A stretch of 64,000 nucleotides of DNA from Halanaerobium salsuginis (GTDB lineage: Bacteria > Bacillota > Halanaerobiia > Halanaerobiales > Halanaerobiaceae), in assembly GCF_900114545.1 (NCBI RefSeq), contig NZ_FOTI01000010.1:1-64000 (forward strand). The letters run 5' to 3'. Every line of letters starts with the position of its first letter. Position 1 is the first letter of the stretch. Positions 1 to 64,000 of the stretch are shown in pieces. The notes under the pieces were generated by a model. It worked only from the letters and a program-made list of their open reading frames with translations. It ran no database searches and had not been told where the DNA came from. The position numbers were made by a program, and so were the translations under genes.

Positions 1-200
1 TATTTAGTCTGGAAGTTACGAGAATAATTACCATTGCGGTTGTTGCCAGAGTTTTTACCAGTAACTTCATATTTATCGTAATTTAGAAATTCGGTTAATT
101 CAGACTTAAGCAATTTTTCGAGAAAATTTTTGATCAAATCATTAATCATGTCATCAAAATTCACTTGACCATTGTTGGGTTTTTCAGGTATACTTTTCAT
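1..200 (-). CDS. IS256-family transposase, N-terminal part (runs off window start)
   Basis: Translating the minus strand from the ATG at 200 gives 66 residues that run off the left edge without a stop. The start is preceded by a strong GGAGGA Shine-Dalgarno site. The segment LLKSELTEFLNYDKYE followed by an Asn/Arg-rich NRNGNYSR stretch is the typical amino-terminal region of IS256 (mutator-type) DDE transposases. These enzymes cut and paste the element through terminal inverted repeats. The DDE catalytic core would lie to the left of the window, so whether the gene is intact cannot be judged. Family assignment is confident; activity is unknown. Confidence 0.85.
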   Translation of the reverse strand, partial: MKSIPEKPNNGQVNFDDMINDLIKNFLEKLLKSELTEFLNYDKYEVTGKNSGNNRNGNYSRNFQTK

Positions 201-338
201 GAGGAGTCCTCCTAGTGGTTTGATTTTTTATTTTCGTCGATAAATATATTCAACCACTTAAAGAAGGATTCCTCTTTTTTTATTTTAAAAAAATATCGAT
301 ATTTAATTTACACAACTTATTGTACATTACTGTCTTTC
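1..338 (-). mobile_element. Insertion sequence, IS256 family (5' transposase end, partial)
   Basis: The transposase 5' end is followed by about 140 bp of AT-rich non-coding DNA. Reading inward from 338 on the minus strand, the sequence starts GAAAGACAGT and contains TTGTGTAAA. From memory this resembles IS256-type terminal repeats, which begin GATAAAGTCC and contain TTGTGTAAAA. The PTS reading frame resumes immediately at 339-342, which supports the boundary. The other end and any target duplication lie outside the window. The exact end is uncertain by several bases. Confidence 0.7.
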
Positions 339-843
339 ATTAGTAGTTACTTATATTTTGGGAATTCAACATGGTTTTGGATTTTCAGCTGGAGCAATTG
401 ATTATTTCTTAAACTATGGTTTGGCAACAAAACCATTATTAATTATTCCAATTGGAGTAGTTTTCTTTGTTATTTATTACTTGTTATTTCGTTTTGTAAT
501 AGAAAAATTTGATATAGCTACTCCTGGTAGGCTTGAATCTGAAGTAGCAGCTGGTGAAACAGAAATGAGTATTATGCCAGAATCACAGCAGAATACTAAA
601 TCTGGTGGATCTAAATCACAAGAATATATTAAAGCTCTGGGAGGAGCAGCTAATATTAAACAGATTGAAGCCTGTATTACAAGATTGCGGCTTGAACTTA
701 ATGATACTGAGCAAATAGACGAATCAGCTCTTCAGAGACTCGGTGCAACTGGTGTTTTAAAAGCAAATAAAAATAATGCCCAGGTTGTAGTTGGAACTAA
801 GGCTGAAATGATTGCTGACAGTATTAAAAAAGAATTAAAATAG
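339..843 (+). pseudogene. 3' remnant of a PTS IICB gene (GlcNAc/glucose family) interrupted by the IS
   Basis: The frame encodes the last part of a type-1 PTS IIC membrane domain (LGIQHGFGFSAGAIDYFLNY, then a hydrophobic helix), a linker and a complete IIB domain with the phospho-Cys motif ACITRLRLE. The homologous frame can be read back through non-start codons to about 340, where the IS end begins, so the gene looks split rather than short. The FSAGAIDY segment resembles GlcNAc-type (NagE) transporters, but substrate cannot be fixed from this fragment. The only start-like codon near the break is TTG at 358, without a Shine-Dalgarno site. It is probably not expressed as a transporter. A free IIB domain is conceivable but unsupported. 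Confidence 0.8.
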
Positions 844-857
844 AATTATTTTAATGA

Positions 858-890
858 TTAACTGGTCGAAATATTTCGACCAGTTAATTT
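858..890. terminator. Perfect 30-bp palindrome, likely terminator of the PTS remnant
   Basis: A 15-bp arm (TTAACTGGTCGAAAT) is followed at once by its exact reverse complement, starting 14 bp after the stop at 843. The T-run is weak (TTAATTT). It could terminate transcription from either side, or be a protein site. Confidence 0.6.
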
Positions 891-1032
891 AATAATTATA
901 AAAATTTGATTTTTGGGAAATAATCTAAATTGTTTTATTATGTTCCCGGGATATTGACTGGTCTTGGCCTATCAAAAGTTGGCAATGTCAATTAAACAAT
1001 AGTTAAATTGATTTTTTTATCTATTAAAAGAC

Positions 1033-1061
1033 TTGCAAAATCAAATTAAGACTGGTATTAT
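1033..1061 (+). promoter_or_regulatory. Promoter of the antiterminator gene
   Basis: TTGCAA (1033-1038) and TATTAT (1056-1061) are separated by 17 bp, and a TG dinucleotide one base upstream of the -10 makes it an extended -10. It lies about 35 bp before the RAT-like element, as expected for an antitermination-controlled leader. Confidence 0.65.
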
Positions 1062-1094
1062 TAATTAAGTAGTAAATATAATATTAATTTTATA

Positions 1095-1126
1095 AGAGTG
1101 TAACTGTTAAATCAGGCATGATCTGG
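1095..1126 (+). promoter_or_regulatory. RAT-type antiterminator RNA target upstream of glcT-like gene
   Basis: The stretch contains ACTGTTAAATCAGGCA, matching the pattern of ribonucleic antiterminator sites bound by LicT/SacY/GlcT proteins (TTACTG...GCAGGCA, and a ptsG-type version with ATCAGGCATGA). The same 16 bases recur before the IICB gene at about 2160. It lies between a promoter and a T-rich stretch, in the leader of the gene for the RNA-binding regulator, which suggests autoregulation. Confidence 0.75.
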
Positions 1127-1200
1127 GAGAAGATAAATTTTAAGTAACAGCAAATAGCTGTGAATTTGTTATCTTTTGCTGGATTTTTTGTTTTTTAATT
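1127..1200 (+). terminator. Probable leader terminator controlled by the RAT
   Basis: AGATAA (about 1130) can pair imperfectly with TTATCT (about 1169) around AACAGC/AGCTGT, followed by a T-rich run (1183-1198). The overlap with the RAT expected for mutually exclusive folding is plausible but was not computed. Confidence 0.45.
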
Positions 1201-1262
1201 ATATTTAGCAATTAAATAGTTTTAAAAAAGGAGTGGATTAGCTTAGTTTAAAGGAGGAAATT

Positions 1263-2120
1263 ATGGTTGCAGCTGTGAAATTTGAAATTAAAAAAATATT
1301 TAATAATAATGTAATTTTAGCAGTAAATCTAAAATCAGATCAAGAATCAATTTTCATTGGCAAAGGAATTGGCTTTTCCCGTCAACAAGGTGATTTAATT
1401 GCAAAAGATAAATTTGAATTTGAAAAAGAATTTAGTCCTGTACAGGGGGAAAAAAGAGATAATTATTTTCAGCTTTTAGCTGAAGTTGATAGTGAGATAA
1501 TTGCTATAACTGAAGAAATAATTACAATGGTTTCAGCTGAGCTGGGAGAAGAGTTGGATCAGCATATTCGAATTGGCCTTGCTGACCATATTGCCTTTTC
1601 TTTAAAAAGATTCAAAGAAGGAATTGAAGTAGCTAATCCTTTTTTAGCCGAAACAAGAACTCTTTATAGTCAGGAATATAAATTAGCTGCTCAGGCAGTA
1701 GAGATGTTAGAAAAGCATTTTAAACTATCTATTCCTGAAAGTGAGGTTGGCTTTATTACTCTTCATATTCATGGTGCTAGAAACCAGCATGGTGTTTCTA
1801 AGACATTAAAAAATACAACTTTAATTAAAAAACTGGTCATGGAAGTAGAAAAAAATTTGGGATCTCAGCTTAGTTATGATAGTTTAAATTATGCTCGTCT
1901 AGTTAATCATCTTCGTTTTGCTCTGGAAAGGATAGAGGGTCAGTCTGATAATCCTAATCCGTTGTTAGAAAATATAAAAGAAAGTTTTGCTTTTTCATTT
2001 CACCTGGCTGAAAAATTGGCTGTTATTATTGAAACTGAATTTAACTGTCAAGTTCCAGAAGCTGAAAAAGGCTATCTTGCTTTGCATTTACATCGTTTAA
2101 AAAGAGATTTAAAAGTTTAA
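1263..2120 (+). CDS. glcT: BglG/GlcT-family transcription antiterminator
   Basis: This 285-residue protein has the canonical layout: an N-terminal RNA-binding (CAT) domain at about residues 1-58, then two PTS regulation domains (about 70-170 and 180-285). The conserved phosphorylatable histidines are visible: H109 and H168 in PRD1, H216 and H275 in PRD2. Family members bind a RAT hairpin in the nascent mRNA and prevent termination when the transported sugar is present, with activity set by phosphorylation from the PTS. The adjacent IICB and IIA genes and the two RAT copies make glucose-type PTS control likely. The start follows AAAGGAGG. GlcT versus LicT type is inferred from context and from similarity to ptsG-type RATs. 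Confidence 0.88.
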   Translation: MVAAVKFEIKKIFNNNVILAVNLKSDQESIFIGKGIGFSRQQGDLIAKDKFEFEKEFSPVQGEKRDNYFQLLAEVDSEIIAITEEIITMVSAELGEELDQHIRIGLADHIAFSLKRFKEGIEVANPFLAETRTLYSQEYKLAAQAVEMLEKHFKLSIPESEVGFITLHIHGARNQHGVSKTLKNTTLIKKLVMEVEKNLGSQLSYDSLNYARLVNHLRFALERIEGQSDNPNPLLENIKESFAFSFHLAEKLAVIIETEFNCQVPEAEKGYLALHLHRLKRDLKV

Positions 2121-2151
2121 GATTTTAATACAAAACTAAATATAACAGATA

Positions 2152-2183
2152 GGCGTGTTACTGTTAAATCAGGCAAAAGCTGG
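2152..2183 (+). promoter_or_regulatory. Second RAT-type element upstream of ptsG-like gene
   Basis: It shares the 16-base core ACTGTTAAATCAGGCA with the element at 1095-1126, and both end in CTGG. It sits 130 bp before the IICB start. An imperfect inverted repeat with a T-run (AGCAGC near 2232, GCTGTT near 2266) may be the matching terminator, though it is weaker than the first one. Control of the transporter by the upstream antiterminator follows. Confidence 0.72.
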
Positions 2184-2315
2184 TTAGATAATTACCTTTA
2201 ATCATTAACTGATCAAGGAGGAAATTATTTAAGCAGCTTTTTATAATGTTTATTTTATAAAGTTGGCTGTTCAGCAAATGATTTAACTTTTAATTTATGC
2301 GAGGAGGGATCTTTT

Positions 2316-3740
2316 ATGAAAGGATTTAAAAAACTACAGAAAATTGGGAAAGCATTGATGACGCCAGTTTCTGTGCTGCCAGCAGCAGGGATTTTAGTTG
2401 CAGTTGGAAGGCTTTTACAGAGCCATACTGGTATTTATGCAAATATTGGTCAGGTAATGTTTAATAGCGGTATAGCTATCTTTGATCATTTACCACTAAT
2501 TTTTGCACTTGGTGTTGCAATAGGATTTGCAGGAGATGCTGTTGCTGCTCTGGCAGCAGGAGTTGGTTATACAGTTTTTGCAAATGTATTAAATATTATG
2601 GCTGATTTAATTAGTATTTCCCAGCAAACCGGAGGCAATATTGAATCAATAAACACTGGAGTATTCGGTGGTATTGTAATTGGGATTATTGCTGCTCAAC
2701 TTTACAAACGTTTTCATACTACTGAATTGCCCCCTTATCTAGGCTTTTTTGCAGGAAAACGTTTGGTACCTATTGTAACAGCTTTAGGCGCTCTATTGGC
2801 CGGGGTTGTTTTATCTTTTATCTGGCCTCCTATCCAGATAAAAATTAATGAATTTGCTCGATTTGCAATGAATTCATCACTGGGACCAGCACTTTATGCA
2901 GCTGGGAAGAGGGCTTTAATTCCTGTTGGTCTGCATCATGTTTATTATCCACCATTTTTATATGAATTTGGTCGCTTCACTACTGCTTCAGGTCAGGTGT
3001 TAAGAGGAGAAACAGCTCGCTTTTTTGCAGGTGATCCAACAGCAGGACGTTTTATGGCAGCAGAATTTCCGATTATGCTATTTGCTTTACCAGCTGCCTG
3101 TCTGGCTATGTATCTCAGGGCAGAAAATAAAGTTAAAGTTGCAGGGATGTTAACAACAGCTGCTGTCACTTCTTTTTTAACAGGAATTACAGAACCGATT
3201 GAGTTTTCTTTTATTTTTGTTGCTCCACCGCTTTATGTTTTTCATATAATTGGAGCTTTTATTTCAGGATTATTAACTAACTTTTTTAATATTAGAATTG
3301 GTTATACTTTCTCAGCCAGTGCAATTGATTATGTATTAAGTTTATCTAATTTAGGTAATCCAGCTGCTTTCTGGTTGATAGTTGGTCCAGTTATGGCTGT
3401 ACTTTATTTTACAGTTTTTTATGTAACAATCCCTTTATTTAATTTCCAGACTCCAGGTCGGGAAACAGACACTGGTGAGAGAAAAGAAAATAAGCAGACT
3501 GATCAGCTTACAAAAAGACCAGCTAAGATTCTTGCAGCTTTAGGTGGTAGTGAAAATTTAGAAAGTGTTGACGCCTGTATTACCAGGTTGAGATTAGAAG
3601 TAGTTGACAATACTAAGATAAATGAAAAGCAGCTTAAAGAACTAGGGGCTTCAGGTGTTATGAAATCTGGTAGTAGTGTACAGGTTGTTTTTGGTCCGGA
3701 ATCAGATGCTTTAAAAGATAAGATAAAGCAAATTATGTAA
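2316..3740 (+). CDS. ptsG: PTS glucose-type IICB transporter
   Basis: The 474-residue protein combines a hydrophobic IIC domain (about 1-375) with a C-terminal IIB domain (about 400-474). In IIC, the GITEPIEF motif (290-297) and LIPVGLHHVYYPPFLYEFG (201-219) are typical of the glucose/GlcNAc superfamily, and the YPPF version is closest to PtsG. IIB carries the phospho-cysteine C421 in ACITRLRLE. No IIA domain is fused; one is encoded just downstream. It would import and phosphorylate glucose or a related sugar using phosphate passed from the IIA protein. The ATG follows GAGGAGGG. Exact substrate is not certain; GlcNAc or glucosamine remain possible. Confidence 0.88.
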   Translation: MKGFKKLQKIGKALMTPVSVLPAAGILVAVGRLLQSHTGIYANIGQVMFNSGIAIFDHLPLIFALGVAIGFAGDAVAALAAGVGYTVFANVLNIMADLISISQQTGGNIESINTGVFGGIVIGIIAAQLYKRFHTTELPPYLGFFAGKRLVPIVTALGALLAGVVLSFIWPPIQIKINEFARFAMNSSLGPALYAAGKRALIPVGLHHVYYPPFLYEFGRFTTASGQVLRGETARFFAGDPTAGRFMAAEFPIMLFALPAACLAMYLRAENKVKVAGMLTTAAVTSFLTGITEPIEFSFIFVAPPLYVFHIIGAFISGLLTNFFNIRIGYTFSASAIDYVLSLSNLGNPAAFWLIVGPVMAVLYFTVFYVTIPLFNFQTPGRETDTGERKENKQTDQLTKRPAKILAALGGSENLESVDACITRLRLEVVDNTKINEKQLKELGASGVMKSGSSVQVVFGPESDALKDKIKQIM

Positions 3741-3813
3741 GGATTAATTATTTTAAACTGAGACTGGCTAATAAAAAAGAAATATATTATAATAACTTTA
3801 AGGAGGAGATAGA

Positions 3814-4293
3814 ATGTTTAATATTTTTAAGAAAAAAGAAGAATATATTACTGCTCCAATTAAAGGGCAGGTAAATGAACTACAGGAGGTGCCTGATGAA
3901 GCTTTTGCCCAGAAGATGCTGGGAGATGGTTTTGCAATTACCCCTGAAGAAAATGTAATTAAAGCGCCCTGTGCTGGAGAGATTGTACAGATTTTTTCCA
4001 CTGGGCATGCTGTTGGCATAAAAAGTAAAAATGGTCTTGAAGTTCTGGTTCATATTGGTATCGATACGGTTAAACTTGATGGAAAAGGATTTACTAAATT
4101 GGTGGAAAATGGTGATAAAGTAGAAGTTGGCACTCCTTTGATTGAAATTGATCTTGATTTTATTAAAGAAAATGCACCATCTATCTCTACTCCAGTTATT
4201 ATCACTAATATGGAAAAGGTTGATAGCCTTGAATTAGTTAAAAAATCTGTAGTAGAAGCAGGCGAAAATGTTTTAAAAGTTCAATTAGCTTAA
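3814..4293 (+). CDS. crr: PTS glucose-type IIA component
   Basis: This 159-residue soluble IIA(Glc) protein has both histidines of the family: H65 in the FSTGHAVGI segment and the phosphorylated H80 in VLVHIGIDTV. It takes phosphate from HPr and passes it to a IIB cysteine, presumably C421 of the upstream transporter. The start has a strong AAGGAGGAG site. The 73-bp gap from the IICB gene holds no obvious terminator, so cotranscription is likely. In many Firmicutes this domain is fused to IICB; here it is a separate polypeptide. Confidence 0.93.
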   Translation: MFNIFKKKEEYITAPIKGQVNELQEVPDEAFAQKMLGDGFAITPEENVIKAPCAGEIVQIFSTGHAVGIKSKNGLEVLVHIGIDTVKLDGKGFTKLVENGDKVEVGTPLIEIDLDFIKENAPSISTPVIITNMEKVDSLELVKKSVVEAGENVLKVQLA

Positions 4294-4347
4294 ATTTATA
4301 ATCAATTTAATAAATCATATAAAAGCAGAACTGCTTAAATTAATTAC

Positions 4348-4387
4348 TGGGGAAATAACTATTTTGTTGATAGTTGTTTCCCTTTTT
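4348..4387 (+). terminator. Rho-independent terminator after crr
   Basis: GGGAAATAACTAT pairs with ATAGTTGTTTCCC and is followed by TTTTT. It closes the glucose-PTS unit. Confidence 0.85.
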
Positions 4388-4402
4388 ATCTTGCTTAAAA
4401 TT

Positions 4403-4411
4403 TGTTATAAT
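4403..4411 (+). promoter_or_regulatory. Extended -10 promoter candidate for proBAC
   Basis: TGTTATAAT (TG-N-TATAAT) lies just after the crr terminator and about 80 bp before proB. There is no good -35. The identical nine bases occur before gatC. Confidence 0.5.
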
Positions 4412-4488
4412 AACTTAAAGCAATTTAATTTAAATAATTATACATAAGATTTAGAAAGAATTTGTAGTAGATTAGGATGATTTTAAAT

Positions 4489-5625
4489 ATGAAATATAAA
4501 AGAATTGTTGTTAAAGTAGGTAGCAGTACTTTAAGTAATAAAAATGCAAAATTGAATTTTACTAAAATTGATAGTCTGGCCAGGCAATTAGTTGATTTAA
4601 AAAATAAAGGTTATGAAGTTATCTTAGTTAGTTCAGGAGCAATTGCAGCTGGAATGGGGGAACTAGGCTATCAAACTAAGCCAACTGCAATCCCAGAGCA
4701 ACAAGCCTGTGCAGCTGTTGGGCAAGGTCTTTTAATTGGTATCTATAATAAGTTTTTTCGTGAATATGGAGCTAAATGTGCTCAAATTTTGCTAACTTCT
4801 AGTGATTTAGAAAATCGAAATCGTTATTTAAATTCATTTAATACTTTAATTACTTTATTAGAAAAAGATGTTATTCCTGTTATTAATGAAAATGATACTA
4901 TAGTTACTAATGAAATAAAAGTTGGTGATAATGATACTCTTGCCGCCAGGGTGGCTGGCCTGATTGAAGCAGATCTTTTAATTAATTTATCAGATGTAAA
5001 AGGGCTTTATAATGCTAATCCAGAAAAAGCTGCTGGGGAGCTAAAATTAATTAATAAGGTTACCGATATTACAGACGAAATAGAGGCTATGGCAGGGGGA
5101 AAAGGCAGTTTTGTTGGTACAGGAGGAATGGCAACCAAAATAGAAGCAGCTAAAATAGCAGTTAATTCTGGAATTGATATGGTAATTGGATCTGGTAAAG
5201 AAAAAAATTCGCTTTTGAAATTAATTAAGATGGCAGAAAGGAATGAATTTAACTTAGGAACAACTTTTTTAGCTCAACCAGATCGACTTTCTAAACGAAA
5301 GCAATGGTTAAATTTTAATCTTCATTCCCAGGGTAAAATCTTAGTTGATCATGGGGCTGCAGCTGCGTTAGTTTGCAGGGGTAAAAGTTTGTTACCTGGT
5401 GGGATTAAAGAAATTAAGGGCAAATTTAAAAGTGGAGATTTGGTTAGTATTTATCATTTAAAGGAGCAAATTGCTAAGGGTATTGTTAACTATAATTCAG
5501 CTGAAATTGATCAGATCAAGGGTTTACATTCTGATGAAATAGAAACTGTGCTGGGCTATTTTAATAAAAGTGAAGTTGTTCATCGGGATAATATGGTAGT
5601 AGGAGGAGATAAAAATGAGTATTAG
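4489..5625 (+). CDS. proB: Glutamate 5-kinase
   Basis: It phosphorylates L-glutamate to glutamyl-5-phosphate, the first step of proline synthesis. The protein has the amino-acid kinase domain (VVKVGSSTL at the N-terminus, VINENDTI and the GTGGMATKIEAA loop) followed by a C-terminal PUA domain (about 280-370). This is the long, feedback-regulated form. The ATG at 4489 is preferred because AGGA lies at usable spacing. An in-frame ATG at 4477 has no clear ribosome site and would add four residues. The gene overlaps proA by 11 bp, which suggests translational coupling. Confidence 0.95.
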   Translation: MKYKRIVVKVGSSTLSNKNAKLNFTKIDSLARQLVDLKNKGYEVILVSSGAIAAGMGELGYQTKPTAIPEQQACAAVGQGLLIGIYNKFFREYGAKCAQILLTSSDLENRNRYLNSFNTLITLLEKDVIPVINENDTIVTNEIKVGDNDTLAARVAGLIEADLLINLSDVKGLYNANPEKAAGELKLINKVTDITDEIEAMAGGKGSFVGTGGMATKIEAAKIAVNSGIDMVIGSGKEKNSLLKLIKMAERNEFNLGTTFLAQPDRLSKRKQWLNFNLHSQGKILVDHGAAAALVCRGKSLLPGGIKEIKGKFKSGDLVSIYHLKEQIAKGIVNYNSAEIDQIKGLHSDEIETVLGYFNKSEVVHRDNMVVGGDKNEY

Positions 5626-6871
5626 AGAAGAACTAATTTCCCAGGCGGCGGCAGCTAAAAAAGCAGCTCGAATAATGGCTAAAGCTGATAGTGATCTTAA
5701 AAATCAAGCTTTAAATTTAATTGCAGATAAACTAATGGAAAGACAGCAAGAAATTATTGAGATCAATAAACAGGATATGAAAGCCGCCCGTCAAAATGAG
5801 ATTGGTAAAGCCCTGCTGGACAGGCTTAAATTAACTCCAGCTAGAATTAGTTCTATGGCAGCTGGGTTAAGAGAAGTTGCTGGACAGGCTGATCCAATTG
5901 GAGAAGTTCCTGAGATGTGGAAACGGCCTAATGGACTGCAGATTGGTAAAATTAGGGTTCCTCTCGGGGTAATTGGAATTATTTATGAAGCACGTCCCAA
6001 TGTAACTGTTGATGTAGCTGGTTTATGCTTAAAATCAGGTAATACAGTTATTTTACGGGGCGGTTCAAATGCGTTTAAGTCAAATCAAATCTTAGCCAAT
6101 ATTATTCAGTCAGGTTTAAATCAGGCTGGTTTGCCCGAAGAATGTGTGCAGCTGATTCAGACAACAGATCGTAAGGCTGTTGAAATATTATTTACTTTAA
6201 ATGATTATTTAGATGTTTTAATTCCCCGGGGTGGTGCTGGTTTAATTCAGCGGGTAGTAAATGAATCTAAGATACCGGTTATTGAAACTGGGGTTGGCAA
6301 TTGTCATGTTTATGTTAATCAGGCAGCGGATTTAGCTAAGGCTAAAAAAATAGTTTTTAATGCTAAATATTCTCGTCCTTCTGTTTGTAATTCTGCTGAA
6401 ACTTTGCTGGTTGATCAGGCAGTAGCAGCAAAATTTTTACCTGAAATAGCAAACATTTTTAAAAAGCATCAGGTAGAACTGCGTGGTTGTGAACTGAGCC
6501 GGAAAATTGTACCTGATTTACACGCCGCAACAGCAGCAGACTATGCAACTGAATTTTTAGATTATATTATGGCTGTTAAAGTAGTTGAAGACTATCAAGC
6601 TGCAGTTGACCATATTTATCAGTATGGTACTGGTCATTCTGAAGCAATTATTACTGAAAATTATACCACGGCGCGTGCTTTTTTAGCTGATATTGATGCT
6701 GCAGCAGTTTATGTTAATGCTTCTACTCGTTTTACTGATGGTGGTCAATTTGGTCTGGGCGCAGAAACAGGAATTAGTACACAAAAGCTTCATGCTAGAG
6801 GGCCAATGGGTTTAAAGGAATTAACTACAACTAAGTATATAATTATGGGTGATGGTCAGATTCGCGAATAA
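5615..6871 (+). CDS. proA: Gamma-glutamyl phosphate reductase
   Basis: This 418-residue aldehyde-dehydrogenase-fold enzyme reduces glutamyl-5-phosphate with NADPH to glutamate semialdehyde. Family hallmarks include PLGVIGIIYEARPNVTVDVA, LRGGSNA, the catalytic cysteine in SRPSVCNSAETLL, and the C-terminal GPMGLKELTTTKY. The start overlaps the end of proB and has AGGAGG upstream within proB. It is the second gene of a proB-proA-proC unit. Confidence 0.97.
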   Translation: MSIREELISQAAAAKKAARIMAKADSDLKNQALNLIADKLMERQQEIIEINKQDMKAARQNEIGKALLDRLKLTPARISSMAAGLREVAGQADPIGEVPEMWKRPNGLQIGKIRVPLGVIGIIYEARPNVTVDVAGLCLKSGNTVILRGGSNAFKSNQILANIIQSGLNQAGLPEECVQLIQTTDRKAVEILFTLNDYLDVLIPRGGAGLIQRVVNESKIPVIETGVGNCHVYVNQAADLAKAKKIVFNAKYSRPSVCNSAETLLVDQAVAAKFLPEIANIFKKHQVELRGCELSRKIVPDLHAATAADYATEFLDYIMAVKVVEDYQAAVDHIYQYGTGHSEAIITENYTTARAFLADIDAAAVYVNASTRFTDGGQFGLGAETGISTQKLHARGPMGLKELTTTKYIIMGDGQIRE

Positions 6872-6896
6872 GTTTAAGAGAAGGGGGTTATTATTA

Positions 6897-7694
6897 ATGA
6901 AGCTGGCAATTATTGGATTAGGTAATATGGGGCAGGCAATTTTAGCTGGAATTGCAGAAAAAGAAGTAGTTCCCCTGGATAAAATTATTGTAGCAGATAA
7001 AAGAACCACTGTTCAGAATAAATTACAAACAAAATATTCAAATCTTCAATTTACTACTGATAATAAAAAAGCAGCTCAGGCTGATTACATTATTTTGGCT
7101 GTTAAACCTCAGGTAATTAGATCTGTTTTAGAAGAAATTAGGGAAGTTAATAATAAACAAATTATAATTTCTATTGCAGCTGGGGTTAAAATGAAACTTT
7201 TGAACCGCTATTTAGGGGAAGAAGCTAAAATTATTCGAGTAATGCCTAATACACCTGCTTTAGTTGGAGCTGGGATGAGTGTTTTAAACTTTTCAGCTTC
7301 TGTTTTAGCAGAAGAAAAAGATTTTGTTCAGTCAATCTTTGCTGCATTAGGCTTAAGTAAAGAAGCTTCAGAAGAAGATATGGATGCAGTAACTGGTCTT
7401 AGTGGTAGTGGACCTGCTTTTGTCTACCTTTTTATTGAAGCACTTGCTGATGCTGGTGTTTTAAAAGGACTTAATCGAGAAACTGCCCTTCAGTTAGCTG
7501 CACAGACAGTTAAAGGTAGTGCTGAAATGGTTTTAAAAACAGATAAGCATCCAGCTGAGCTTAAAGATATGGTAACTTCACCAGCAGGTACCACAATTGC
7601 AGGAGTTGCTGCCTTAGAAGCAGCTGGTTTTAGATCAGCTGTTATAGAAGCAGTAACTAAAGCGACAGAACGTTCTGAGGAGTTGGGCAAATAA
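6897..7694 (+). CDS. proC: Pyrroline-5-carboxylate reductase
   Basis: It catalyses the last step of proline synthesis, NAD(P)H-dependent reduction of P5C. The N-terminal Rossmann motif AIIGLGNMGQAI and the C-terminal signature GSGPAFVYLFIEALADAGV plus TVKGSAEM are clear. The start at 6897 (MKLAIIG) is chosen because it sits after AAGGGGG and aligns with the family; the longer in-frame opening at 6849 would begin inside proA. At 265 residues it has the usual size. Its stop is directly followed by the tsaE start codon. Confidence 0.96.
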   Translation: MKLAIIGLGNMGQAILAGIAEKEVVPLDKIIVADKRTTVQNKLQTKYSNLQFTTDNKKAAQADYIILAVKPQVIRSVLEEIREVNNKQIIISIAAGVKMKLLNRYLGEEAKIIRVMPNTPALVGAGMSVLNFSASVLAEEKDFVQSIFAALGLSKEASEEDMDAVTGLSGSGPAFVYLFIEALADAGVLKGLNRETALQLAAQTVKGSAEMVLKTDKHPAELKDMVTSPAGTTIAGVAALEAAGFRSAVIEAVTKATERSEELGK

Positions 7695-8180
7695 ATGGAT
7701 GAGCTTGAACTTTCTTTTATTAGTAATTCCCCTGTAGAAAGTCAGCAGTTGGCAGAAGAGATTGCCAATTATTTGACAGCACCTCTATTGATTCTTTGCG
7801 CTGGAGATTTGGGAACAGGTAAAACATTATTTACTAAATCTCTAGCAGCAGGATTGGGGTACCAAGGAAAAGTTAGTAGTCCAACTTTTAATTTAGTTCA
7901 GGAATATCAAGGTTCTCCTGAATTGATTCATATGGATTTATATAGACTGCAGTCAGAAGCTGAACTAGCTACAATTGGGTTTGAAGATTATCTAAATAGA
8001 AATGCTATTATTTTAATTGAATGGCCGGAAATTGCTTTTAATTTAATTCCGGCTGATTTTATTTATTTAAAATTGGAAAAATTAGCAGTTGGGCAGAGAA
8101 AAATTAGTTTTCAGGCAGAAGGAGAAAGCTGCCAAAACTTGGTAGAAAGGTTGAAAAATAATGTTAACTTTGGCAATTGA
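7695..8180 (+). CDS. tsaE: tRNA t6A37 synthesis ATPase TsaE
   Basis: A 161-residue P-loop protein with Walker A GDLGTGKT at residues 37-44 and the family segments VSSPTFNLVQEY and HMDLYRL. TsaE is the ATPase of the TsaBDE complex, which puts threonylcarbamoyl on A37 of ANN-decoding tRNAs. It starts immediately after the proC stop, using a GAGGAG site inside proC, and overlaps tsaB by 20 bp. The three subunit genes lie in a row, without the rimI gene often found among them. Confidence 0.95.
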   Translation: MDELELSFISNSPVESQQLAEEIANYLTAPLLILCAGDLGTGKTLFTKSLAAGLGYQGKVSSPTFNLVQEYQGSPELIHMDLYRLQSEAELATIGFEDYLNRNAIILIEWPEIAFNLIPADFIYLKLEKLAVGQRKISFQAEGESCQNLVERLKNNVNFGN

Positions 8181-8937
8181 TACAGCAACAGAAGTTTTAG
8201 GATTGGCACTGCTTAATCAGCAGCAGCTAGTCATTGAACATAATTTACATTTACCAAGGCAGCATAGTGAAAAATTGCTGCCTTTAATTGAGTCTATGTT
8301 TGAATTAACTGAGTTTGAAGTTGCAGATTTAAGCGGAATTGGAGTAACTGTTGGGCCTGGTTCATTTACCGGGCTAAGAATTGGAATTACTACGGTTAAA
8401 TTACTGGCACGAATTTTTAAAATACCCGTTAAGGGTGTTTCAAGCCTTGAACTTCTGGCAGCAGCTGTAGAGGGTGAGTATTTACTACCTTTATTTGATG
8501 CCAGACGTAAAAGAGTCTATACTGCACTTTATCAAAGACAATTAGGTAAAGTAGCTGAACGACAACAGGCTATTTCAGCCAGTAATAATCTTATCTTTAA
8601 TTCGCGAAAAGCGATAATTAAACCAGCTGGAATTGAAATTACTAAACTACCAGAAATTTTAGCTGATTACCGGCAGTTTAAATTAACTTTGTTAGGAGAG
8701 CCAAAAATTGCAGTGAAAGAAGTTTTGACAGCGGCTGGTTTTAGAGTTGAATTTGCTAATTTAGAAAATGACTTTCCTAGAGCAGCTGTACTAGCAAGAT
8801 TAGCAGCTCAATATTTAGCAATGGATCAGTCAGATGATATTTATCAGCTTAAACCAGCTTATTTAAAGCAGCCCCAGGCTGAAATTAATTGGCAGCAGAA
8901 GTATGGTAAAAAAACTGATTTGGCAGGAGGCAATTAA
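8161..8937 (+). CDS. tsaB: tRNA t6A37 synthesis protein TsaB
   Basis: An ASKHA-fold, catalytically inactive paralogue of TsaD that acts as its scaffold. The N-terminus (LAIDTATEVLGLAL), the HSEKLLPLIE segment and GVTVGPGSFTGLRIG are diagnostic. Length is 258 residues. The start overlaps the tsaE 3' end, consistent with coupled translation. The C-terminal third is more divergent, as is usual in this family. Confidence 0.95.
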   Translation: MLTLAIDTATEVLGLALLNQQQLVIEHNLHLPRQHSEKLLPLIESMFELTEFEVADLSGIGVTVGPGSFTGLRIGITTVKLLARIFKIPVKGVSSLELLAAAVEGEYLLPLFDARRKRVYTALYQRQLGKVAERQQAISASNNLIFNSRKAIIKPAGIEITKLPEILADYRQFKLTLLGEPKIAVKEVLTAAGFRVEFANLENDFPRAAVLARLAAQYLAMDQSDDIYQLKPAYLKQPQAEINWQQKYGKKTDLAGGN

Positions 8938-8938
8938 A

Positions 8939-9976
8939 ATGCAGTTTACTCAAAAAATAAAAAATGAAACAGAGGATATCTTAATTTTGGCTCTGGAGAG
9001 TTCTTGTGATGAAACAGCAGCTTCTGTTAATTTAAATGGAACAGAAGTTTTATCAAATGTAGTTTCTTCCCAGGTTAAACTGCATCAAAAATTTGGTGGG
9101 GTAGTTCCAGAAATTGCTTCCCGTAAACATTTAGAACTAATTTTACCAGTAATTGATCAGGCATTAGTAGAAGCTGGAGTTGAATTTAGTGATCTTGATG
9201 CAGTAGCGGCTACTTATGGTCCGGGGTTGGTAGGTGGATTATTAGTTGGTCTTACAGCTGCTAAAACAATTGCTCTGGCTTTAAAAATACCTTTAATTGG
9301 GGTTAATCATATAGCTGGGCATATTTACGCTAACTTTATTGCTAACCCAGACATTGAAAAACCTCTTATTTGTTTGACAGTTTCCGGTGGTCATACAGAT
9401 TTGCTTTATTTTGCCAGCAGAAGGGGCTATAAAATTTTAGGCTCTACTCAGGATGATGCAGCCGGAGAAGCTTTCGATAAAATTTCTCGTTTTATGGGAT
9501 TGGGCTATCCTGGTGGACCAGCAATAGAAAAAGCTGCCCAGTCTGGTGATCCATCTGCAGTTGACTTTCCCCGGGCTGATCTAGGCGATAGTTTTAATTT
9601 TAGTTTTAGTGGCTTAAAAACAGCTGTAATGAATTATATAAATAATCAACAGCAAAAAGGTAATTTAGTTAATAAAGCAGATTTAGCAGCTAGTTTTCAG
9701 GCTGCTGTTATTGACAGTTTGAGCAGTAATTTAATGGCTGCTGTTAAAAAGTATAATGCTAAAAGTATTGTTTTATCAGGTGGGGTAGCTGCTAATCAAC
9801 AGCTGAGAAAATCAATTAGTAAACAAACAACTGAACTAGGTTTAAAATTATATTATCCGCCATTAGACTTATGTACTGATAACGCAGCTATGATTGGTGC
9901 AGTTGCTTATTATCAATATTTAGAAAAAGACTTTGCTGAACTTAGCTTGAGTGCTGATCCAGCTCTTAAATTATAA
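8939..9976 (+). CDS. tsaD: tRNA N6-adenosine threonylcarbamoyltransferase TsaD
   Basis: The catalytic subunit transfers threonylcarbamoyl from its AMP adduct to A37 of tRNA. It shows ALESSCDETA at the N-terminus, the metal-binding H124 and H128 in NHIAGH, LTVSGGHTDL, and the C-terminal DLCTDNAAMIG. The start at 8939 (MQFTQK) follows GGCAGGAGG. An upstream in-frame start at 8903 would overlap tsaB by 35 bp and adds residues unlike the family. At 345 residues the size is standard. Confidence 0.96.
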   Translation: MQFTQKIKNETEDILILALESSCDETAASVNLNGTEVLSNVVSSQVKLHQKFGGVVPEIASRKHLELILPVIDQALVEAGVEFSDLDAVAATYGPGLVGGLLVGLTAAKTIALALKIPLIGVNHIAGHIYANFIANPDIEKPLICLTVSGGHTDLLYFASRRGYKILGSTQDDAAGEAFDKISRFMGLGYPGGPAIEKAAQSGDPSAVDFPRADLGDSFNFSFSGLKTAVMNYINNQQQKGNLVNKADLAASFQAAVIDSLSSNLMAAVKKYNAKSIVLSGGVAANQQLRKSISKQTTELGLKLYYPPLDLCTDNAAMIGAVAYYQYLEKDFAELSLSADPALKL

Positions 9977-9994
9977 ATTATCAGGTGATTAAGT

Positions 9995-11383
9995 ATGAAA
10001 AACAAAAAAACTGGTTCTCGTGAACGCACACGGGAAGAGATACTTTTAAAAACAGTACAAAATGATAATATACTACCAATTACTTCAATCTGCAAATTGA
10101 ACTGTATTTTTTGCAGTCATAAAAACAATCACCATTCTATAAAAAGCTATAGTTTTGGTCATTTAGAATTTGAATTAATTAAAACTATGATTGAATTTTT
10201 AGACCCCGAGCAACCTGTTTATATTGGTGAATCAGCCAGCAAAATTATTGAAGGAGAGCCATTTGCCCATCCTAAAATCTGGCAGATCTTAAAAGAATTA
10301 AGAAAAAGATGGCCTAATTTAGAAATTAAAATAACTACTAGTGGTTCATTTCTCACTCCAGATAGGGTTAGTCAATTAGCTGAGCTAGGACCACTAGCTT
10401 TAAATATTTCCTTAAATGCTCCCGCTCCTGCTGAACGGGTTTTTTTAATGAATGATTCCCGACCAGATAATGTTTTTAAATTGATTAAAAAACTTACTGA
10501 GCACAAATTGCAATTTGAAGCCAGTATAGTTTCAATGCATCATCTAAAAGGACTTGATTACTTAAAAGAAGTTTTTGATTTTTTAGCAGATTATCCTCCC
10601 CAAGTTTTGCGTGTTTTCTTGGCTGGTTTTAGTATTTATGCTGATCCAGACTTGTTGGTAGACAAAGCAGCTTATCAGCAGTTGAATTCTTTTATTAAAA
10701 AAGAACAGTTCAATTATAATTATCCAATTATAATTGAACCACAATTATTAACTGATCTGCAGGTAGAGGTTTGTGGAATTATCTCAAATTCACCTGCTGA
10801 CAGTTCAGGCTTAATAGCAGGTGATATTATTCAAACTATTAATAATAAGGAAGTCAGCACGCGAGTGGAAAGTTTTTATAAACTGCAGAAATTAGCTAAT
10901 CCTGAGCTGCTAATTAGACGTAAAAAGCAAGAATTTAAGCTTATACTTAAAAAGAATGCTGCTGAGAAGTCAGGTTTGATTATGTCCTATGATTTTGAGC
11001 TAGAACAGCTTAATAAATTATTAGCTTATGCAGAAGCAGCTAAGACTACAGGGGAGAATATAGCAACTTTAGTCATTACTTCAAGTTTGGCTTATCCATT
11101 ACTCAATAGTATATTAGCTGAATACTTAGGAGATGATAATTTCAACTTAGATTTGATTAAAACAGAAAATAAATTTTTTGGTGGTTCAATTAAAGCTGCT
11201 GGTTTATTAGTTAATTCAGATATCGAATTCGCAGTCAATAATTATCTTATCCAGCCAGATCACCAGAAGATTAATAGAATAATTCTGCCAGCAGTAATTT
11301 ATGACTATTATGGAGATGATTTACTTGGCTGCAACTATAGTCAATTAGCAGATCAGTTATCAGCAGAAATTATTCTTTTATAA
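9995..11383 (+). CDS. Radical SAM protein with central PDZ and C-terminal DUF512-like region
   Basis: The 462-residue protein begins with a radical SAM cysteine motif C33-x3-C37-x2-C40 and a core of about 200 residues. A PDZ-like segment follows (about 255-318; GIISNSPADSSGLIAGDIIQ). The last 80 residues contain NKFFGGSIKAAGLLVNSDI (392-410), very like the DUF512 signature (N-x-FFG...VaGLltG-D). Classical DUF512 proteins place PDZ first, then the SAM core, then DUF512. Here PDZ lies between core and tail. Reaction and substrate are unknown. It starts 18 bp after tsaD with AGGTGA and probably shares its transcript. An Fe-S radical enzyme is likely; any further function would be a guess. Confidence 0.75.
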   Translation: MKNKKTGSRERTREEILLKTVQNDNILPITSICKLNCIFCSHKNNHHSIKSYSFGHLEFELIKTMIEFLDPEQPVYIGESASKIIEGEPFAHPKIWQILKELRKRWPNLEIKITTSGSFLTPDRVSQLAELGPLALNISLNAPAPAERVFLMNDSRPDNVFKLIKKLTEHKLQFEASIVSMHHLKGLDYLKEVFDFLADYPPQVLRVFLAGFSIYADPDLLVDKAAYQQLNSFIKKEQFNYNYPIIIEPQLLTDLQVEVCGIISNSPADSSGLIAGDIIQTINNKEVSTRVESFYKLQKLANPELLIRRKKQEFKLILKKNAAEKSGLIMSYDFELEQLNKLLAYAEAAKTTGENIATLVITSSLAYPLLNSILAEYLGDDNFNLDLIKTENKFFGGSIKAAGLLVNSDIEFAVNNYLIQPDHQKINRIILPAVIYDYYGDDLLGCNYSQLADQLSAEIILL

Positions 11384-11572
11384 GTAGTTACTTTACTATT
11401 TAAATATTTAAAATCTTTTTGATTACAGTCATTAATACTATATATAACAGAACTGTTAAAGATATAACTCAGATATAGATTGTTAATGGTATTTATTTAG
11501 AGAATAAAAGACTTAATGTTTCTTAATTGGGTTTTAAAACCTTAAATAGTTATTTAAAACGATAAATAAGAT
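11384..11572. other. Gene-free AT-rich stretch before the groE promoter
   Basis: No coding frame, hairpin with a T-run, or conserved RNA element was recognised between the radical SAM gene and the groE promoter. Confidence 0.5.
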
Positions 11573-11601
11573 TTGATTTTCCTCATTTTCTTAGGTATTA
11601 T
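11573..11601 (+). promoter_or_regulatory. groESL promoter
   Basis: TTGATT (11573-11578), 17-bp spacer, TATTAT (11596-11601). Transcription would start near 11608, just before the CIRCE element. Confidence 0.8.
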
Positions 11602-11615
11602 ATTTACAGTGCTTG

Positions 11616-11642
11616 TTAGCACTCACTCATAGCGAGTGCTAA
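11616..11642. promoter_or_regulatory. CIRCE operator (HrcA binding site)
   Basis: A perfect TTAGCACTC-N9-GAGTGCTAA inverted repeat between promoter and groES. This is the textbook binding site of the heat-shock repressor HrcA, so groESL should be induced by heat. No hrcA gene lies in this window. Confidence 0.97.
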
Positions 11643-11687
11643 TTATTATAAAAATAAATATAATATTTAGAAGGGGGTTATTTTTAA

Positions 11688-11978
11688 ATGAGTATTAAAC
11701 CGTTGAAAGACAGAGTTGTAGTTAAATATGTGGAGGAAGAAAAAGAAGAAACAACAAAAGGTGGTATTGTACTACCAGATACAGCTAAAAAAGATGAAAA
11801 GCCACAACAAGCTGAAGTTGTTGCTGTTGGGAATAAAATTGCTCCAGAAGGAGAAGAAGCTGAAGTTGCAGTTGGTGATACAGTAGTTTTTGATAAATAT
11901 GCTGGAACTAAAGTAGAACTTGATTCAGAAGAGTATATTATTCTATCAATGGAAGATGTGCTGGCAGTAATCGAGTAG
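11688..11978 (+). CDS. groES: Co-chaperonin GroES
   Basis: A 96-residue Hsp10 with the typical opening IKPLKDRVVVKY, the mobile loop EEKEETTKGGIVLPD and the closing YIILSMEDVLAVIE. It caps the GroEL ring during ATP-driven folding. An AAGGGGG site precedes the ATG. It is the first gene of the CIRCE-controlled groESL unit. Confidence 0.98.
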   Translation: MSIKPLKDRVVVKYVEEEKEETTKGGIVLPDTAKKDEKPQQAEVVAVGNKIAPEGEEAEVAVGDTVVFDKYAGTKVELDSEEYIILSMEDVLAVIE

Positions 11979-12016
11979 TCTTTAACAAATTTAAATTAGT
12001 TTTTATTTAATTGTAA

Positions 12017-12040
12017 ATTTAGTTATTTAAAAAACTAAAT
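12017..12040 (+). repeat. AT-only hairpin in the groES-groEL spacer
   Basis: ATTTAGTT and AACTAAAT form an 8-bp stem with an 8-base loop, in the middle of the 135-bp spacer and without a T-run. It might be an mRNA processing or stability element, or chance in AT-rich DNA. Confidence 0.3.
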
Positions 12041-12083
12041 AAGCTTTAATATTTTTATTTATTTACTTATTCTAAAAAAATAA

Positions 12084-13766
<1,683 letters not shown>

Positions 13767-13798
13767 GCCCTTTTCAGTCATTAAAGTTAGTTATTTAT

Positions 13799-13830
13799 AC
13801 CCAGCCCTTGATCAAGGGCTGGGTTTTTTA
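13799..13830 (+). terminator. groESL terminator
   Basis: CCCAGCCCTTG and CAAGGGCTGGG form a strong hairpin followed by TTTTTT. Confidence 0.95.
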
Positions 13831-14214
13831 TATCTAATTTATAATTATACTTTAACTCTGACTGGAGAAAATATAACTAAATTATTGTAAAGCAAAATAT
13901 ATTTTTGATAATATTTTAATTTTTAAAAAGGATTTCTTTTTGAAATAGAGAATTAATTAAATAGTAAGTAATTTGCTAATTATGAAGATTTAAATTAAAG
14001 TACCTTTGCTATTTTAAAAATAAAAATACTATTTCTAATCAGATTAGATTAGCCGTTACTAATTATTATTTAGCTTTATTTTAAATTTTCATAATTTTTT
14101 GTGAAAAAAAGAGTATTTTTTTAACAAAAATTGAATTATAATACAGGTGGTGATATAATAAAAATTAGAAAAATTAGAAAAACAAATCATAGTTTTGCAG
14201 GATAGGGTGATTAT
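13831..14214. other. Gene-free AT-rich region before the PPDK regulator gene
   Basis: About 380 bp without a credible ORF or RNA gene. A TATAAT at 14137-14142 could be the -10 of the downstream gene, but no good -35 lies 16-18 bp upstream. Nothing else was recognised. Confidence 0.45.
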
Positions 14215-15024
14215 ATGTTAAAAAATTTTATGGTCTATGTCCTATCAGATTCTGTTGGCGATACTGCTGAGCAGGTAGCAAGAGCAACAGCAGAACAATA
14301 TAAGAATACTGATTATGAAATTAAAAAATATCCTTATGTTGAAAGCAAAAATAAAGTTGATGATATTTTACAGGGAATTGACTCACAAGCTGTAATAGTC
14401 GTTTATACAATAGTTAATGAGGAGCTGGCCAGTTATCTAAAATTAAACTGTCAGCAAAGAAAGATTCCTTATATTGATATTATGGAACCCTGTCTTAATA
14501 CTTTTACTGATTTTTTAAACCGGCAGCCAGCTCGAGAATCAGGAGTAATTAGAAAACTTGATGAAGATTATTTTAAAAGAGTTGAAGCTGTTGAGTTTGC
14601 TGTAAAGTATGATGATGGTAAAGATCCCCGGGGAATTCTTAAAGCAGATATAGTTTTAATTGGTGTTTCTCGTTCTTCTAAAACACCTCTTAGCATGTAT
14701 CTGGCTCATAAGAATTATAAAGTTGTTAATATACCACTTGTTAAGGGAGCCAAGGTACCAGAGCAGCTGTTTGAAGTTTCCAGACGTAAAATAATTGGTC
14801 TAATGATTGATCCTTCCGATTTAATAGAAATTCGCAGAGAAAGAATACGTGTTTTAGGTCTTGACAGCAGTGTTGATTATGTCTCAATTGAAAAAATTAT
14901 GGAAGAACTTGAATATGCTGAGAAATTAATGAGAAGAATTGGCTGTCCAGTTATCGATATGACTAAAAAAGCAGTAGAAGAAGCCGCTAATTTAGTTATT
15001 GATATCATAAATGATCTGAATTAA
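14215..15024 (+). CDS. PPDK regulatory protein (kinase/phosphorylase, DUF299)
   Basis: A 269-residue member of the PDRP/PSRP family. Such proteins use ADP to phosphorylate a threonine beside the catalytic histidine of PPDK (inactivation) and remove it with Pi (activation). The N-terminus VYVLSDSVGDTAEQVA and the P-loop-like GVSRSSKT (150-157) are diagnostic. It lies 19 bp upstream of ppdK, the expected target. The family also includes regulators of PEP synthase, but the neighbour makes PPDK the likely substrate. The short leader between the -10-like TATAAT (14137) and the start holds no clear regulatory element. Confidence 0.93.
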   Translation: MLKNFMVYVLSDSVGDTAEQVARATAEQYKNTDYEIKKYPYVESKNKVDDILQGIDSQAVIVVYTIVNEELASYLKLNCQQRKIPYIDIMEPCLNTFTDFLNRQPARESGVIRKLDEDYFKRVEAVEFAVKYDDGKDPRGILKADIVLIGVSRSSKTPLSMYLAHKNYKVVNIPLVKGAKVPEQLFEVSRRKIIGLMIDPSDLIEIRRERIRVLGLDSSVDYVSIEKIMEELEYAEKLMRRIGCPVIDMTKKAVEEAANLVIDIINDLN

Positions 15025-15043
15025 CAAAAGGAGGGGTTTTGTT

Positions 15044-17665
15044 TTGAAAAAGTATATTTATGCTTTTGAAGAAGGTAAAAAAGAAATGAAGTCTATCTTG
15101 GGCGGTAAAGGTGCTAATCTGGCTGAAATGAGTAATATTGGTCTGCCAGTACCTCCTGGATTTACAATTACTACAGAAGCTTGCATTCACTATATTGAAA
15201 TTGGAGAAAAGTTGGAAGAAAGTTTGCAAGAAAATATTTTTAAATATCTGAAAGATCTAGAAAAGAAAAATGAAAAGAATTTTGGAGATCTTGAAGATCC
15301 ACTTCTAGTTTCTGTAAGATCAGGAGCAGTTATTTCAATGCCAGGGATGATGGATACAATTTTAAATCTTGGTTTAAATGATAAAAGTGTGGAAGGCCTT
15401 GCCAAAAAAACTAATAATCCTCGTTTTGCTTATGATAGTTATCGGCGTTTAATCCAGATGTTTGGTAATGTAGTTTTAGGTATTCCTGGCTATGAATTTG
15501 ATAACTTTCTGGAAAAAACAAAGGATCAAAAAAACTATGATAATGATACAGATTTAACAGTTGCTGATCTAAAGCAGATCATTAGTGATTTTAAAGAATT
15601 AATTAAAGAACGTAAGGACATAGAATTTCCCCAGAAACCAGAGGAACAATTGTTAATGGCTGTCAAAGCTGTATTTAGTTCCTGGAATAACTCTCGTGCT
15701 ATTTCTTATCGTAATATTAATGATATTCCTCATGATTTAGGAACAGCTGTCAATATTCAAACGATGGTTTTTGGTAACATAGGTGAAAGTTCCGGTACAG
15801 GAGTAGCATTTACTCGTAATCCTGCTACGGGAGAAAATAAAGTTTTTGGAGAATTCTTGCTCAATGCTCAAGGTGAAGATGTAGTTGCTGGAATTAGAAC
15901 TCCTAAAAGTATTAGTGAGCTAAATAATTTAATGCCTGATGTTTATGATGAATTTATGCAGGTTACTAAGACACTGGAAGAACATTATCATGATATGCAG
16001 GATATAGAATTTACTATCCAGGAAGGAGATTTGTACTTACTACAAACTAGAACTGGTAAAAGAACAGCTGATGCGGCAGTCAATATAGCAGTTGATATGG
16101 AAGAAGAAGGCTTAATCGATAAAGAAACAGCAATTACCAGGATTGATCCAGAAGATATTAGTCAGCTTTTACATCCTAATTTTAAAGAAGATGAATTAGA
16201 AAAAGCTGATTTATTGGCTAAAGGCTTAGCAGCTTCTCCTGGTGCTGCTACCGGAAAGGTTTATTTTACTTCTGAAGAAGCTGTAGCAGCTGCTGAGGAT
16301 GGTGAAGAAGTAATCCTTGTTCGCAAAGAAACTTCACCTGAAGATATAGAAGGAATGGTTAAAGCACAGGGTATTTTAACTTCTCGTGGTGGTATGACTT
16401 CACATGCAGCGGTTGTAGCTCGTGGTATGGGTAAATGCTGTGTAGCTGGAGCAGGAGAAATTCAGGTTGATGAAGCAGAAAAGAAATTTTTCGTTAATGA
16501 TCGAGTGTTTAATGAAGGAGATTATATTTCATTAAATGGAAGTACTGGTGAAGTATATGCTGGAATAGTAGCTACTACAGATGCTAATTTAAGTGACAAT
16601 TTCAAGATGCTAATGTCCTGGTCTGATGAATATCGTAAATTAGGTGTTTATACTAATGCTGATACTCCTCATGATGCTGAAGTAGCAATCGGTTTTGGTG
16701 CAGAAGGGATTGGTCTCTGTCGGACTGAGCATATGTTTTTTGATAGTGAAAGAATAATTTCAGTTAGAGAAATGATTGTAGCTGATAGTAAGAAAAAAAG
16801 AGAAAAAGCACTTGCTAAGCTATTTCCTTATCAAAAGGATGATTTTAAAGGTATTTTTAAAGTCATGCAGGATAAAAGTGTTACTATTAGATTATTAGAT
16901 CCACCTCTGCATGAATTCTTACCACAAACTGATCGAGATATTAAAGCTTTAGCTGAACAGCTGTCTATACCAGTCGAAGAACTAAGAAGAGTTATTGGAG
17001 AATTAGAAGAAATGAATCCAATGCTTGGTCACCGGGGCTGTCGACTTGGAATTACCTATCCTGAAATTTATGAAATGCAGGTTAAGGCGATTATTTCGGC
17101 TGCTTTAGAAGTTAAAGCTGAGAAAGGTTATGATGTAAAAGCTGAAATAATGATTCCACTTGTTGGCTCTGAAAAAGAATTAGTTATTTTAAGAGAAAAA
17201 GCTGAACAAGTTGCTGATCAGCTGATTGCAGAATCTGAAGCTAAAATTAGCTATCGAATTGGAACTATGATTGAAATTCCAAGAGCTGCTTTATTAGCTG
17301 ATACAATAGCCCGTCATGCTGATTTCTTCTCTTTTGGTACTAATGATTTAACTCAGATGACTTATGGCTTTTCGCGTGATGATGCTGGTAAGTTTATTAG
17401 CAAATATCTTGATCAAGAAATATTTGCCAAGGATCCTTTTGCTGTCCTTGATCAACAGGGAGTAGGAAAATTAATTAAAATGGCAGTCAAACTTGGACGT
17501 CAGGAAAAACCTGAATTAAAAGTAGGAATTTGTGGAGAACATGGCGGTGAACCAGCTTCAATTGATTTTTGCCACCGCACTAAATTAAATTATGTTTCCT
17601 GTTCTCCTTATCGAGTTCCAATTGCTCGACTGGCAGCTGCTCAGTCTGCAATTAAAAATGATTAA
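15044..17665 (+). CDS. ppdK: Pyruvate, phosphate dikinase
   Basis: The 873-residue enzyme interconverts pyruvate + ATP + Pi with PEP + AMP + PPi. The N-terminal nucleotide-grasp domain (GGKGANLAEM), the swivelling phosphohistidine domain with H454 in GGMTSHAAVVARGMG, and the C-terminal PEP/pyruvate TIM barrel (GTNDLTQMTYGFSRDD) are all complete. The start is a TTG after GGAGGGG. With the adjacent regulator it forms a two-gene unit closed by a terminator. In anaerobes it can work in PPi-linked glycolysis or gluconeogenesis; direction cannot be told from sequence. Confidence 0.97.
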   Translation: MKKYIYAFEEGKKEMKSILGGKGANLAEMSNIGLPVPPGFTITTEACIHYIEIGEKLEESLQENIFKYLKDLEKKNEKNFGDLEDPLLVSVRSGAVISMPGMMDTILNLGLNDKSVEGLAKKTNNPRFAYDSYRRLIQMFGNVVLGIPGYEFDNFLEKTKDQKNYDNDTDLTVADLKQIISDFKELIKERKDIEFPQKPEEQLLMAVKAVFSSWNNSRAISYRNINDIPHDLGTAVNIQTMVFGNIGESSGTGVAFTRNPATGENKVFGEFLLNAQGEDVVAGIRTPKSISELNNLMPDVYDEFMQVTKTLEEHYHDMQDIEFTIQEGDLYLLQTRTGKRTADAAVNIAVDMEEEGLIDKETAITRIDPEDISQLLHPNFKEDELEKADLLAKGLAASPGAATGKVYFTSEEAVAAAEDGEEVILVRKETSPEDIEGMVKAQGILTSRGGMTSHAAVVARGMGKCCVAGAGEIQVDEAEKKFFVNDRVFNEGDYISLNGSTGEVYAGIVATTDANLSDNFKMLMSWSDEYRKLGVYTNADTPHDAEVAIGFGAEGIGLCRTEHMFFDSERIISVREMIVADSKKKREKALAKLFPYQKDDFKGIFKVMQDKSVTIRLLDPPLHEFLPQTDRDIKALAEQLSIPVEELRRVIGELEEMNPMLGHRGCRLGITYPEIYEMQVKAIISAALEVKAEKGYDVKAEIMIPLVGSEKELVILREKAEQVADQLIAESEAKISYRIGTMIEIPRAALLADTIARHADFFSFGTNDLTQMTYGFSRDDAGKFISKYLDQEIFAKDPFAVLDQQGVGKLIKMAVKLGRQEKPELKVGICGEHGGEPASIDFCHRTKLNYVSCSPYRVPIARLAAAQSAIKND

Positions 17666-17690
17666 TTTTAAGTCTAATTAAAGTTGTTTT

Positions 17691-17730
17691 AAGTTCCCTC
17701 ACTATTTTAATAGTTTGAGGGAACTTTTTC
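17691..17730 (+). terminator. Terminator after ppdK
   Basis: AAGTTCCCTCA and TTGAGGGAACTT form a stem around an AT-rich loop, followed by TTTTTC. Confidence 0.92.
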
Positions 17731-17754
17731 TTACTAAACTATTCCGCTCAGCTC

Positions 17755-17784
17755 TTGACAAAGATGGCTTTTCCACTGTATACT
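17755..17784 (+). promoter_or_regulatory. guaA promoter with flanking inverted repeat
   Basis: TTGACA (17755-17760) and TATACT (17779-17784) with an 18-bp spacer. TTCCACT (17771-17777) and AGTGGAA (17797-17803) flank the -10 and could be operator half-sites. The repeat is short, so regulation is speculative. Confidence 0.7.
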
Positions 17785-17813
17785 TTAGTAAATAAAAGTG
17801 GAAGGGGAATTTG

Positions 17814-19352
17814 ATGGATTACGATAAAATATTGATTCTTGATTTTGGGGGTCAGTATAGTCAACTTATTGCTCGACGAGTAAGAGAGTTTAATGTTTAT
17901 TCTTTGATTAAAGGTCATGATATTTCTCTGGCAGAAATTAAAGCAATTGATCCAGTTGCTATTATTTTTTCAGGTGGTCCAGACAGTGTAACTGCTGTCG
18001 GTGCTCCTGGAGTAGATCAAGGAGTTTTTGAATTAGGAATTCCAATTTTAGGTATTTGTTATGGTATGCAGCTAATGGCTCAGCTTTTAGAAGGCGGTAA
18101 AGTAGAAAAAGCTGAACAGGGTGAATATGGCAAAGCTGATTTAGAAATTTTTAGTCAGCAGAATCTTTTCAAAGATCTAGAAAACTATTCACAAGTCTGG
18201 ATGAGTCATGGAGATCATGTTAAAGAAGTTCCGACTGGATTTAAAGTAGTGGCGCAGACTGAAACTACAACTGTAGCAGCAATGGCTGATTTTGAACGTA
18301 ATTTGTATGGAGTTCAGTTCCATCCGGAAGTGAATCATACAGTACAGGGAAAAAAAATTCTCCATAATTTCTTATTTAGGATAATTAATGCCAGAGCAAA
18401 TTGGAATATGGCAGATTATATTAATGAGGAAGTTAGTCGAATTAGAAAACAAGTTGGCCAGGGTAAGGTTATTTGTGGACTTTCAGGTGGAGTTGATTCT
18501 GCTGTTGCTTCTGCTATTGTTCATAAAGCAATTGGAGATCAGTTAACCTGTATTTTTGTTGATCATGGTTTGCTGAGAAAAGGTGAAGCAGAGCAGGTTA
18601 AACGTACTTTTGGTGAAGAATTTAATATTCCGTTAGTTTATGTTGATGCTAAAGCTAGATTTTTAGCAAGGCTAGCTGGAGTTCAGGATCCAGAAACTAA
18701 ACGTAAAATAATTGGTGATGAATTTATTAATGTTTTTGATGAAGAAGCTGAAAAAATAAAAGATGTCCGCTATTTAGTTCAGGGAACAATTTACTCTGAT
18801 GTTATAGAGAGTGGGGGTACAGATAAGGCAGCTACAATTAAGAGTCATCACAATGTAGGTGGTCTACCAGAAGAAATGAATCTTGAATTAGTTGAACCAC
18901 TTCACTTTTTATTTAAAGATGAAGTCAGAAAAATTGGTGAAGTGCTTGGTTTGCCAAGTGAAATTGTCTGGCGTCAGCCTTTTCCTGGTCCGGGACTTGC
19001 TATTCGAATTATTGGCCCGGTTGATTGGGATAAATTAGAAATTTTAAGGGAAGCTGATGCAATTGTTCAGGAAGAAATTAGAACAGCAGGTTTGACTAGA
19101 GAAATCTGGCAGTCTTTTGCTGTACTGCCTGATTTGCGAAGTGTTGGTGTAATGGGAGATGAACGTACTTATGGTTATCCAATTATTTTAAGAGCTGTAA
19201 CAAGTGATGATGCAATGACAGCTGACTGGGCACGGCTGCCCTATGAGGTTATGCAGTCTATTTCAACCAGGATAGTTAATCAGGTTAGTGAAGTTAATAG
19301 AGTTGTTTATGACATAACTTCTAAGCCGCCTGGAACTATTGAATGGGAATAA
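17814..19352 (+). CDS. guaA: GMP synthase (glutamine-hydrolysing)
   Basis: It converts XMP to GMP using glutamine and ATP. The N-terminal glutaminase domain has the nucleophile C82 in GICYGMQ and the FHPEVNHT histidine/glutamate pair. The ATP pyrophosphatase domain has the [10 protein letters not shown]-loop. The C-terminal dimerisation domain ends in [11 protein letters not shown]. The ATG at 17814 is preferred over the adjacent TTG at 17811, since both use the same GAAGGGG site and the ATG is the stronger codon. Length 512 is standard. Confidence 0.98.
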
Positions 19353-19374
19353 AGGCAGAAGAGAGGTGTCAACT

Positions 19375-19680
19375 TTGTCCAGAAATTTAAAAGATAAATT
19401 TACTGAACAGTTATTTGAGGCAATTTTACTGCTGCAGAATAAAGCAGAGTGTTATGATTTTTTTCAGGACATTGCAACAATCGGTGAAATAAAGGCACTT
19501 GGTCAGCGCCTGGAAGTTGCCCGAATGTTAAAAGCTGGTTTTACTTATGATCATATTGTAGAAGAAACTGGAGTGAGCACAGCAACTATTAGTCGGGTTA
19601 AACGCTCACTTGAGTATGGTGAGGATGGTTATAATTTAATTTTAGCTCGTCTGGAGGCAGGAAATAACTTAACAGAATAA
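19375..19680 (+). CDS. YerC/TrpR-like transcriptional regulator
   Basis: A protein of about 101 residues belonging to the YerC/YecD group, related to TrpR. EIKALGQRLEVARMLKAG and the helix-turn-helix DHIVEETGVSTATISRVKRSL are the family core. The TTG at 19375 is chosen because GAGAGGTG lies seven bases upstream; earlier in-frame starts at 19339 (TTG) and 19366 (GTG) lack spacing or overlap the ribosome site. It follows guaA by 22 bp and is probably cotranscribed. Ligand and targets are unknown. Confidence 0.82.
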   Translation: MSRNLKDKFTEQLFEAILLLQNKAECYDFFQDIATIGEIKALGQRLEVARMLKAGFTYDHIVEETGVSTATISRVKRSLEYGEDGYNLILARLEAGNNLTE

Positions 19681-19725
19681 CTGCTTTAACTAGTCAGTTG
19701 TTATGAGACAAACAAGGGGGAAAAA

Positions 19726-20976
19726 ATGAATAAAAAAACTCTGCATATCTTATTGCTATTTTTATGTCTAATTATGCTTGCAACGCAAAGCTCATTAGCT
19801 GCTCTGGATGCTGAGGCAATTGGAATAGGAGCTGACTTTTCTACTTTAACTGGTGAATCTGCTTATTATTCAAATCCGGCTGGACTATCTCTGAGAGATA
19901 ATAATTTTACAATTAAAGCTAATTTTGGTTTTTCAATCTGGAATAATGTTTTCAAAAATGATGAATTTAGTGATGAAGATTTTACAGCTAAACTATCAGA
20001 TGAGGATTTGCTCGTTGGAGGAATGGCTGCTGCTGGAACTCAAATTTTTTATAAAAACTTTACAATTGGTATTAATGCTCGTGGTGAAGGGATACTAACT
20101 GCTGATAGTGATGCAGCTGGTATTATTGCTGGTGATGAACCAGAAATTGAATTTGAGTCTGGAACTGATAGTGCATCAGTTACTGCTGATCTTGGCCAGA
20201 CAGCAGGTGGTGCAGTAAACTTAACTGATCTTTCGTTAAGCTATGCTAGAGAAATTGGCACAGCTATGACAGCTAAATCTGAATTAGTAGAAGCTTTGTA
20301 TTTTGGTGCAACTTATCATTATTTGGAGGGGGATATTTATAGTTATTCTGGTGGAGGTAATATTACTGCAACTCTCTTGCCAGATGGTACCGTAACTTAT
20401 AGTTCAACCAGTTCACCAGAATTTTACGCTGATCGTAATGATTCAGAAGCAACTGGGAATGCTTTTGATTTAGGATTACTTTTTAAGCTGAGAAATAATT
20501 ATAGTCTTGCCTTTAGTGTTATGAATATCGGAAAATTAACAGCTGATGATTATTATCGAGACGGAGTTCGCTATACTATAGTTAGTTCTAGTACTAAACT
20601 AGAAGAAGAAGATTTTGAGGGAACTGTGATTGAAGATGAGCTTGAGTATGATCTGCCGCGTATAGTAAGGTTAGGTCTTAAACTAGATTATAGCCCCAAT
20701 ACAGTATTTTATGCTGATTATGAAAGAATTAACTATGATGGTGGTCAGGATGAAAATATTTATTCACTGGGCAGTCAGTTTAGAAAAACTAAACTGATTC
20801 CTCTACGGCTGGGAATTAATTATTCAACTTTGCGGGAAAGTGTTGAATTGGCAGCTGGTTTGGGAATTAATATTAATAATAGTTTCAAGATTGATTTTGG
20901 TATAGCTGATTTATTAGCCTTAACTGATAATGCTAAAGGAGTTAAGTTTGGTCTTGCTACTACCATTAAATTCTAA
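19726..20976 (+). CDS. Predicted outer-membrane beta-barrel protein (TraF/PorV-like)
   Basis: The 416-residue protein starts with a Sec signal peptide (KK, hydrophobic 6-19, likely cleavage after SLA at about 25). The mature part opens with LDAEAIGIGADFSTLTGESAYYSNPAGLS, the N-terminal pattern of conjugal-transfer TraF-like and FadL/PorV-type barrels. The rest alternates polar and hydrophobic residues with many Tyr/Asn and ends in a phenylalanine (KFGLATTIKF), as in outer-membrane beta-signals. It suggests a diderm envelope. Function is not known; a porin or assembly role would be a guess. GGGGGA precedes the ATG. It is monocistronic or follows the yerC-like gene by 45 bp. Confidence 0.72.
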   Translation: MNKKTLHILLLFLCLIMLATQSSLAALDAEAIGIGADFSTLTGESAYYSNPAGLSLRDNNFTIKANFGFSIWNNVFKNDEFSDEDFTAKLSDEDLLVGGMAAAGTQIFYKNFTIGINARGEGILTADSDAAGIIAGDEPEIEFESGTDSASVTADLGQTAGGAVNLTDLSLSYAREIGTAMTAKSELVEALYFGATYHYLEGDIYSYSGGGNITATLLPDGTVTYSSTSSPEFYADRNDSEATGNAFDLGLLFKLRNNYSLAFSVMNIGKLTADDYYRDGVRYTIVSSSTKLEEEDFEGTVIEDELEYDLPRIVRLGLKLDYSPNTVFYADYERINYDGGQDENIYSLGSQFRKTKLIPLRLGINYSTLRESVELAAGLGININNSFKIDFGIADLLALTDNAKGVKFGLATTIKF

Positions 20977-21000
20977 AAATTATAGCTGAATTAATGAATA

Positions 21001-21041
21001 AAAAGGCTGGTGCTATTTTAAATAAGCACCAGCCTTTTTAG
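21001..21041 (+). terminator. Terminator after the beta-barrel gene
   Basis: AAAAGGCTGGTGCT and AGCACCAGCCTTTTT form a strong hairpin with a T-run. Confidence 0.94.
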
Positions 21042-21207
21042 TTTACCCTAGTTAAATATAAAAAATTTTTGCTTGAAAAATCTATAATTTTAATTAAAAA
21101 AAGTAAAATAAAAAAAGGATTTTGGCTTATTGTCCAGAAATATACATATTGGTTTGCCTAAAAAATATTATTTTAGACAGTATTAAAACCTGGAGGTTTA
21201 AAAATTA

Positions 21208-22602
21208 ATGAGTAAAAAAGATTATGATGTGATTGTTATTGGTGCCGGTCCAACTGGAATATTTACTGCCCTGGAATTAATTAAACAAAAAAGTGGGCTG
21301 GATATTTTAATTTTGGAGAAAGGGACAGATCTTAAGCGTAGAGTTTGTCCAATGAAAGAAAATCCTGGCACCAACTGTGTTAACTGCCCTAGTTGTGCAA
21401 TAGTTTCCGGATGGGGTGGAGCAGGTGCCTATAGTGATGGTAAATTATCACTTTCACCGGATATTGGTGGTAATCTTGAAAATTATATAGGTAGACAGGC
21501 TTTAATTGAAAATATTAGTTACGCCGATGAGATTTATTTAGAATTTGGTGCTCCTGATAGGATTTTTGGAGTTACTGATGATAAAAAGAATGAATTTCGT
21601 AAAAAGGCTGTTAAAGCAGAACTTAAATTTATTCCCGCTAGTTTACGTCATTTGGGGACAGGGTATAGTCAGGTAGTTCTGCAGAATATGCAGGATTATT
21701 TAGTTGAAAATGGGGTTGAAATTAGATTTGGAGTCAATGTTAAAAAATTATTAATTGAATCTGATCAAATAAAAGCAGTTGAAACTGCTGCTGGTGAAAA
21801 AATAACAGCTGATTATGTAATGGCAGCAGCTGGTCGTGAAAATGCTGAATGGCTGACTAAAGAAGCTCAAAATTTAACTATAGAAACTGCTATTAATCCA
21901 GTTGATATTGGAGTTAGGGTTGAATGCCCAGCTGCTGTTACTGAATATATGACAGACAATCTTTATGAATCAAAACTTATTTATCATACCCCTACCTTTG
22001 ATGATAAAGTTAGAACTTTTTGTATGTCTCCTTATGGAGAAGTAGTTAGTGAAAATAACCAGGGGCTGGTTACTGTTAATGGACATAGTCATTCTGATTT
22101 TAAAACTCATAATACAAATTTTGCTTTATTGGTAAGTAAAACATTTACTGAGCCTTTTCATGAGCCTATAACTTATGGTAAAGATATTGCAAAACTGGCT
22201 AACTTACTAGCTGGAGGTGTACTGGTTCAGCGTTTAGGTGATCTGCTGGCTGGGAGAAGAACTACTAAAGCAAGATTGGAAAGATCAGTAACTGAGCCTA
22301 CTTTAAAAGGAGCTACTCCAGGTGATTTATCTTTAGTTTTACCGCACCGACACTTAACTGGAATTATTGAAATGTTAAAAGCGCTCGATAAAATTACTCC
22401 TGGTATTTATGGTAGAGATACTCTTTTATATGGGGTAGAAGTTAAATTTTATTCATCACGTCTGGCAGTTAAAGATAATTTGGAAACTAAAATAGAGAAT
22501 TTATTTATGGGTGGAGATGGAGCTGGTATTACAAGAGGGTTAATGCAGGCTTCTGTTTCTGGTCTGGTAATTGCTCGTTCTATTATGGAAAAAATAAATT
22601 AA
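21208..22602 (+). CDS. FAD-dependent dehydrogenase, COG2509 type
   Basis: The N-terminal dinucleotide fold (DVIVIGAGPTGIFTALEL) and the C-terminal FAD motif (NLFMGGDGAGITRGLMQASVSG) mark an uncharacterised flavoprotein family found in many anaerobes. A cysteine group, C47, C57, C60 and C63, precedes the GWGGAGAYSDGKLSLS motif and might bind a metal or Fe-S cluster. This is seen in the sequence but not proven. Length is 464. The ATG follows CTGGAGG. It stands alone between two terminators. Substrate and partner are unknown. Confidence 0.83.
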   Translation: MSKKDYDVIVIGAGPTGIFTALELIKQKSGLDILILEKGTDLKRRVCPMKENPGTNCVNCPSCAIVSGWGGAGAYSDGKLSLSPDIGGNLENYIGRQALIENISYADEIYLEFGAPDRIFGVTDDKKNEFRKKAVKAELKFIPASLRHLGTGYSQVVLQNMQDYLVENGVEIRFGVNVKKLLIESDQIKAVETAAGEKITADYVMAAAGRENAEWLTKEAQNLTIETAINPVDIGVRVECPAAVTEYMTDNLYESKLIYHTPTFDDKVRTFCMSPYGEVVSENNQGLVTVNGHSHSDFKTHNTNFALLVSKTFTEPFHEPITYGKDIAKLANLLAGGVLVQRLGDLLAGRRTTKARLERSVTEPTLKGATPGDLSLVLPHRHLTGIIEMLKALDKITPGIYGRDTLLYGVEVKFYSSRLAVKDNLETKIENLFMGGDGAGITRGLMQASVSGLVIARSIMEKIN

Positions 22603-22620
22603 ACAGTAATTTTTATTAAA

Positions 22621-22656
22621 GAAAAAGCCGGCCAGGTTAACTGGGCGGCTTTTTCA
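22621..22656 (+). terminator. Terminator after the COG2509 gene
   Basis: GCCGGCCAG and CTGGGCGGC pair with one mismatch around GTTAA, flanked by A and T runs, so it could work in both directions. Confidence 0.85.
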
Positions 22657-22696
22657 TTATTATGCATAGGAGAGTAAAGCTGTAAATAATAAAAAA

Positions 22697-22773
<77 letters not shown>

Positions 22774-22981
22774 TCAAATCAATCAACTAAAAAATATTAT
22801 AACATAATTGCTAAAATCAGTAAAGAACTTTCTTAATGATCAACTTTAAATACTTTAATTTTAATAAATTGAATTAATTATCTGTGATTTGTAAAATTAT
22901 AACTTGATATTTATTATCAATAAAGATACACTATAATTAGTTGATTAAGATAGTTAACATTTTAAATAGGAGGCGCTGCAA

Positions 22982-23443
22982 ATGAAATTTGAACAAGGCG
23001 AAAAAATTCCTGAATTTAAATTAAAAGATCATACTGGAAATGAAGTTAGTTTATCTGATTTTACAGGTAAAAATGTTTTGCTATCGTTTCATCCTTTGGC
23101 CTGGACAAGTGTCTGCCGAAAACAAATGCAGTCATTAGAGGATAATTATGCTGATTTCACAGCAAATAATACAGTTCCATTGGGACTTAGTATTGATCCA
23201 GTACCAAGTAAAAAGGCCTGGGCAGAAAAACTTGAATTTGAAAATCTAAAAATGCTTTCTGATTTCTGGCCCCATGGTGAATTTGCTGAAAAACTGGGTA
23301 TATTTATCGAAAAAAGTGGAACTTCAGGTCGAGTTAATATATTGATTAATGACCAGGGAGAAATTCTCTGGAGTAAAGAATATGAGTTAGGAGAACTCCC
23401 TGATATAGAAGAAGTTTTAGAGCAGGTAAAGGATAATAGTTAA
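22982..23443 (+). CDS. Peroxiredoxin (1-Cys, AhpC/TSA family)
   Basis: A 153-residue thioredoxin-fold protein with the peroxidatic motif P38-x3-T42-x2-C45 (HPLAWTSVC). C45 is the only cysteine, so it must rely on an external thiol or partner to be recycled. It would reduce hydrogen peroxide or organic peroxides, useful in an anaerobe exposed to air. The start follows AGGAGGCGC. It stands alone with its own terminator. It may also be called a redoxin-domain protein of bacterioferritin-comigratory type. Confidence 0.88.
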   Translation: MKFEQGEKIPEFKLKDHTGNEVSLSDFTGKNVLLSFHPLAWTSVCRKQMQSLEDNYADFTANNTVPLGLSIDPVPSKKAWAEKLEFENLKMLSDFWPHGEFAEKLGIFIEKSGTSGRVNILINDQGEILWSKEYELGELPDIEEVLEQVKDNS

Positions 23444-23555
23444 AATTTAATAAATTTGAGTTTCCCTAAAATGCTATTTAGTTTAAACTTAAAGTAAAAA
23501 GTTCACAACTTATTTCATAAGATTAAACTTAATAGAATGTGATGTTTTAAATAAG

Positions 23556-23603
23556 AGCAAGCAAATTCCCTGTTTAAATAAATAGGGTTTTTTGCTTGCT
23601 TTT
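23556..23603 (+). terminator. Terminator after the peroxiredoxin gene
   Basis: AGCAAGCAAATTCCCT pairs with AGGGTTTTTTGCTTGCT across an AT loop, ending in TTTT. It is about 110 bp after the stop. Confidence 0.85.
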
Positions 23604-23726
23604 AATAGTTTATGATATAATTCATTTAAACATATTTTAAATTTAATTTATTTTTACTCTAGTTAATAAATTATTCAGATAGATGTACTAAGGCTAGAAT
23701 TAAAAGCAGTTTAAGGGGGTCAGCTA

Positions 23727-24206
23727 ATGGATATATTTTTAATAATTTTGGTTTTGATTTTGTTTAGTTTAGAAATTATTGCTATTTTTTTACCGGTTTT
23801 ACCAGAAGGAGTTTTTTTCTGGTTGGCAATTATTCTTTATAAATTTATAAAAGTTGATTTAAGCTATTCGATTTATTTCTGGATTGCAGCTATTATAGTG
23901 ACTATTTTATTATTTTTAGCAGATTATCTTGCTGGAGCCTATTTTATAAAAAAAAGAGGTGGTAGTAATAAAACTATTTTAGCAGCAGGAATTGGAATAA
24001 TTTTAGGTGCTTTATTTTTAGGACCATTGGGTTTTATTATTGGACCATTTTTAACAATTTTTATTTTAGAATTTTATTTGAGCAGGAATAAAAATAAGTC
24101 ATTTCAAATTGCTTTAAGCAGTATATTTGCTTTAATAACAGGGACAACAGCTAAACTAATTTTAGAACTATTTTTAATGATCTGGTTTTTATTTATAATA
24201 TTTTAG
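23727..24206 (+). CDS. DUF456 membrane protein
   Basis: This 159-residue, very hydrophobic protein has about five predicted membrane helices. The family traits are an early FLPVLPEG segment, the DYLAGAYFIKKRGGSN turn, and the glycine-rich GIGIILGALFLGPLGFIIGPFL helix. No biochemical function is established for DUF456. It has an AAGGGGG site and lies only 21 bp before the helicase-like gene, so it heads the DNA-repair-rich transcription unit. A link to DNA repair is not implied by its sequence. Confidence 0.8.
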   Translation: MDIFLIILVLILFSLEIIAIFLPVLPEGVFFWLAIILYKFIKVDLSYSIYFWIAAIIVTILLFLADYLAGAYFIKKRGGSNKTILAAGIGIILGALFLGPLGFIIGPFLTIFILEFYLSRNKNKSFQIALSSIFALITGTTAKLILELFLMIWFLFIIF

Positions 24207-24227
24207 GTAGAGCAGGGAGGCCAGCAG

Positions 24228-26207
24228 ATGTATACAATATATCAAGGAAATACTGGGAGTGGAAAGACTACCAGGATTAAGAAAAAATATCAGCAACTAG
24301 CAGCAGAAGTTGGCAGTGAAAAAATCCTGCTTTTTTTGAATAGTGCCCGAGCAGTTAGTAAATTTAGAGAAGATTTAGCTTTAAATCGGAGTGGTAATTT
24401 ATCAATATTTACTTATTTTGGTTTTATAAATCAGGAATTAAATCGTAATTGGCCGGCAGTTGAAAAAAAATATAGTGGTCAGCAGCAGACAATTGAGCCT
24501 ACTTTTATGAATATTGAAACTTCTCATTTTTTAATGAGTAATTATGTTGATCGGTATCGTAAAGCCAAATCTTATTTTCTTAACATTAAAGCTAGGCCAG
24601 TTCAAATTGCTGTTCAGCTGATTGATAATTTGAATCTTGCTGCTTTTAATTTGCTTGACTTAGAAGAACTAAAAACAAGGCTATTTAGCTGGTGTGGTGA
24701 TGATGAAGAACGCCAGGAATATGCTCAACAGTCCCTGGATATTATGCTGACTTTTCGTAAATTTTGTCTTAAGTATAGATTACTTGATTATTCAGCGGCA
24801 GTTACTATGTTTAATGATAATTTATTATTTGATAGCAAATATCAGAATCTGCTTAAAAATAAATATCAGTATTTATTAATTGATGACTTAGAAAAACTTA
24901 TTCCAGCTGGTCAAAAATTGGCAATTCAATTATTAAAAGTTGGTCTGGAAGGCTATTTTGCCTTTAATCAAAATGGAGGTTTTAATCGTTTTTTTGGGGG
25001 AGATCCGGCTGCAGCTAAACAGAACTTTTTTCCTGGGGCAGCTGAAATAATTGAACTTAAAAACAATTATACATCCAGTTCACTTAATAGTGAACTAGCT
25101 GTTGATATTAAAAAAGTTATCAAAAATAGAAAAGCAAATTTTATTACTTCTAAACTATTTATAGCTGAAATTGATAGTGAACTGAGAGGAGAAATGTTAA
25201 TTAAGGTTGCTCAACAAGTAGTTGCTTTACTTAAAAAGGGAGTAAAATCTGATCAGATAGCTATTGTTTCTCCTCAAATAGATAAAGTATTAAGCTTTAG
25301 TCTGGAAAAGATATTAACGAAAAATGGATATCAGTTAAGTAATTTTAATCGTTCTAAACGCTTAATTGATATTCCTTTTGCACGAGCTTTGTTAATTCTT
25401 TATCTTTTCTATGTCGATAAAACAGCAGCAATTGGAGTTTCTTCACTGCAGCAGGGATTATCCTTATTATTAGATTTAGATCCATTAAGATCTTATCTCT
25501 TGGCTCGAGAAATTGCAGCTTCTGGAATGAGACTAATTGATTTAGAGCAGGCTAATTTAAGAACAAAAATTGGGTTTGCTGCTTCTGAAAAGTATGATTA
25601 TTTGAAAGATTGGTTGCTAGAAAAGAAAACAGAAGAGCTTGCAATTCAGATTTTTTTTCAGGCAGTTTTTAGTGAAGTTTTAGCTCCTCTTACTCCTTCC
25701 CAAGAAGATATTTTTGCCTGTCGCCAGATGATAGAATCAGTAGCCAGATTTCAGCAAACTGTAGAAAATTTTCATGTTTCAGATCAAGATTTAAGTGAGC
25801 GTTATTTAAATATGATTTATGAAGGTACTTTAGCAGCAGAAACTATTTTTAAAGGTCAGACTAAAGAGCCAGGTGTAATTTTAGCTTCTCCTTATAAATT
25901 TCTTTTTTCACCAGAACTTAAAGGAATAGAATATTTATTTATACTTGATATTTCTAGTTCTGACTGGCTGCAGAGCATTGCTAAAGAATTAGTTAATCCA
26001 TATATTTATACGGAACAGTGGCAGCAAAATCAAGCCTGGCATGATCAATTAGATCAAGAAATTAGGCTTAATCAATTGAGTGATTTTTTAATTAGTTTAA
26101 TTTACAAGGTTAAAAGTGGTATTTATTTAGCAGATAGTTTTTTTAATAGCAGTGGAAGAGAACAGGAAGGCCCTCTTTACCGCTGGTTAAATGTTAGGAG
26201 AGATTAA
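24228..26207 (+). CDS. UvrD/AddB-like ATPase subunit with degenerate helicase motifs
   Basis: The 659-residue protein has an intact Walker A (GNTGSGKT, 7-14), a Walker B-like LLIDD (216-220), a motif III remnant around NGGFNRFFGGD (249-259) and a motif IV-like LKNNYTSS (277-284). Recognisable motifs V and VI of superfamily 1 helicases are missing in the C-terminal half, and no nuclease motif or cysteine cluster is present. AddB has a comparable pattern of working P-loop and degenerate motor, but carries a C-terminal Fe-S nuclease. Here such a nuclease is encoded two genes downstream. The gap to the next gene is 2 bp. I infer a subunit of a DNA end-processing complex; this is not a described name. 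Confidence 0.6.
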   Translation: MYTIYQGNTGSGKTTRIKKKYQQLAAEVGSEKILLFLNSARAVSKFREDLALNRSGNLSIFTYFGFINQELNRNWPAVEKKYSGQQQTIEPTFMNIETSHFLMSNYVDRYRKAKSYFLNIKARPVQIAVQLIDNLNLAAFNLLDLEELKTRLFSWCGDDEERQEYAQQSLDIMLTFRKFCLKYRLLDYSAAVTMFNDNLLFDSKYQNLLKNKYQYLLIDDLEKLIPAGQKLAIQLLKVGLEGYFAFNQNGGFNRFFGGDPAAAKQNFFPGAAEIIELKNNYTSSSLNSELAVDIKKVIKNRKANFITSKLFIAEIDSELRGEMLIKVAQQVVALLKKGVKSDQIAIVSPQIDKVLSFSLEKILTKNGYQLSNFNRSKRLIDIPFARALLILYLFYVDKTAAIGVSSLQQGLSLLLDLDPLRSYLLAREIAASGMRLIDLEQANLRTKIGFAASEKYDYLKDWLLEKKTEELAIQIFFQAVFSEVLAPLTPSQEDIFACRQMIESVARFQQTVENFHVSDQDLSERYLNMIYEGTLAAETIFKGQTKEPGVILASPYKFLFSPELKGIEYLFILDISSSDWLQSIAKELVNPYIYTEQWQQNQAWHDQLDQEIRLNQLSDFLISLIYKVKSGIYLADSFFNSSGREQEGPLYRWLNVRRD

Positions 26208-26209
26208 AA

Positions 26210-28435
26210 ATGGATTTTAGACCAAGACCTGGGCAAAAAGAAGTGCTTGCTTATCGGGGTGGGCAGCTTGCCGTGCCAGCTGTTCCTGGAGCAGGAAAGA
26301 CAACTGTGCTGGCAAAATTAGCAGCCGACTTAATTATAGAACAATTAAATCCTGATCAAAAAATATTAATTGTAACTTATATGAATTCTGCTGTAGCTAA
26401 CTTTAGAAAAAGAATTGGTGATTTTTTAGCTGAGCAGGGTTTACCCCGTAGTAGAGGCTATAGTGTCAAAACACTTCATTCATTAGCCCTTGGTATAATT
26501 AAAGAAAAGCCTGCTGCTAGATTAATTAATCAAGAGTTTGAATTAATAGATAGCAGTCGCCGCTATTATTGGATTAGAGATTTATGCAGGCAGTGGTCAG
26601 CTGCTAATCGTGACCGTTTAGTTAATTACTTTAATTTGGAAAAAAACAACTATCAATTTGATAAATATTTTAAACGATGGCAAGAAGATGATTTTCCTTC
26701 CTATGTAGCAGCAATGATTGCTTATTTTAAACTTAATTTACTACAGGGAGAAGAATTAAAAAATATGGTTAAATATTCAAATTTACGTTCCCATAATATT
26801 TTAGGGCCAGCTGCAGAAATTTTTGCTGAATATGAAGCTAGAATGAATCAATCTGGTCTGCTTGATTTTGAAGATCTTGTTCAGCATAGCTTGAAATTAC
26901 TTAAAGAAGACGCGGAATTTGCCAGTAGGATTGCCGATCAATATACTTATATTTTTGAAGATGAAGCTCAGGATTCTAACCAAGCTCAAGAAGAAATGCT
27001 CTATATATTATCGGGACAGGATAATAATTTGGTTAGAGTTGGTGATAGTAATCAGGCTATTACAGGTACTTTTACTTTATCTGATCCTCAAATTTTTCGT
27101 TCCTATTGTCAGCAAAAGTCTGTTGAAGTAGAAACAATGGCTATTTCAAGTCGGAGCAGTCAGGATATTATTGACTTAGCAAATTATTTAGTTGATTGGA
27201 GTCAGCAAGAATTTGGTGATCGTGGCATAGAGCCGCTAGAAAAAAAACATATTAAAGCTACGCCAGCTTCTGATCCAATTTCTAATCCTGAACCAGTGGG
27301 TTATCGAATTGGTAGTCAGCTTTTTGATGATTGGCCAGCAGAAAAAAAATTCCTGGCAGCTCAGGCAGTGAGAAAAGCTCGTGAAAATAATCAACAGACA
27401 ACAGCTGTTTTAATGCCGACTGGTCGTGAATTAGAAGAGATAGCAGCTGAAATCACGAAATTAGGTGGTGAATATCAACTTGCAGGGAGCAGTTCTAGAG
27501 ATAGTTTTTTAACGGAATTAGAAATTATTTTAAAATTTTTAACTGAACCAACTGCTGAAAATAACTTTCGACTTTTATTTAACGAAATTTTTACCGATCA
27601 GACTGAAAATAGTGATTTAGAAGAACTTCTGGATAAAGTGCTGAATGAAAAGTCATTGCAGAATTTAATTTATCCTCTAGCAGGTTTAAATAGTGATAGT
27701 TTCGATTTAGAAATCAGAAAGTTTGCTAGTTTTAATTATTTTTTAAACAGCTTAAAGAAAATTCAGGGCTGGTTGGAAGCTGGTTTAGAATTGCCACCCG
27801 ATGAGCTGGTTTTATTTTTAGCAGAAAGAGTTGAGTTAAGTGGTAAAAAATTAGCTTTAGCTCAAAACTTGGCACTTGAGTTTGGTCGGCTTTTACAGCA
27901 GAATCCAGCCTGGCAGCTCGATCAATTAACAGCAGAAATGCCGGCAATTAGAGATCGTTTACGTCAATTTGCAGAAACTTTAACTGAAATGGAAGGCTTT
28001 GAAGAATCACCTGATTTAGTTAGTCTTTCTACACTACATAAAGCAAAAGGAATGGAGTGGGATACTGTTTTTATTGGAGGTATTACTTCAAGTCAATTTC
28101 AATATGATGATGACGATTATTTTATGGGAGAAAAATTTTATTTAACTCCTGAAGTTAGAAATCCTGAAGCTGCCGCCCGGGCTGAATTAGATTATTTGCT
28201 GCATGAAAAAAAAGCAGTTGATCCAGACCGTAAAGCTCGTCAGGAACTAATTGCCGAAAGAATTAGATTGTTATATGTAGGAATAACCAGGGCACGCGAA
28301 AACTTATTTTTAAGCGCTCATGCCAAAAAAAATGGTTGGGATAAGGATCCCGCCTATGTATTTATAGCTTTAAGTAATTTTATTGAAAGCGCAGCGGCTG
28401 CAAAAGCCAGCTTGAGCTCAGAGGAGGCTAATTAA
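26210..28435 (+). CDS. UvrD/AddA-like superfamily 1 DNA helicase
   Basis: This 741-residue protein has a full SF1A set: motif I VPGAGKTT (25-32), Ia VTYMNSAVANF, motif II FEDEAQD (249-255, the DEXQD variant), motif III VGDSNQAI (277-284), motif V STLHKAKGMEW (607-617) and motif VI RIRLLYVGITRARENLFLS (684-702). Motif IV reads SSRSS, not the usual NYRS. It is clearly different from the PcrA at 40652. No nuclease domain is fused. Position between the degenerate ATPase and a Fe-S nuclease (0-2 bp gaps) suggests it is the motor of a multi-subunit end-resection enzyme. A stand-alone repair helicase is the alternative. Confidence 0.8.
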   Translation: MDFRPRPGQKEVLAYRGGQLAVPAVPGAGKTTVLAKLAADLIIEQLNPDQKILIVTYMNSAVANFRKRIGDFLAEQGLPRSRGYSVKTLHSLALGIIKEKPAARLINQEFELIDSSRRYYWIRDLCRQWSAANRDRLVNYFNLEKNNYQFDKYFKRWQEDDFPSYVAAMIAYFKLNLLQGEELKNMVKYSNLRSHNILGPAAEIFAEYEARMNQSGLLDFEDLVQHSLKLLKEDAEFASRIADQYTYIFEDEAQDSNQAQEEMLYILSGQDNNLVRVGDSNQAITGTFTLSDPQIFRSYCQQKSVEVETMAISSRSSQDIIDLANYLVDWSQQEFGDRGIEPLEKKHIKATPASDPISNPEPVGYRIGSQLFDDWPAEKKFLAAQAVRKARENNQQTTAVLMPTGRELEEIAAEITKLGGEYQLAGSSSRDSFLTELEIILKFLTEPTAENNFRLLFNEIFTDQTENSDLEELLDKVLNEKSLQNLIYPLAGLNSDSFDLEIRKFASFNYFLNSLKKIQGWLEAGLELPPDELVLFLAERVELSGKKLALAQNLALEFGRLLQQNPAWQLDQLTAEMPAIRDRLRQFAETLTEMEGFEESPDLVSLSTLHKAKGMEWDTVFIGGITSSQFQYDDDDYFMGEKFYLTPEVRNPEAAARAELDYLLHEKKAVDPDRKARQELIAERIRLLYVGITRARENLFLSAHAKKNGWDKDPAYVFIALSNFIESAAAAKASLSSEEAN

Positions 28436-29233
28436 ATGGCTGTTTCAGAATTGAAAGAGCTTTACTTTTCTCAGTCATCACTAGCTATTTTTCAAAGCTG
28501 TCAAAAAAAATTCTATTATCGTTATTTAGCTGGGTTATATTGGCCAGCAGAGTGGGGAATGAACGAAGAAATTAGACAGGATCTCAAGCTAGGTCAGCAG
28601 TTTCATTTGTTAGCCCAGAGATATTATCAACCTACTTTAGAAGAAACAACTTTGGTTAGTAAACAACCTCTACAGGCCTGGCTGAATAGGCTAAAAAGAT
28701 TCTGCTCGGCAGTTGACATAATTGCTGCTGAACAAGAGTTGCGTTTGAGAGAAGCTGAGTTTAAGCTATTGGCTAAATATGATTTACTTAAATATGATAG
28801 TTCTCAGGCAAGAATCATTATCTATGATTGGAAAACTGATAAAAAAGATTTTAAACAGAAAGATATTAAAAGTTCAATGCAGACTCGTTTTTATCTTTAT
28901 TTAATGGTAAAGGCTGGTTACAAATATTTTGCTCAAGATTATAAATTGGAGACAATGCCTTGTTTAATTTACTGGAATCCCCGTTATCCAGGTCAGCCAG
29001 TTAGCCTAAAATATGATAAAAAGAGTTTTGAGCAAGATCAAACTTTTTTTGAAGAATTATTGAAGGAAATTCTAACTAGCAGTGAGTTTCCGCTGACTGA
29101 AGATATAAATAAATGCAGATTTTGTGAATATAGACCAATTTGTCGTGGAAAAAGAAGTGAAGCTATAGAGGTTTTTGAAGAAGATCTCGATCTAAATCTT
29201 GATTGGGAATCAGTTGAAGAATTTGAATTTTAA
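28436..29233 (+). CDS. PD-(D/E)XK nuclease with Fe-S cysteine cluster (RecB/Cas4/AddB type)
   Basis: The 265-residue protein has all the parts of a RecB-family nuclease. These are H57 in the LGQQFH segment, D116 (LAKYD), D131-x-K133 (IYDWKT) and the Q149-x3-Y153 motif (QTRFY). One cysteine lies near the N-terminus (C22), and C227-x2-C230-x5-C236 near the C-terminus is the arrangement that holds a [4Fe-4S] cluster in AddB and Cas4. There are no other cas genes or repeats nearby, so Cas4 in adaptation is unlikely. The ATG directly follows the helicase stop. It probably supplies the nuclease missing from the two upstream helicase-like proteins. Confidence 0.85.
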   Translation: MAVSELKELYFSQSSLAIFQSCQKKFYYRYLAGLYWPAEWGMNEEIRQDLKLGQQFHLLAQRYYQPTLEETTLVSKQPLQAWLNRLKRFCSAVDIIAAEQELRLREAEFKLLAKYDLLKYDSSQARIIIYDWKTDKKDFKQKDIKSSMQTRFYLYLMVKAGYKYFAQDYKLETMPCLIYWNPRYPGQPVSLKYDKKSFEQDQTFFEELLKEILTSSEFPLTEDINKCRFCEYRPICRGKRSEAIEVFEEDLDLNLDWESVEEFEF

Positions 29234-29264
29234 TTTATTATAAGCAGGGGTGACTGAATAAATA

Positions 29265-31598
29265 ATGATAATAAAAAAAGCAGCTGAGTTTGAACCTGCT
29301 TCTGAGCTAGTAAAGTATTTTAAAAATAAAAAGCTGGCCTGTCTTGCTGTCAAACGAGGTCTAGATAGTTATCAAAAAATAAGTGAATTTATTGAGCCAG
29401 ATAAATATATTCCGCTAAGTTTTAATAAGTTCCCTAAACTTGACCAAATCGTTAAATTTATTGCTGATCATATCAAACATAAAAATAGAATTTTAATTTA
29501 TGGAGATTATGATGTAGATGGAATAACTTCAACAGCAATACTAGTAGGGGCTTTAAAGGATTTAGGAGCAGATGTGATTTATCATCTGCCAGATAGATTT
29601 AAAGAAGGTTATGGTCTTAATCAGACTGTTCTGGCTGGCTATCAGTCAAAAGTTGATTTAGTTATTAGTTGTGATTGTGGAATTACCAATTATGCTGAAG
29701 TGAAATTTGCGAAAGAGATTGGTTTAGATTTTATAGTTACTGATCATCATGAATTACCAGATAGGCTTCCACCAGCTGATTATGTTATTTCACCCCGAAT
29801 GTTAGGAAAAGACAGTCAGGGCTATTGGCTCCCTGGAGCTGGTATGGCTTATTATTTAGTTAAAGCACTTTATAATTTAGCTGGAGATGAGAAAGCTGCT
29901 GAAGATTTTCTGGATTTACTTCTTTTAGCTATTATTGCTGATGTAGTTCCTCTGCAGGGGGAGAATCGCTATTTGTTTAAAACTGGTCTGGCAAAGTTAA
30001 GGCAAACTGATCGAATTGGACTAACAGCTCTTTATAATGAATTAGAACTTAATCGATCTGAAATAAATGAAAAAACTCTTGGCTTTCAAATTGGTCCTTT
30101 ACTTAATTCAGCGGGCCGAATAGATAGTGCTGAAAAAGGACTTAAACTTTTGCTAGCTGAAGATAGGCGGACAGCTGCTGTTCTGGCAGCAGAATTAAAG
30201 TCATTAAATGAAAGAAGAAAAAAAATTAGCCAGCAAATTTATCAACAATTGGTAGAAACTTTAAATAGTGATAGCCCGCAACCAGTTGTTAGTTATAACT
30301 CTGATTGGCATCAAGGCGTAATTGGTATAGCAGCAGGCCGAGTTGTGGAAAATTTTAATTGTCCAGCCGTTTTAATGACCAATAGTAGAGCAAATGATCT
30401 AATTACTGGTTCTGCTCGTTCAATTACAGGGATTAATATTAATCAGCTAATTAATAAGTGTGCTGATCTTTTAGAAAAAAATGGTGGACATGCAGCAGCA
30501 GCAGGATTTTCACTTAAAAAAGCTAACTTAGAAAAATTCAAATTAAGATTACAAAGATTGTTGGTAGAAGCTTTAAATAACCAGCAGATTAAACCTACTA
30601 TTAAGGCTGATCTCAACTTAGAATTTGCTGAGCTTAATAATAATTTTTATCAGAAACTAAGATTATTTGCTCCTTTTGGTGAAGCCAATCCTGAACCGAT
30701 TATTTATTTAGAAGGAGAGATTATCAGCAGCAGAGAGATTTCAGCTGGTAAACACAAAAAATTTGTGTTAGGTTCTAGTAAAAGTTCAAACAGCAGCAGA
30801 ATAACAGCACTCTGGTGGTGGGCTGGAAATACAGATAATAATTATCGACAGCAAATAGCTTGTAATTTAACTGAAAATATTTATCAAGGTAGAAAAAGCT
30901 TACAGCTTGAAATTAAAGCTCTTGTTAGCTGTCAAAATGAAATATCTCAACTAACTGAAGCTAATAATTCTGCTTCAAAATTCGATCAGATGAAGGTTGA
31001 GCTAATAGACTGGCGCCAAAAAGATCTTGAACTTTTGAAATCAGGTCAACCTGAAACAGCTTATTTTGCTGAAGGAAGTGGAAGTTTTAAATTAAATCTA
31101 TATCCTATTTTTAATCGAAACTATTATCGACAGGTTAAACAACTTGTTATCTTGACAATTCCACCAACTCCTGCTATTTTAAAAGAAGTAATCTTGCTTA
31201 CTGAATGTGAACGGTTAATTTTAGTAAACTATAGACAACAGGGAAAAAAAGAAAAATTTATTAATTTACTAATGAAACGTTTAAAATATTGTTTTGAGCA
31301 GGAAAATGGAATTTTTAATTTAAATCAGGCTGCTCTTGATCTTGCTACTACAGTGCTAACTGTTAAACGAGGGATTGACTATTTGGCAGCTGCCGGGAAA
31401 CTAAACTATGAATTTATTGCTTATCAAGAAATATTAATAACTAAAAATGGCGAAGTAAATCGTGGTCAAAAAAATTTGCGAGGTTCTGAATTAACAAGAC
31501 TACTTAGCTCCACTGCTGCTTTTAGAAGGTTTATAAAAAATAAGCCAATCCAACAGTTGCAGAAATTTATCGATAATTTGTTAAATAGAGAAATTTAG
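29265..31598 (+). CDS. recJ: Single-stranded-DNA-specific exonuclease RecJ
   Basis: The 777-residue protein has the DHH phosphoesterase motifs YGDYDVDG (79-86), ISCDCGI (134-140) and D160-H161-H162, the DHHA1 signature with NGGHAAAAGF, and an OB-like middle region. The last 200 residues are more divergent, as in other Firmicutes RecJ. It degrades single-stranded DNA 5' to 3' in recombination and mismatch repair. It follows the nuclease gene by 31 bp, so four DNA-processing genes are cotranscribed. The start follows a moderate GGGGTGA site. Confidence 0.94.
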   Translation: MIIKKAAEFEPASELVKYFKNKKLACLAVKRGLDSYQKISEFIEPDKYIPLSFNKFPKLDQIVKFIADHIKHKNRILIYGDYDVDGITSTAILVGALKDLGADVIYHLPDRFKEGYGLNQTVLAGYQSKVDLVISCDCGITNYAEVKFAKEIGLDFIVTDHHELPDRLPPADYVISPRMLGKDSQGYWLPGAGMAYYLVKALYNLAGDEKAAEDFLDLLLLAIIADVVPLQGENRYLFKTGLAKLRQTDRIGLTALYNELELNRSEINEKTLGFQIGPLLNSAGRIDSAEKGLKLLLAEDRRTAAVLAAELKSLNERRKKISQQIYQQLVETLNSDSPQPVVSYNSDWHQGVIGIAAGRVVENFNCPAVLMTNSRANDLITGSARSITGININQLINKCADLLEKNGGHAAAAGFSLKKANLEKFKLRLQRLLVEALNNQQIKPTIKADLNLEFAELNNNFYQKLRLFAPFGEANPEPIIYLEGEIISSREISAGKHKKFVLGSSKSSNSSRITALWWWAGNTDNNYRQQIACNLTENIYQGRKSLQLEIKALVSCQNEISQLTEANNSASKFDQMKVELIDWRQKDLELLKSGQPETAYFAEGSGSFKLNLYPIFNRNYYRQVKQLVILTIPPTPAILKEVILLTECERLILVNYRQQGKKEKFINLLMKRLKYCFEQENGIFNLNQAALDLATTVLTVKRGIDYLAAAGKLNYEFIAYQEILITKNGEVNRGQKNLRGSELTRLLSSTAAFRRFIKNKPIQQLQKFIDNLLNREI

Positions 31599-31621
31599 TT
31601 TTATAAAGGAGATAGTTAAGA

Positions 31622-32338
31622 GTGGAAATAAGAAAGAGTCATTATTTACAGGGAGCAGCTGATGCAGTTGGATTGACGGTTATTATTGATGTTTTTCGAG
31701 CTTATACAACAGCTGCTTATATTTTAAACCAGAATCCTACTGCTTTATTCATAGTTAGTCAGGCAGAAACAGCTTATAAATTAAAAGATAATTATTCTGA
31801 TATTATTTTAGTAGGAGAAAGAAAAGGTATTAAATTAGCTGATTTTAATTTTAATAATTCACCTTATTTTATTTCCCGGGAAAATTTAACTAATAAAATA
31901 GTAGTTTTGAGTACAAGTGCAGGAACGAAAGGAATTATTGCGGCTGCCCAAGCAGATACAATTTTAACCGGTAGTTTTGTCAATATTTCTGCAGTAGCAG
32001 AATATATTAAATATAAAAATCCTGCCACTGTATCTATAGTAGCAATGGGCAATAATGGTGCTACACCAGCGGCTGAAGATGAATTATATCTTAAATTATT
32101 AAATGAATTGTTAACTAAAAAGATCAAATTACCACAGGTAGAGCAGTTAAAAGCAGAATTACGTTCACCAGCAGGTGATCGCTTTTTTAATCAGATAACT
32201 CAGCAAGAAATGCCAGCTGAAGACTTTGACTTTTGTCTAGAGATAGATAAATTTGACTTCATTATTCAAGCTGATAAAATAAAAACTGACATTTACCAAT
32301 TAAAAAAGATTGACAATTATTTAACTCAGGACAGGTGA
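31622..32338 (+). CDS. comB: ComB-like 2-phosphosulfolactate phosphatase
   Basis: A 238-residue member of the ComB family (COG2045). In methanogens it dephosphorylates phosphosulfolactate during coenzyme M synthesis. Bacterial members occur in organisms without coenzyme M, where sulfolactate or another phosphoester may be the target. VIIDVFRAYTTAAYIL, LSTSAGTKGI and AMGNNGATPAAEDELY are the family motifs. The start is GTG after AAAGGAG. It ends inside the downstream start region. Its place behind recJ has no obvious metabolic logic. Family is confident; true substrate is unknown. Confidence 0.85.
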   Translation: MEIRKSHYLQGAADAVGLTVIIDVFRAYTTAAYILNQNPTALFIVSQAETAYKLKDNYSDIILVGERKGIKLADFNFNNSPYFISRENLTNKIVVLSTSAGTKGIIAAAQADTILTGSFVNISAVAEYIKYKNPATVSIVAMGNNGATPAAEDELYLKLLNELLTKKIKLPQVEQLKAELRSPAGDRFFNQITQQEMPAEDFDFCLEIDKFDFIIQADKIKTDIYQLKKIDNYLTQDR

Positions 32339-32343
32339 TAAAA

Positions 32344-32628
32344 ATGAAAAGAGGATCTTCTTTACTTTTAATAATTTTAATTTTGCTTGTATTTGCTGCT
32401 GTTATGAATCCAACTCGGGAAGAGTTTATTGACTGGGGAGTAAATGAAATTCAAAATCAGGCAGAAAATGACTTTACAAGAGTTTTAGGAGGCGCAGTGG
32501 CAGGGCCAATGCTTGAAATGCAGACTGAAGCACATGATTATGTGTTTTTTTCAACTTTTAGTTTACAAAAGGCTGATCGTGAGATAACTTATTTAGGTGT
32601 TTTTAATACTTTTATTACTTTCGATTAA
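32344..32628 (+). CDS. Small DUF4359-like protein with N-terminal membrane anchor
   Basis: About 94 residues: a positively charged start, one hydrophobic helix (LLLIILILLVFAAVM), then NPTREEFIDWGVNEI and a beta-rich end (YVFFSTFS...YLGVFNTFITF). The NP-x4-F start and the FFS...GVFNTF end resemble DUF4359. It is probably a membrane-anchored or exported protein of unknown function. The ATG at 32344 is preferred over the GTG at 32335 because AGGTGA, overlapping the comB stop, then has good spacing. It is the last gene of the 23727-32628 unit. Confidence 0.65.
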   Translation: MKRGSSLLLIILILLVFAAVMNPTREEFIDWGVNEIQNQAENDFTRVLGGAVAGPMLEMQTEAHDYVFFSTFSLQKADREITYLGVFNTFITFD

Positions 32629-32706
32629 TAAAAATAGCTTATCTTTAGGGAAATTGTTGTTAAATTATTTAGCTTTAATAGCTTAACTGTTTGACAGAAC
32701 TAAATA

Positions 32707-32745
32707 GGCTCAGTTTAAGTAAAAAACTTAAGCTGAGCTGTTTTA
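32707..32745 (+). terminator. Terminator of the repair-rich transcription unit
   Basis: GCTCAGTTTAAGT and ACTTAAGCTGAGC form a 13-bp stem with one G-U pair around AAAAA, followed by TGTTTTAG. Confidence 0.85.
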
Positions 32746-32789
32746 GTGTTGAATAAATTTTTAAAAATTTGATTCTGGAGGAGATTGAA

Positions 32790-33677
32790 ATGGAAGATTA
32801 TTTAGTTCGGGCAATGACAACTAATAAAGAGCTGCGTATTCTAGCTGCTAGCTCAACTAACGTAGTTGCTGAAGCTCAACAAAAACATCAGACAACCCCT
32901 GTTGCTACCGCTGCCTTAGGTAGGACAATTACCGGTGCTCTTTTAACTGGATCTTTAGTTAAGTCTGGAGATGAAGTAGTGCTTAAGATTGATGGTGATG
33001 GACCAGCAGGTAAAATTATTGCTGATGCTAATCAAAAAGGAGAAGTTAGAGGATATATTCAAAATCCTCAGCTTGATTTTTATAAAAATTCACAGGGGAA
33101 ATTAGATGTGGCCCGTGCAGTTGGTAAAGGCCAGCTTTCTATAACTAAGATAATGAGTTTAAAGGAACCATATACTGGTAGTGTTCCGCTTATTTCTGGT
33201 GAAATTGGAGAAGATTTGACTTATTATTTTACTGCTTCTGAGCAGGTTCCCTCAGCAGTTGGATTAGGAGTATTAGTTGATACAGATTTAAGTGTTAAGT
33301 CAGCTGGAGGATTTTTAATTCAACTTTTACCTGATGCTTCTGAAGAAACAATTACTCTATTGGAAAAAAATTTGGCTAAATTAAATTCAGTTAGTGCTTT
33401 GATTGAAGATGGACTAAGTCCAGAAGAGATTATTGAATTATTAGTCGGGGAATTAGATTATAGAGTTATGGCCCGGAAAGAAATCAAATTTAAATGTCGC
33501 TGTAGTAGGGAAAGAAGCTATACCCTTGTAGCTGGGTTAGGTAAACAGGAAATTGAGGAAACACTTGCTGCAGAAGGAAAAATAGAAGTTCGCTGTCACT
33601 TCTGTAATGAGAGTTATGTTTTTTCGGGGCAGGAAATCAAAAAATTACTAGCGGAACTAGATGAGCAGGAGAATTAA
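32790..33677 (+). CDS. hslO: Redox-regulated chaperonin Hsp33
   Basis: The 295-residue holdase is activated by oxidation when its C-terminal zinc centre is lost. The cysteines C-x-C (KFKCRC) and C-x2-C (EVRCHFC) are present near the C-terminus, and the N-terminal core with TAALGRTITGALL is typical. The ATG at 32790 (MEDYLVRA) follows GGAGGAG; an earlier in-frame start at 32769 would lie upstream of this ribosome site. Its stop codon overlaps that of hflX on the other strand. Confidence 0.95.
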   Translation: MEDYLVRAMTTNKELRILAASSTNVVAEAQQKHQTTPVATAALGRTITGALLTGSLVKSGDEVVLKIDGDGPAGKIIADANQKGEVRGYIQNPQLDFYKNSQGKLDVARAVGKGQLSITKIMSLKEPYTGSVPLISGEIGEDLTYYFTASEQVPSAVGLGVLVDTDLSVKSAGGFLIQLLPDASEETITLLEKNLAKLNSVSALIEDGLSPEEIIELLVGELDYRVMARKEIKFKCRCSRERSYTLVAGLGKQEIEETLAAEGKIEVRCHFCNESYVFSGQEIKKLLAELDEQEN

Positions 33678-34912
33678 GTAATCCTCCTGCTGTATTTTTT
33701 AAGTTTATTAGCAATTTTGATTGGTAATAATGCTTCTAGATAAACTTTGTCCTGCTTATATTTTTCATTTTTTACCTCTCCCTGCTGATGAATTTCAGCT
33801 ATCCAGCCAGCTTGTTCATAAGGAAGTAGAAGTTCAACTTTTGTTAGCTGTGGTTTTAATAGTTCTGTTAACTTAAACTTTAAAATTTCTAAGTTTAAAG
33901 ACTGTTCAGCGGAAACAAATAAAGCGGTTGGATAAATTATTTTTAGATCAGCTAACTCTGCTTTACTTAACATATCTATTTTATTAAAGACTTTAATTAC
34001 TTTACTTTTTTTGTTTTTTAATTTTTTCAATTCCTGTTCAACTACTTTGATTTGTTTTTCTTTTTCCTGGCTTGCACTATCTATGATGTGTAGAATAATT
34101 TTGGCATTAGAAATTTCAGCTAAAGTTGTACGAAAAGAAGCAACTAATTGGTGGGGCAATTTATCAATAAAGCCAACAGTATCAGTTAAAATAACCTGAT
34201 TTTTCCCCTTATCTAATTGCAGCTGGCGCATTTTGGCATCTAAAGTTGCAAAAAGTTGATCAGCAACTAGAGTGTTGGCTGCAGTTAATTTATTAAGCAA
34301 AGTTGACTTGCCAGCATTTGTATAACCAACTAATGCTACTAGGGGATCTTTTCTATTGCTTTTTTGTACTTCTCTCTGTTCAGCTATAGCAGTTAATTCT
34401 GTTTTGAGACGATGAATTCTATCTTCAATTCTTCTGCGGTCAACTTCTAATTTGCTTTCTCCAGGACCTTTGCTACCAATTCCCCCGGCTAGTCTTGATA
34501 AAGAATTTCCCTGCCCCTGCAGACGTGGCAATCTGTATTCAAGTTGAGCTAATTCAACCTGAATTTTACTTTCTTTACTATGAGCATGATGGGCAAAAAT
34601 ATCAAGAATAACTTGAGCTCTGTCAATAACTTTTTTTGCTATTTTATTTTCTAAATTACGCTGTTGAACAGGTGAAAGAGGATAATCAAAGATAATTAAA
34701 TTAGCTCCTTTATTATTAGCAATTTCTTTAATTTCTTGTGCTTTACCACTACCAATATAAAATGCAGCATTGATTTGACGAGGTTGATAAGCAATTGTTG
34801 AAATTATTTTAGCTCCAGCAGTTTCAGACAGCATTTTTAATTCAGTTAAACTTTCTGCCTGCGGGCCAATTAAAAGGGCTTTTTCTACTAACTCATTTTT
34901 AATTTGATACAA
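33674..34912 (-). CDS. hflX: GTPase HflX
   Basis: The ribosome-splitting GTPase HflX, 412 residues from the first usable TTG. It has the N-terminal HflX domain, the glycine-rich linker RLAGGIGSKGPGESKLE, G1 ALVGYTNAGKSTL, G3 DTVGFI and G4 FNKID. Start choice is unusual: the TTG at 34912 has no Shine-Dalgarno site, whereas an AAAGGAG with eight-base spacing precedes an in-frame ATT at 34948. The ATT start would add 12 residues, so the protein may begin there. The 3' end overlaps hslO by four bases, convergently. Confidence 0.93.
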   Translation of the reverse strand: MYQIKNELVEKALLIGPQAESLTELKMLSETAGAKIISTIAYQPRQINAAFYIGSGKAQEIKEIANNKGANLIIFDYPLSPVQQRNLENKIAKKVIDRAQVILDIFAHHAHSKESKIQVELAQLEYRLPRLQGQGNSLSRLAGGIGSKGPGESKLEVDRRRIEDRIHRLKTELTAIAEQREVQKSNRKDPLVALVGYTNAGKSTLLNKLTAANTLVADQLFATLDAKMRQLQLDKGKNQVILTDTVGFIDKLPHQLVASFRTTLAEISNAKIILHIIDSASQEKEKQIKVVEQELKKLKNKKSKVIKVFNKIDMLSKAELADLKIIYPTALFVSAEQSLNLEILKFKLTELLKPQLTKVELLLPYEQAGWIAEIHQQGEVKNEKYKQDKVYLEALLPIKIANKLKKYSRRIT

Positions 34913-35010
34913 ATTGTTTTCTTTTTTAAGGTTAAGATTATTTTTAATGTTATCATCTCCTTTATAATTACATTATAACATTTTTGGCAAAAATCTAAAA
35001 AATCTTTTAT

Positions 35011-35039
35011 TTGACAATTAGAGTTTTTTTATTTAAAAT
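35011..35039 (+). promoter_or_regulatory. Promoter of the hydrogenase cluster
   Basis: TTGACA (35011-35016), exactly 17 bp, TAAAAT (35034-35039). Its -10 lies inside the Rex-like palindrome, so repressor binding would block polymerase directly. Confidence 0.85.
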
Positions 35040-35071
35040 TATTGTGAAGATGTTCACAATAATTTTAAATA
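35030..35071. promoter_or_regulatory. Rex-type operator within a 42-bp perfect palindrome
   Basis: The core TTGTGAA-GATG-TTCACAA (35042-35059) fits the Rex operator consensus TTGTGAA-N4-TTCACAA. The symmetry continues without a mismatch to 19-bp arms (35030-35048 against 35053-35071). Rex senses NADH/NAD+ and leaves DNA when NADH is high, which would switch on hydrogen-related genes. A rex gene is not in this window. An mRNA hairpin at the 5' end is an additional possibility. Confidence 0.88.
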
Positions 35072-35098
35072 TTATTATTTGAGTTAGGGGGAGGCAAA

Positions 35099-35350
35099 AT
35101 GCAAAAGGTTCTAATTTGTGTGGGCAGCAGCTGTCATCTTAAAGGAGCAGAAAAAGTTGTTGCAATTTTTAAAGATTTAATTGAAAAATATAAATTACAG
35201 AATAGTATAGAATTATCTGCTAGTTTTTGTCAGGGGAATTGTACCGAAGGAGTAAATATTGCTATTAATGGGAATAAAATTGCTGCAGTTAATGAGGAGA
35301 ATGCTGCTGCCATTTTTGCAGCGCATTTACTGCCTGATCAAAATGAATAA
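35099..35350 (+). CDS. NuoE-like thioredoxin-fold [2Fe-2S] protein
   Basis: An 83-residue protein consisting only of the thioredoxin-like [2Fe-2S] ferredoxin domain. The four ligands are C7-x4-C12 and C44-x3-C48 (CVGSSC, CQGNC). Such small subunits accompany electron-bifurcating and sensory [FeFe] hydrogenases and move electrons to or from the Fe-S chain. It starts after GGGGGAGG and overlaps the hydrogenase start by 8 bp, so the two are translationally coupled. It is first in the Rex-controlled unit. Confidence 0.9.
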   Translation: MQKVLICVGSSCHLKGAEKVVAIFKDLIEKYKLQNSIELSASFCQGNCTEGVNIAINGNKIAAVNEENAAAIFAAHLLPDQNE

Positions 35351-37064
35351 TAGTCCTTTAGTAGTTCAGCCTGCCAGCTGTAAGGATTGTCATAAATGTT
35401 TAAGAGAATGTCCAGTTGCTGCGATTGGCTTTAAAGATAATCAGGTTTTTATTATTGAAGAGAAGTGTATTTATTGTGGTAATTGTATTAAAACCTGCCC
35501 TCAAGGAGCTAAAAGTGCTCTATTTGAAAAAGAAAAATTAAAAGCTTTTCTTGCTTCGGATAGCTTTTTAATTGCTTCAGTAGCTCCATCATTTACTGCA
35601 GCTTTTCCAGGAATTAAGCCCGGCCAGCTGTTTACCGCTCTACGAAAAATAGGTTTTAACTATATTGCAGAGACAGCAGCAGCGGCAGCTGAAGTAGTAG
35701 AACAGTTCAAATTAGAAATAAAAAAACTTGATAAACCTTTAATTACCTCCTGCTGTCCAGCAGTAGTTAATTTAATTGAAAAACATTTCCCTGAATTGCT
35801 GCCACAGTTGGCACCAGTTTTATCACCTATGATGCTACAGGCAGCTGAATTAAAAGCTAATTTTTCTAAAGCAAGGGTAGTATTTATCGGCCCTTGTCTT
35901 GCTAAAATAGAAGAAGCAAATCAGGAAAAACGGCGTCATTATAAACCAGATATTGTAATAACTTTTACTCATTTAAAAAAATTATTTGCTGAGGCCGGGA
36001 TAAATTTAGCAGAACTTTCTACTGCTGGAGTTGATCTGCCAACCCCTCTGATTACTGCTGATTACGCATTATCCGGAGGAGCGGTTAAAGCTGCAGAAAT
36101 GTTAAAAGCTGATCCAGGCTGTGGTTATCAGGCTCTTCATGTTAGTGGTCTAGCTAATATAATTAATTTTTTAGCAGATCTCAAAAAAGAAGCAATGTCT
36201 GTTGAGATGGTAGAATTACTGGCCTGTCCAGGAGGCTGTATTTCCGGGCCAGCAATTGACAATAATTTGAGCATACCAGTACGAGAAATGAAAATTCATA
36301 GCTATTTAAATAATAAAAGGTTAAGTAATGAACAAGCTATTAATTTAACTAAACTAAACTCACTTAAAAGAAATCATAGTGATCAGAAAATGAAATTACC
36401 AATTCCACCAGAAAGTGAAATAAAAAAAATCTTGGCCTCAATTGGTAAAGAACAGCCAGAGGATGAAAAAAATTGTGGTGGTTGTGGCTATTCTAGCTGT
36501 AGAGAAAAAGCCATTGCGGTTTATCATGGATTTGCAGAAAGAAAAATGTGTATCCCATATATGAAATCAAGAGCTGAATCTCTTTCTCAGATAATTGTTG
36601 AATCATCACATAATGCAATTATAGTGGTAAATAGTGAGATGGAGATCCAGAAATTTAATCCTTTAGCTAGAAAACTTTTTAGCCAGCGAAACCGTAAATT
36701 AGCAGGGCTTAAACTAGATAAAGTTATGGATAGTCAGATGTTTAAGCAGGCCTGGCAGTTTGAACAGCGGATTATTCATCAAAAATATTCTTATAAAAAT
36801 GAAACAATTATTGTTGATCAAACAATATTTGCTTTACCTGAACATAAAGTAATAGTTGGAATTTTGACTGATATCACTGAACAGGAAAAACAGCGTCTTG
36901 AAGTTCAAAAAATGAAAAGACTAGCAGTTGAAAAAACTAATTCTGTAGTCAATAAGCAGATGCAGATTGTCCAAGAGATTGCTGGTTTACTTGGTGAAAC
37001 AACAGTTGAAACTAAAGCTGCTCTCACAGATCTAGCAGATCTGCTGCAAGCAGGTGATCATTAA
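35343..37064 (+). CDS. Sensory-type [FeFe] hydrogenase with PAS domain (group C-like)
   Basis: The 573-residue protein has, in order: two [4Fe-4S] ferredoxin clusters (C13/C16/C19/C23 and C42/C45/C48/C52), an H-domain with H-cluster ligands in TSCCPA (C137, C138), GPCLAK (C185) and ACPGGC (C295, C299), a further Fe-S domain (C378, C381, C386, C403) and a PAS domain (about 415-520) with a short helical tail. This matches the putative hydrogen-sensing group C (HydS) enzymes, which signal to a neighbouring kinase or phosphatase. The start at 35343 is chosen because the longer frame from 35259 would read through the upstream gene out of frame. The stop directly precedes the phosphatase gene. Confidence 0.88.
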   Translation: MNNSPLVVQPASCKDCHKCLRECPVAAIGFKDNQVFIIEEKCIYCGNCIKTCPQGAKSALFEKEKLKAFLASDSFLIASVAPSFTAAFPGIKPGQLFTALRKIGFNYIAETAAAAAEVVEQFKLEIKKLDKPLITSCCPAVVNLIEKHFPELLPQLAPVLSPMMLQAAELKANFSKARVVFIGPCLAKIEEANQEKRRHYKPDIVITFTHLKKLFAEAGINLAELSTAGVDLPTPLITADYALSGGAVKAAEMLKADPGCGYQALHVSGLANIINFLADLKKEAMSVEMVELLACPGGCISGPAIDNNLSIPVREMKIHSYLNNKRLSNEQAINLTKLNSLKRNHSDQKMKLPIPPESEIKKILASIGKEQPEDEKNCGGCGYSSCREKAIAVYHGFAERKMCIPYMKSRAESLSQIIVESSHNAIIVVNSEMEIQKFNPLARKLFSQRNRKLAGLKLDKVMDSQMFKQAWQFEQRIIHQKYSYKNETIIVDQTIFALPEHKVIVGILTDITEQEKQRLEVQKMKRLAVEKTNSVVNKQMQIVQEIAGLLGETTVETKAALTDLADLLQAGDH

Positions 37065-38219
37065 ATGGAGCTAGTTTTTGAAGAATTTTATCAGTCGATT
37101 CCCAAATTTGGACAGGAAGTTTGTGGAGATAATGTTGAGATTATCAAAAAAGAAAATAAAACAATAATTGTACTTTCAGATGGATTAGGAAGTGGAATTA
37201 AGGCTAATATTCTCTCAACTTTAACTTCCAAAATAGCTTCTGGATTGATAGCTAAAGAACTACCTTTACAGGAAATCTTATCAACAATTTTAGCTACTTT
37301 GCCTGTCTGTGAAATTAGAGGAATTGCTTATGCAACTCTAGCTTTCCTGGTAATTGATAGCGAGCATAATCTACGCTTAATTGAAATTGATAGTCCAGCT
37401 GCTTTTTTATATAGAGATGGAAAAGTAGTAAAACTTAATTATCAAGAATATGAGTTAGAAGACAAAAAGATTAGAGAAGCCAGGTTTAAATTTAGAAAAA
37501 CAGATCGCTTATTTTTAGTTAGTGATGGGGTAACTCATGCTGGTATTGGAGGTTTATTAAATTTTGGCCTTGGTTGGGAAGGTGTAGCACGGGAAATTTG
37601 TCGAGTGGTAAAACAAAATCCAGCTGATTTAAAATATGCAATTAATAAATTAGTTAAAATTTTCAATACTTTTTATAATGATAAAGCTGGTGATGATTTT
37701 ACTATTATTGGAATGAGATATCGGAAAAAAAGAACTGTTAACATTTGGAGCGGGCCACCACTTGCTCAAGAACATGATAAATATCTTGCTCAAAAGATTG
37801 CTGGTCTGGAAGGACAAAAAATAATTAGTGGTGGAACTACAGCTCAGATTGCGGCCCGGGAGTTAGGACTTGAGCTTAAAACAAGTCTTAATTATTATAA
37901 GAGAGATGTTCCTCCAATTAGTCAGTTAGCTGGATTTGATCTTGTGACTGAAGGATTATTAACTTTAAATAAAGTACTTGCCACTTTAAAGCAATATAAG
38001 CCAGGTCAGATTCCTGTAAATGCTCGAGATGGAGCTTCACTTTTTACTAAATCATTATTAGAAAGTGATAGTGTTCGCTTTTTTGTTGGACGAGCTGTTA
38101 ATGAATCACATCAAAGTTTAAATTTACCCATTGATTTAGGGATTAGAAGCCAGATAATTAGCCAGATAGCAGAACAGTTACGTCGCCTAAAAAAAGAAGT
38201 TACTATTGCCTGGTTTTAA
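37065..38219 (+). CDS. SpoIIE/PP2C-type serine phosphatase
   Basis: A 384-residue protein whose first 220 residues form a PP2C-like phosphatase: G21-D22, LSDGLGSG (D39), SDGVTHAG and GDDFTIIGMRY carry the metal-binding aspartates. The remaining 160 residues (ISGGTTAQIAARELG and beyond) form a second domain found with these phosphatases; its role is not known to me. It starts right after the sensory hydrogenase stop. The likely job is to pass the hydrogen or redox signal to a phosphoprotein, perhaps an anti-sigma-factor antagonist. No such target is encoded nearby. Confidence 0.85.
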   Translation: MELVFEEFYQSIPKFGQEVCGDNVEIIKKENKTIIVLSDGLGSGIKANILSTLTSKIASGLIAKELPLQEILSTILATLPVCEIRGIAYATLAFLVIDSEHNLRLIEIDSPAAFLYRDGKVVKLNYQEYELEDKKIREARFKFRKTDRLFLVSDGVTHAGIGGLLNFGLGWEGVAREICRVVKQNPADLKYAINKLVKIFNTFYNDKAGDDFTIIGMRYRKKRTVNIWSGPPLAQEHDKYLAQKIAGLEGQKIISGGTTAQIAARELGLELKTSLNYYKRDVPPISQLAGFDLVTEGLLTLNKVLATLKQYKPGQIPVNARDGASLFTKSLLESDSVRFFVGRAVNESHQSLNLPIDLGIRSQIISQIAEQLRRLKKEVTIAWF

Positions 38220-38286
38220 ATAAATTTTGATTGCTGGCTAAATAATATTAAACTTTAATAATTTAATTGAATTGAGGTGAAAACAG

Positions 38287-38526
38287 TTGGCAAAGAATAA
38301 GTTAGAGATCTGTATCGGTACTCCCTGTTATTTAATGGGAGCAGCTGATTTAATGGATACCTTTAACAGTCTGGAAACAGAGTTGAAATCAGCTATTGAT
38401 TTTAAAACATGTCACTGCCTTGCAGAAGAATGTGAGCAGGCTCCTGTGATCAGTTTTAATGATAAAATATATCATGATATTAATCCGGAAAAACTATATA
38501 AGATTATAAGAGAAAATATAAGATAG
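38287..38526 (+). CDS. Second NuoE-like [2Fe-2S] protein, variant cysteine spacing
   Basis: A 79-residue thioredoxin-like ferredoxin with C9-x4-C14 as usual, but the second pair is altered: C42, C44 and C49 (TCHCLAEEC) in place of C-x3-C. Which two residues bind the cluster is unclear. The start is TTG after GAGGTGA. It lies 12 bp before the group B hydrogenase gene and 67 bp after the phosphatase gene, and is presumed to serve as that hydrogenase's partner. Confidence 0.72.
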   Translation: MAKNKLEICIGTPCYLMGAADLMDTFNSLETELKSAIDFKTCHCLAEECEQAPVISFNDKIYHDINPEKLYKIIRENIR

Positions 38527-38538
38527 GAGTGGACTAAT

Positions 38539-39984
38539 TTGAGTAATAAAACTATTTCTGAGGTAGTAAAATTAAAGCGGCGTTTATATGTAGAACTGGT
38601 TAAACTCACAGCTGCTGGTAAATTAAGTGAAAAAATAAGTGAACTTCCTTTTCAGATGATAACTAAAGATAGTCCTCGTTACCGTTGCTGTGAATTTAAA
38701 GAACGGGCAATTTTTACAGAAAGGATTAAAGCAGCACTTGGTTTTAGTCCTGCTGATACAGAAAGTGTTAAGCTGTCTGAGCTGGCTGAACAGTTGCTAG
38801 CTGATCAGCTACCTAAACAGGAGTCAATAGTTGAGGTAATTGCTACTGCCTGTGACAGATGTCCAATTGACAAATATTTTGTGACAGATGCCTGTCGGAA
38901 TTGTGTTGCTCATAAATGTGTTAATGCCTGTCCAGCTCAAGCAATAGTAATTATTCAAAATAAAGCTTTTATTGATCAAAATAAATGCATAGAATGTGGC
39001 CGCTGTGCTGCTGCCTGTTCTTATAACGCTATTTTAGAGAATCAACGTCCCTGTGCAAGAGCATGTGCCGTCAACGCTATAAAAGCTGATAAAAATAGAC
39101 AGGCTAAGATTGATTCTAATAAATGTGTAAGCTGTGGTAGTTGTATAGAAGCCTGCCCTTTTGGTGCTATAGCTGAAAAAAGTGATTTGGTAAAAGTTTG
39201 TCAGCATTTAATTAATCCTGCAGAAAAAGTAATAGCAATGCTGGCGCCATCTTTTGTCGGTCAGTTTGGCTTTAAGGTATCAGCTCCCCAGATAAAATAT
39301 GCTCTTAAAGAGCTTGGGTTCAATGATGTAGTTGAAGTAGCTCGAGGTGCTGATCTGGTAGCAGCAGCAGAAAGTAAAGAGTTAACAGAAGCAATAGAAG
39401 CTGGTCAAGTACTTTTAAGCTCTTGCTGTACTGCTTTTAAAAATATGGTGAAAAATGATTATTCAGAATTAGCAGCTAATCTATCACAAACAAACTCGCC
39501 AATGGCAGTAGCTGCGGCTGAATATCAAATAATTGATCCAGCTGCAAAACTTGTTTTTATTGGTCCCTGTACAGCTAAAAAAGCAGAAGCACTCAATAAT
39601 CCTGATTTAGATTATGTACTGACCTTTGAAGAACTAATCGCTTTAGTCAGTGGTTTTGAAATGAATTTAGCTACAGTTACTGGTAAAGAAAAAATTGAAG
39701 ATGCCAGCAAACTGGGCAGACAATTTGCTTATGCAGGTGGTTTAGAGAATTCACTGGCTGAGTTAATTGAAATTAATTATAAAAGTAAGCAGGCAGATGG
39801 ATTAGCTAATTGTCAGCAGGAGCTGGCTCTTATTAAGGCTAATCGGCATGATTACAGTTTTTTAGAGGGGATGGCCTGCTCAGGTGGCTGTGTTGGCGGT
39901 CCAGCTGCTATGATTAATCAAAAAGCAGCTAAAAAGTTTGTGAATGACTTTGCTATAGAATCTAATTTAGATCCAGCTAAGTAA
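38539..39984 (+). CDS. [FeFe] hydrogenase, group B type
   Basis: The 481-residue protein opens with a cysteine-rich region (about 50-130), continues with several ferredoxin-like clusters (C-x2-C-x2-C-x3-C at 150-160 and 196-206 plus extra CxxxC pairs) and ends in an H-domain with SSCCTAF (C296, C297), GPCTAKKAEA (C344) and MACSGGC (C447, C451). The SSCC-x2-F form of motif 1 and the N-terminal insertion are traits of group B hydrogenases, whose physiological role is little studied. The start is TTG after AGGAGTGG. It ends the hydrogenase unit, before a terminator. Confidence 0.87.
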   Translation: MSNKTISEVVKLKRRLYVELVKLTAAGKLSEKISELPFQMITKDSPRYRCCEFKERAIFTERIKAALGFSPADTESVKLSELAEQLLADQLPKQESIVEVIATACDRCPIDKYFVTDACRNCVAHKCVNACPAQAIVIIQNKAFIDQNKCIECGRCAAACSYNAILENQRPCARACAVNAIKADKNRQAKIDSNKCVSCGSCIEACPFGAIAEKSDLVKVCQHLINPAEKVIAMLAPSFVGQFGFKVSAPQIKYALKELGFNDVVEVARGADLVAAAESKELTEAIEAGQVLLSSCCTAFKNMVKNDYSELAANLSQTNSPMAVAAAEYQIIDPAAKLVFIGPCTAKKAEALNNPDLDYVLTFEELIALVSGFEMNLATVTGKEKIEDASKLGRQFAYAGGLENSLAELIEINYKSKQADGLANCQQELALIKANRHDYSFLEGMACSGGCVGGPAAMINQKAAKKFVNDFAIESNLDPAK

Positions 39985-40044
39985 CTGCTCTTAATTTTTT
40001 GAATTTGATATTAATTGATAAAAATAGTTAAATATATTATAATT

Positions 40045-40073
40045 AAAATGCTGGGATCCCAGCATTTTTCTTT
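40045..40073 (+). terminator. Terminator of the hydrogenase cluster
   Basis: AAAATGCTGG-GATC-CCAGCATTTTT hairpin with a T-run, 60 bp after the stop. Confidence 0.93.
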
Positions 40074-40150
40074 ATTTTAATTAGCAGAAAAACTGAAATA
40101 AAAATTGAAAAGTTGGGCTGGAACTGAAATAATAGAGAGTAGTGATCTTA

Positions 40151-40594
40151 ATGAAGAACTATCCAGAAAAGGGTGTTTATTTATTAGAAATAAAACTTAC
40201 CAGGTCAGCTGAAATTATAATTGGTGCTCTAGGGGAAAAAACATTTCCAGCTGGTTATTATTTTTATGCAGGAACAGCACAGCGAACACTACCAGCTAGA
40301 TTAAAAAGGCACTACAGTAAAAATAAAAAATTTCACTGGCATATAGATTATTTGCTTGCTGTAGCTGATTTAGAAGCTGATTTAGTTTTTACTCTTCCCA
40401 AAACAGGAGAGTGTTTATTGAGTAATCAATTAATAAAGATAGGTGGAAAAGTTATAATTAATGGATTCGGGGCCAGTGACTGTAACTGTGACACGCATTT
40501 GATTTATTTTCCGTTGACATCTGATTTAACAAAAATAAAAGCTGGCTTATTAGAAAATAAAAAATTATCTAAACAGCTTAGCAATAAAAATTAA
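40151..40594 (+). CDS. DUF123 / GIY-YIG-type protein
   Basis: About 147 residues with the DUF123 pattern: GVYLLEIKL, FPAGYYFYAGTAQRTLPARLKRH, FHWHIDYLL and a late cysteine/histidine group (SDCNCDTHL). Some relatives are described as Uri-type GIY-YIG endonucleases. Here GVYLL and YFYAG could be the GIY and YIG equivalents, but activity is unproven. The ATG at 40151 is preferred over the GTG at 40142; neither has a strong ribosome site. It is followed 57 bp later by pcrA. Confidence 0.8.
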   Translation: MKNYPEKGVYLLEIKLTRSAEIIIGALGEKTFPAGYYFYAGTAQRTLPARLKRHYSKNKKFHWHIDYLLAVADLEADLVFTLPKTGECLLSNQLIKIGGKVIINGFGASDCNCDTHLIYFPLTSDLTKIKAGLLENKKLSKQLSNKN

Positions 40595-40651
40595 TTTTAT
40601 AAGGAGTAGTATATTGAATAAATTTAGTTTATTATTTGAGGAAGTGATTAT

Positions 40652-42805
40652 GTGGAAATAGCTGAGATTCTGGAAAATTTGAATAGAGAACAGGAACTTG
40701 CAGTTAAACATAAAAATGGGCCACTGCTTGTTTTAGCTGGAGCAGGTAGTGGTAAAACCAGAGTCTTAACCAGAAGAATTGCTTATTTAATTAACAATTA
40801 TCAAGTTTCACCTTTTAATATTTTAGCAGTTACTTTTACCAATAAAGCAGCTAATGAGATGAAAGCAAGAGTAGAAAAATTAGTTGGTGGTTTAGCAAGG
40901 AATCTTCTGGTTAGTACTTTTCACTCTTTTTGTGTGCGTATTTTAAGGAGAGAAGCAGCAAAATTAGGTTATGATAGTAATTTTGTTATTTTTGATAGTA
41001 TTGATCAACAAAAATTAATTAAAGAAGTTCTGAAAGCTAAAAATATTGATCCTAAAAAATTAAAACCACGTTCTATTTTAAATCGGATTAGCAGTGCTAA
41101 AAATGAATTACAGGAACCAGAAGAATTTATGGCTTATGCAGGCAGTTTTTTTGATAAGAATGCAGCTGATATTTATCAAGAATATCAGAAACAACTGCAG
41201 GCTAATAATGCGATGGATTTTGATGATTTGATTCAGCAGACAGTAAAATTGTTTCGGGAGTTTCCTCTTGTTTTAGAATATTATCAAAAGAGATTTAAAT
41301 ATATTATGGTAGATGAATATCAGGATGTTAATCATGCTCAATATGAATTAGTAAATTTGTTGGCTGCTCAGAGCAAAAACATTTGTGTAGTTGGAGATCC
41401 TGATCAGGGTATCTATGGATTTCGGGGAGCTGATATTAGTAATATCTTAAATTTCGAAGATGATTATCCTGAAGTTCAAACCATCAGACTTGAACAAAAT
41501 TATCGTTCTCGGGGCAATATATTAAAAGCAGCTCAGGCTGTGATTAAAAATAATAGTTCTCGTAAAGAAAAAGAATTATGGACAGATAAAGGAGCAGGTG
41601 AAAAGATAGAAATTTATACTGCTCAAGACGAAAAAGAAGAAGCTGATTTTGTCTGCAGAACAGCTAAAAAATTAACTAAAACAGGTGAGTTAACTTATGC
41701 TGATCTGGCAGTTCTTTATCGAACTAATTCGCAATCAAGAGCCTTTGAAGATATGCTGATGAAATATGGAATTCCTTATCAAATTGTCGGAGGAGTTCGC
41801 TTTTATGAAAGACTTGAAATTAAAGATATTATGGCATATCTACGGTTGATTTATAATCCAGTTGATGATATTAGTTTTTTGAGAATAATTAACCGACCAA
41901 AAAGAGGAATTGGCCAGGGTACTTTGGCTAAAATACAGCAATTTGCCAGTGCTAATAGTCTTTCTCTTTACGAAGCAGCGCTTCGATCTGAAGAAAATCC
42001 AGCTTTAAGTGGAAGCTATCAAAAAAGAGTACTTGCTTTTACTAAAATTATTGAAGAACTAAGAGCAGAGCAGGATCAACTGGCTCTGGCCCGTTTAACC
42101 GAAAAATTACTTAACAAAAGTGGCTACCGAGCAGAACTTGAAGCTGAAAAGACTACTCAGGCAGAAAGCCGCTTAGAAAATATTGAAGAGCTTTTTTCTG
42201 TAATTAATGAATATATGAAAAATAATGAAGAAAACACATTAGCTGGCTTTTTAGAAGAGGTAACTTTAATGTCAGATATTGATTCATTGGCTGAAGAACA
42301 GTCTGTTCTGACTTTAATGACAATTCATTCTGCAAAAGGACTTGAGTTTCCTGTTGTTTTTCTAGTTGGCATGGAAGATGGTATTTTTCCTCATTCTAAT
42401 TCATTATTTGAACAGCAGGGACTTGAGGAAGAGCGAAGACTTTGTTATGTTGGTATGACCCGGGCAGAAGAAAGATTGTTTTTAAGTAGAGCTCAGCTCA
42501 GGCTAAGATTTGGAGAACGTCAGATTAATCCTCCATCCCAATTTTTAGATGAAATCCCATCTGATTTAATTAAAGACGAAACAGCTTTTGCTGCTGAGAT
42601 CTTTGCTGAAGAAGCTGAACCAGCTAGTCCCCAGGCTAAAACTTCTAGCAGCTATAATGTGGGTCAAAAAATTGTTCATCCTCGCTGGGGGATAGGAGTT
42701 ATTTTAGCAGTTAAAGGTGAAGCTAATCCAGAACTTAAAATTGCTTTTGAAGAAGGTAAAACGAGGAATCTATTGGCAGAGTTTGCTCCGATTCAGAAAG
42801 TTTAG
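40652..42805 (+). CDS. pcrA: ATP-dependent DNA helicase PcrA/UvrD
   Basis: The 717-residue SF1A helicase has motif I LAGAGSGKT, Ia FTNKAANEMK, motif II VDEYQDVN, motif III VGDPDQGIYGFRGAD, motif IV EQNYRS, motif V TIHSAKGLEF and motif VI RRLCYVGMTRAEERL, then a C-terminal Tudor-like tail (YNVGQKIVHPRWGIGVI) that binds RNA polymerase in relatives. It unwinds DNA in excision repair and plasmid replication. The start is GTG at 40652 after GAGGAAGTG. It precedes ligA by 13 bp, the usual pcrA-ligA pair. Confidence 0.97.
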   Translation: MEIAEILENLNREQELAVKHKNGPLLVLAGAGSGKTRVLTRRIAYLINNYQVSPFNILAVTFTNKAANEMKARVEKLVGGLARNLLVSTFHSFCVRILRREAAKLGYDSNFVIFDSIDQQKLIKEVLKAKNIDPKKLKPRSILNRISSAKNELQEPEEFMAYAGSFFDKNAADIYQEYQKQLQANNAMDFDDLIQQTVKLFREFPLVLEYYQKRFKYIMVDEYQDVNHAQYELVNLLAAQSKNICVVGDPDQGIYGFRGADISNILNFEDDYPEVQTIRLEQNYRSRGNILKAAQAVIKNNSSRKEKELWTDKGAGEKIEIYTAQDEKEEADFVCRTAKKLTKTGELTYADLAVLYRTNSQSRAFEDMLMKYGIPYQIVGGVRFYERLEIKDIMAYLRLIYNPVDDISFLRIINRPKRGIGQGTLAKIQQFASANSLSLYEAALRSEENPALSGSYQKRVLAFTKIIEELRAEQDQLALARLTEKLLNKSGYRAELEAEKTTQAESRLENIEELFSVINEYMKNNEENTLAGFLEEVTLMSDIDSLAEEQSVLTLMTIHSAKGLEFPVVFLVGMEDGIFPHSNSLFEQQGLEEERRLCYVGMTRAEERLFLSRAQLRLRFGERQINPPSQFLDEIPSDLIKDETAFAAEIFAEEAEPASPQAKTSSSYNVGQKIVHPRWGIGVILAVKGEANPELKIAFEEGKTRNLLAEFAPIQKV

Positions 42806-42809
42806 GTAG

Positions 42810-44837
<2,028 letters not shown>

Positions 44838-44867
44838 CTATTTTGACTAAATAGATAAGTTTTTTTA

Positions 44868-44876
44868 TGTTATAAT
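44868..44876 (+). promoter_or_regulatory. Extended -10 promoter candidate for gatCAB
   Basis: TGTTATAAT, identical to the element before proB, lies 145 bp before gatC. TTGACT at 44843 is 22 bp upstream, too far for a normal -35. Confidence 0.5.
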
Positions 44877-45020
44877 AGATAATATGGTTTTGGATAATAT
44901 TTCAATTAGCTATTTTATAGTCCAGAATTGCTCTGCTGCTTGAAAATTTTAGTTTGAAGTCTGTTTTATTACTTTAGAACAGGCAAATTTAAATTTAACT
45001 AAGAGTGAGGAGGAAAAGAA

Positions 45021-45308
45021 ATGATTGATAAAAAAGATGTTGAATACGCCGCTGGTCTGGCGCAATTAAAACTTACTGAATCTGAAAAGGAAAAATATAC
45101 AGAACAGATTGGTCAAATTCTTAATTATGTTGATAAGTTGGGTGAGTTGGATACAGAAGGAGTAGTACCGACTGCTTATACTGTGCCGATGAAAAATGTA
45201 CTCAGAGAGGATAAAGTTACTGAGTCACTTCCGAGAGAAAAAACACTTGCCAATGCCCCTGACCAAAAAGATGGTCAATTTAGAACACCAAAAATCATGT
45301 CAGATTAA
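45021..45308 (+). CDS. gatC: Asp/Glu-tRNA amidotransferase subunit C
   Basis: A 95-residue subunit that stabilises GatA on GatB. The family pattern is seen in VEYAAGLAQLKLTESEKEKY, ILNYVDKLGELDTEGV and the LREDKV segment. It starts after GAGGAGGAAA and is the first gene of gatC-gatA-gatB, the standard order. The complex makes Gln-tRNA(Gln), and often Asn-tRNA(Asn), from mischarged precursors. Confidence 0.97.
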   Translation: MIDKKDVEYAAGLAQLKLTESEKEKYTEQIGQILNYVDKLGELDTEGVVPTAYTVPMKNVLREDKVTESLPREKTLANAPDQKDGQFRTPKIMSD

Positions 45309-45333
45309 GTAGTTGAGGAGGTAGTTAATTAAA

Positions 45334-46776
45334 ATGAATATTTTTGATTTAACAATTCACGAATTAAAAGATAAATTAGCAGCCGGAGAATTAACAGCTG
45401 CTGAAATTAAAGCAGCTTTTAGCGATCGGATTGCAGAAGTTGATCCCCAGGTAAAATCTTATTTAACAGTAACTGATGAACTTTCTGAAAAGCAACTGGC
45501 AAATTATGATTCAGCTAAAGAAGCAGCTCTAGCAGGAATTCCTATTGCAGTTAAGGATAATATGTCAACTGATGGAATTACAACCACTTGTGCTTCAAAG
45601 ATGCTGGAAAATTATCGTCCCCCCTATAATGCTACAGTAGTAGAAAAGCTTAATCAAGCTGGAGCAGTAATTATGGGTAAAACTAATATGGATGAATTTG
45701 CAATGGGATCTTCAACTGAGAATTCAGCTTTTTTTAATACACATAATCCCTGGAATTTAAATCATGCTCCAGGAGGTTCCAGCGGAGGATCTGCAGCTGC
45801 TGTAGCAGCTGGAGAATGTGCTGCTGCCCTGGGTTCAGATACAGGTGGCTCAATTAGACAGCCTGCATCTTATTGTGGTGTAGTTGGTTTAAAACCAACT
45901 TATGGTTTAGTTTCTCGCTATGGATTAGTTGCCTTTGCATCTTCTCTGGACCAAATTGGCCCAATTACTAAAGATGTGGAAGATACGGCAATTTTAATGA
46001 ATGTTATTGCTGGTCATGATGAAAAAGATTCTACTTCAGTAAAGCGGGAAAAAGAAGATTATACAGCTTATTTAAAAGAAGATGTTAGTCAGCTAAAAAT
46101 TGGAATACCAGCTGAATATTTTGAACTTGACTTTGATCAAGAAGTAAAGGATAGTGTTCTGGCAGCTGTCGAAAAATTAAAAGAAGCAGGAGCAACAGTT
46201 GAGACAGTACATATGACAGATGCCGCCTATGCTCTAGCTGCTTACTATGTAATTGCTCCTGCAGAAGCAAGTTCTAATTTAGCTCGTTATGATGGAGTTC
46301 GTTATGGTCTGCGCAGCGAAGAAACAGCTGATGTAACAACTATGTTTACCAATACTAGATATCAAGGGTTTGGGGATGAAGTAAAAAGAAGAATTATGAT
46401 TGGGACCTATGCTCTGAGTTCAGGTTATTATGATGCCTATTATTTAAAGGCTCAAAAAGCTAGAACTTTAATTAAAGATGATTTTGACCGCATTTTTAAT
46501 GATTTTGATTTAATCATTACTCCAACTGCTCCTAATACAGCAATTGAGTTAGGATCTAAAAGTGATCCTCTAGAAATGTATTATACAGATATTTTCACAG
46601 TACCGATTAATATTGCTGGAGTTCCAGCTATGTCAATTCCCTGTGGCTTTGATAGTAATGAAATGCCAATCGGTCTGCAGTTAATCGGGCCTCATTTTGG
46701 AGAGGGCAAGATTATTCAGGCTGCTTATACTTTAGAAAAATTATTGGCTTTAAAAAATAAACGGGCAGAACTATAA
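45334..46776 (+). CDS. gatA: Asp/Glu-tRNA amidotransferase subunit A
   Basis: The 480-residue amidase-signature subunit releases ammonia from glutamine. The catalytic lysine lies in [10 protein letters not shown] and the serines in [17 protein letters not shown] and [12 protein letters not shown]. It is complete, with the usual C-terminal [15 protein letters not shown] form (here MPIGLQ). A TGAGGAGG site precedes the ATG. Confidence 0.98.
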
Positions 46777-46796
46777 ATTTTAGGAGAGGTGAAAAA

Positions 46797-48242
46797 ATGT
46801 CTACTAAATATGAAACAGTAATTGGTCTGGAAGTCCATGTCCAATTAGCAACAAAATCAAAGATTTTTTGCGGCTGCAGCACAGAATTTGGTAAAGCTCC
46901 CAACGAAAATACCTGTCCTGTTTGCCTGGGATTACCTGGTACTTTGCCAGTATTAAATAAAAAGGCAGTTGATTATGCAATTATGGCTGGTTTGGCTCTT
47001 AATTGTGAAATAGCTGATTACTCTAAATTTGATCGTAAAAATTATTTTTATCCTGATCTTCCAAAAGCTTATCAAATTTCACAATTTGATTTGCCAGTTG
47101 CTCAAAATGGTAAAATAAAAATTGAAACAGAAGCTGGTAAATTTGAAATTGGTGTAACTAGAGTTCATCTGGAAGAAGATGCTGGTAAATTAATTCATGA
47201 AGGTAGTATAGATAATTCAAAAGGTAGTTTGGTTGACTATAATCGGACAGGAGTTCCTTTAATTGAAATAGTTAGTGAACCAGATATGAGAACTCCTGCT
47301 CAGGCTAAAGCTTATTTAACAGAATTGAAACTGATTATGGAATATCTAGCTATTTCTGATTGCAATATGGAAGAAGGTTCTCTACGCTGTGATGCTAATA
47401 TTTCTTTAAGACCAATTGGCCAGGAAGAATTTGGCACTAAAGCAGAATTGAAAAATATGAATTCTTTTAGTGCGGTTGAAAAAGGTCTGACTTATGAAGT
47501 TAAAAGACAAAAAGATATTTTAGAATCAGGCGGAGAGGTTGTTCAGGAGACAAGGACCTGGGATGAAGCATTGGGTCGTACTATATCAATGCGTGGTAAA
47601 GAAGAAGCTCATGACTATCGTTATTTTCCTGAACCTGATTTAGTGCCTTTAGAAATTAGTCAGGAGTGGAAAGATCAGATGCAGGCTCAATTACCGGAAC
47701 TTCCCCGGGCTAAATATCAACGTTTTGTAACTGATCTAGGCTTACCTGAATATGATGCAGGCGTTTTAACTGGAGACAGAGAACTGGCTGAATTTTTTGA
47801 AGCTGCTTTAAAAGATTATAATGATCCCAAGAATTTAAGTAATTGGATGATGGGAGAGTTTTTACGACTTTTAAATGAAAACAATCAAACTCCTTTAGAT
47901 TCTGGAATTACAGCTCAAAATTTAGCTAAAATGTTAACTATGATAGATCAGGATGTAATTAGTGGTAAAATAGCTAAAGAAGTTTTCGAAAAAATGTATA
48001 CGACTGGTAATGATCCTGAGAAAATTGTTGAAGCAGAAGGATTAAAACAAATTAGTGATCAAAGTGAACTAGAAGATATTGTAGCAGGAGTTATTGCAGA
48101 TAACCCTGAAGCAGTAGAAGATGTTCAGAATGGAAAAGATCGAGCTATTGGTTATCTTGTTGGTCAGGTAATGAAAGAAACTAGAGGAAAAGCTAATCCT
48201 GGCATGGTTAATCAGCTTTTAAGAGAAAAACTAAAAAGTTAA
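46797..48242 (+). CDS. gatB: Asp/Glu-tRNA amidotransferase subunit B
   Basis: The 481-residue subunit binds the mischarged tRNA and activates the carboxylate with ATP. It has [23 protein letters not shown], the zinc-site cysteines (CGCS and CPVCLGLPG), [12 protein letters not shown], and the C-terminal YqeY/tail domain with [15 protein letters not shown]. The ATG follows GGAGAGGTG. It ends the gatCAB unit. Confidence 0.98.
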
Positions 48243-48259
48243 ATTAGTTAAATTTTTTT

Positions 48260-48299
48260 GAACTAGTCTGTCAGTTAATTATCTGCTGACAGCTAGTTC
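48260..48299. terminator. Inverted repeat after gatB, possible terminator
   Basis: GAACTAG/CTAGTTC and CTGTCAG/CTGACAG form a 14-bp stem with one bulge on each side. No direct T-run follows, so a terminator role is uncertain. Confidence 0.55.
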
Positions 48300-48353
48300 A
48301 ATTAATTGATATTTTTTAAATTTTCTGCAATTTAGCTACAGGAGGAGATTAGA

Positions 48354-48974
48354 ATGCTTAATTTAGATCAGATAGCAGTCAAAATTAAAAATAGAATACC
48401 CGGACCGATTCGTCTCCAGAGGTATTTTTCTGTTTTAATCCCCTTGCTTGAACTACAGGGAGAGCTACATTTAGTTTATGAAATGCGGTCTGCTAACTTA
48501 GCTACCCAGCCAGGTCAGATTTGCTTTCCCGGAGGTGGAATTGAAAAAGGGGAAGAATTCTCTGAGGCAGCAATTAGAGAATGTAGTGAAGAATTATTAA
48601 TCCCATCTACTAAAATAGAATTGTTGGGTGAAAGTGATTATTTGCTTACTCCTTTTAATTTTACTATTTATGCTTTTGTTGGCCGGCTTAAATTAAACTC
48701 TTTAACTGAAATAAAAGCTAATAGCTACGAGGTTGCAGAAGTTTTTACTGTTCCGTTAAAATATTTTTTAAATAATCCAGCTGAAAAATATACTGCAGTT
48801 TTAAAAAGTGAGTTTGATTCTGATTTCCCCTATCATCTGCTCCCTCAGGGAAAAAAATATAATTCACGGCGTGGTGATTATCAAATTTATTTTTATCGGT
48901 ATCAGGACAAAATAATTTGGGGTATAACTGCTGAACTAACTAAAAAATTTATTGATATTATTAGATCTGAATAA
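48354..48974 (+). CDS. Nudix hydrolase, CoA pyrophosphatase-like
   Basis: A 206-residue protein with a perfect Nudix box (GGGIEKGEEFSEAAIRECSE then EL; G-x5-E-x7-RE-x2-EE). Upstream lies the QPGQICFPGG segment, which is typical of the CoA pyrophosphatase (NudL/YeaB) subgroup cleaving CoA to 4'-phosphopantetheine and 3',5'-ADP. AGGAGGAG precedes the ATG. Substrate is inferred by subgroup only. The next gene cluster also handles CoA disulfides, though a link is speculative. Confidence 0.85.
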   Translation: MLNLDQIAVKIKNRIPGPIRLQRYFSVLIPLLELQGELHLVYEMRSANLATQPGQICFPGGGIEKGEEFSEAAIRECSEELLIPSTKIELLGESDYLLTPFNFTIYAFVGRLKLNSLTEIKANSYEVAEVFTVPLKYFLNNPAEKYTAVLKSEFDSDFPYHLLPQGKKYNSRRGDYQIYFYRYQDKIIWGITAELTKKFIDIIRSE

Positions 48975-48978
48975 AGAC

Positions 48979-49007
48979 TTGACATTTTAGCAAGTATATC
49001 GTATTAT
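48979..49007 (+). promoter_or_regulatory. Promoter of the arsR-cdr unit with palindromic -10 region
   Basis: TTGACA (48979-48984), 17-bp spacer, TATTAT (49002-49007). The 12-bp palindrome TTATTTAAATAA (49004-49015) overlaps the -10 and is a candidate operator for the ArsR-family protein encoded just downstream. Confidence 0.8.
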
Positions 49008-49044
49008 TTAAATAAAGCAATATAATAGAATTGGAGGAATTCAA

Positions 49045-49374
49045 ATGCCTTTTTTCACAAGTGAACAAGGAAAAAAAATTCTGGAAGCTAATTTTAAGGT
49101 TCTAGAAACAGAAGCAAATATATTAAAAGCAATAGCCCATCCAATTAGGCTGGCTATAGTTAAAGGCCTGCTGGCAGAAGAGGGCTGTAATGTTTCAGAA
49201 ATGCAAGATTGCCTTGATATTCCCCAGTCTACACTTTCACAGCATTTAGCTCGACTTAGAGAGGCAGATATTTTAAGTAGTGAAAGAAATGGACTAGAAA
49301 GAAATTATTACGTTGTGAACAAAAAAGCTCAGCAGATAATCGGGGTTTTGAGTAAATTTAAATTAGAAAAATAA
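49045..49374 (+). CDS. ArsR/SmtB-family regulator, probably sulfur-responsive
   Basis: A 109-residue winged-helix protein: LKAIAHPIRLAIVKGLL, recognition helix IPQSTLSQHLARLREADIL and the wing SERNGLERNYYV. The classical metal motif ELCVCDL is replaced by a C48-x7-C56 pair (GCNVSEMQDC). With the neighbouring CoA-disulfide reductase/rhodanese fusion this suggests persulfide or redox sensing as in SqrR/BigR/YgaV proteins, whose cysteines lie at other positions. It probably represses its own promoter. The ATG follows TTGGAGGAA. Confidence 0.82.
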   Translation: MPFFTSEQGKKILEANFKVLETEANILKAIAHPIRLAIVKGLLAEEGCNVSEMQDCLDIPQSTLSQHLARLREADILSSERNGLERNYYVVNKKAQQIIGVLSKFKLEK

Positions 49375-49434
49375 CTTTGCTTAGCCGATAATTTTAAAAT
49401 AGATTAAGTTAATTATTGACAGGAGGAATTCAAA

Positions 49435-51957
49435 ATGGCTAAAAAAATTGTAATAATAGGTGGAGTTGCTGGTGGAGCAAGCACAGCAGCCCGCCTGCGT
49501 AGAATGGATGAACAGGCAGAAATAATTATTTTGGAAAAAGGAGAGCATATATCTTTTGCCAATTGTGGGTTACCTTATCACATTGGAGACGTTATTCCAG
49601 AAAGAGAAAAATTACTAGTTCAGACACCAGAAGCAATGAAAGCTAGATTTAAAATTGATGTTAGAATTAAAAATGAAGCATTAAAAATTAACAGACAGCA
49701 AAAAACTTTAGATATTAAAGATTTGGCAACTGGAGAAACTTATCAGGAAAGCTATGATAAACTTGTTTTATCACCTGGAGCTAGACCAATAAAACCACCT
49801 TTACCTGGACTTGATTTTGATCAAGTATTTACTTTAAGAAATATTCCAGATACTGATCAGATAAAAAATTATCTAGATCAGCACAAACCAGATCGTGCAG
49901 TAGTTGTGGGCGGAGGATTCATTGGCCTTGAAATGGCAGAAAATCTTCATGAAAGAGGTCTTGAGGTTTCACTTGTTGAAATGATGGATCAGCTGATGGG
50001 AGCACTTGATTATGAAATGGCAGCTCAGTTGCATAATCATCTGCGAACCAAAGGGATTGATTTACAGCTTGGTGATGGAATAACAGGAGTTGAAGAGGCT
50101 GGTTCACGTAAATTAGTTAATTTGCAGAGTGGGAAAAGTATTAAAACGGATCTAGTTATTCTGGCAATTGGTGTAAAGCCAAATACAGAGCTAGCTGCTC
50201 AGGCTAATTTAGAAATTGGACCAACAGGTGGAATTAAAGTAAATGAATATCTTCAAACTTCCGATCCAGATATTTATGCAATAGGTGATGCAATTGAAGT
50301 AAAAGATTTTGTGAGTGAAAATCCAACTATGGTACCATTAGCTGGACCAGCTAATAAGCAGGGCAGAATAGTAGCTGATAATATTTCTGGGCGCCAGGAA
50401 AAATATCAGGGAACTCAGGGTACAGCTATTGCTAAAGCCTTTGATTTAGCAGTTGCTTCAACTGGTTTAGCAGAAAAAAAGCTGCAGGAGCTGGGAATAG
50501 ATTACCATACAGTTCATATTAATTCTAATAACCATGCTGGCTACTATCCAGGAGCAGTTCCAATGTTTATAAAATTGCTCTTTTCTCCAGAAGGAACTGT
50601 TCTGGGAGCTCAAATTGTCGGTTATGAAGGTGTTGATAAAAGAATAGATATATTTGCAACAGCTGTCCGTCATAAGTTTAGTATTTATGATTTACAAGAA
50701 TTAGAGCTTGCTTATGCACCGCCTTATGGTTCTGCTAAAGACCCAGTTAATATGGTAGGATTTGCAGCTGGCAATTTACTGCAGGGTGAGGTAGAAAATA
50801 CTTATTGGCAGGAATTAGAAGATATTGATCCTGTTAAAACTGTGTTACTTGATGTACGGGAAGAAGTAGAGACACAGCTTGGTGTAATTAAAAATTCAAT
50901 TAATATTCCTTTAAATGAATTAAGAGATCGTCTAGTTGAACTTGACCAAGATAAAGAATACATTAGTTATTGTGCAGTAGGATTGAGAGGTTATATAGCT
51001 GCCCGAATTTTAAGTCAACATGGTTTTAAAGTTAGTAATTTAAGCGGTGGATATAAATTATATAAAGCGGTTAAAGATGATCAAGAAAAAGTAATTGAAG
51101 CCCCAGATGAAGCTAACTATAATTCAGCTTCTAATCCTGAAGAAGCAAATCAAATTGGACTTGATATGCTGAAAAAAGGACAAGGTAAATTACTTGAACT
51201 TGATGCTTGTGGTCTGCAGTGTCCTGGACCAATTATGCAGGTTTATAAGAAAATGGAAAAAATGAAGCAGGGTGATATTCTCGAAGTAAAAGCAACTGAT
51301 CCTGGTTTTAAACAAGATATCAGAGCCTGGGCCAAAAATACTGGTAATACTGTTTTAAGTATCGAAGAAGAAGCTAAAATAATTAAAGTTACTCTTTTAA
51401 AAGGAGCACTAGAAAGCTCAGATTCTCAAGCTGTACAAACAACACCGGGAACGGGAAAACAAGCTAATTTGGCTGTTCAACCAACTAAAAAAGGTAAAAC
51501 AATGGTAGTTTTTAGTGGTGAGCTTGATAAAGCAATTGCATCTTTTATTATTGCAAATGGTGCAGCAGCAATGGGTAATGATGTGACTTTATTTTTTACT
51601 TTCTGGGGCTTAAATATTTTACGTAAAGATGGCCCAATTAGTTCAGAAAAAAATGTAATGGAAAAAATGTTTGCTAAAATGATGCCACAGGGAAGTAAAA
51701 AATTGCCGCTTTCGAATATGAACATGCTGGGAATTGGGCCTAAAATGATTCGTGGAATTATGGACAAAAAAGGTGTTGATTCACTGGAAGAGTTGATAAG
51801 TCAAGCCCAAGATAATGGTGTTCGACTTGTTGCCTGTCAAATGACTATGGATATGTTAGGAATAAAAAAAGAAGAACTGCTGCCTGGTGTTGAAGTTGGG
51901 GGAGTTGCAACTTTTCTGGGAGCAGCAGATGAATCTAATATGAGTTTGTTTATCTAA
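49435..51957 (+). CDS. CoA-disulfide reductase–rhodanese–TusA–DsrE fusion
   Basis: The 840-residue protein joins four sulfur-handling domains. Residues 1 to about 448 form a pyridine nucleotide-disulfide oxidoreductase of CoA-disulfide reductase type (IIGGVAGGASTAARLRR, active C44 in FANCGLPYHIG). About 455-545 is a rhodanese with C513 in SYCAVGLRGY. About 585-660 is TusA with C592-x3-C596 (ACGLQCPGP). About 680-840 is DsrE-like with C801 in ACQMTMDMLG. It likely moves persulfide sulfur between domains and reduces CoA persulfide or polysulfide with NAD(P)H. It lies 60 bp after the ArsR-type regulator, and both start sites share GGAGGAATTCAAA. Confidence 0.93.
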   Translation: MAKKIVIIGGVAGGASTAARLRRMDEQAEIIILEKGEHISFANCGLPYHIGDVIPEREKLLVQTPEAMKARFKIDVRIKNEALKINRQQKTLDIKDLATGETYQESYDKLVLSPGARPIKPPLPGLDFDQVFTLRNIPDTDQIKNYLDQHKPDRAVVVGGGFIGLEMAENLHERGLEVSLVEMMDQLMGALDYEMAAQLHNHLRTKGIDLQLGDGITGVEEAGSRKLVNLQSGKSIKTDLVILAIGVKPNTELAAQANLEIGPTGGIKVNEYLQTSDPDIYAIGDAIEVKDFVSENPTMVPLAGPANKQGRIVADNISGRQEKYQGTQGTAIAKAFDLAVASTGLAEKKLQELGIDYHTVHINSNNHAGYYPGAVPMFIKLLFSPEGTVLGAQIVGYEGVDKRIDIFATAVRHKFSIYDLQELELAYAPPYGSAKDPVNMVGFAAGNLLQGEVENTYWQELEDIDPVKTVLLDVREEVETQLGVIKNSINIPLNELRDRLVELDQDKEYISYCAVGLRGYIAARILSQHGFKVSNLSGGYKLYKAVKDDQEKVIEAPDEANYNSASNPEEANQIGLDMLKKGQGKLLELDACGLQCPGPIMQVYKKMEKMKQGDILEVKATDPGFKQDIRAWAKNTGNTVLSIEEEAKIIKVTLLKGALESSDSQAVQTTPGTGKQANLAVQPTKKGKTMVVFSGELDKAIASFIIANGAAAMGNDVTLFFTFWGLNILRKDGPISSEKNVMEKMFAKMMPQGSKKLPLSNMNMLGIGPKMIRGIMDKKGVDSLEELISQAQDNGVRLVACQMTMDMLGIKKEELLPGVEVGGVATFLGAADESNMSLFI

Positions 51958-51990
51958 AATTAATTGAATTTAACTTTTTAAATGTAAATA

Positions 51991-52021
51991 TAAAGGGCTG
52001 CCTATTAAGGCAGCCTTTATA
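51991..52021. terminator. Bidirectional terminator between cdr and the MATE gene
   Basis: AAAGGGCTGCC and GGCAGCCTTTAT pair around TATTAA. Flanking A and T runs would serve both convergent genes. Confidence 0.88.
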
Positions 52022-52036
52022 TTTATTAAGATGTAT

Positions 52037-53404
52037 TTAAATAGAATTTCTGTTTTCAAGTTTACTATAAATATGTTTAAATTTAAAATAGATCCAGATA
52101 ACTGCTGGAATTAAACTAGCTGCTTCTGAAATAGGAAAAGCAAACCAGAGTTTTTCTAGTCCAAACCATTGCCCCAGCAAGTACATAACAGGTAAAAGAA
52201 CAATTATTTGACGTAAAAATGAGAAAAACAAACTAGGAAATCCATTACCAAGGGCCTGAAAAGTAGTAGAAATTATAATAGCTGGTCCAATAATGGGAAA
52301 TGCAATACTAATTATCCTGAGCGCATTTTCTCCAATAGCAAGCAGCTGTGGATCATTATTAAATAATTTAATTAACAAGTCAGGTATAGTTTGAAAAATA
52401 ACAAAACCAGTTGTAGTAAAAATAACAGCAACTAAAAGGGTTGATTTAAATGTTTTTTTCATTCGATCAGGATTATGGTGTCCATAATTATACCCCATAA
52501 TCGGCATAAAGCCTTGATTTAAACCAAATACTGGCATAAAGACAAAGGACTGCAGTCTAAAATAAATTCCAGCTGCAGCAATTGCTGTGCTACCAAAACC
52601 AGCTAAAATTCTATTCATACCTCCCAGCATAAAACTGGCCAGGAATTGCATTACCATAGCAGGAAAACCTACAATATAAATTTCCCGAATAATTGTGAAG
52701 TCCAGCGAGAAGTCACGAGGGGAAATCTGTAGTTCATTTTTATCACTAAATAAAATGTAAATCAGGAAAAAAGTACTAATTATTCTTGCTATAACTGTTG
52801 CTAAAGCAGCACCAGAAACCCCCATAGCAGGGAAAAAACCAATTCCATAGATAAGAAATGGATCAAATATAATATTAAGTATTGAACCGATTAACATTGC
52901 TACCATAGGAGTAAAAGTATTACCTTCTCCCCGTAAAACATTATTAGTGATCATCGGGAAAAAAAGTGCTATAGAACCTAATAAAATAATTTCTATGTAA
53001 TCTCCCCCCATTTGAATTAAATTCCTTTCACTAGTAAATAAATTAATAATTTGATCAGAAAAGAAAAATCCAAGTAGAGCTACAATAATTCCATAAATAA
53101 AAGCCAGTAAAATACTATGTTCAGCCGCATTAATAGCTGCGTGTCTGTTATTTTCACCTAAACGTCTAGAAATTAAAGAACTTGCTCCAACTCCAGTTCC
53201 TACCCCAATCCCCAATAAAATTATTTGAATGGGAAAAGCAAGTGAAAGTGCAGAAAGAGCATCAGTACTTATTCTTCCAACATAAATACTGTCAACTACA
53301 TTATAAAGAGCTTGGATTGCCATAGCTATAATTGAAGGAACAGATAATCGCATTAAAAGCGGAATAATTGGTTCTGTTCCCAGTTTTTTTGATTTGCTTT
53401 CCAT
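52037..53404 (-). CDS. MATE-family efflux transporter
   Basis: A 455-residue membrane protein with about twelve helices and the MATE pattern: PSIIAMAIQALYNVVDSIYVGR at the N-terminus, LGENNRHAAINAAEHS, and GFMPIMGYNYGHHNPDRMK in the middle. Such proteins export drugs or metabolites by Na+ or H+ antiport. The second ATG (53404) is preferred, as AGGAGG lies seven bases before it but only one base from the first ATG (53410). Substrate is unknown. Confidence 0.92.
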   Translation of the reverse strand: MESKSKKLGTEPIIPLLMRLSVPSIIAMAIQALYNVVDSIYVGRISTDALSALSLAFPIQIILLGIGVGTGVGASSLISRRLGENNRHAAINAAEHSILLAFIYGIIVALLGFFFSDQIINLFTSERNLIQMGGDYIEIILLGSIALFFPMITNNVLRGEGNTFTPMVAMLIGSILNIIFDPFLIYGIGFFPAMGVSGAALATVIARIISTFFLIYILFSDKNELQISPRDFSLDFTIIREIYIVGFPAMVMQFLASFMLGGMNRILAGFGSTAIAAAGIYFRLQSFVFMPVFGLNQGFMPIMGYNYGHHNPDRMKKTFKSTLLVAVIFTTTGFVIFQTIPDLLIKLFNNDPQLLAIGENALRIISIAFPIIGPAIIISTTFQALGNGFPSLFFSFLRQIIVLLPVMYLLGQWFGLEKLWFAFPISEAASLIPAVIWIYFKFKHIYSKLENRNSI

Positions 53405-53501
53405 AAACATACCTCCTAATATTAATATTTTGCTGTTGATAATGTATCATAAAAATTTAACTTTTTTAATTAGCTGTTTAAACTTATGTAATTATTCTAA
53501 T

Positions 53502-54428
53502 TTAAAAAATAGTTGATAAGTAGGAAATTAAAGGAATACTTAAAGCAGCCAGCAAAGTGGATAAAAAGAGACTTTCGGCAGCAAATATATAATCTCCTCC
53601 ATATCTTTCAGCAAAAATAACACCGTTTGCTGAAGCTGGCATGGCTATTTGAATAACTAAAATAGTTCTGATTGGATCAGCAACGTTAAAATAGCTTAGT
53701 ATTAATAAAGCAGTAATTGGGATTAAAAGCAGTTTTAAAAAAGAGTAAATAAATATATTTATATCTTTAAAAATACCGGCAAAATTTATTTCTGCCAGAC
53801 CACAGCCAATTACAAGCATAGAAAGCGGAAAGGTAGCTTCTGCCAGCATATCAACAGCAGACATAATGGTAGTTGGTAATTTGATACCAGTTATCATTAA
53901 TCCTACTCCAATAATAATTGCTATAACACCGTTATTTAAAACCTGGCGCAGATCAAACCCTTCTTCCTGCTTGCTCCGTAGAAAAAGATTGATTCCATAA
54001 GTCCAGATTAACAGATTAAAAATAATTACCCCAATTGAACCGAAGAAAAGTCCTTTTTCCGGAAAAATAACATTAATAACTGGCAGACCCATATAACCAA
54101 CATTACCAAAAATTAAAAAGAATTTAATCACAGTCTTTTTTGCTTTATTAACAGGAAATAATTTGGCAATTAAACTGCCAATTATAATTAAGACTAAATA
54201 AAAAGCAATCCAGTAAAGAAATAGTTTTTTAAAATTACTTAACATACTGGCTGTGATCTCTATTTGAAGTGAAGAAATTAACATTGCTGGTATTACAAGA
54301 TCTAATAATATTTTTGAGATTGCGCCAGTTTCTTTTTTATCAAGATGATTTGTTTTTCTTAGAAGATAACCCAGCCCAATTAAGATAAATAAAGATATAA
54401 TTTGCTTAATAACAACTGTAAAATTCAA
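53502..54428 (-). CDS. AEC-family transporter (auxin efflux carrier family)
   Basis: About 308 residues and ten hydrophobic helices. Family motifs are LGYLLRKTNHLDKKETGAISKILLDLVIPAMLISSL and the C-terminal MPASANGVIFAERYGGD. Bacterial members often transport malate or other carboxylates. A TTG start at 54428 fits best, since GGGAGG lies seven bases upstream; the longer frame from 54461 would include that ribosome site in the coding region. Substrate is unknown. Confidence 0.88.
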   Translation of the reverse strand: MNFTVVIKQIISLFILIGLGYLLRKTNHLDKKETGAISKILLDLVIPAMLISSLQIEITASMLSNFKKLFLYWIAFYLVLIIIGSLIAKLFPVNKAKKTVIKFFLIFGNVGYMGLPVINVIFPEKGLFFGSIGVIIFNLLIWTYGINLFLRSKQEEGFDLRQVLNNGVIAIIIGVGLMITGIKLPTTIMSAVDMLAEATFPLSMLVIGCGLAEINFAGIFKDINIFIYSFLKLLLIPITALLILSYFNVADPIRTILVIQIAMPASANGVIFAERYGGDYIFAAESLFLSTLLAALSIPLISYLSTIF

Positions 54429-54732
54429 AAATCTGCCTCCCAATTTTAATTTAAGCCCCAATGATTAATTGCGGCTTGTTAGATAATAATATTTATAATT
54501 GTTAACCAATCTATCAACCAATTCTACCATAGAAAAAAAAATCTGTAAAGCTTGCTCTGACTAGCTGAGCTTAGATTATTTGCCTAAAAGTTAAATTTTA
54601 TGTTAAACTAAGCTTAAACTTAAGCTCTAAAATATTTTAAAGAAAAGCTGGATTATAGTAAAATAAAAATTATATTTAATTAATAATATATTTAAAGATT
54701 ATATATAGTAGATTATAAGAGGAGTGCCTATT
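54429..54732. other. AT-rich divergent intergenic region
   Basis: About 300 bp between the divergent AEC and rRNA methyltransferase genes. No hairpin with a T-run, riboswitch or small ORF was recognised. Promoters for both genes should lie here, but none has a convincing -35/-10 pair. Confidence 0.45.
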
Positions 54733-56088
54733 TTGAAAAAAGGAAGTATTCTTAAATTAAAAATTCACGATCTTGCGCATGGTGGAGATGGAGTTGCCAG
54801 AACTGACTCAGGACGAACTGTTTTTATTTCTCGCACAGTACCAGGTGATTTAGTTGAGGCTAAGGTTACTAAAATTAAAAAAAACTATGCTTTTGCCAAT
54901 TTGAAAAAAATAATAAAGCCGGCTGCCAATAGAATAGAACCTCCCTGTCCTGTTTTTCAGACATGTGGAGGATGTCAGCTGCAGCAGCTTGATTATCAAG
55001 CAGAGTTAGAACTTAAAACTAACAATATTAAACAGTTAGTTAATCGTATTGGTGGGATTAATAATTTTAAATTAAATCCTGTTCAGGCAGCTGCAGCAGA
55101 ATTTCGTTATCGAAATAAAGCTCAATTTCCGCTGGCAATTAATAAAGCAGGAAAAATTACAGCTGGATTTTATCAGCGGGGAAGTCATAAAGTAGTACCT
55201 TATCATGATTGTTTAATCCAGCATCCTTTAATTAATCGTATTTTGAAAGTTACGCTAGCTGAACTAAATAAAGCAGAACTTACAGTCTATAATGAACACA
55301 CTTTACAGGGACTGCTCAGGCATCTTGTGATTAGAGTTGGCTTTTGTACTAATCAGGCATTATTGGTTTTAGTAACTAATCGACTAGAATTTAAAGAAAA
55401 AAAAGCAATTGCTCGTTCTTTGATGAAACAGATTCCAGAACTAAAAGGAATTATGCAAAATGTTAATTCTGCTAATACCAATGTGATTTTTGGTCAGCAA
55501 GACCTTTTGTTAGCAGGTAAAGCTAAAATTAAAGAATATATTGGAAAGACAGTTTATTCCATTTCTGCTCGTTCATTTTTTCAGGTTAATACAATGCAGG
55601 CTGAAAAACTCTATAGTAAAGTTGTCAGTTATTTGGAAGCTGCTTCAGCTGAAAATGTTATTGATGCTTTTTCTGGTACAGGCAGCATAGCACTTTATCT
55701 GGCTGAAAAAGTTAAACAAATTTATGCTATTGAATCACTCCCTCAGGCAGTTACAGATGCGAAATTTAATGCTGAGTTAAATCAAATTGAAAAAATAAAA
55801 TTTATCCAGGGACAGGTCGAAAAAGAATTACCTGCTTTAGTTGCCGAAAATGAGATTGATACAATTATTTTTGATCCTCCGCGCAAAGGGCTTGCTGCAG
55901 AAACACTAGAACTGTTAAAAAATGTTAATATTGCTACTTTAATTTATATTTCCTGTAATCCTGCTACTCAGGCACGAGACTTAGCGATATTAAAAACAGA
56001 TTATAATTTAGTTGAAATTCAACCAGTTGATCTTTTTCCCCAGACTTATCATTTAGAATCAATTGCCTTATTGAAAAGCAAAAAATGA
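54733..56088 (+). CDS. 23S rRNA (uracil-5)-methyltransferase, RlmD/RumA family
   Basis: The 451-residue protein has an N-terminal TRAM domain (LKIHDLAHGGDGVARTDSGRTVFI), a [4Fe-4S] cysteine motif (CPVFQTCGGCQLQQL) and a SAM methyltransferase domain (DAFSGTGSIALYL, FDPPRKGL, the catalytic cysteine in YISCNPATQARDL). It methylates a uridine in 23S rRNA; which position cannot be told. The start is TTG at 54733, eight bases after GAGGAG; the GTG at 54724 overlaps this site. Confidence 0.94.
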   Translation: MKKGSILKLKIHDLAHGGDGVARTDSGRTVFISRTVPGDLVEAKVTKIKKNYAFANLKKIIKPAANRIEPPCPVFQTCGGCQLQQLDYQAELELKTNNIKQLVNRIGGINNFKLNPVQAAAAEFRYRNKAQFPLAINKAGKITAGFYQRGSHKVVPYHDCLIQHPLINRILKVTLAELNKAELTVYNEHTLQGLLRHLVIRVGFCTNQALLVLVTNRLEFKEKKAIARSLMKQIPELKGIMQNVNSANTNVIFGQQDLLLAGKAKIKEYIGKTVYSISARSFFQVNTMQAEKLYSKVVSYLEAASAENVIDAFSGTGSIALYLAEKVKQIYAIESLPQAVTDAKFNAELNQIEKIKFIQGQVEKELPALVAENEIDTIIFDPPRKGLAAETLELLKNVNIATLIYISCNPATQARDLAILKTDYNLVEIQPVDLFPQTYHLESIALLKSKK

Positions 56089-56119
56089 CTTTTTAATAGA
56101 GCAGGAGAGGATGAAAAAA

Positions 56120-56896
56120 GTGAATAAAACAATTGATTTGATTGAACAAAGAGTATCTTTGAGAAAATTTGCTGATCGCAAAATATCATGTCAAGTTAAA
56201 AATCAGATTTTACATAGTACTTTGAGGGCACCAACAGCAGGAAATATGATGCTGTATTCGATTATTGATGTTGTTGATCAGCACAAAAAAGAAGTATTAA
56301 GCCGTAGCTGTGATAATCAACCTTTTATTGCTAAAGCTCCGCTTGTTTTAATTTTTTTAGCTGATTTTCAACGATGGTATGATTATTACAAACTATCAGA
56401 TGTAAAAGATTATTGTAAACAAAACGGTAAAGAATTTATTGGACCTACTGAAGCTGATTTAATGTTAGGCTGTAGTGATGCTTTAATTGCAGCCCAGACT
56501 GCTGTGCTGGCTGCTGAATCATTAGAGATTGGTTCTTGTTATATTGGCGATATTATGGAAAATTATGAAACACATCGTGAATTGTTTGAACTTCCTGAAT
56601 GGACATTCCCAGTTACAATGTTAGTTATGGGCTATTATCCTGATAACAGGCCTACTCCACGGCCTCGCTTTAATCAAGAATATATAGTCACAAAAGATAT
56701 TTATCATAAATTAACAGATGCTGAATTGCAGGATTTGTTTGCTGAACGCAGCCAAAGATTTAAGCCTGATAATAGTTTAGCTGCTCAAAATTTTGGTCAG
56801 TTTATGTATGGGCGTAAAACAGGTGCTGATTTTTCAGCTGAAATGGCACGCTCTGTTAAAAAATTTCTAAAACACTGGCAGGGGGAAAAATTATAA
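56120..56896 (+). CDS. Nitroreductase family protein
   Basis: A flavoprotein-like protein of about 258 residues with the nitroreductase opening IEQRVSLRKFADRKI, LRAPTAGNMMLYSII, and LMLGCSDALIAAQTAVLAAESLEIGSCYIGDI. It would use FMN and NAD(P)H to reduce nitro compounds or quinones; natural substrate unknown. The C-terminal 60 residues (FAERSQRFKP...FLKHWQGEKL) extend beyond the core fold. The GTG at 56120 is favoured by spacing from AGGAGAGG; the ATG at 56111 touches that site and would add three residues. Confidence 0.88.
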   Translation: MNKTIDLIEQRVSLRKFADRKISCQVKNQILHSTLRAPTAGNMMLYSIIDVVDQHKKEVLSRSCDNQPFIAKAPLVLIFLADFQRWYDYYKLSDVKDYCKQNGKEFIGPTEADLMLGCSDALIAAQTAVLAAESLEIGSCYIGDIMENYETHRELFELPEWTFPVTMLVMGYYPDNRPTPRPRFNQEYIVTKDIYHKLTDAELQDLFAERSQRFKPDNSLAAQNFGQFMYGRKTGADFSAEMARSVKKFLKHWQGEKL

Positions 56897-57041
56897 TCTT
56901 TTAGTTTATTCTAAATAAATTTAAAATCCTTTTTAAGAAGCGTTAAATGGCTTACTGAATTTTAATCTCTAAACTGTAATTATTTAATTAAGCTAAATAA
57001 AAAGTATGTATTGATTAATTTATTTAGAGGAGGTTTAAGTT

Positions 57042-57245
57042 ATGGATAAGCAACAACTTAAAAGTGATTGGGATGACTTAAAAGATTCAGTTCAGCAAAA
57101 ATGGGATGAATTAACAGACCAGGATTTCTCTGAAATTAAAGGAGATAAAGATAAATTAATATCTCACATTCAAGATAAATATCAACAAAGTAAAGAAAAA
57201 GCTACTCAAGAAGTTAATAAGTGGCTTGCTAAATTTGATAAATAA
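57042..57245 (+). CDS. CsbD-like stress protein
   Basis: A 67-residue, highly charged helical protein with the CsbD pattern (LKSDWDDLKDSVQQKWDELTDQD, then EIKGDKDKLISHIQDKY). CsbD-like proteins are general-stress induced and of unknown biochemical function. The AGGAGG site is strong. The next small gene follows within 48 bp and may be coexpressed. Confidence 0.85.
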   Translation: MDKQQLKSDWDDLKDSVQQKWDELTDQDFSEIKGDKDKLISHIQDKYQQSKEKATQEVNKWLAKFDK

Positions 57246-57292
57246 TATTATTTATTATAATTTTTGTAATCTGATTCGCGAAAGGAGTAATT

Positions 57293-57448
57293 ATGCTTGA
57301 TTATGCTTTAATATTTTTAATCATTGCTTTAATTGCTGGTTTTTTTGGATTTAGAGGAGTGGCCAGTACTTCAAAGTCAATTGCTAAAATATTATTTGGT
57401 ATCTTTTTAGTTTTCTTCTTACTTTCTTTAATCTTTGGTCGAGCATGA
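57293..57448 (+). CDS. DUF1328-like small membrane protein (51 residues)
   Basis: A 51-residue frame from ATG at 57293, preceded by AAAGGAG. It encodes two hydrophobic helices around a [20 protein letters not shown] turn, the pattern of the DUF1328/YtjA family of small membrane proteins. Function is unknown; related genes sit next to stress genes such as csbD, as here. It ends just before a terminator. Confidence 0.8.
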
Positions 57449-57483
57449 TAGATTAATAATCTTATATTTAATTTAAGCTATTG

Positions 57484-57517
57484 TAAGAGCCATCATTAAA
57501 AGATGGCTCTTTAATTT
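57484..57517 (+). terminator. Terminator after the csbD–DUF1328 pair
   Basis: AAGAGCCATC and GATGGCTCTT form a ten-base-pair stem with an ATTAAAA loop and a short T-rich tail. Confidence 0.88.
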
Positions 57518-57609
57518 GATAAATTGTTTGCCAAATCAGGTAGCTTTATGATATATTGTTATAGAGATAGAATTTAAAAAATACTCCGTTTAATGAAAGG
57601 GGTAAAATT

Positions 57610-57882
57610 GTGAATTTTGTACTATTAATTGTCTTTATTATCGTCGGTATAGCTGGCTTAGTATTTAAAGTTGATTCCGGTGTTTTTATTGGCCTGGGTT
57701 TGATTCCCTGGCAGGTTCTAAAAATAAAGATTAGAAAAAAAATTGTTTTAACTTCAATTATTATTACTACCCTGCTTGGTTGTGGGTACTTTATTTATAA
57801 TCAAAAATGGCTATTTACAGCTTTATTTATTTTTATTCAACTTTATAATTATTGGGGATTACTTAATATAGAGAATGAATAA
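57610..57882 (+). CDS. Small membrane protein of unknown function
   Basis: Ninety residues with three predicted membrane segments (about 3-20, 46-63 and 66-82) and a positively charged stretch KIKIRKK between the first two. No family is recognised. The start is GTG at 57610 after AAAGGGG. It lies between a terminator and the FmdB-like gene, 85 bp upstream of the latter. Confidence 0.6.
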   Translation: MNFVLLIVFIIVGIAGLVFKVDSGVFIGLGLIPWQVLKIKIRKKIVLTSIIITTLLGCGYFIYNQKWLFTALFIFIQLYNYWGLLNIENE

Positions 57883-57967
57883 TTTTTTCTATCTCTATTC
57901 TGAATTTTATTGAACCAGTTATAGCTGATGATAAAACCTAGAAGAAGCTATCAAAGGAGGAATAGAA

Positions 57968-58186
57968 ATGCCAACATATTTATATGAATGTGAAAACTGT
58001 GGAAGATTTGAAGAATTTCAAAATATTACAGATGACGCCCTGGAAAAATGTCCAAAATGCGATGGTAAAGTTAAACGGATTATTGGTGCACCGGGAATAG
58101 TCTTTAAAGGTTCAAATTTTTATGTTAATCAGGCTAAAAAAAAATCGAATAGCAGTAAAAATAATAAGAGTGAAAAGGTTTCTTAA
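57968..58186 (+). CDS. FmdB-family zinc-ribbon protein
   Basis: A 72-residue protein with the FmdB/regulatory zinc-ribbon core: MPTYLYECENCGRFEEFQ, CPKCDG, then a GAPGIVFKGSNFYV segment and a Lys/Ser/Asn-rich tail. Two C-x2-C pairs bind zinc. Function in bacteria is largely unknown. The AAAGGAGG site is strong. Confidence 0.9.
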   Translation: MPTYLYECENCGRFEEFQNITDDALEKCPKCDGKVKRIIGAPGIVFKGSNFYVNQAKKKSNSSKNNKSEKVS

Positions 58187-58245
58187 TAATTTACTATTGA
58201 GTTCAGCAAGTTATAATTTTGAGGGATTTTTTAATAAGCAGACTA

Positions 58246-58275
58246 TTTAGCCGGCCTTCGAGCCGGTTTTTTTAT
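58246..58275 (+). terminator. Terminator between fmdB-like and DUF362 genes
   Basis: CCGGC and GCCGG close a CTTCGA loop, followed by TTTTTTT. It lies within the over-long frame of the next gene and shows that translation there must begin further downstream, at 58291. Confidence 0.85.
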
Positions 58276-58290
58276 AAGAAAGGAAACTTC

Positions 58291-59436
58291 ATGACAAAAG
58301 TTGCTGTAAAAAAATGTGAGTCATATGATCCTATTTTAATAAATAAAGCGCTGGATGACTTGTTGCTAATTTTAGGTGGCTGGGAAAGATATATTAAACC
58401 AGATCAGACAGTATTGCTAAAAACTAATCTATTAATGGGGAAATCTCCTGAAAAAGCTGTTACTACTAATCCCGAAATATTGAGAGCGGTGGGACGAAAA
58501 GTTAAAACTCTGGGGGCAGAGGTATTGATTGCAGATAGCCCTGGCGGACCTTTTAATAGAAAAATTTTAAAAAGAGCTTATCAAAAGTCTGGCATTTTGG
58601 CTATGGCAGCTGAAGAAAATTTCAATTTAAATTATAATGTTAACTCACATCAGGTGGAATTTGCTGCTGGTAAAATAACTAAAAAATTTCAGCTAGCTGA
58701 TTATTTAGAAGAGGCAGATTTGATAATCAATCTACCTAAATTAAAAACACATGGTCTGACAATGTATACTGGAGCTGTTAAAAATCTTTTTGGCTGTATT
58801 CCAGGAATTTTAAAGGCAGAATACCATCTGCGTTTGCAATCTGTTTATGATTTTAGCAGGATGCTTAATGATTTAGCTTGTCTGCTTAAACCAGAATTAA
58901 CAATTATGGACGCGATTGTTGGAATGGAAGGAGATGGTCCCTCCAATGGAAGCCCTCGCTATTTTAATTATCTTTTAGCTTCAACTTCCCCTTTTTTACT
59001 TGATTTAGCAGCAGCAGACAAATTGATGGGAATTGAACCTCCAACTCTGGTTCCTTCAATTGCGGCAGCTTTAGCTGATCAAATAATAAATGAAGCTGAT
59101 TTAGAAATTTGTGGTGAACAGTTAGTAACAGTTAAAGACTTAGCTGTTCCTAAAATAGAAAAAGAAAGTAATCTACTTGATCAAAGATTACCCGACTTTT
59201 TAGCTAATTTTTTAACTGATTTACTTAGACCAAAACCTATTTTTAAGTTTGACAGTTGTGTTGGCTGCCGAACCTGTGTTTTAAATTGCCCTCCGGGGGC
59301 AATTACTATGGAGAATAATTTACCCCAGGTAAACCTAAAACAGTGTATTCGCTGTTTTTGCTGTCAAGAACTATGCTCTTATGATGCGGTAGAAATAAAA
59401 TACCCTCTGCTGGCAAAATTATTTTTTTCAAACTAA
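58291..59436 (+). CDS. DUF362 protein with C-terminal 2x[4Fe-4S] ferredoxin domain
   Basis: The 381-residue protein has a DUF362 domain (KTNLLMGKSPEKAVTTNPE, LPKLKTHGLTMYTGAVKNLFG, MEGDGPSNG) followed by two ferredoxin clusters (C-x2-C-x2-C-x3-C twice, from about 330 to 370). It is a probable cytoplasmic Fe-S electron-transfer protein, widespread in anaerobes, without known reaction. The ATG at 58291 follows AAAGGAAA. The 24 extra codons upstream would be read across a terminator hairpin. Confidence 0.88.
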   Translation: MTKVAVKKCESYDPILINKALDDLLLILGGWERYIKPDQTVLLKTNLLMGKSPEKAVTTNPEILRAVGRKVKTLGAEVLIADSPGGPFNRKILKRAYQKSGILAMAAEENFNLNYNVNSHQVEFAAGKITKKFQLADYLEEADLIINLPKLKTHGLTMYTGAVKNLFGCIPGILKAEYHLRLQSVYDFSRMLNDLACLLKPELTIMDAIVGMEGDGPSNGSPRYFNYLLASTSPFLLDLAAADKLMGIEPPTLVPSIAAALADQIINEADLEICGEQLVTVKDLAVPKIEKESNLLDQRLPDFLANFLTDLLRPKPIFKFDSCVGCRTCVLNCPPGAITMENNLPQVNLKQCIRCFCCQELCSYDAVEIKYPLLAKLFFSN

Positions 59437-59451
59437 TGGAGGTTAATTATA

Positions 59452-59946
59452 ATGAAGATTGGTGTTGTTTCAGATACTCACTTACCACTGGTTAGTTCAG
59501 ACTTACCAGCAGAACTAGTAGATAAATTGCAGAATGTTGATTTAATTGTTCATGCTGGCGATCATTGTCAGCTGGAAACTTTACGTAAATTACAGCAGTT
59601 AGCTGAAGTAAAAGCTGTTGCAGGGAATCAAGATAGTCCCCAGCTAAAAGAAAAATTGCAGCAGAAATTGACTTTTATGGCTGCTGGCAAAAAGATTTCA
59701 CTCATTCACGGCCATCAATTTAGAGGGAAAAATATACTGCAGGGTTTAAATTACACTTTTAATGATAGTGATATAATAATATTTGGTCACACTCATCGAC
59801 CATTTAATGAAAGATTAAGTGATAAGTTATTTTTTAATCCTGGTTCACCAACTGATAAAAGGTTGGAAAAAAATTATACTTTTGGTATAATAGAAATTAA
59901 GGAAGAAATAAAATCTGAAATTATAATTTTGAAGGAGGAATCGTAA
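59452..59946 (+). CDS. YfcE/MJ0936-type metallophosphoesterase
   Basis: A 164-residue calcineurin-fold phosphodiesterase with the metal motifs VVSDTHLP, HAGDH, GNQD (in place of the frequent GNCD), IHGH and FGHTHRP. Substrate is unknown; relatives cleave model phosphodiesters. The start follows ATGGAGG. It shares one base with the next gene (TAATG), so the two are coupled. Confidence 0.92.
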   Translation: MKIGVVSDTHLPLVSSDLPAELVDKLQNVDLIVHAGDHCQLETLRKLQQLAEVKAVAGNQDSPQLKEKLQQKLTFMAAGKKISLIHGHQFRGKNILQGLNYTFNDSDIIIFGHTHRPFNERLSDKLFFNPGSPTDKRLEKNYTFGIIEIKEEIKSEIIILKEES

Positions 59947-60407
59947 TGTCGGTTTATGATTCGGCAAGAAGACTGCAGAGAAAACTAAAAAATTCTGAGC
60001 AGTATCAAAATTATCAAGAATTACGTAAAAAAGTAATGGAGAAAAAGGGATCTAAAAAAATGTTGCTTGATTATCAAAATTTGATGATGGAAATGCAAAA
60101 TAAACAGTTATCTGGTGAAAAATTAGATGAAGCTGATCAGGAAAAATTGAAAAATTTACAGACTTTTATTGAGTTAAATAATAATGTGAAAAAATATTTA
60201 GAGGCAGAATATACTTTGAGTAAAACAATTAGTGATATTCAACGCATTATTTTTTCTGATTTGGAGATGGGAATACCAGAAGAAGATAAATCTGATTCTG
60301 ATAAGTCAGAAACAACAGCTGCAGAAAAATCAGATTCCAGATCGGACAAACATGAGGATCCTGAGAATAGTGAGTCTGCTGAAGCGACAGATTCAACTGA
60401 AAAATAG
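59946..60407 (+). CDS. YlbF/YmcA-family protein with acidic tail
   Basis: A 153-residue protein. Residues 1-115 match the helical YlbF/YmcA family (YDSARRLQRKLKNSEQYQNY, MLLDYQNLMMEMQNKQLSGEKL), whose members adjust RNase Y and affect competence and biofilm in Bacillus. The last 40 residues are Ser/Asp/Glu-rich and probably disordered, which is not standard. It starts at the overlapping ATG within the stop of the phosphoesterase gene. Confidence 0.88.
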   Translation: MSVYDSARRLQRKLKNSEQYQNYQELRKKVMEKKGSKKMLLDYQNLMMEMQNKQLSGEKLDEADQEKLKNLQTFIELNNNVKKYLEAEYTLSKTISDIQRIIFSDLEMGIPEEDKSDSDKSETTAAEKSDSRSDKHEDPENSESAEATDSTEK

Positions 60408-60421
60408 TTTCAATATAAATA

Positions 60422-60456
60422 GTAAAAAGCATCCTTTTAAAAGGATGCTTTTAAAT
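60422..60456. terminator. Bidirectional terminator between ylbF-like and nifU-like genes
   Basis: AAAAAGCATCCTTTT and AAAAGGATGCTTTT form an inverted repeat that serves both convergent genes. Confidence 0.92.
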
Positions 60457-60470
60457 AATTTTAGTTTTAT

Positions 60471-60695
60471 TTATTGAACAGGCTGAACTTCTTTGACACC
60501 GTCAACGTTTTGTTTAAGAGCTCTTTCTATACCATTTTTTATGGTTAAAGTTGACATTGGGCAACCACTACAGGCACCTAATAATTTAACTTTTACAATG
60601 CCATCATCAGTTACTTCAACTAACTCTACATCGCCACCGTCTGCCTGCAGACTGGGTCTGATTTTATCAATATATTTTTCGACTTCTTTTTGCAT
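60471..60695 (-). CDS. NifU-like Fe-S scaffold domain protein
   Basis: A 74-residue protein corresponding to the C-terminal domain of NifU. IRPSLQADGGDVELVEV and the cluster-binding C42-x2-C45 in LLGACSGCPMSTLTIK are diagnostic. It carries a transferable Fe-S cluster. This fits the many Fe-S proteins encoded in the window. The ATG follows AGGAGGTG on the minus strand. It is divergent from dnaE. Confidence 0.95.
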   Translation of the reverse strand: MQKEVEKYIDKIRPSLQADGGDVELVEVTDDGIVKVKLLGACSGCPMSTLTIKNGIERALKQNVDGVKEVQPVQ

Positions 60696-60784
60696 TACTA
60701 CTGCACCTCCTAAATTTAACTTTGCTTATATTATACAGAAAAACTCAAGATTTTACAAGCTAAAATTCTAAAGGAATGATCTCA

Positions 60785-63700
60785 ATGGCAGATTTTGTTC
60801 ATCTCCATAATCACACAGCATATAGCTTGCTTGATGGAGCAATCCGAATTGATTCGTTGATAAATAAAACAAAAGAATATGATATGCCTGCAGTAGCAAT
60901 AACCGATCATGGTGTTTTATATGGAATGATTGATTTTTACCGCCAGGCAGTAAAGCAGGGAGTGAAACCTATAATTGGAGCTGAGGTATATCTTAGCCCG
61001 GGCAGTCGTTTTGAAAAAACTAGGCAGCGTTATCATCTAGTTTTACTGGTGGAAAATAAATTAGGTTATCAGAATTTGATTCAGCTAGTTTCTAAAGCCT
61101 GGTTAGAAGGATTTTATTATAAGCCTCGAATCGATAAAGAACTGCTGGCAGAATATAGTCAGGGGCTCATCTGTCTTTCGGCTTGTTTGCAGGGAGAAAT
61201 ACCACAACTGCTTTTAAATAGTAATTATGACCTGGCTCGACAATCACTTTCAGAATATCGTTCTATTTTTGGCCAGGATAATTTTTTTCTGGAGATTCAG
61301 GATCATCAGCTGGAGCAGGAAAAGCGTGTCAGTCAGGGGCTAATAAAATTAAGTAGAGAAAACAATGTTCCGCTTGTAGTGACAAATGATAGTCATTATC
61401 TAAACCAAACTGATGCGGAACTACAGGATATTTTGTTGGCCTTACAAACAGGAACAACTATTAATGATAAAAATCGTTTAACTTTTACAGGGCAGGAATT
61501 TTATTATAAGAGCCCTGCTGAAATGAAAAAACTATTTCCGGATTTAAAATCTGCCTATCAAAATACAGTTAAGATTGCTGATAGAATAGATTTAAAACTT
61601 AATTTTAATCAATTTTATCTACCTGAATACCCAGCTTTAGGGGAAGCAAAATCAGCCGAAGATTTATTGCAAAAGCTTTGTCAGCAAGGACTTGCTGACA
61701 AAAATATGGCAGCAGATGATGAAGCTAAAAAAAGATTGAATTATGAGCTAGAAGTAATTTTTAAGATGGGTTATGCAGCTTACTTTTTAATCGTTTATGA
61801 TTTTGTTAAGTATGCTACTGAACAGGATATTATGGTTGGTCCAGGTCGGGGATCAGCTGCTGGAAGTCTGGTTGCCTATTTACTTAATATAACTAAAGTT
61901 AATCCGCTTAAGTATGGACTAATTTTTGAGAGGTTTTTAAATCCAGAAAGAGTAACAATGCCTGATATTGATATTGATTTTGATGAAAATCGTGACCAAA
62001 TTATTGATTACGTTAAAGAACGTTATGGAATCGAAAGAGTTGCTCAAATTGGAACTTTTGGAACAATGGCTGCCCGGGCTGCTGTTAGAGATGTGGGAAG
62101 AGTGCTGGGACTGCCTTATGCTAAAGTAGATAAAGTTGCTAAGTTTATTTCGTCGAGAGCTGGTATTGATGCTTCCCTTAAAAAAGAAAATAGGTTACAA
62201 GAATTATATAACTCAGATTATGAAATTAAAGAATTAATTGATTATGCTAAAGGAGTGGAAGGACTGCCGCGTCATATTTCTACTCATGCAGCTGGGGTTA
62301 TTATTGGCGCAAAACCGCTAACTGAATTAGTTCCATTACAAAAACAGGATGAGGCTGTTATTACCCAACTGCCAATGGGAGACCTAGAAGCTATGGGGCT
62401 TTTGAAGATGGATTTCTTAGGTTTACGCAACTTAACAGTTATCAAAAATACCTTAGAATTAATTAAAGCCAGGCATGACAAAGAAATTGATTTAGACAAT
62501 CTTGACCTCCATGATCAAGCTGTTTACCAATTTTTAAGTACAGGTAATACAGCAGGAGTTTTTCAGATGGAATCATATCTTTTTCAATCTTTAAACAGAA
62601 GATTAAAGCCAGATCGTTTTAGTGATTTAATAGCTATGCTTGCTCTGGGCAGACCAGGGCCCCTTGGTAGTAATATAGTTGATGATTATATTAAAATAAG
62701 ACATGGAGAAAAGGAAGCTGAATATTTACATCCTGCTTTAGAACCAATTCTGGCAGAAACATTTGGGATGATTTTGTATCAAGAACAAGTAATGGAGATT
62801 GCCAGCTCTCTAGGTGGATATACTATGGGAGAAGCTGATTTGCTGAGGCGTGGCATGGGAAAAAAGAAATTAGAATTAGTAGCTTCTGAAAGAGAAAAGT
62901 TTGTTGCAGGCGCTCTAGCAAATGAGATTGACAGTGAAACAGCCAATGAAATTTTTGATCAGATGGAATATTTTGCTGGTTATGGTTTTAATAAATCACA
63001 TTCAACAGCCTATGCTTTTCTTGCTTATCAGACAGCTTATTTAAAATATTATTATCCAGCGGAATTTATGGCTGCTCTATTTTCTTCTGTAATGGGAAAT
63101 CAAGATAAAATTGCTGACTACATTAAAGCTTGTAAAGAAATTGGGCTGCAGGTACTTCCCCCTGATATTAATAAGAGTGATTATAACTTTACAGCTGAAT
63201 CTGACCAGAAAATTCGTTATGGACTTAAAGCAATTAAAAATCTTGGTTCAAATACTATTCAAGCTATTAAGTCTGCTAGAAAAGAAGCAGAATTTAAAAG
63301 TTTACTTGATTTTTTAAAAAGAGTTGATATGAAATCATTTAATATTCAGAGCTTAGAAGCTTTAATTAAAGCCGGTACTTTTGATCAAATTTCTGCTAAA
63401 AGATCTGTTTTATTGTTAAATTATGAAGAATTATATCAAAAATATAATAATTTGGCTAAACATAGGGCACAAGGACAACAGTCTTTTGCAGAATTGTTTT
63501 CTGATAATAATCAATTTATGGCAGAAGAATTAGACTATGCTCAAGTTCCAGAACTAGAGACTGAAGAAGTTTTAGCTCAAGAAAAAGAATTTTTGGGAAT
63601 TTATTTGTCTGCTCATCCTCTGGAAAAATATACAGCTAAATTAGAAGAGTTATCGCCATATTCACTGACTGAGGTTTTAGATTTACCAGATCAAAGTTTA

Positions 63701-64000
63701 GTTTTTACGGCAGCTTATGTTACAGCTTATAAAGAACATATTACTAAGCGAAATAACAAAATGGCATTTTTAACTGTTAACGATCAGATAGATAAGATGG
63801 AAGTAATAGTCTTTGCTGATCTTTTTTCCCGACTTACCTTCGAACTGCAAAAACAGCAGGGTATTTTAATTTATGGAAAAAAAGATGATGATAAAATTAT
63901 TGCTCGACAAATTTTACCACTAAATAGTGATTTGCTAATTATTGATATTTCTGATTTAAAACAGCAAAAATTAGCTGGTTTAAAAAATTATTTGTTAAAA
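60785..64000 (+). CDS. dnaE: DNA polymerase III subunit alpha (3' end beyond window)
   Basis: An uninterrupted frame of 1072 codons runs from the ATG at 60785 (after AAAGGAATGA) off the right edge. The N-terminal PHP domain (FVHLHNHTAYSLLDGA), the polymerase catalytic motif PDIDIDF (393-399) with GPGRGSAAGS upstream, the GYGFNKSHSTAYAFLAYQTAYLK segment and the start of the C-terminal OB region are visible. It is a DnaE (not PolC) replicase, shown by PHP at the very N-terminus and no exonuclease insertion. Probably fewer than 100 residues are missing, judged from the usual family length of about 1,150. Confidence 0.97.
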   Translation, partial: MADFVHLHNHTAYSLLDGAIRIDSLINKTKEYDMPAVAITDHGVLYGMIDFYRQAVKQGVKPIIGAEVYLSPGSRFEKTRQRYHLVLLVENKLGYQNLIQLVSKAWLEGFYYKPRIDKELLAEYSQGLICLSACLQGEIPQLLLNSNYDLARQSLSEYRSIFGQDNFFLEIQDHQLEQEKRVSQGLIKLSRENNVPLVVTNDSHYLNQTDAELQDILLALQTGTTINDKNRLTFTGQEFYYKSPAEMKKLFPDLKSAYQNTVKIADRIDLKLNFNQFYLPEYPALGEAKSAEDLLQKLCQQGLADKNMAADDEAKKRLNYELEVIFKMGYAAYFLIVYDFVKYATEQDIMVGPGRGSAAGSLVAYLLNITKVNPLKYGLIFERFLNPERVTMPDIDIDFDENRDQIIDYVKERYGIERVAQIGTFGTMAARAAVRDVGRVLGLPYAKVDKVAKFISSRAGIDASLKKENRLQELYNSDYEIKELIDYAKGVEGLPRHISTHAAGVIIGAKPLTELVPLQKQDEAVITQLPMGDLEAMGLLKMDFLGLRNLTVIKNTLELIKARHDKEIDLDNLDLHDQAVYQFLSTGNTAGVFQMESYLFQSLNRRLKPDRFSDLIAMLALGRPGPLGSNIVDDYIKIRHGEKEAEYLHPALEPILAETFGMILYQEQVMEIASSLGGYTMGEADLLRRGMGKKKLELVASEREKFVAGALANEIDSETANEIFDQMEYFAGYGFNKSHSTAYAFLAYQTAYLKYYYPAEFMAALFSSVMGNQDKIADYIKACKEIGLQVLPPDINKSDYNFTAESDQKIRYGLKAIKNLGSNTIQAIKSARKEAEFKSLLDFLKRVDMKSFNIQSLEALIKAGTFDQISAKRSVLLLNYEELYQKYNNLAKHRAQGQQSFAELFSDNNQFMAEELDYAQVPELETEEVLAQEKEFLGIYLSAHPLEKYTAKLEELSPYSLTEVLDLPDQSLVFTAAYVTAYKEHITKRNNKMAFLTVNDQIDKMEVIVFADLFSRLTFELQKQQGILIYGKKDDDKIIARQILPLNSDLLIIDISDLKQQKLAGLKNYLLK

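Follow-up and report, generated by a model that had tools for sequence, protein, structure and literature searches.

Do the three closely packed genes at positions 24228 to 29233 of this Halanaerobium salsuginis window (the whole stretch of 64,000 nucleotides analysed, from contig NZ_FOTI01000010.1) represent a dismantled AddAB, one of the textbook bacterial DNA-end machines together with RecBCD and AdnAB, or do they belong to another machine? All features given here with window coordinates are on the plus strand. The P1 gene (24228..26207, 659 amino acids) encodes an AddB-like, motif-degenerate ATPase of SF1A fold without a nuclease, the P2 gene (26210..28435, 741 amino acids) a complete SF1A helicase of the UvrD/Rep/AddA type without a nuclease domain, and the P3 gene (28436..29233, 265 amino acids) a stand-alone PD-(D/E)XK nuclease with a four-cysteine cluster. 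By ORF coordinates the gaps are 2 bp between P1 and P2 and 0 bp between P2 and P3, in agreement with the 0 to 2 bp given in the initial annotation. Another gene, recJ2 (29265..31598, 777 amino acids), starts 31 bp past P3; that a recJ follows in the same unit had already been seen, but not that it is a dedicated fourth member and a second, module-specific paralogue. The apparent transcription unit lies between two terminator-like sites (23568..23587 upstream and 32707..32739 at its end, both consensus matches only) and comprises a gene for a DUF456 membrane protein (23727..24206), P1, P2, P3, recJ and, at 31622..32628, a ComB-family phosphatase gene with a small ORF. The DUF456 gene accompanies the module in no genomes other than those of Halanaerobium type and is probably a passenger; the phosphatase gene and the small ORF, part of the apparent unit in Halanaerobium, are not kept with the module outside it. 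We rejected SOS regulation, since the number of SOS-box matches (up to 2 mismatches) was near chance (49 versus 36 expected) and none fell in the promoter region upstream of P1.

In Pfam, P1 matches only UvrD-helicase, at 22 bits and just below the cut-off; there is no P1-specific model in NCBIfam, Pfam or PADLOC, and a single-sequence search of the PDB gave nothing useful. An alignment of 34 homologues, together with the structural match, places Walker A (GNTGSGKT, residues 7 to 14) at 24246..24269 and shows it to be kept (G7 and G12 in 34/34, K13 in 33/34). The aspartate of motif II (Walker B) is present in all 34 sequences, the position of the catalytic glutamate is occupied by D, N or E in 20, 12 and 2 of them, respectively, and the glutamine of motif III is lost. 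An intact Walker A beside degenerate helicase motifs, as first read from this one sequence, is seen across these homologues. As in AddB, Walker A begins at residue 7, with no Q-motif extension, and the structural match starts at AddB residue 2 versus residues 16 to 26 for UvrD-type helicases (23 to 26 for UvrD). The AlphaFold2 model (19 homologues, pLDDT 83) has the full four-domain SF1A fold. Its Z-scores are about 23 to 28 with UvrD/Rep/PcrA, 24 to 25 with AdnB and about 22 with AddB, and alone do not single out AddB; by TM-score AddB and AdnB come top, with values up to 0.64. Among the profiles tried, canonical AddB scored highest (144), followed by P2 (125), AddA (115) and PcrA (102), and the alignment with AddB runs from residues 3 to 580 of P1 on residues 16 to 577. 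P1 combines an AddB-like helicase fold and Walker A with degraded motifs, the pattern of a fold that, by analogy with AddB and RecC (PMC4824097), appears to have been retained for a non-translocating job.

P2 has the Q motif, Walker A, DExQD and motifs III to VI of an SF1A helicase, whose residues vary little or not at all among 35 homologues; it ends after motif VI, as expected from its initial description as a full helicase without nuclease. Profile comparison puts AddA (450) slightly above PcrA (410). P2 is not an AddA equivalog: the C-terminal nuclease is missing, and the score with the addA model TIGR02785 is 123.6 bits against a cut-off of 707.65, with rep and pcrA slightly better. With GajB models P2 reaches 147 bits. 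An unrooted FastTree phylogeny (634 columns) gathers all P2 proteins in a single clade (0.90), and a supported branch (0.968) separates all AddA from P2 plus PcrA. On this sampling of sequences, P2 seems to be an AddA-like motor in its working and not an AddA by descent; we rejected a nuclease-less AddA as its ancestry because it falls outside the supported AddA clade.

P3 matches PDDEXK_1 of Pfam at 101 bits and has the features of RecB/Cas4-type PD-(D/E)XK nucleases (H-D-D-K-QxxxY, an N-terminal cysteine and a C-terminal CxxC-x5-C). Across 34 to 35 sequences, H57, D116, D131, K133, Q149 and Y153 and the cysteines C22, C227, C230 and C236 are kept wherever the position is present, with D131Y in one congener (G009) as the sole exception; the separate nuclease with these four cysteines, as first proposed, is found throughout the homologues. 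The structures nearest to its model (pLDDT 84) are the nuclease of AdnA (Z 16.8), ACE1 (Z 14.4) and the nuclease of AddB (Z 13.8). The top Foldseek matches are to ACE1, a cyanobacterial Argonaute-associated Cas4 nuclease, and a sequence-profile search of the PDB returned ACE1 proteins only (E 0.004 and 0.42); a single-sequence search of the PDB yielded nothing useful. By profile, P3 is no nearer to AddB nucleases (105) than to AddA nucleases (107). The last 22 residues (244 to 265, ...EEDLDLNLDWESVEEFEF, at 29165..29230) form an acidic tail, predicted to be disordered (pLDDT <50 in the model), yet conserved: most orthologues have in common an acidic, aromatic-ended pattern near [ED]DLxLDWExIEEIxF. 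The Salinibacter protein ends in a shorter form, one genome (G380) has none, and the P3s of the f20 and f109 genomes run past the tail. The AddB C-termini examined have no such tail. A stretch that is disordered and nevertheless conserved suggests, from sequence and model, a docking peptide.

The product of recJ2 scores 489.8 bits with TIGR00644 (cut-off 396.9), as a RecJ should, and the DHH and DHHA1 motifs are kept in all 37 RecJ2 sequences bar one H409N. The recJ next to the trio is a module-specific second paralogue and not the housekeeping recJ (RecJ1), which is on contig C52 of the same genome. This follows from three observations. Two full or near-full recJ genes are present in 11 of 12 genomes with the trio, and one in 8 of 9 without it (21 genomes; Fisher p about 4e-4, worked by hand and uncorrected for kinship); the exceptions are G380, with the trio and one recJ, and G027, without the trio and with a second recJ that has an in-frame stop. 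The trio-linked RecJs form one clade (support 100/99, 37 rows). Finally, Cys136 is found in 37/37 RecJ2 and never in RecJ1. It should be noted that no recJ adjoins the trio in G380 and G084, so RecJ2 is not required in every case. The alignments show the active-site residues to be kept in P2, P3 and RecJ2 and the motor motifs to be degraded in P1.

P1 was found in 26 of 41 relatives, including all 12 genomes of the genus, with identities of 69 to 74% to the named close relatives (Halanaerobium species). Full-length identities are 40 to 49% in further families of the same order and class; with the gene order shared across the phylum, this conservation is far above chance. Among 25 loci of relatives, 22 retain the order P1-P2-P3-recJ and 3 are cut by contig ends, and the trio, which the initial annotation had proposed comparing across related genomes, proved to be conserved as a unit. 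An extra stretch or ORF is located between P3 and recJ in some Halanaerobium genomes. Across the phylum, P1 was detected at E <1e-60 in 27 of 398 genomes; weaker matches (E above 1e-60) are other helicases. Of 20 loci read in other families of this phylum, the complete ordered set is present in 16; contig ends truncate 2, and the remaining 2 (the above-mentioned G084 and G380) have the trio alone. The four genes are likewise found, and in this order, on a plasmid (pSR56) of Salinibacter ruber M8, a member of the Rhodothermota, where their annotations read hypothetical protein, ATP-dependent helicase, PD-(D/E)XK nuclease and RecJ; this points to horizontal movement of the module between phyla. 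A P1-like gene on a megaplasmid of Ilyobacter polytropus, alone and without P2, P3 or recJ, was left out of the count. The pattern is all-or-none: the 18 relatives without P1 have neither P2 nor a module-like P3. By genome comparison, P1-P2-P3-recJ2 is shown to be an evolutionary unit. Tree distances among the four proteins are correlated (r 0.77 to 0.92), but the unlinked RecJ1 correlates about as well in a 10-genome subset, making this measure uninformative, and we rejected it as proof of a complex.

In our judgement these genes somewhat more probably than otherwise encode a four-component, ATP-driven machine for processing DNA ends that exists beside AddAB and probably both unwinds and trims them. 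The physical complex, choice of strand, product and cellular role that we infer can be outlined by reference to AddAB. There the 5'-ended strand is cut by the nuclease of AddB and the 3'-ended strand by that of AddA, the latter until Chi is bound, and the helicase half of AddB, itself inactive, scans for Chi (PMC4824097). P2 would travel 3' to 5' on the 3'-ended strand and unwind the duplex end. P1, as a non-translocating helicase fold, would hold or read the unwound strand, as AddB and RecC do for Chi. P3 would take the part of the AddB nuclease and cut the 5'-ended strand, and RecJ2, a 5'-3' exonuclease by family, would degrade the displaced 5' tail; the acidic C-terminal peptide of P3 may dock onto a partner, possibly RecJ2. 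There is no AddA-type 3'-strand nuclease in the module, so the expected product is a 3' tail, which would be long and single-stranded from the outset, and Chi would not be needed to stop cutting of the 3' strand. The strand assignment rests on AddAB biochemistry (PMC4824097) and may be wrong, since P2 is not AddA by the tree and P3 has no firm place within the RecB/Cas4 nucleases.

One rival starts from the same parts. The initial annotation had called the trio the parts of AddAB, and this stands insofar as P1 is AddB-like and P2 AddA-like by profile and P3 is of RecB/Cas4 type; it does not stand as the organism's own AddAB taken apart, for a full pair is encoded on contig C29 of the same genome and P2 is outside the AddA clade. 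In that pair the AddB-like protein, 870 aa long, carries a PDDEXK domain at its C-terminus, and its neighbour is a RecB/AddA-like helicase of 1053 aa (recB 184 bits, RecB-like helicase 233 bits). Of the genomes with the module, 17 were confirmed to have AddB and AddA genes side by side (at least 16 others besides this one have the pair), as were 6 lacking the module; the two systems are thus not alternatives, and we rejected the module as a stand-in for a missing AddAB. A complete AddAB elsewhere, coupled with a trio that is not conserved, had been named beforehand as what would count against the initial reading; the pair exists, and the trio is conserved. An ancestral AddB could still have given rise to P1 and P3, and AddA, with its nuclease lost, to P2. 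The best profile match of P1 is indeed the N-terminal half of AddB, that of P2 is AddA, and P3 carries the AddB/Cas4-type cysteine cluster. Such a split is nevertheless improbable, given the supported AddA group that excludes P2 (0.968), the 124 bits of P2 against an addA cut-off of 708 with slightly higher scores for rep and pcrA, a P3 equally near AddA and AddB nucleases and structurally nearest AdnA and ACE1, and the coexisting complete pairs. In AddB itself an inactive helicase-like half is fused to a C-terminal iron-sulfur-type nuclease in one chain; P1 and P3 are separate proteins in every locus examined. We also consider it unlikely that the genes encode co-transcribed but physically independent enzymes, i.e., P2 working with RecJ2 in the manner of RecQ-RecJ, P3 as a separate exonuclease and P1 as a regulator. 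In other bacteria RecJ is paired with a separate helicase, a precedent that would suit this arrangement, as would the trio without adjacent recJ in G380 and G084; but the trio is inherited all-or-none, a degenerate helicase fold would be of little use alone, and AddB and RecC, with comparable folds, act inside complexes.

A more serious possibility, although still a doubtful one, concerns the role and not the biochemistry: the same activities could be destructive on invading linear or replicating DNA and form a barrier to foreign DNA, interfering with plasmids or phages or limiting transformation. The plasmid copy in Salinibacter and the patchy distribution are in its favour, as is the coexistence with AddAB, which makes a plain repair role redundant, and ACE1 accounts for both the top Foldseek and the only sequence-profile PDB matches of P3. 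In addition, a screen in S. elongatus (PMC10653904) traced limits on RSF1010 and on natural transformation to a Cas4-like nuclease, a RecJ paralogue and an accessory UvrD, a likeness by parts list only and to be taken as a lead. Against it, the loci in Halanaerobium have a stable housekeeping neighbourhood, and elsewhere the neighbours are mostly ordinary, with isolated defence-like matches among 83 flanking proteins, so a defence-island setting was rejected; these surroundings fit a repair role. A search of 50,697 phage records and of viral contigs turned up no P1 relative, and one of PHROGs gave generic helicase and exonuclease matches only; a phage origin was rejected on the first of these results. 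Neither was an Argonaute found in a set of 35 genomes, some carrying the module and some not; the Argonaute link hinted at by ACE1 was rejected, no PIWI domain being detected in them.

The end-processing machine that we favour has an unusual feature, a helicase-nuclease set with a RecJ paralogue of its own. With scanner, motor and nuclease on separate chains, each activity could be taken out by itself, a difficult task in AddAB or RecBCD, and the presence of the module beside AddAB and on a plasmid poses the question of a second repair route versus a weapon against foreign DNA. The unit is recognisable by profile and gene order and can be traced across genomes. No description of it was found in the open-access literature searched, subscription papers lying outside the scope. 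A predicted operon of an unfused UvrD and a Cas4-like (pfam12705) nuclease was reported from several bacteria, most of them Clostridiales, in surroundings other than defence, and was read as DNA repair (Hudaiberdiev et al. 2017, PMC5704561). This may be the P2-P3 part of the module, although the AddB-like P1 and the RecJ paralogue are not mentioned there. The S. elongatus Cas4/UvrD/RecJcy genes and ACE1 resemble the module in their similar parts list and in the profile match of P3 to ACE1 (E 0.004), but no counterpart of P1 is known there, and no Argonaute was found in the 25 module genomes checked. A bolder and tentative view would make those anti-plasmid genes a dispersed relative of a helicase-nuclease of four subunits, among them a RecJ of its own, that is unnamed so far and horizontally mobile. 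Spread across Bacillota-type families and Rhodothermota, it would produce 3' tails or destroy DNA that enters the cell, with no AddA-type cutting of the 3' strand.

Among defence systems, Gabija (GajAB) has the P2 match to GajB models in common with the module, which lacks a GajA-type ATPase-nuclease; a separate Gabija-like pair is located on contig C33 of the same genome. The PADLOC models, from a catalogue dated 2023, gave generic GajB and Cas4 matches only, and few neighbours are defence-like; a lack of matches in that catalogue is compatible with a defence role. Resection by RecQ-RecJ/RecFOR also joins a 3'-5' helicase and RecJ to yield 3' tails, but the RecJ of the module is a second paralogue, encoded with the helicase and a further nuclease, and RecJ1 is separate. 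In mycobacterial AdnAB, AdnA and AdnB each have a nuclease domain fused to a helicase module. The AdnA nuclease domain is the nearest to P3 (Z 16.8), and AdnB and P1 have a common fold (Z about 24 to 25); in contrast, the nuclease of the module is separate and one of its helicases is without its motifs. Like AddAB of the Bacillus subtilis type, the module pairs an inactive-helicase subunit, with an intact N-terminal Walker A, with an active SF1A helicase and has an iron-sulfur-type RecB-family nuclease with one cysteine N-terminal and three C-terminal. Unlike AddAB, it consists of three or four proteins instead of two, its nuclease is stand-alone, it has no C-terminal AddA nuclease, it includes a dedicated RecJ and an acidic nuclease tail, and it coexists with AddAB. 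It is best filed as a variant of the bacterial helicase-nuclease end-processing machines and not as a member of AddAB.

The genome of Halanaerobium salsuginis carries, on contig C29, a complete, divergent AddAB-type helicase-nuclease pair (L058:3958-9715; 870 and 1053 aa). Its scores fall far under the NCBIfam cut-offs for AddA and AddB, and the pair may therefore escape annotation; it is kept in relatives both with and without the four-gene module (P1, P2, P3 and the RecJ paralogue RecJ2). Contig C33 of the same genome harbors a Gabija-like pair (L065:2632-6434), in which an OLD-type ATPase/nuclease of 657 aa is followed by a UvrD-like helicase of 606 aa.

In the congener G009, a second AddAB pair of more canonical appearance (L060:5346-11178; 879 and 1066 aa) is present in addition to the divergent one. 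The P3 nuclease of this same genome has one of its catalytic residues changed (D131Y, L075), and the second pair is possibly a replacement for an inactivated nuclease. ORF pairs of AddB/AddA size also lie close to the module, no more than a few kb away, in two MAG genomes, G028 (L088:1-5663; 850 and 1036 aa) and G031 (L087:12910-17999), the smaller ORF of the latter being cut by the edge of the stretch.

Genome G027 is devoid of the module and has a second recJ copy, interrupted by an in-frame stop (C11:5893-7560, L184). In the RecJ tree this copy does not group with the RecJ2 clade and its branch is very long. Among plasmids, pILYOP01 of Ilyobacter polytropus encodes a solitary P1-like UvrD-domain protein of 657 aa (L208:10001-11974), with no P2, P3 or recJ adjoining it in the gene neighborhood. 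Directly upstream of the module copy on the Salinibacter ruber M8 plasmid pSR56 lies an XRE-IrrE (Peptidase_M78) regulator (L207:5999-7177), a type associated with the control of stress or mobile elements.
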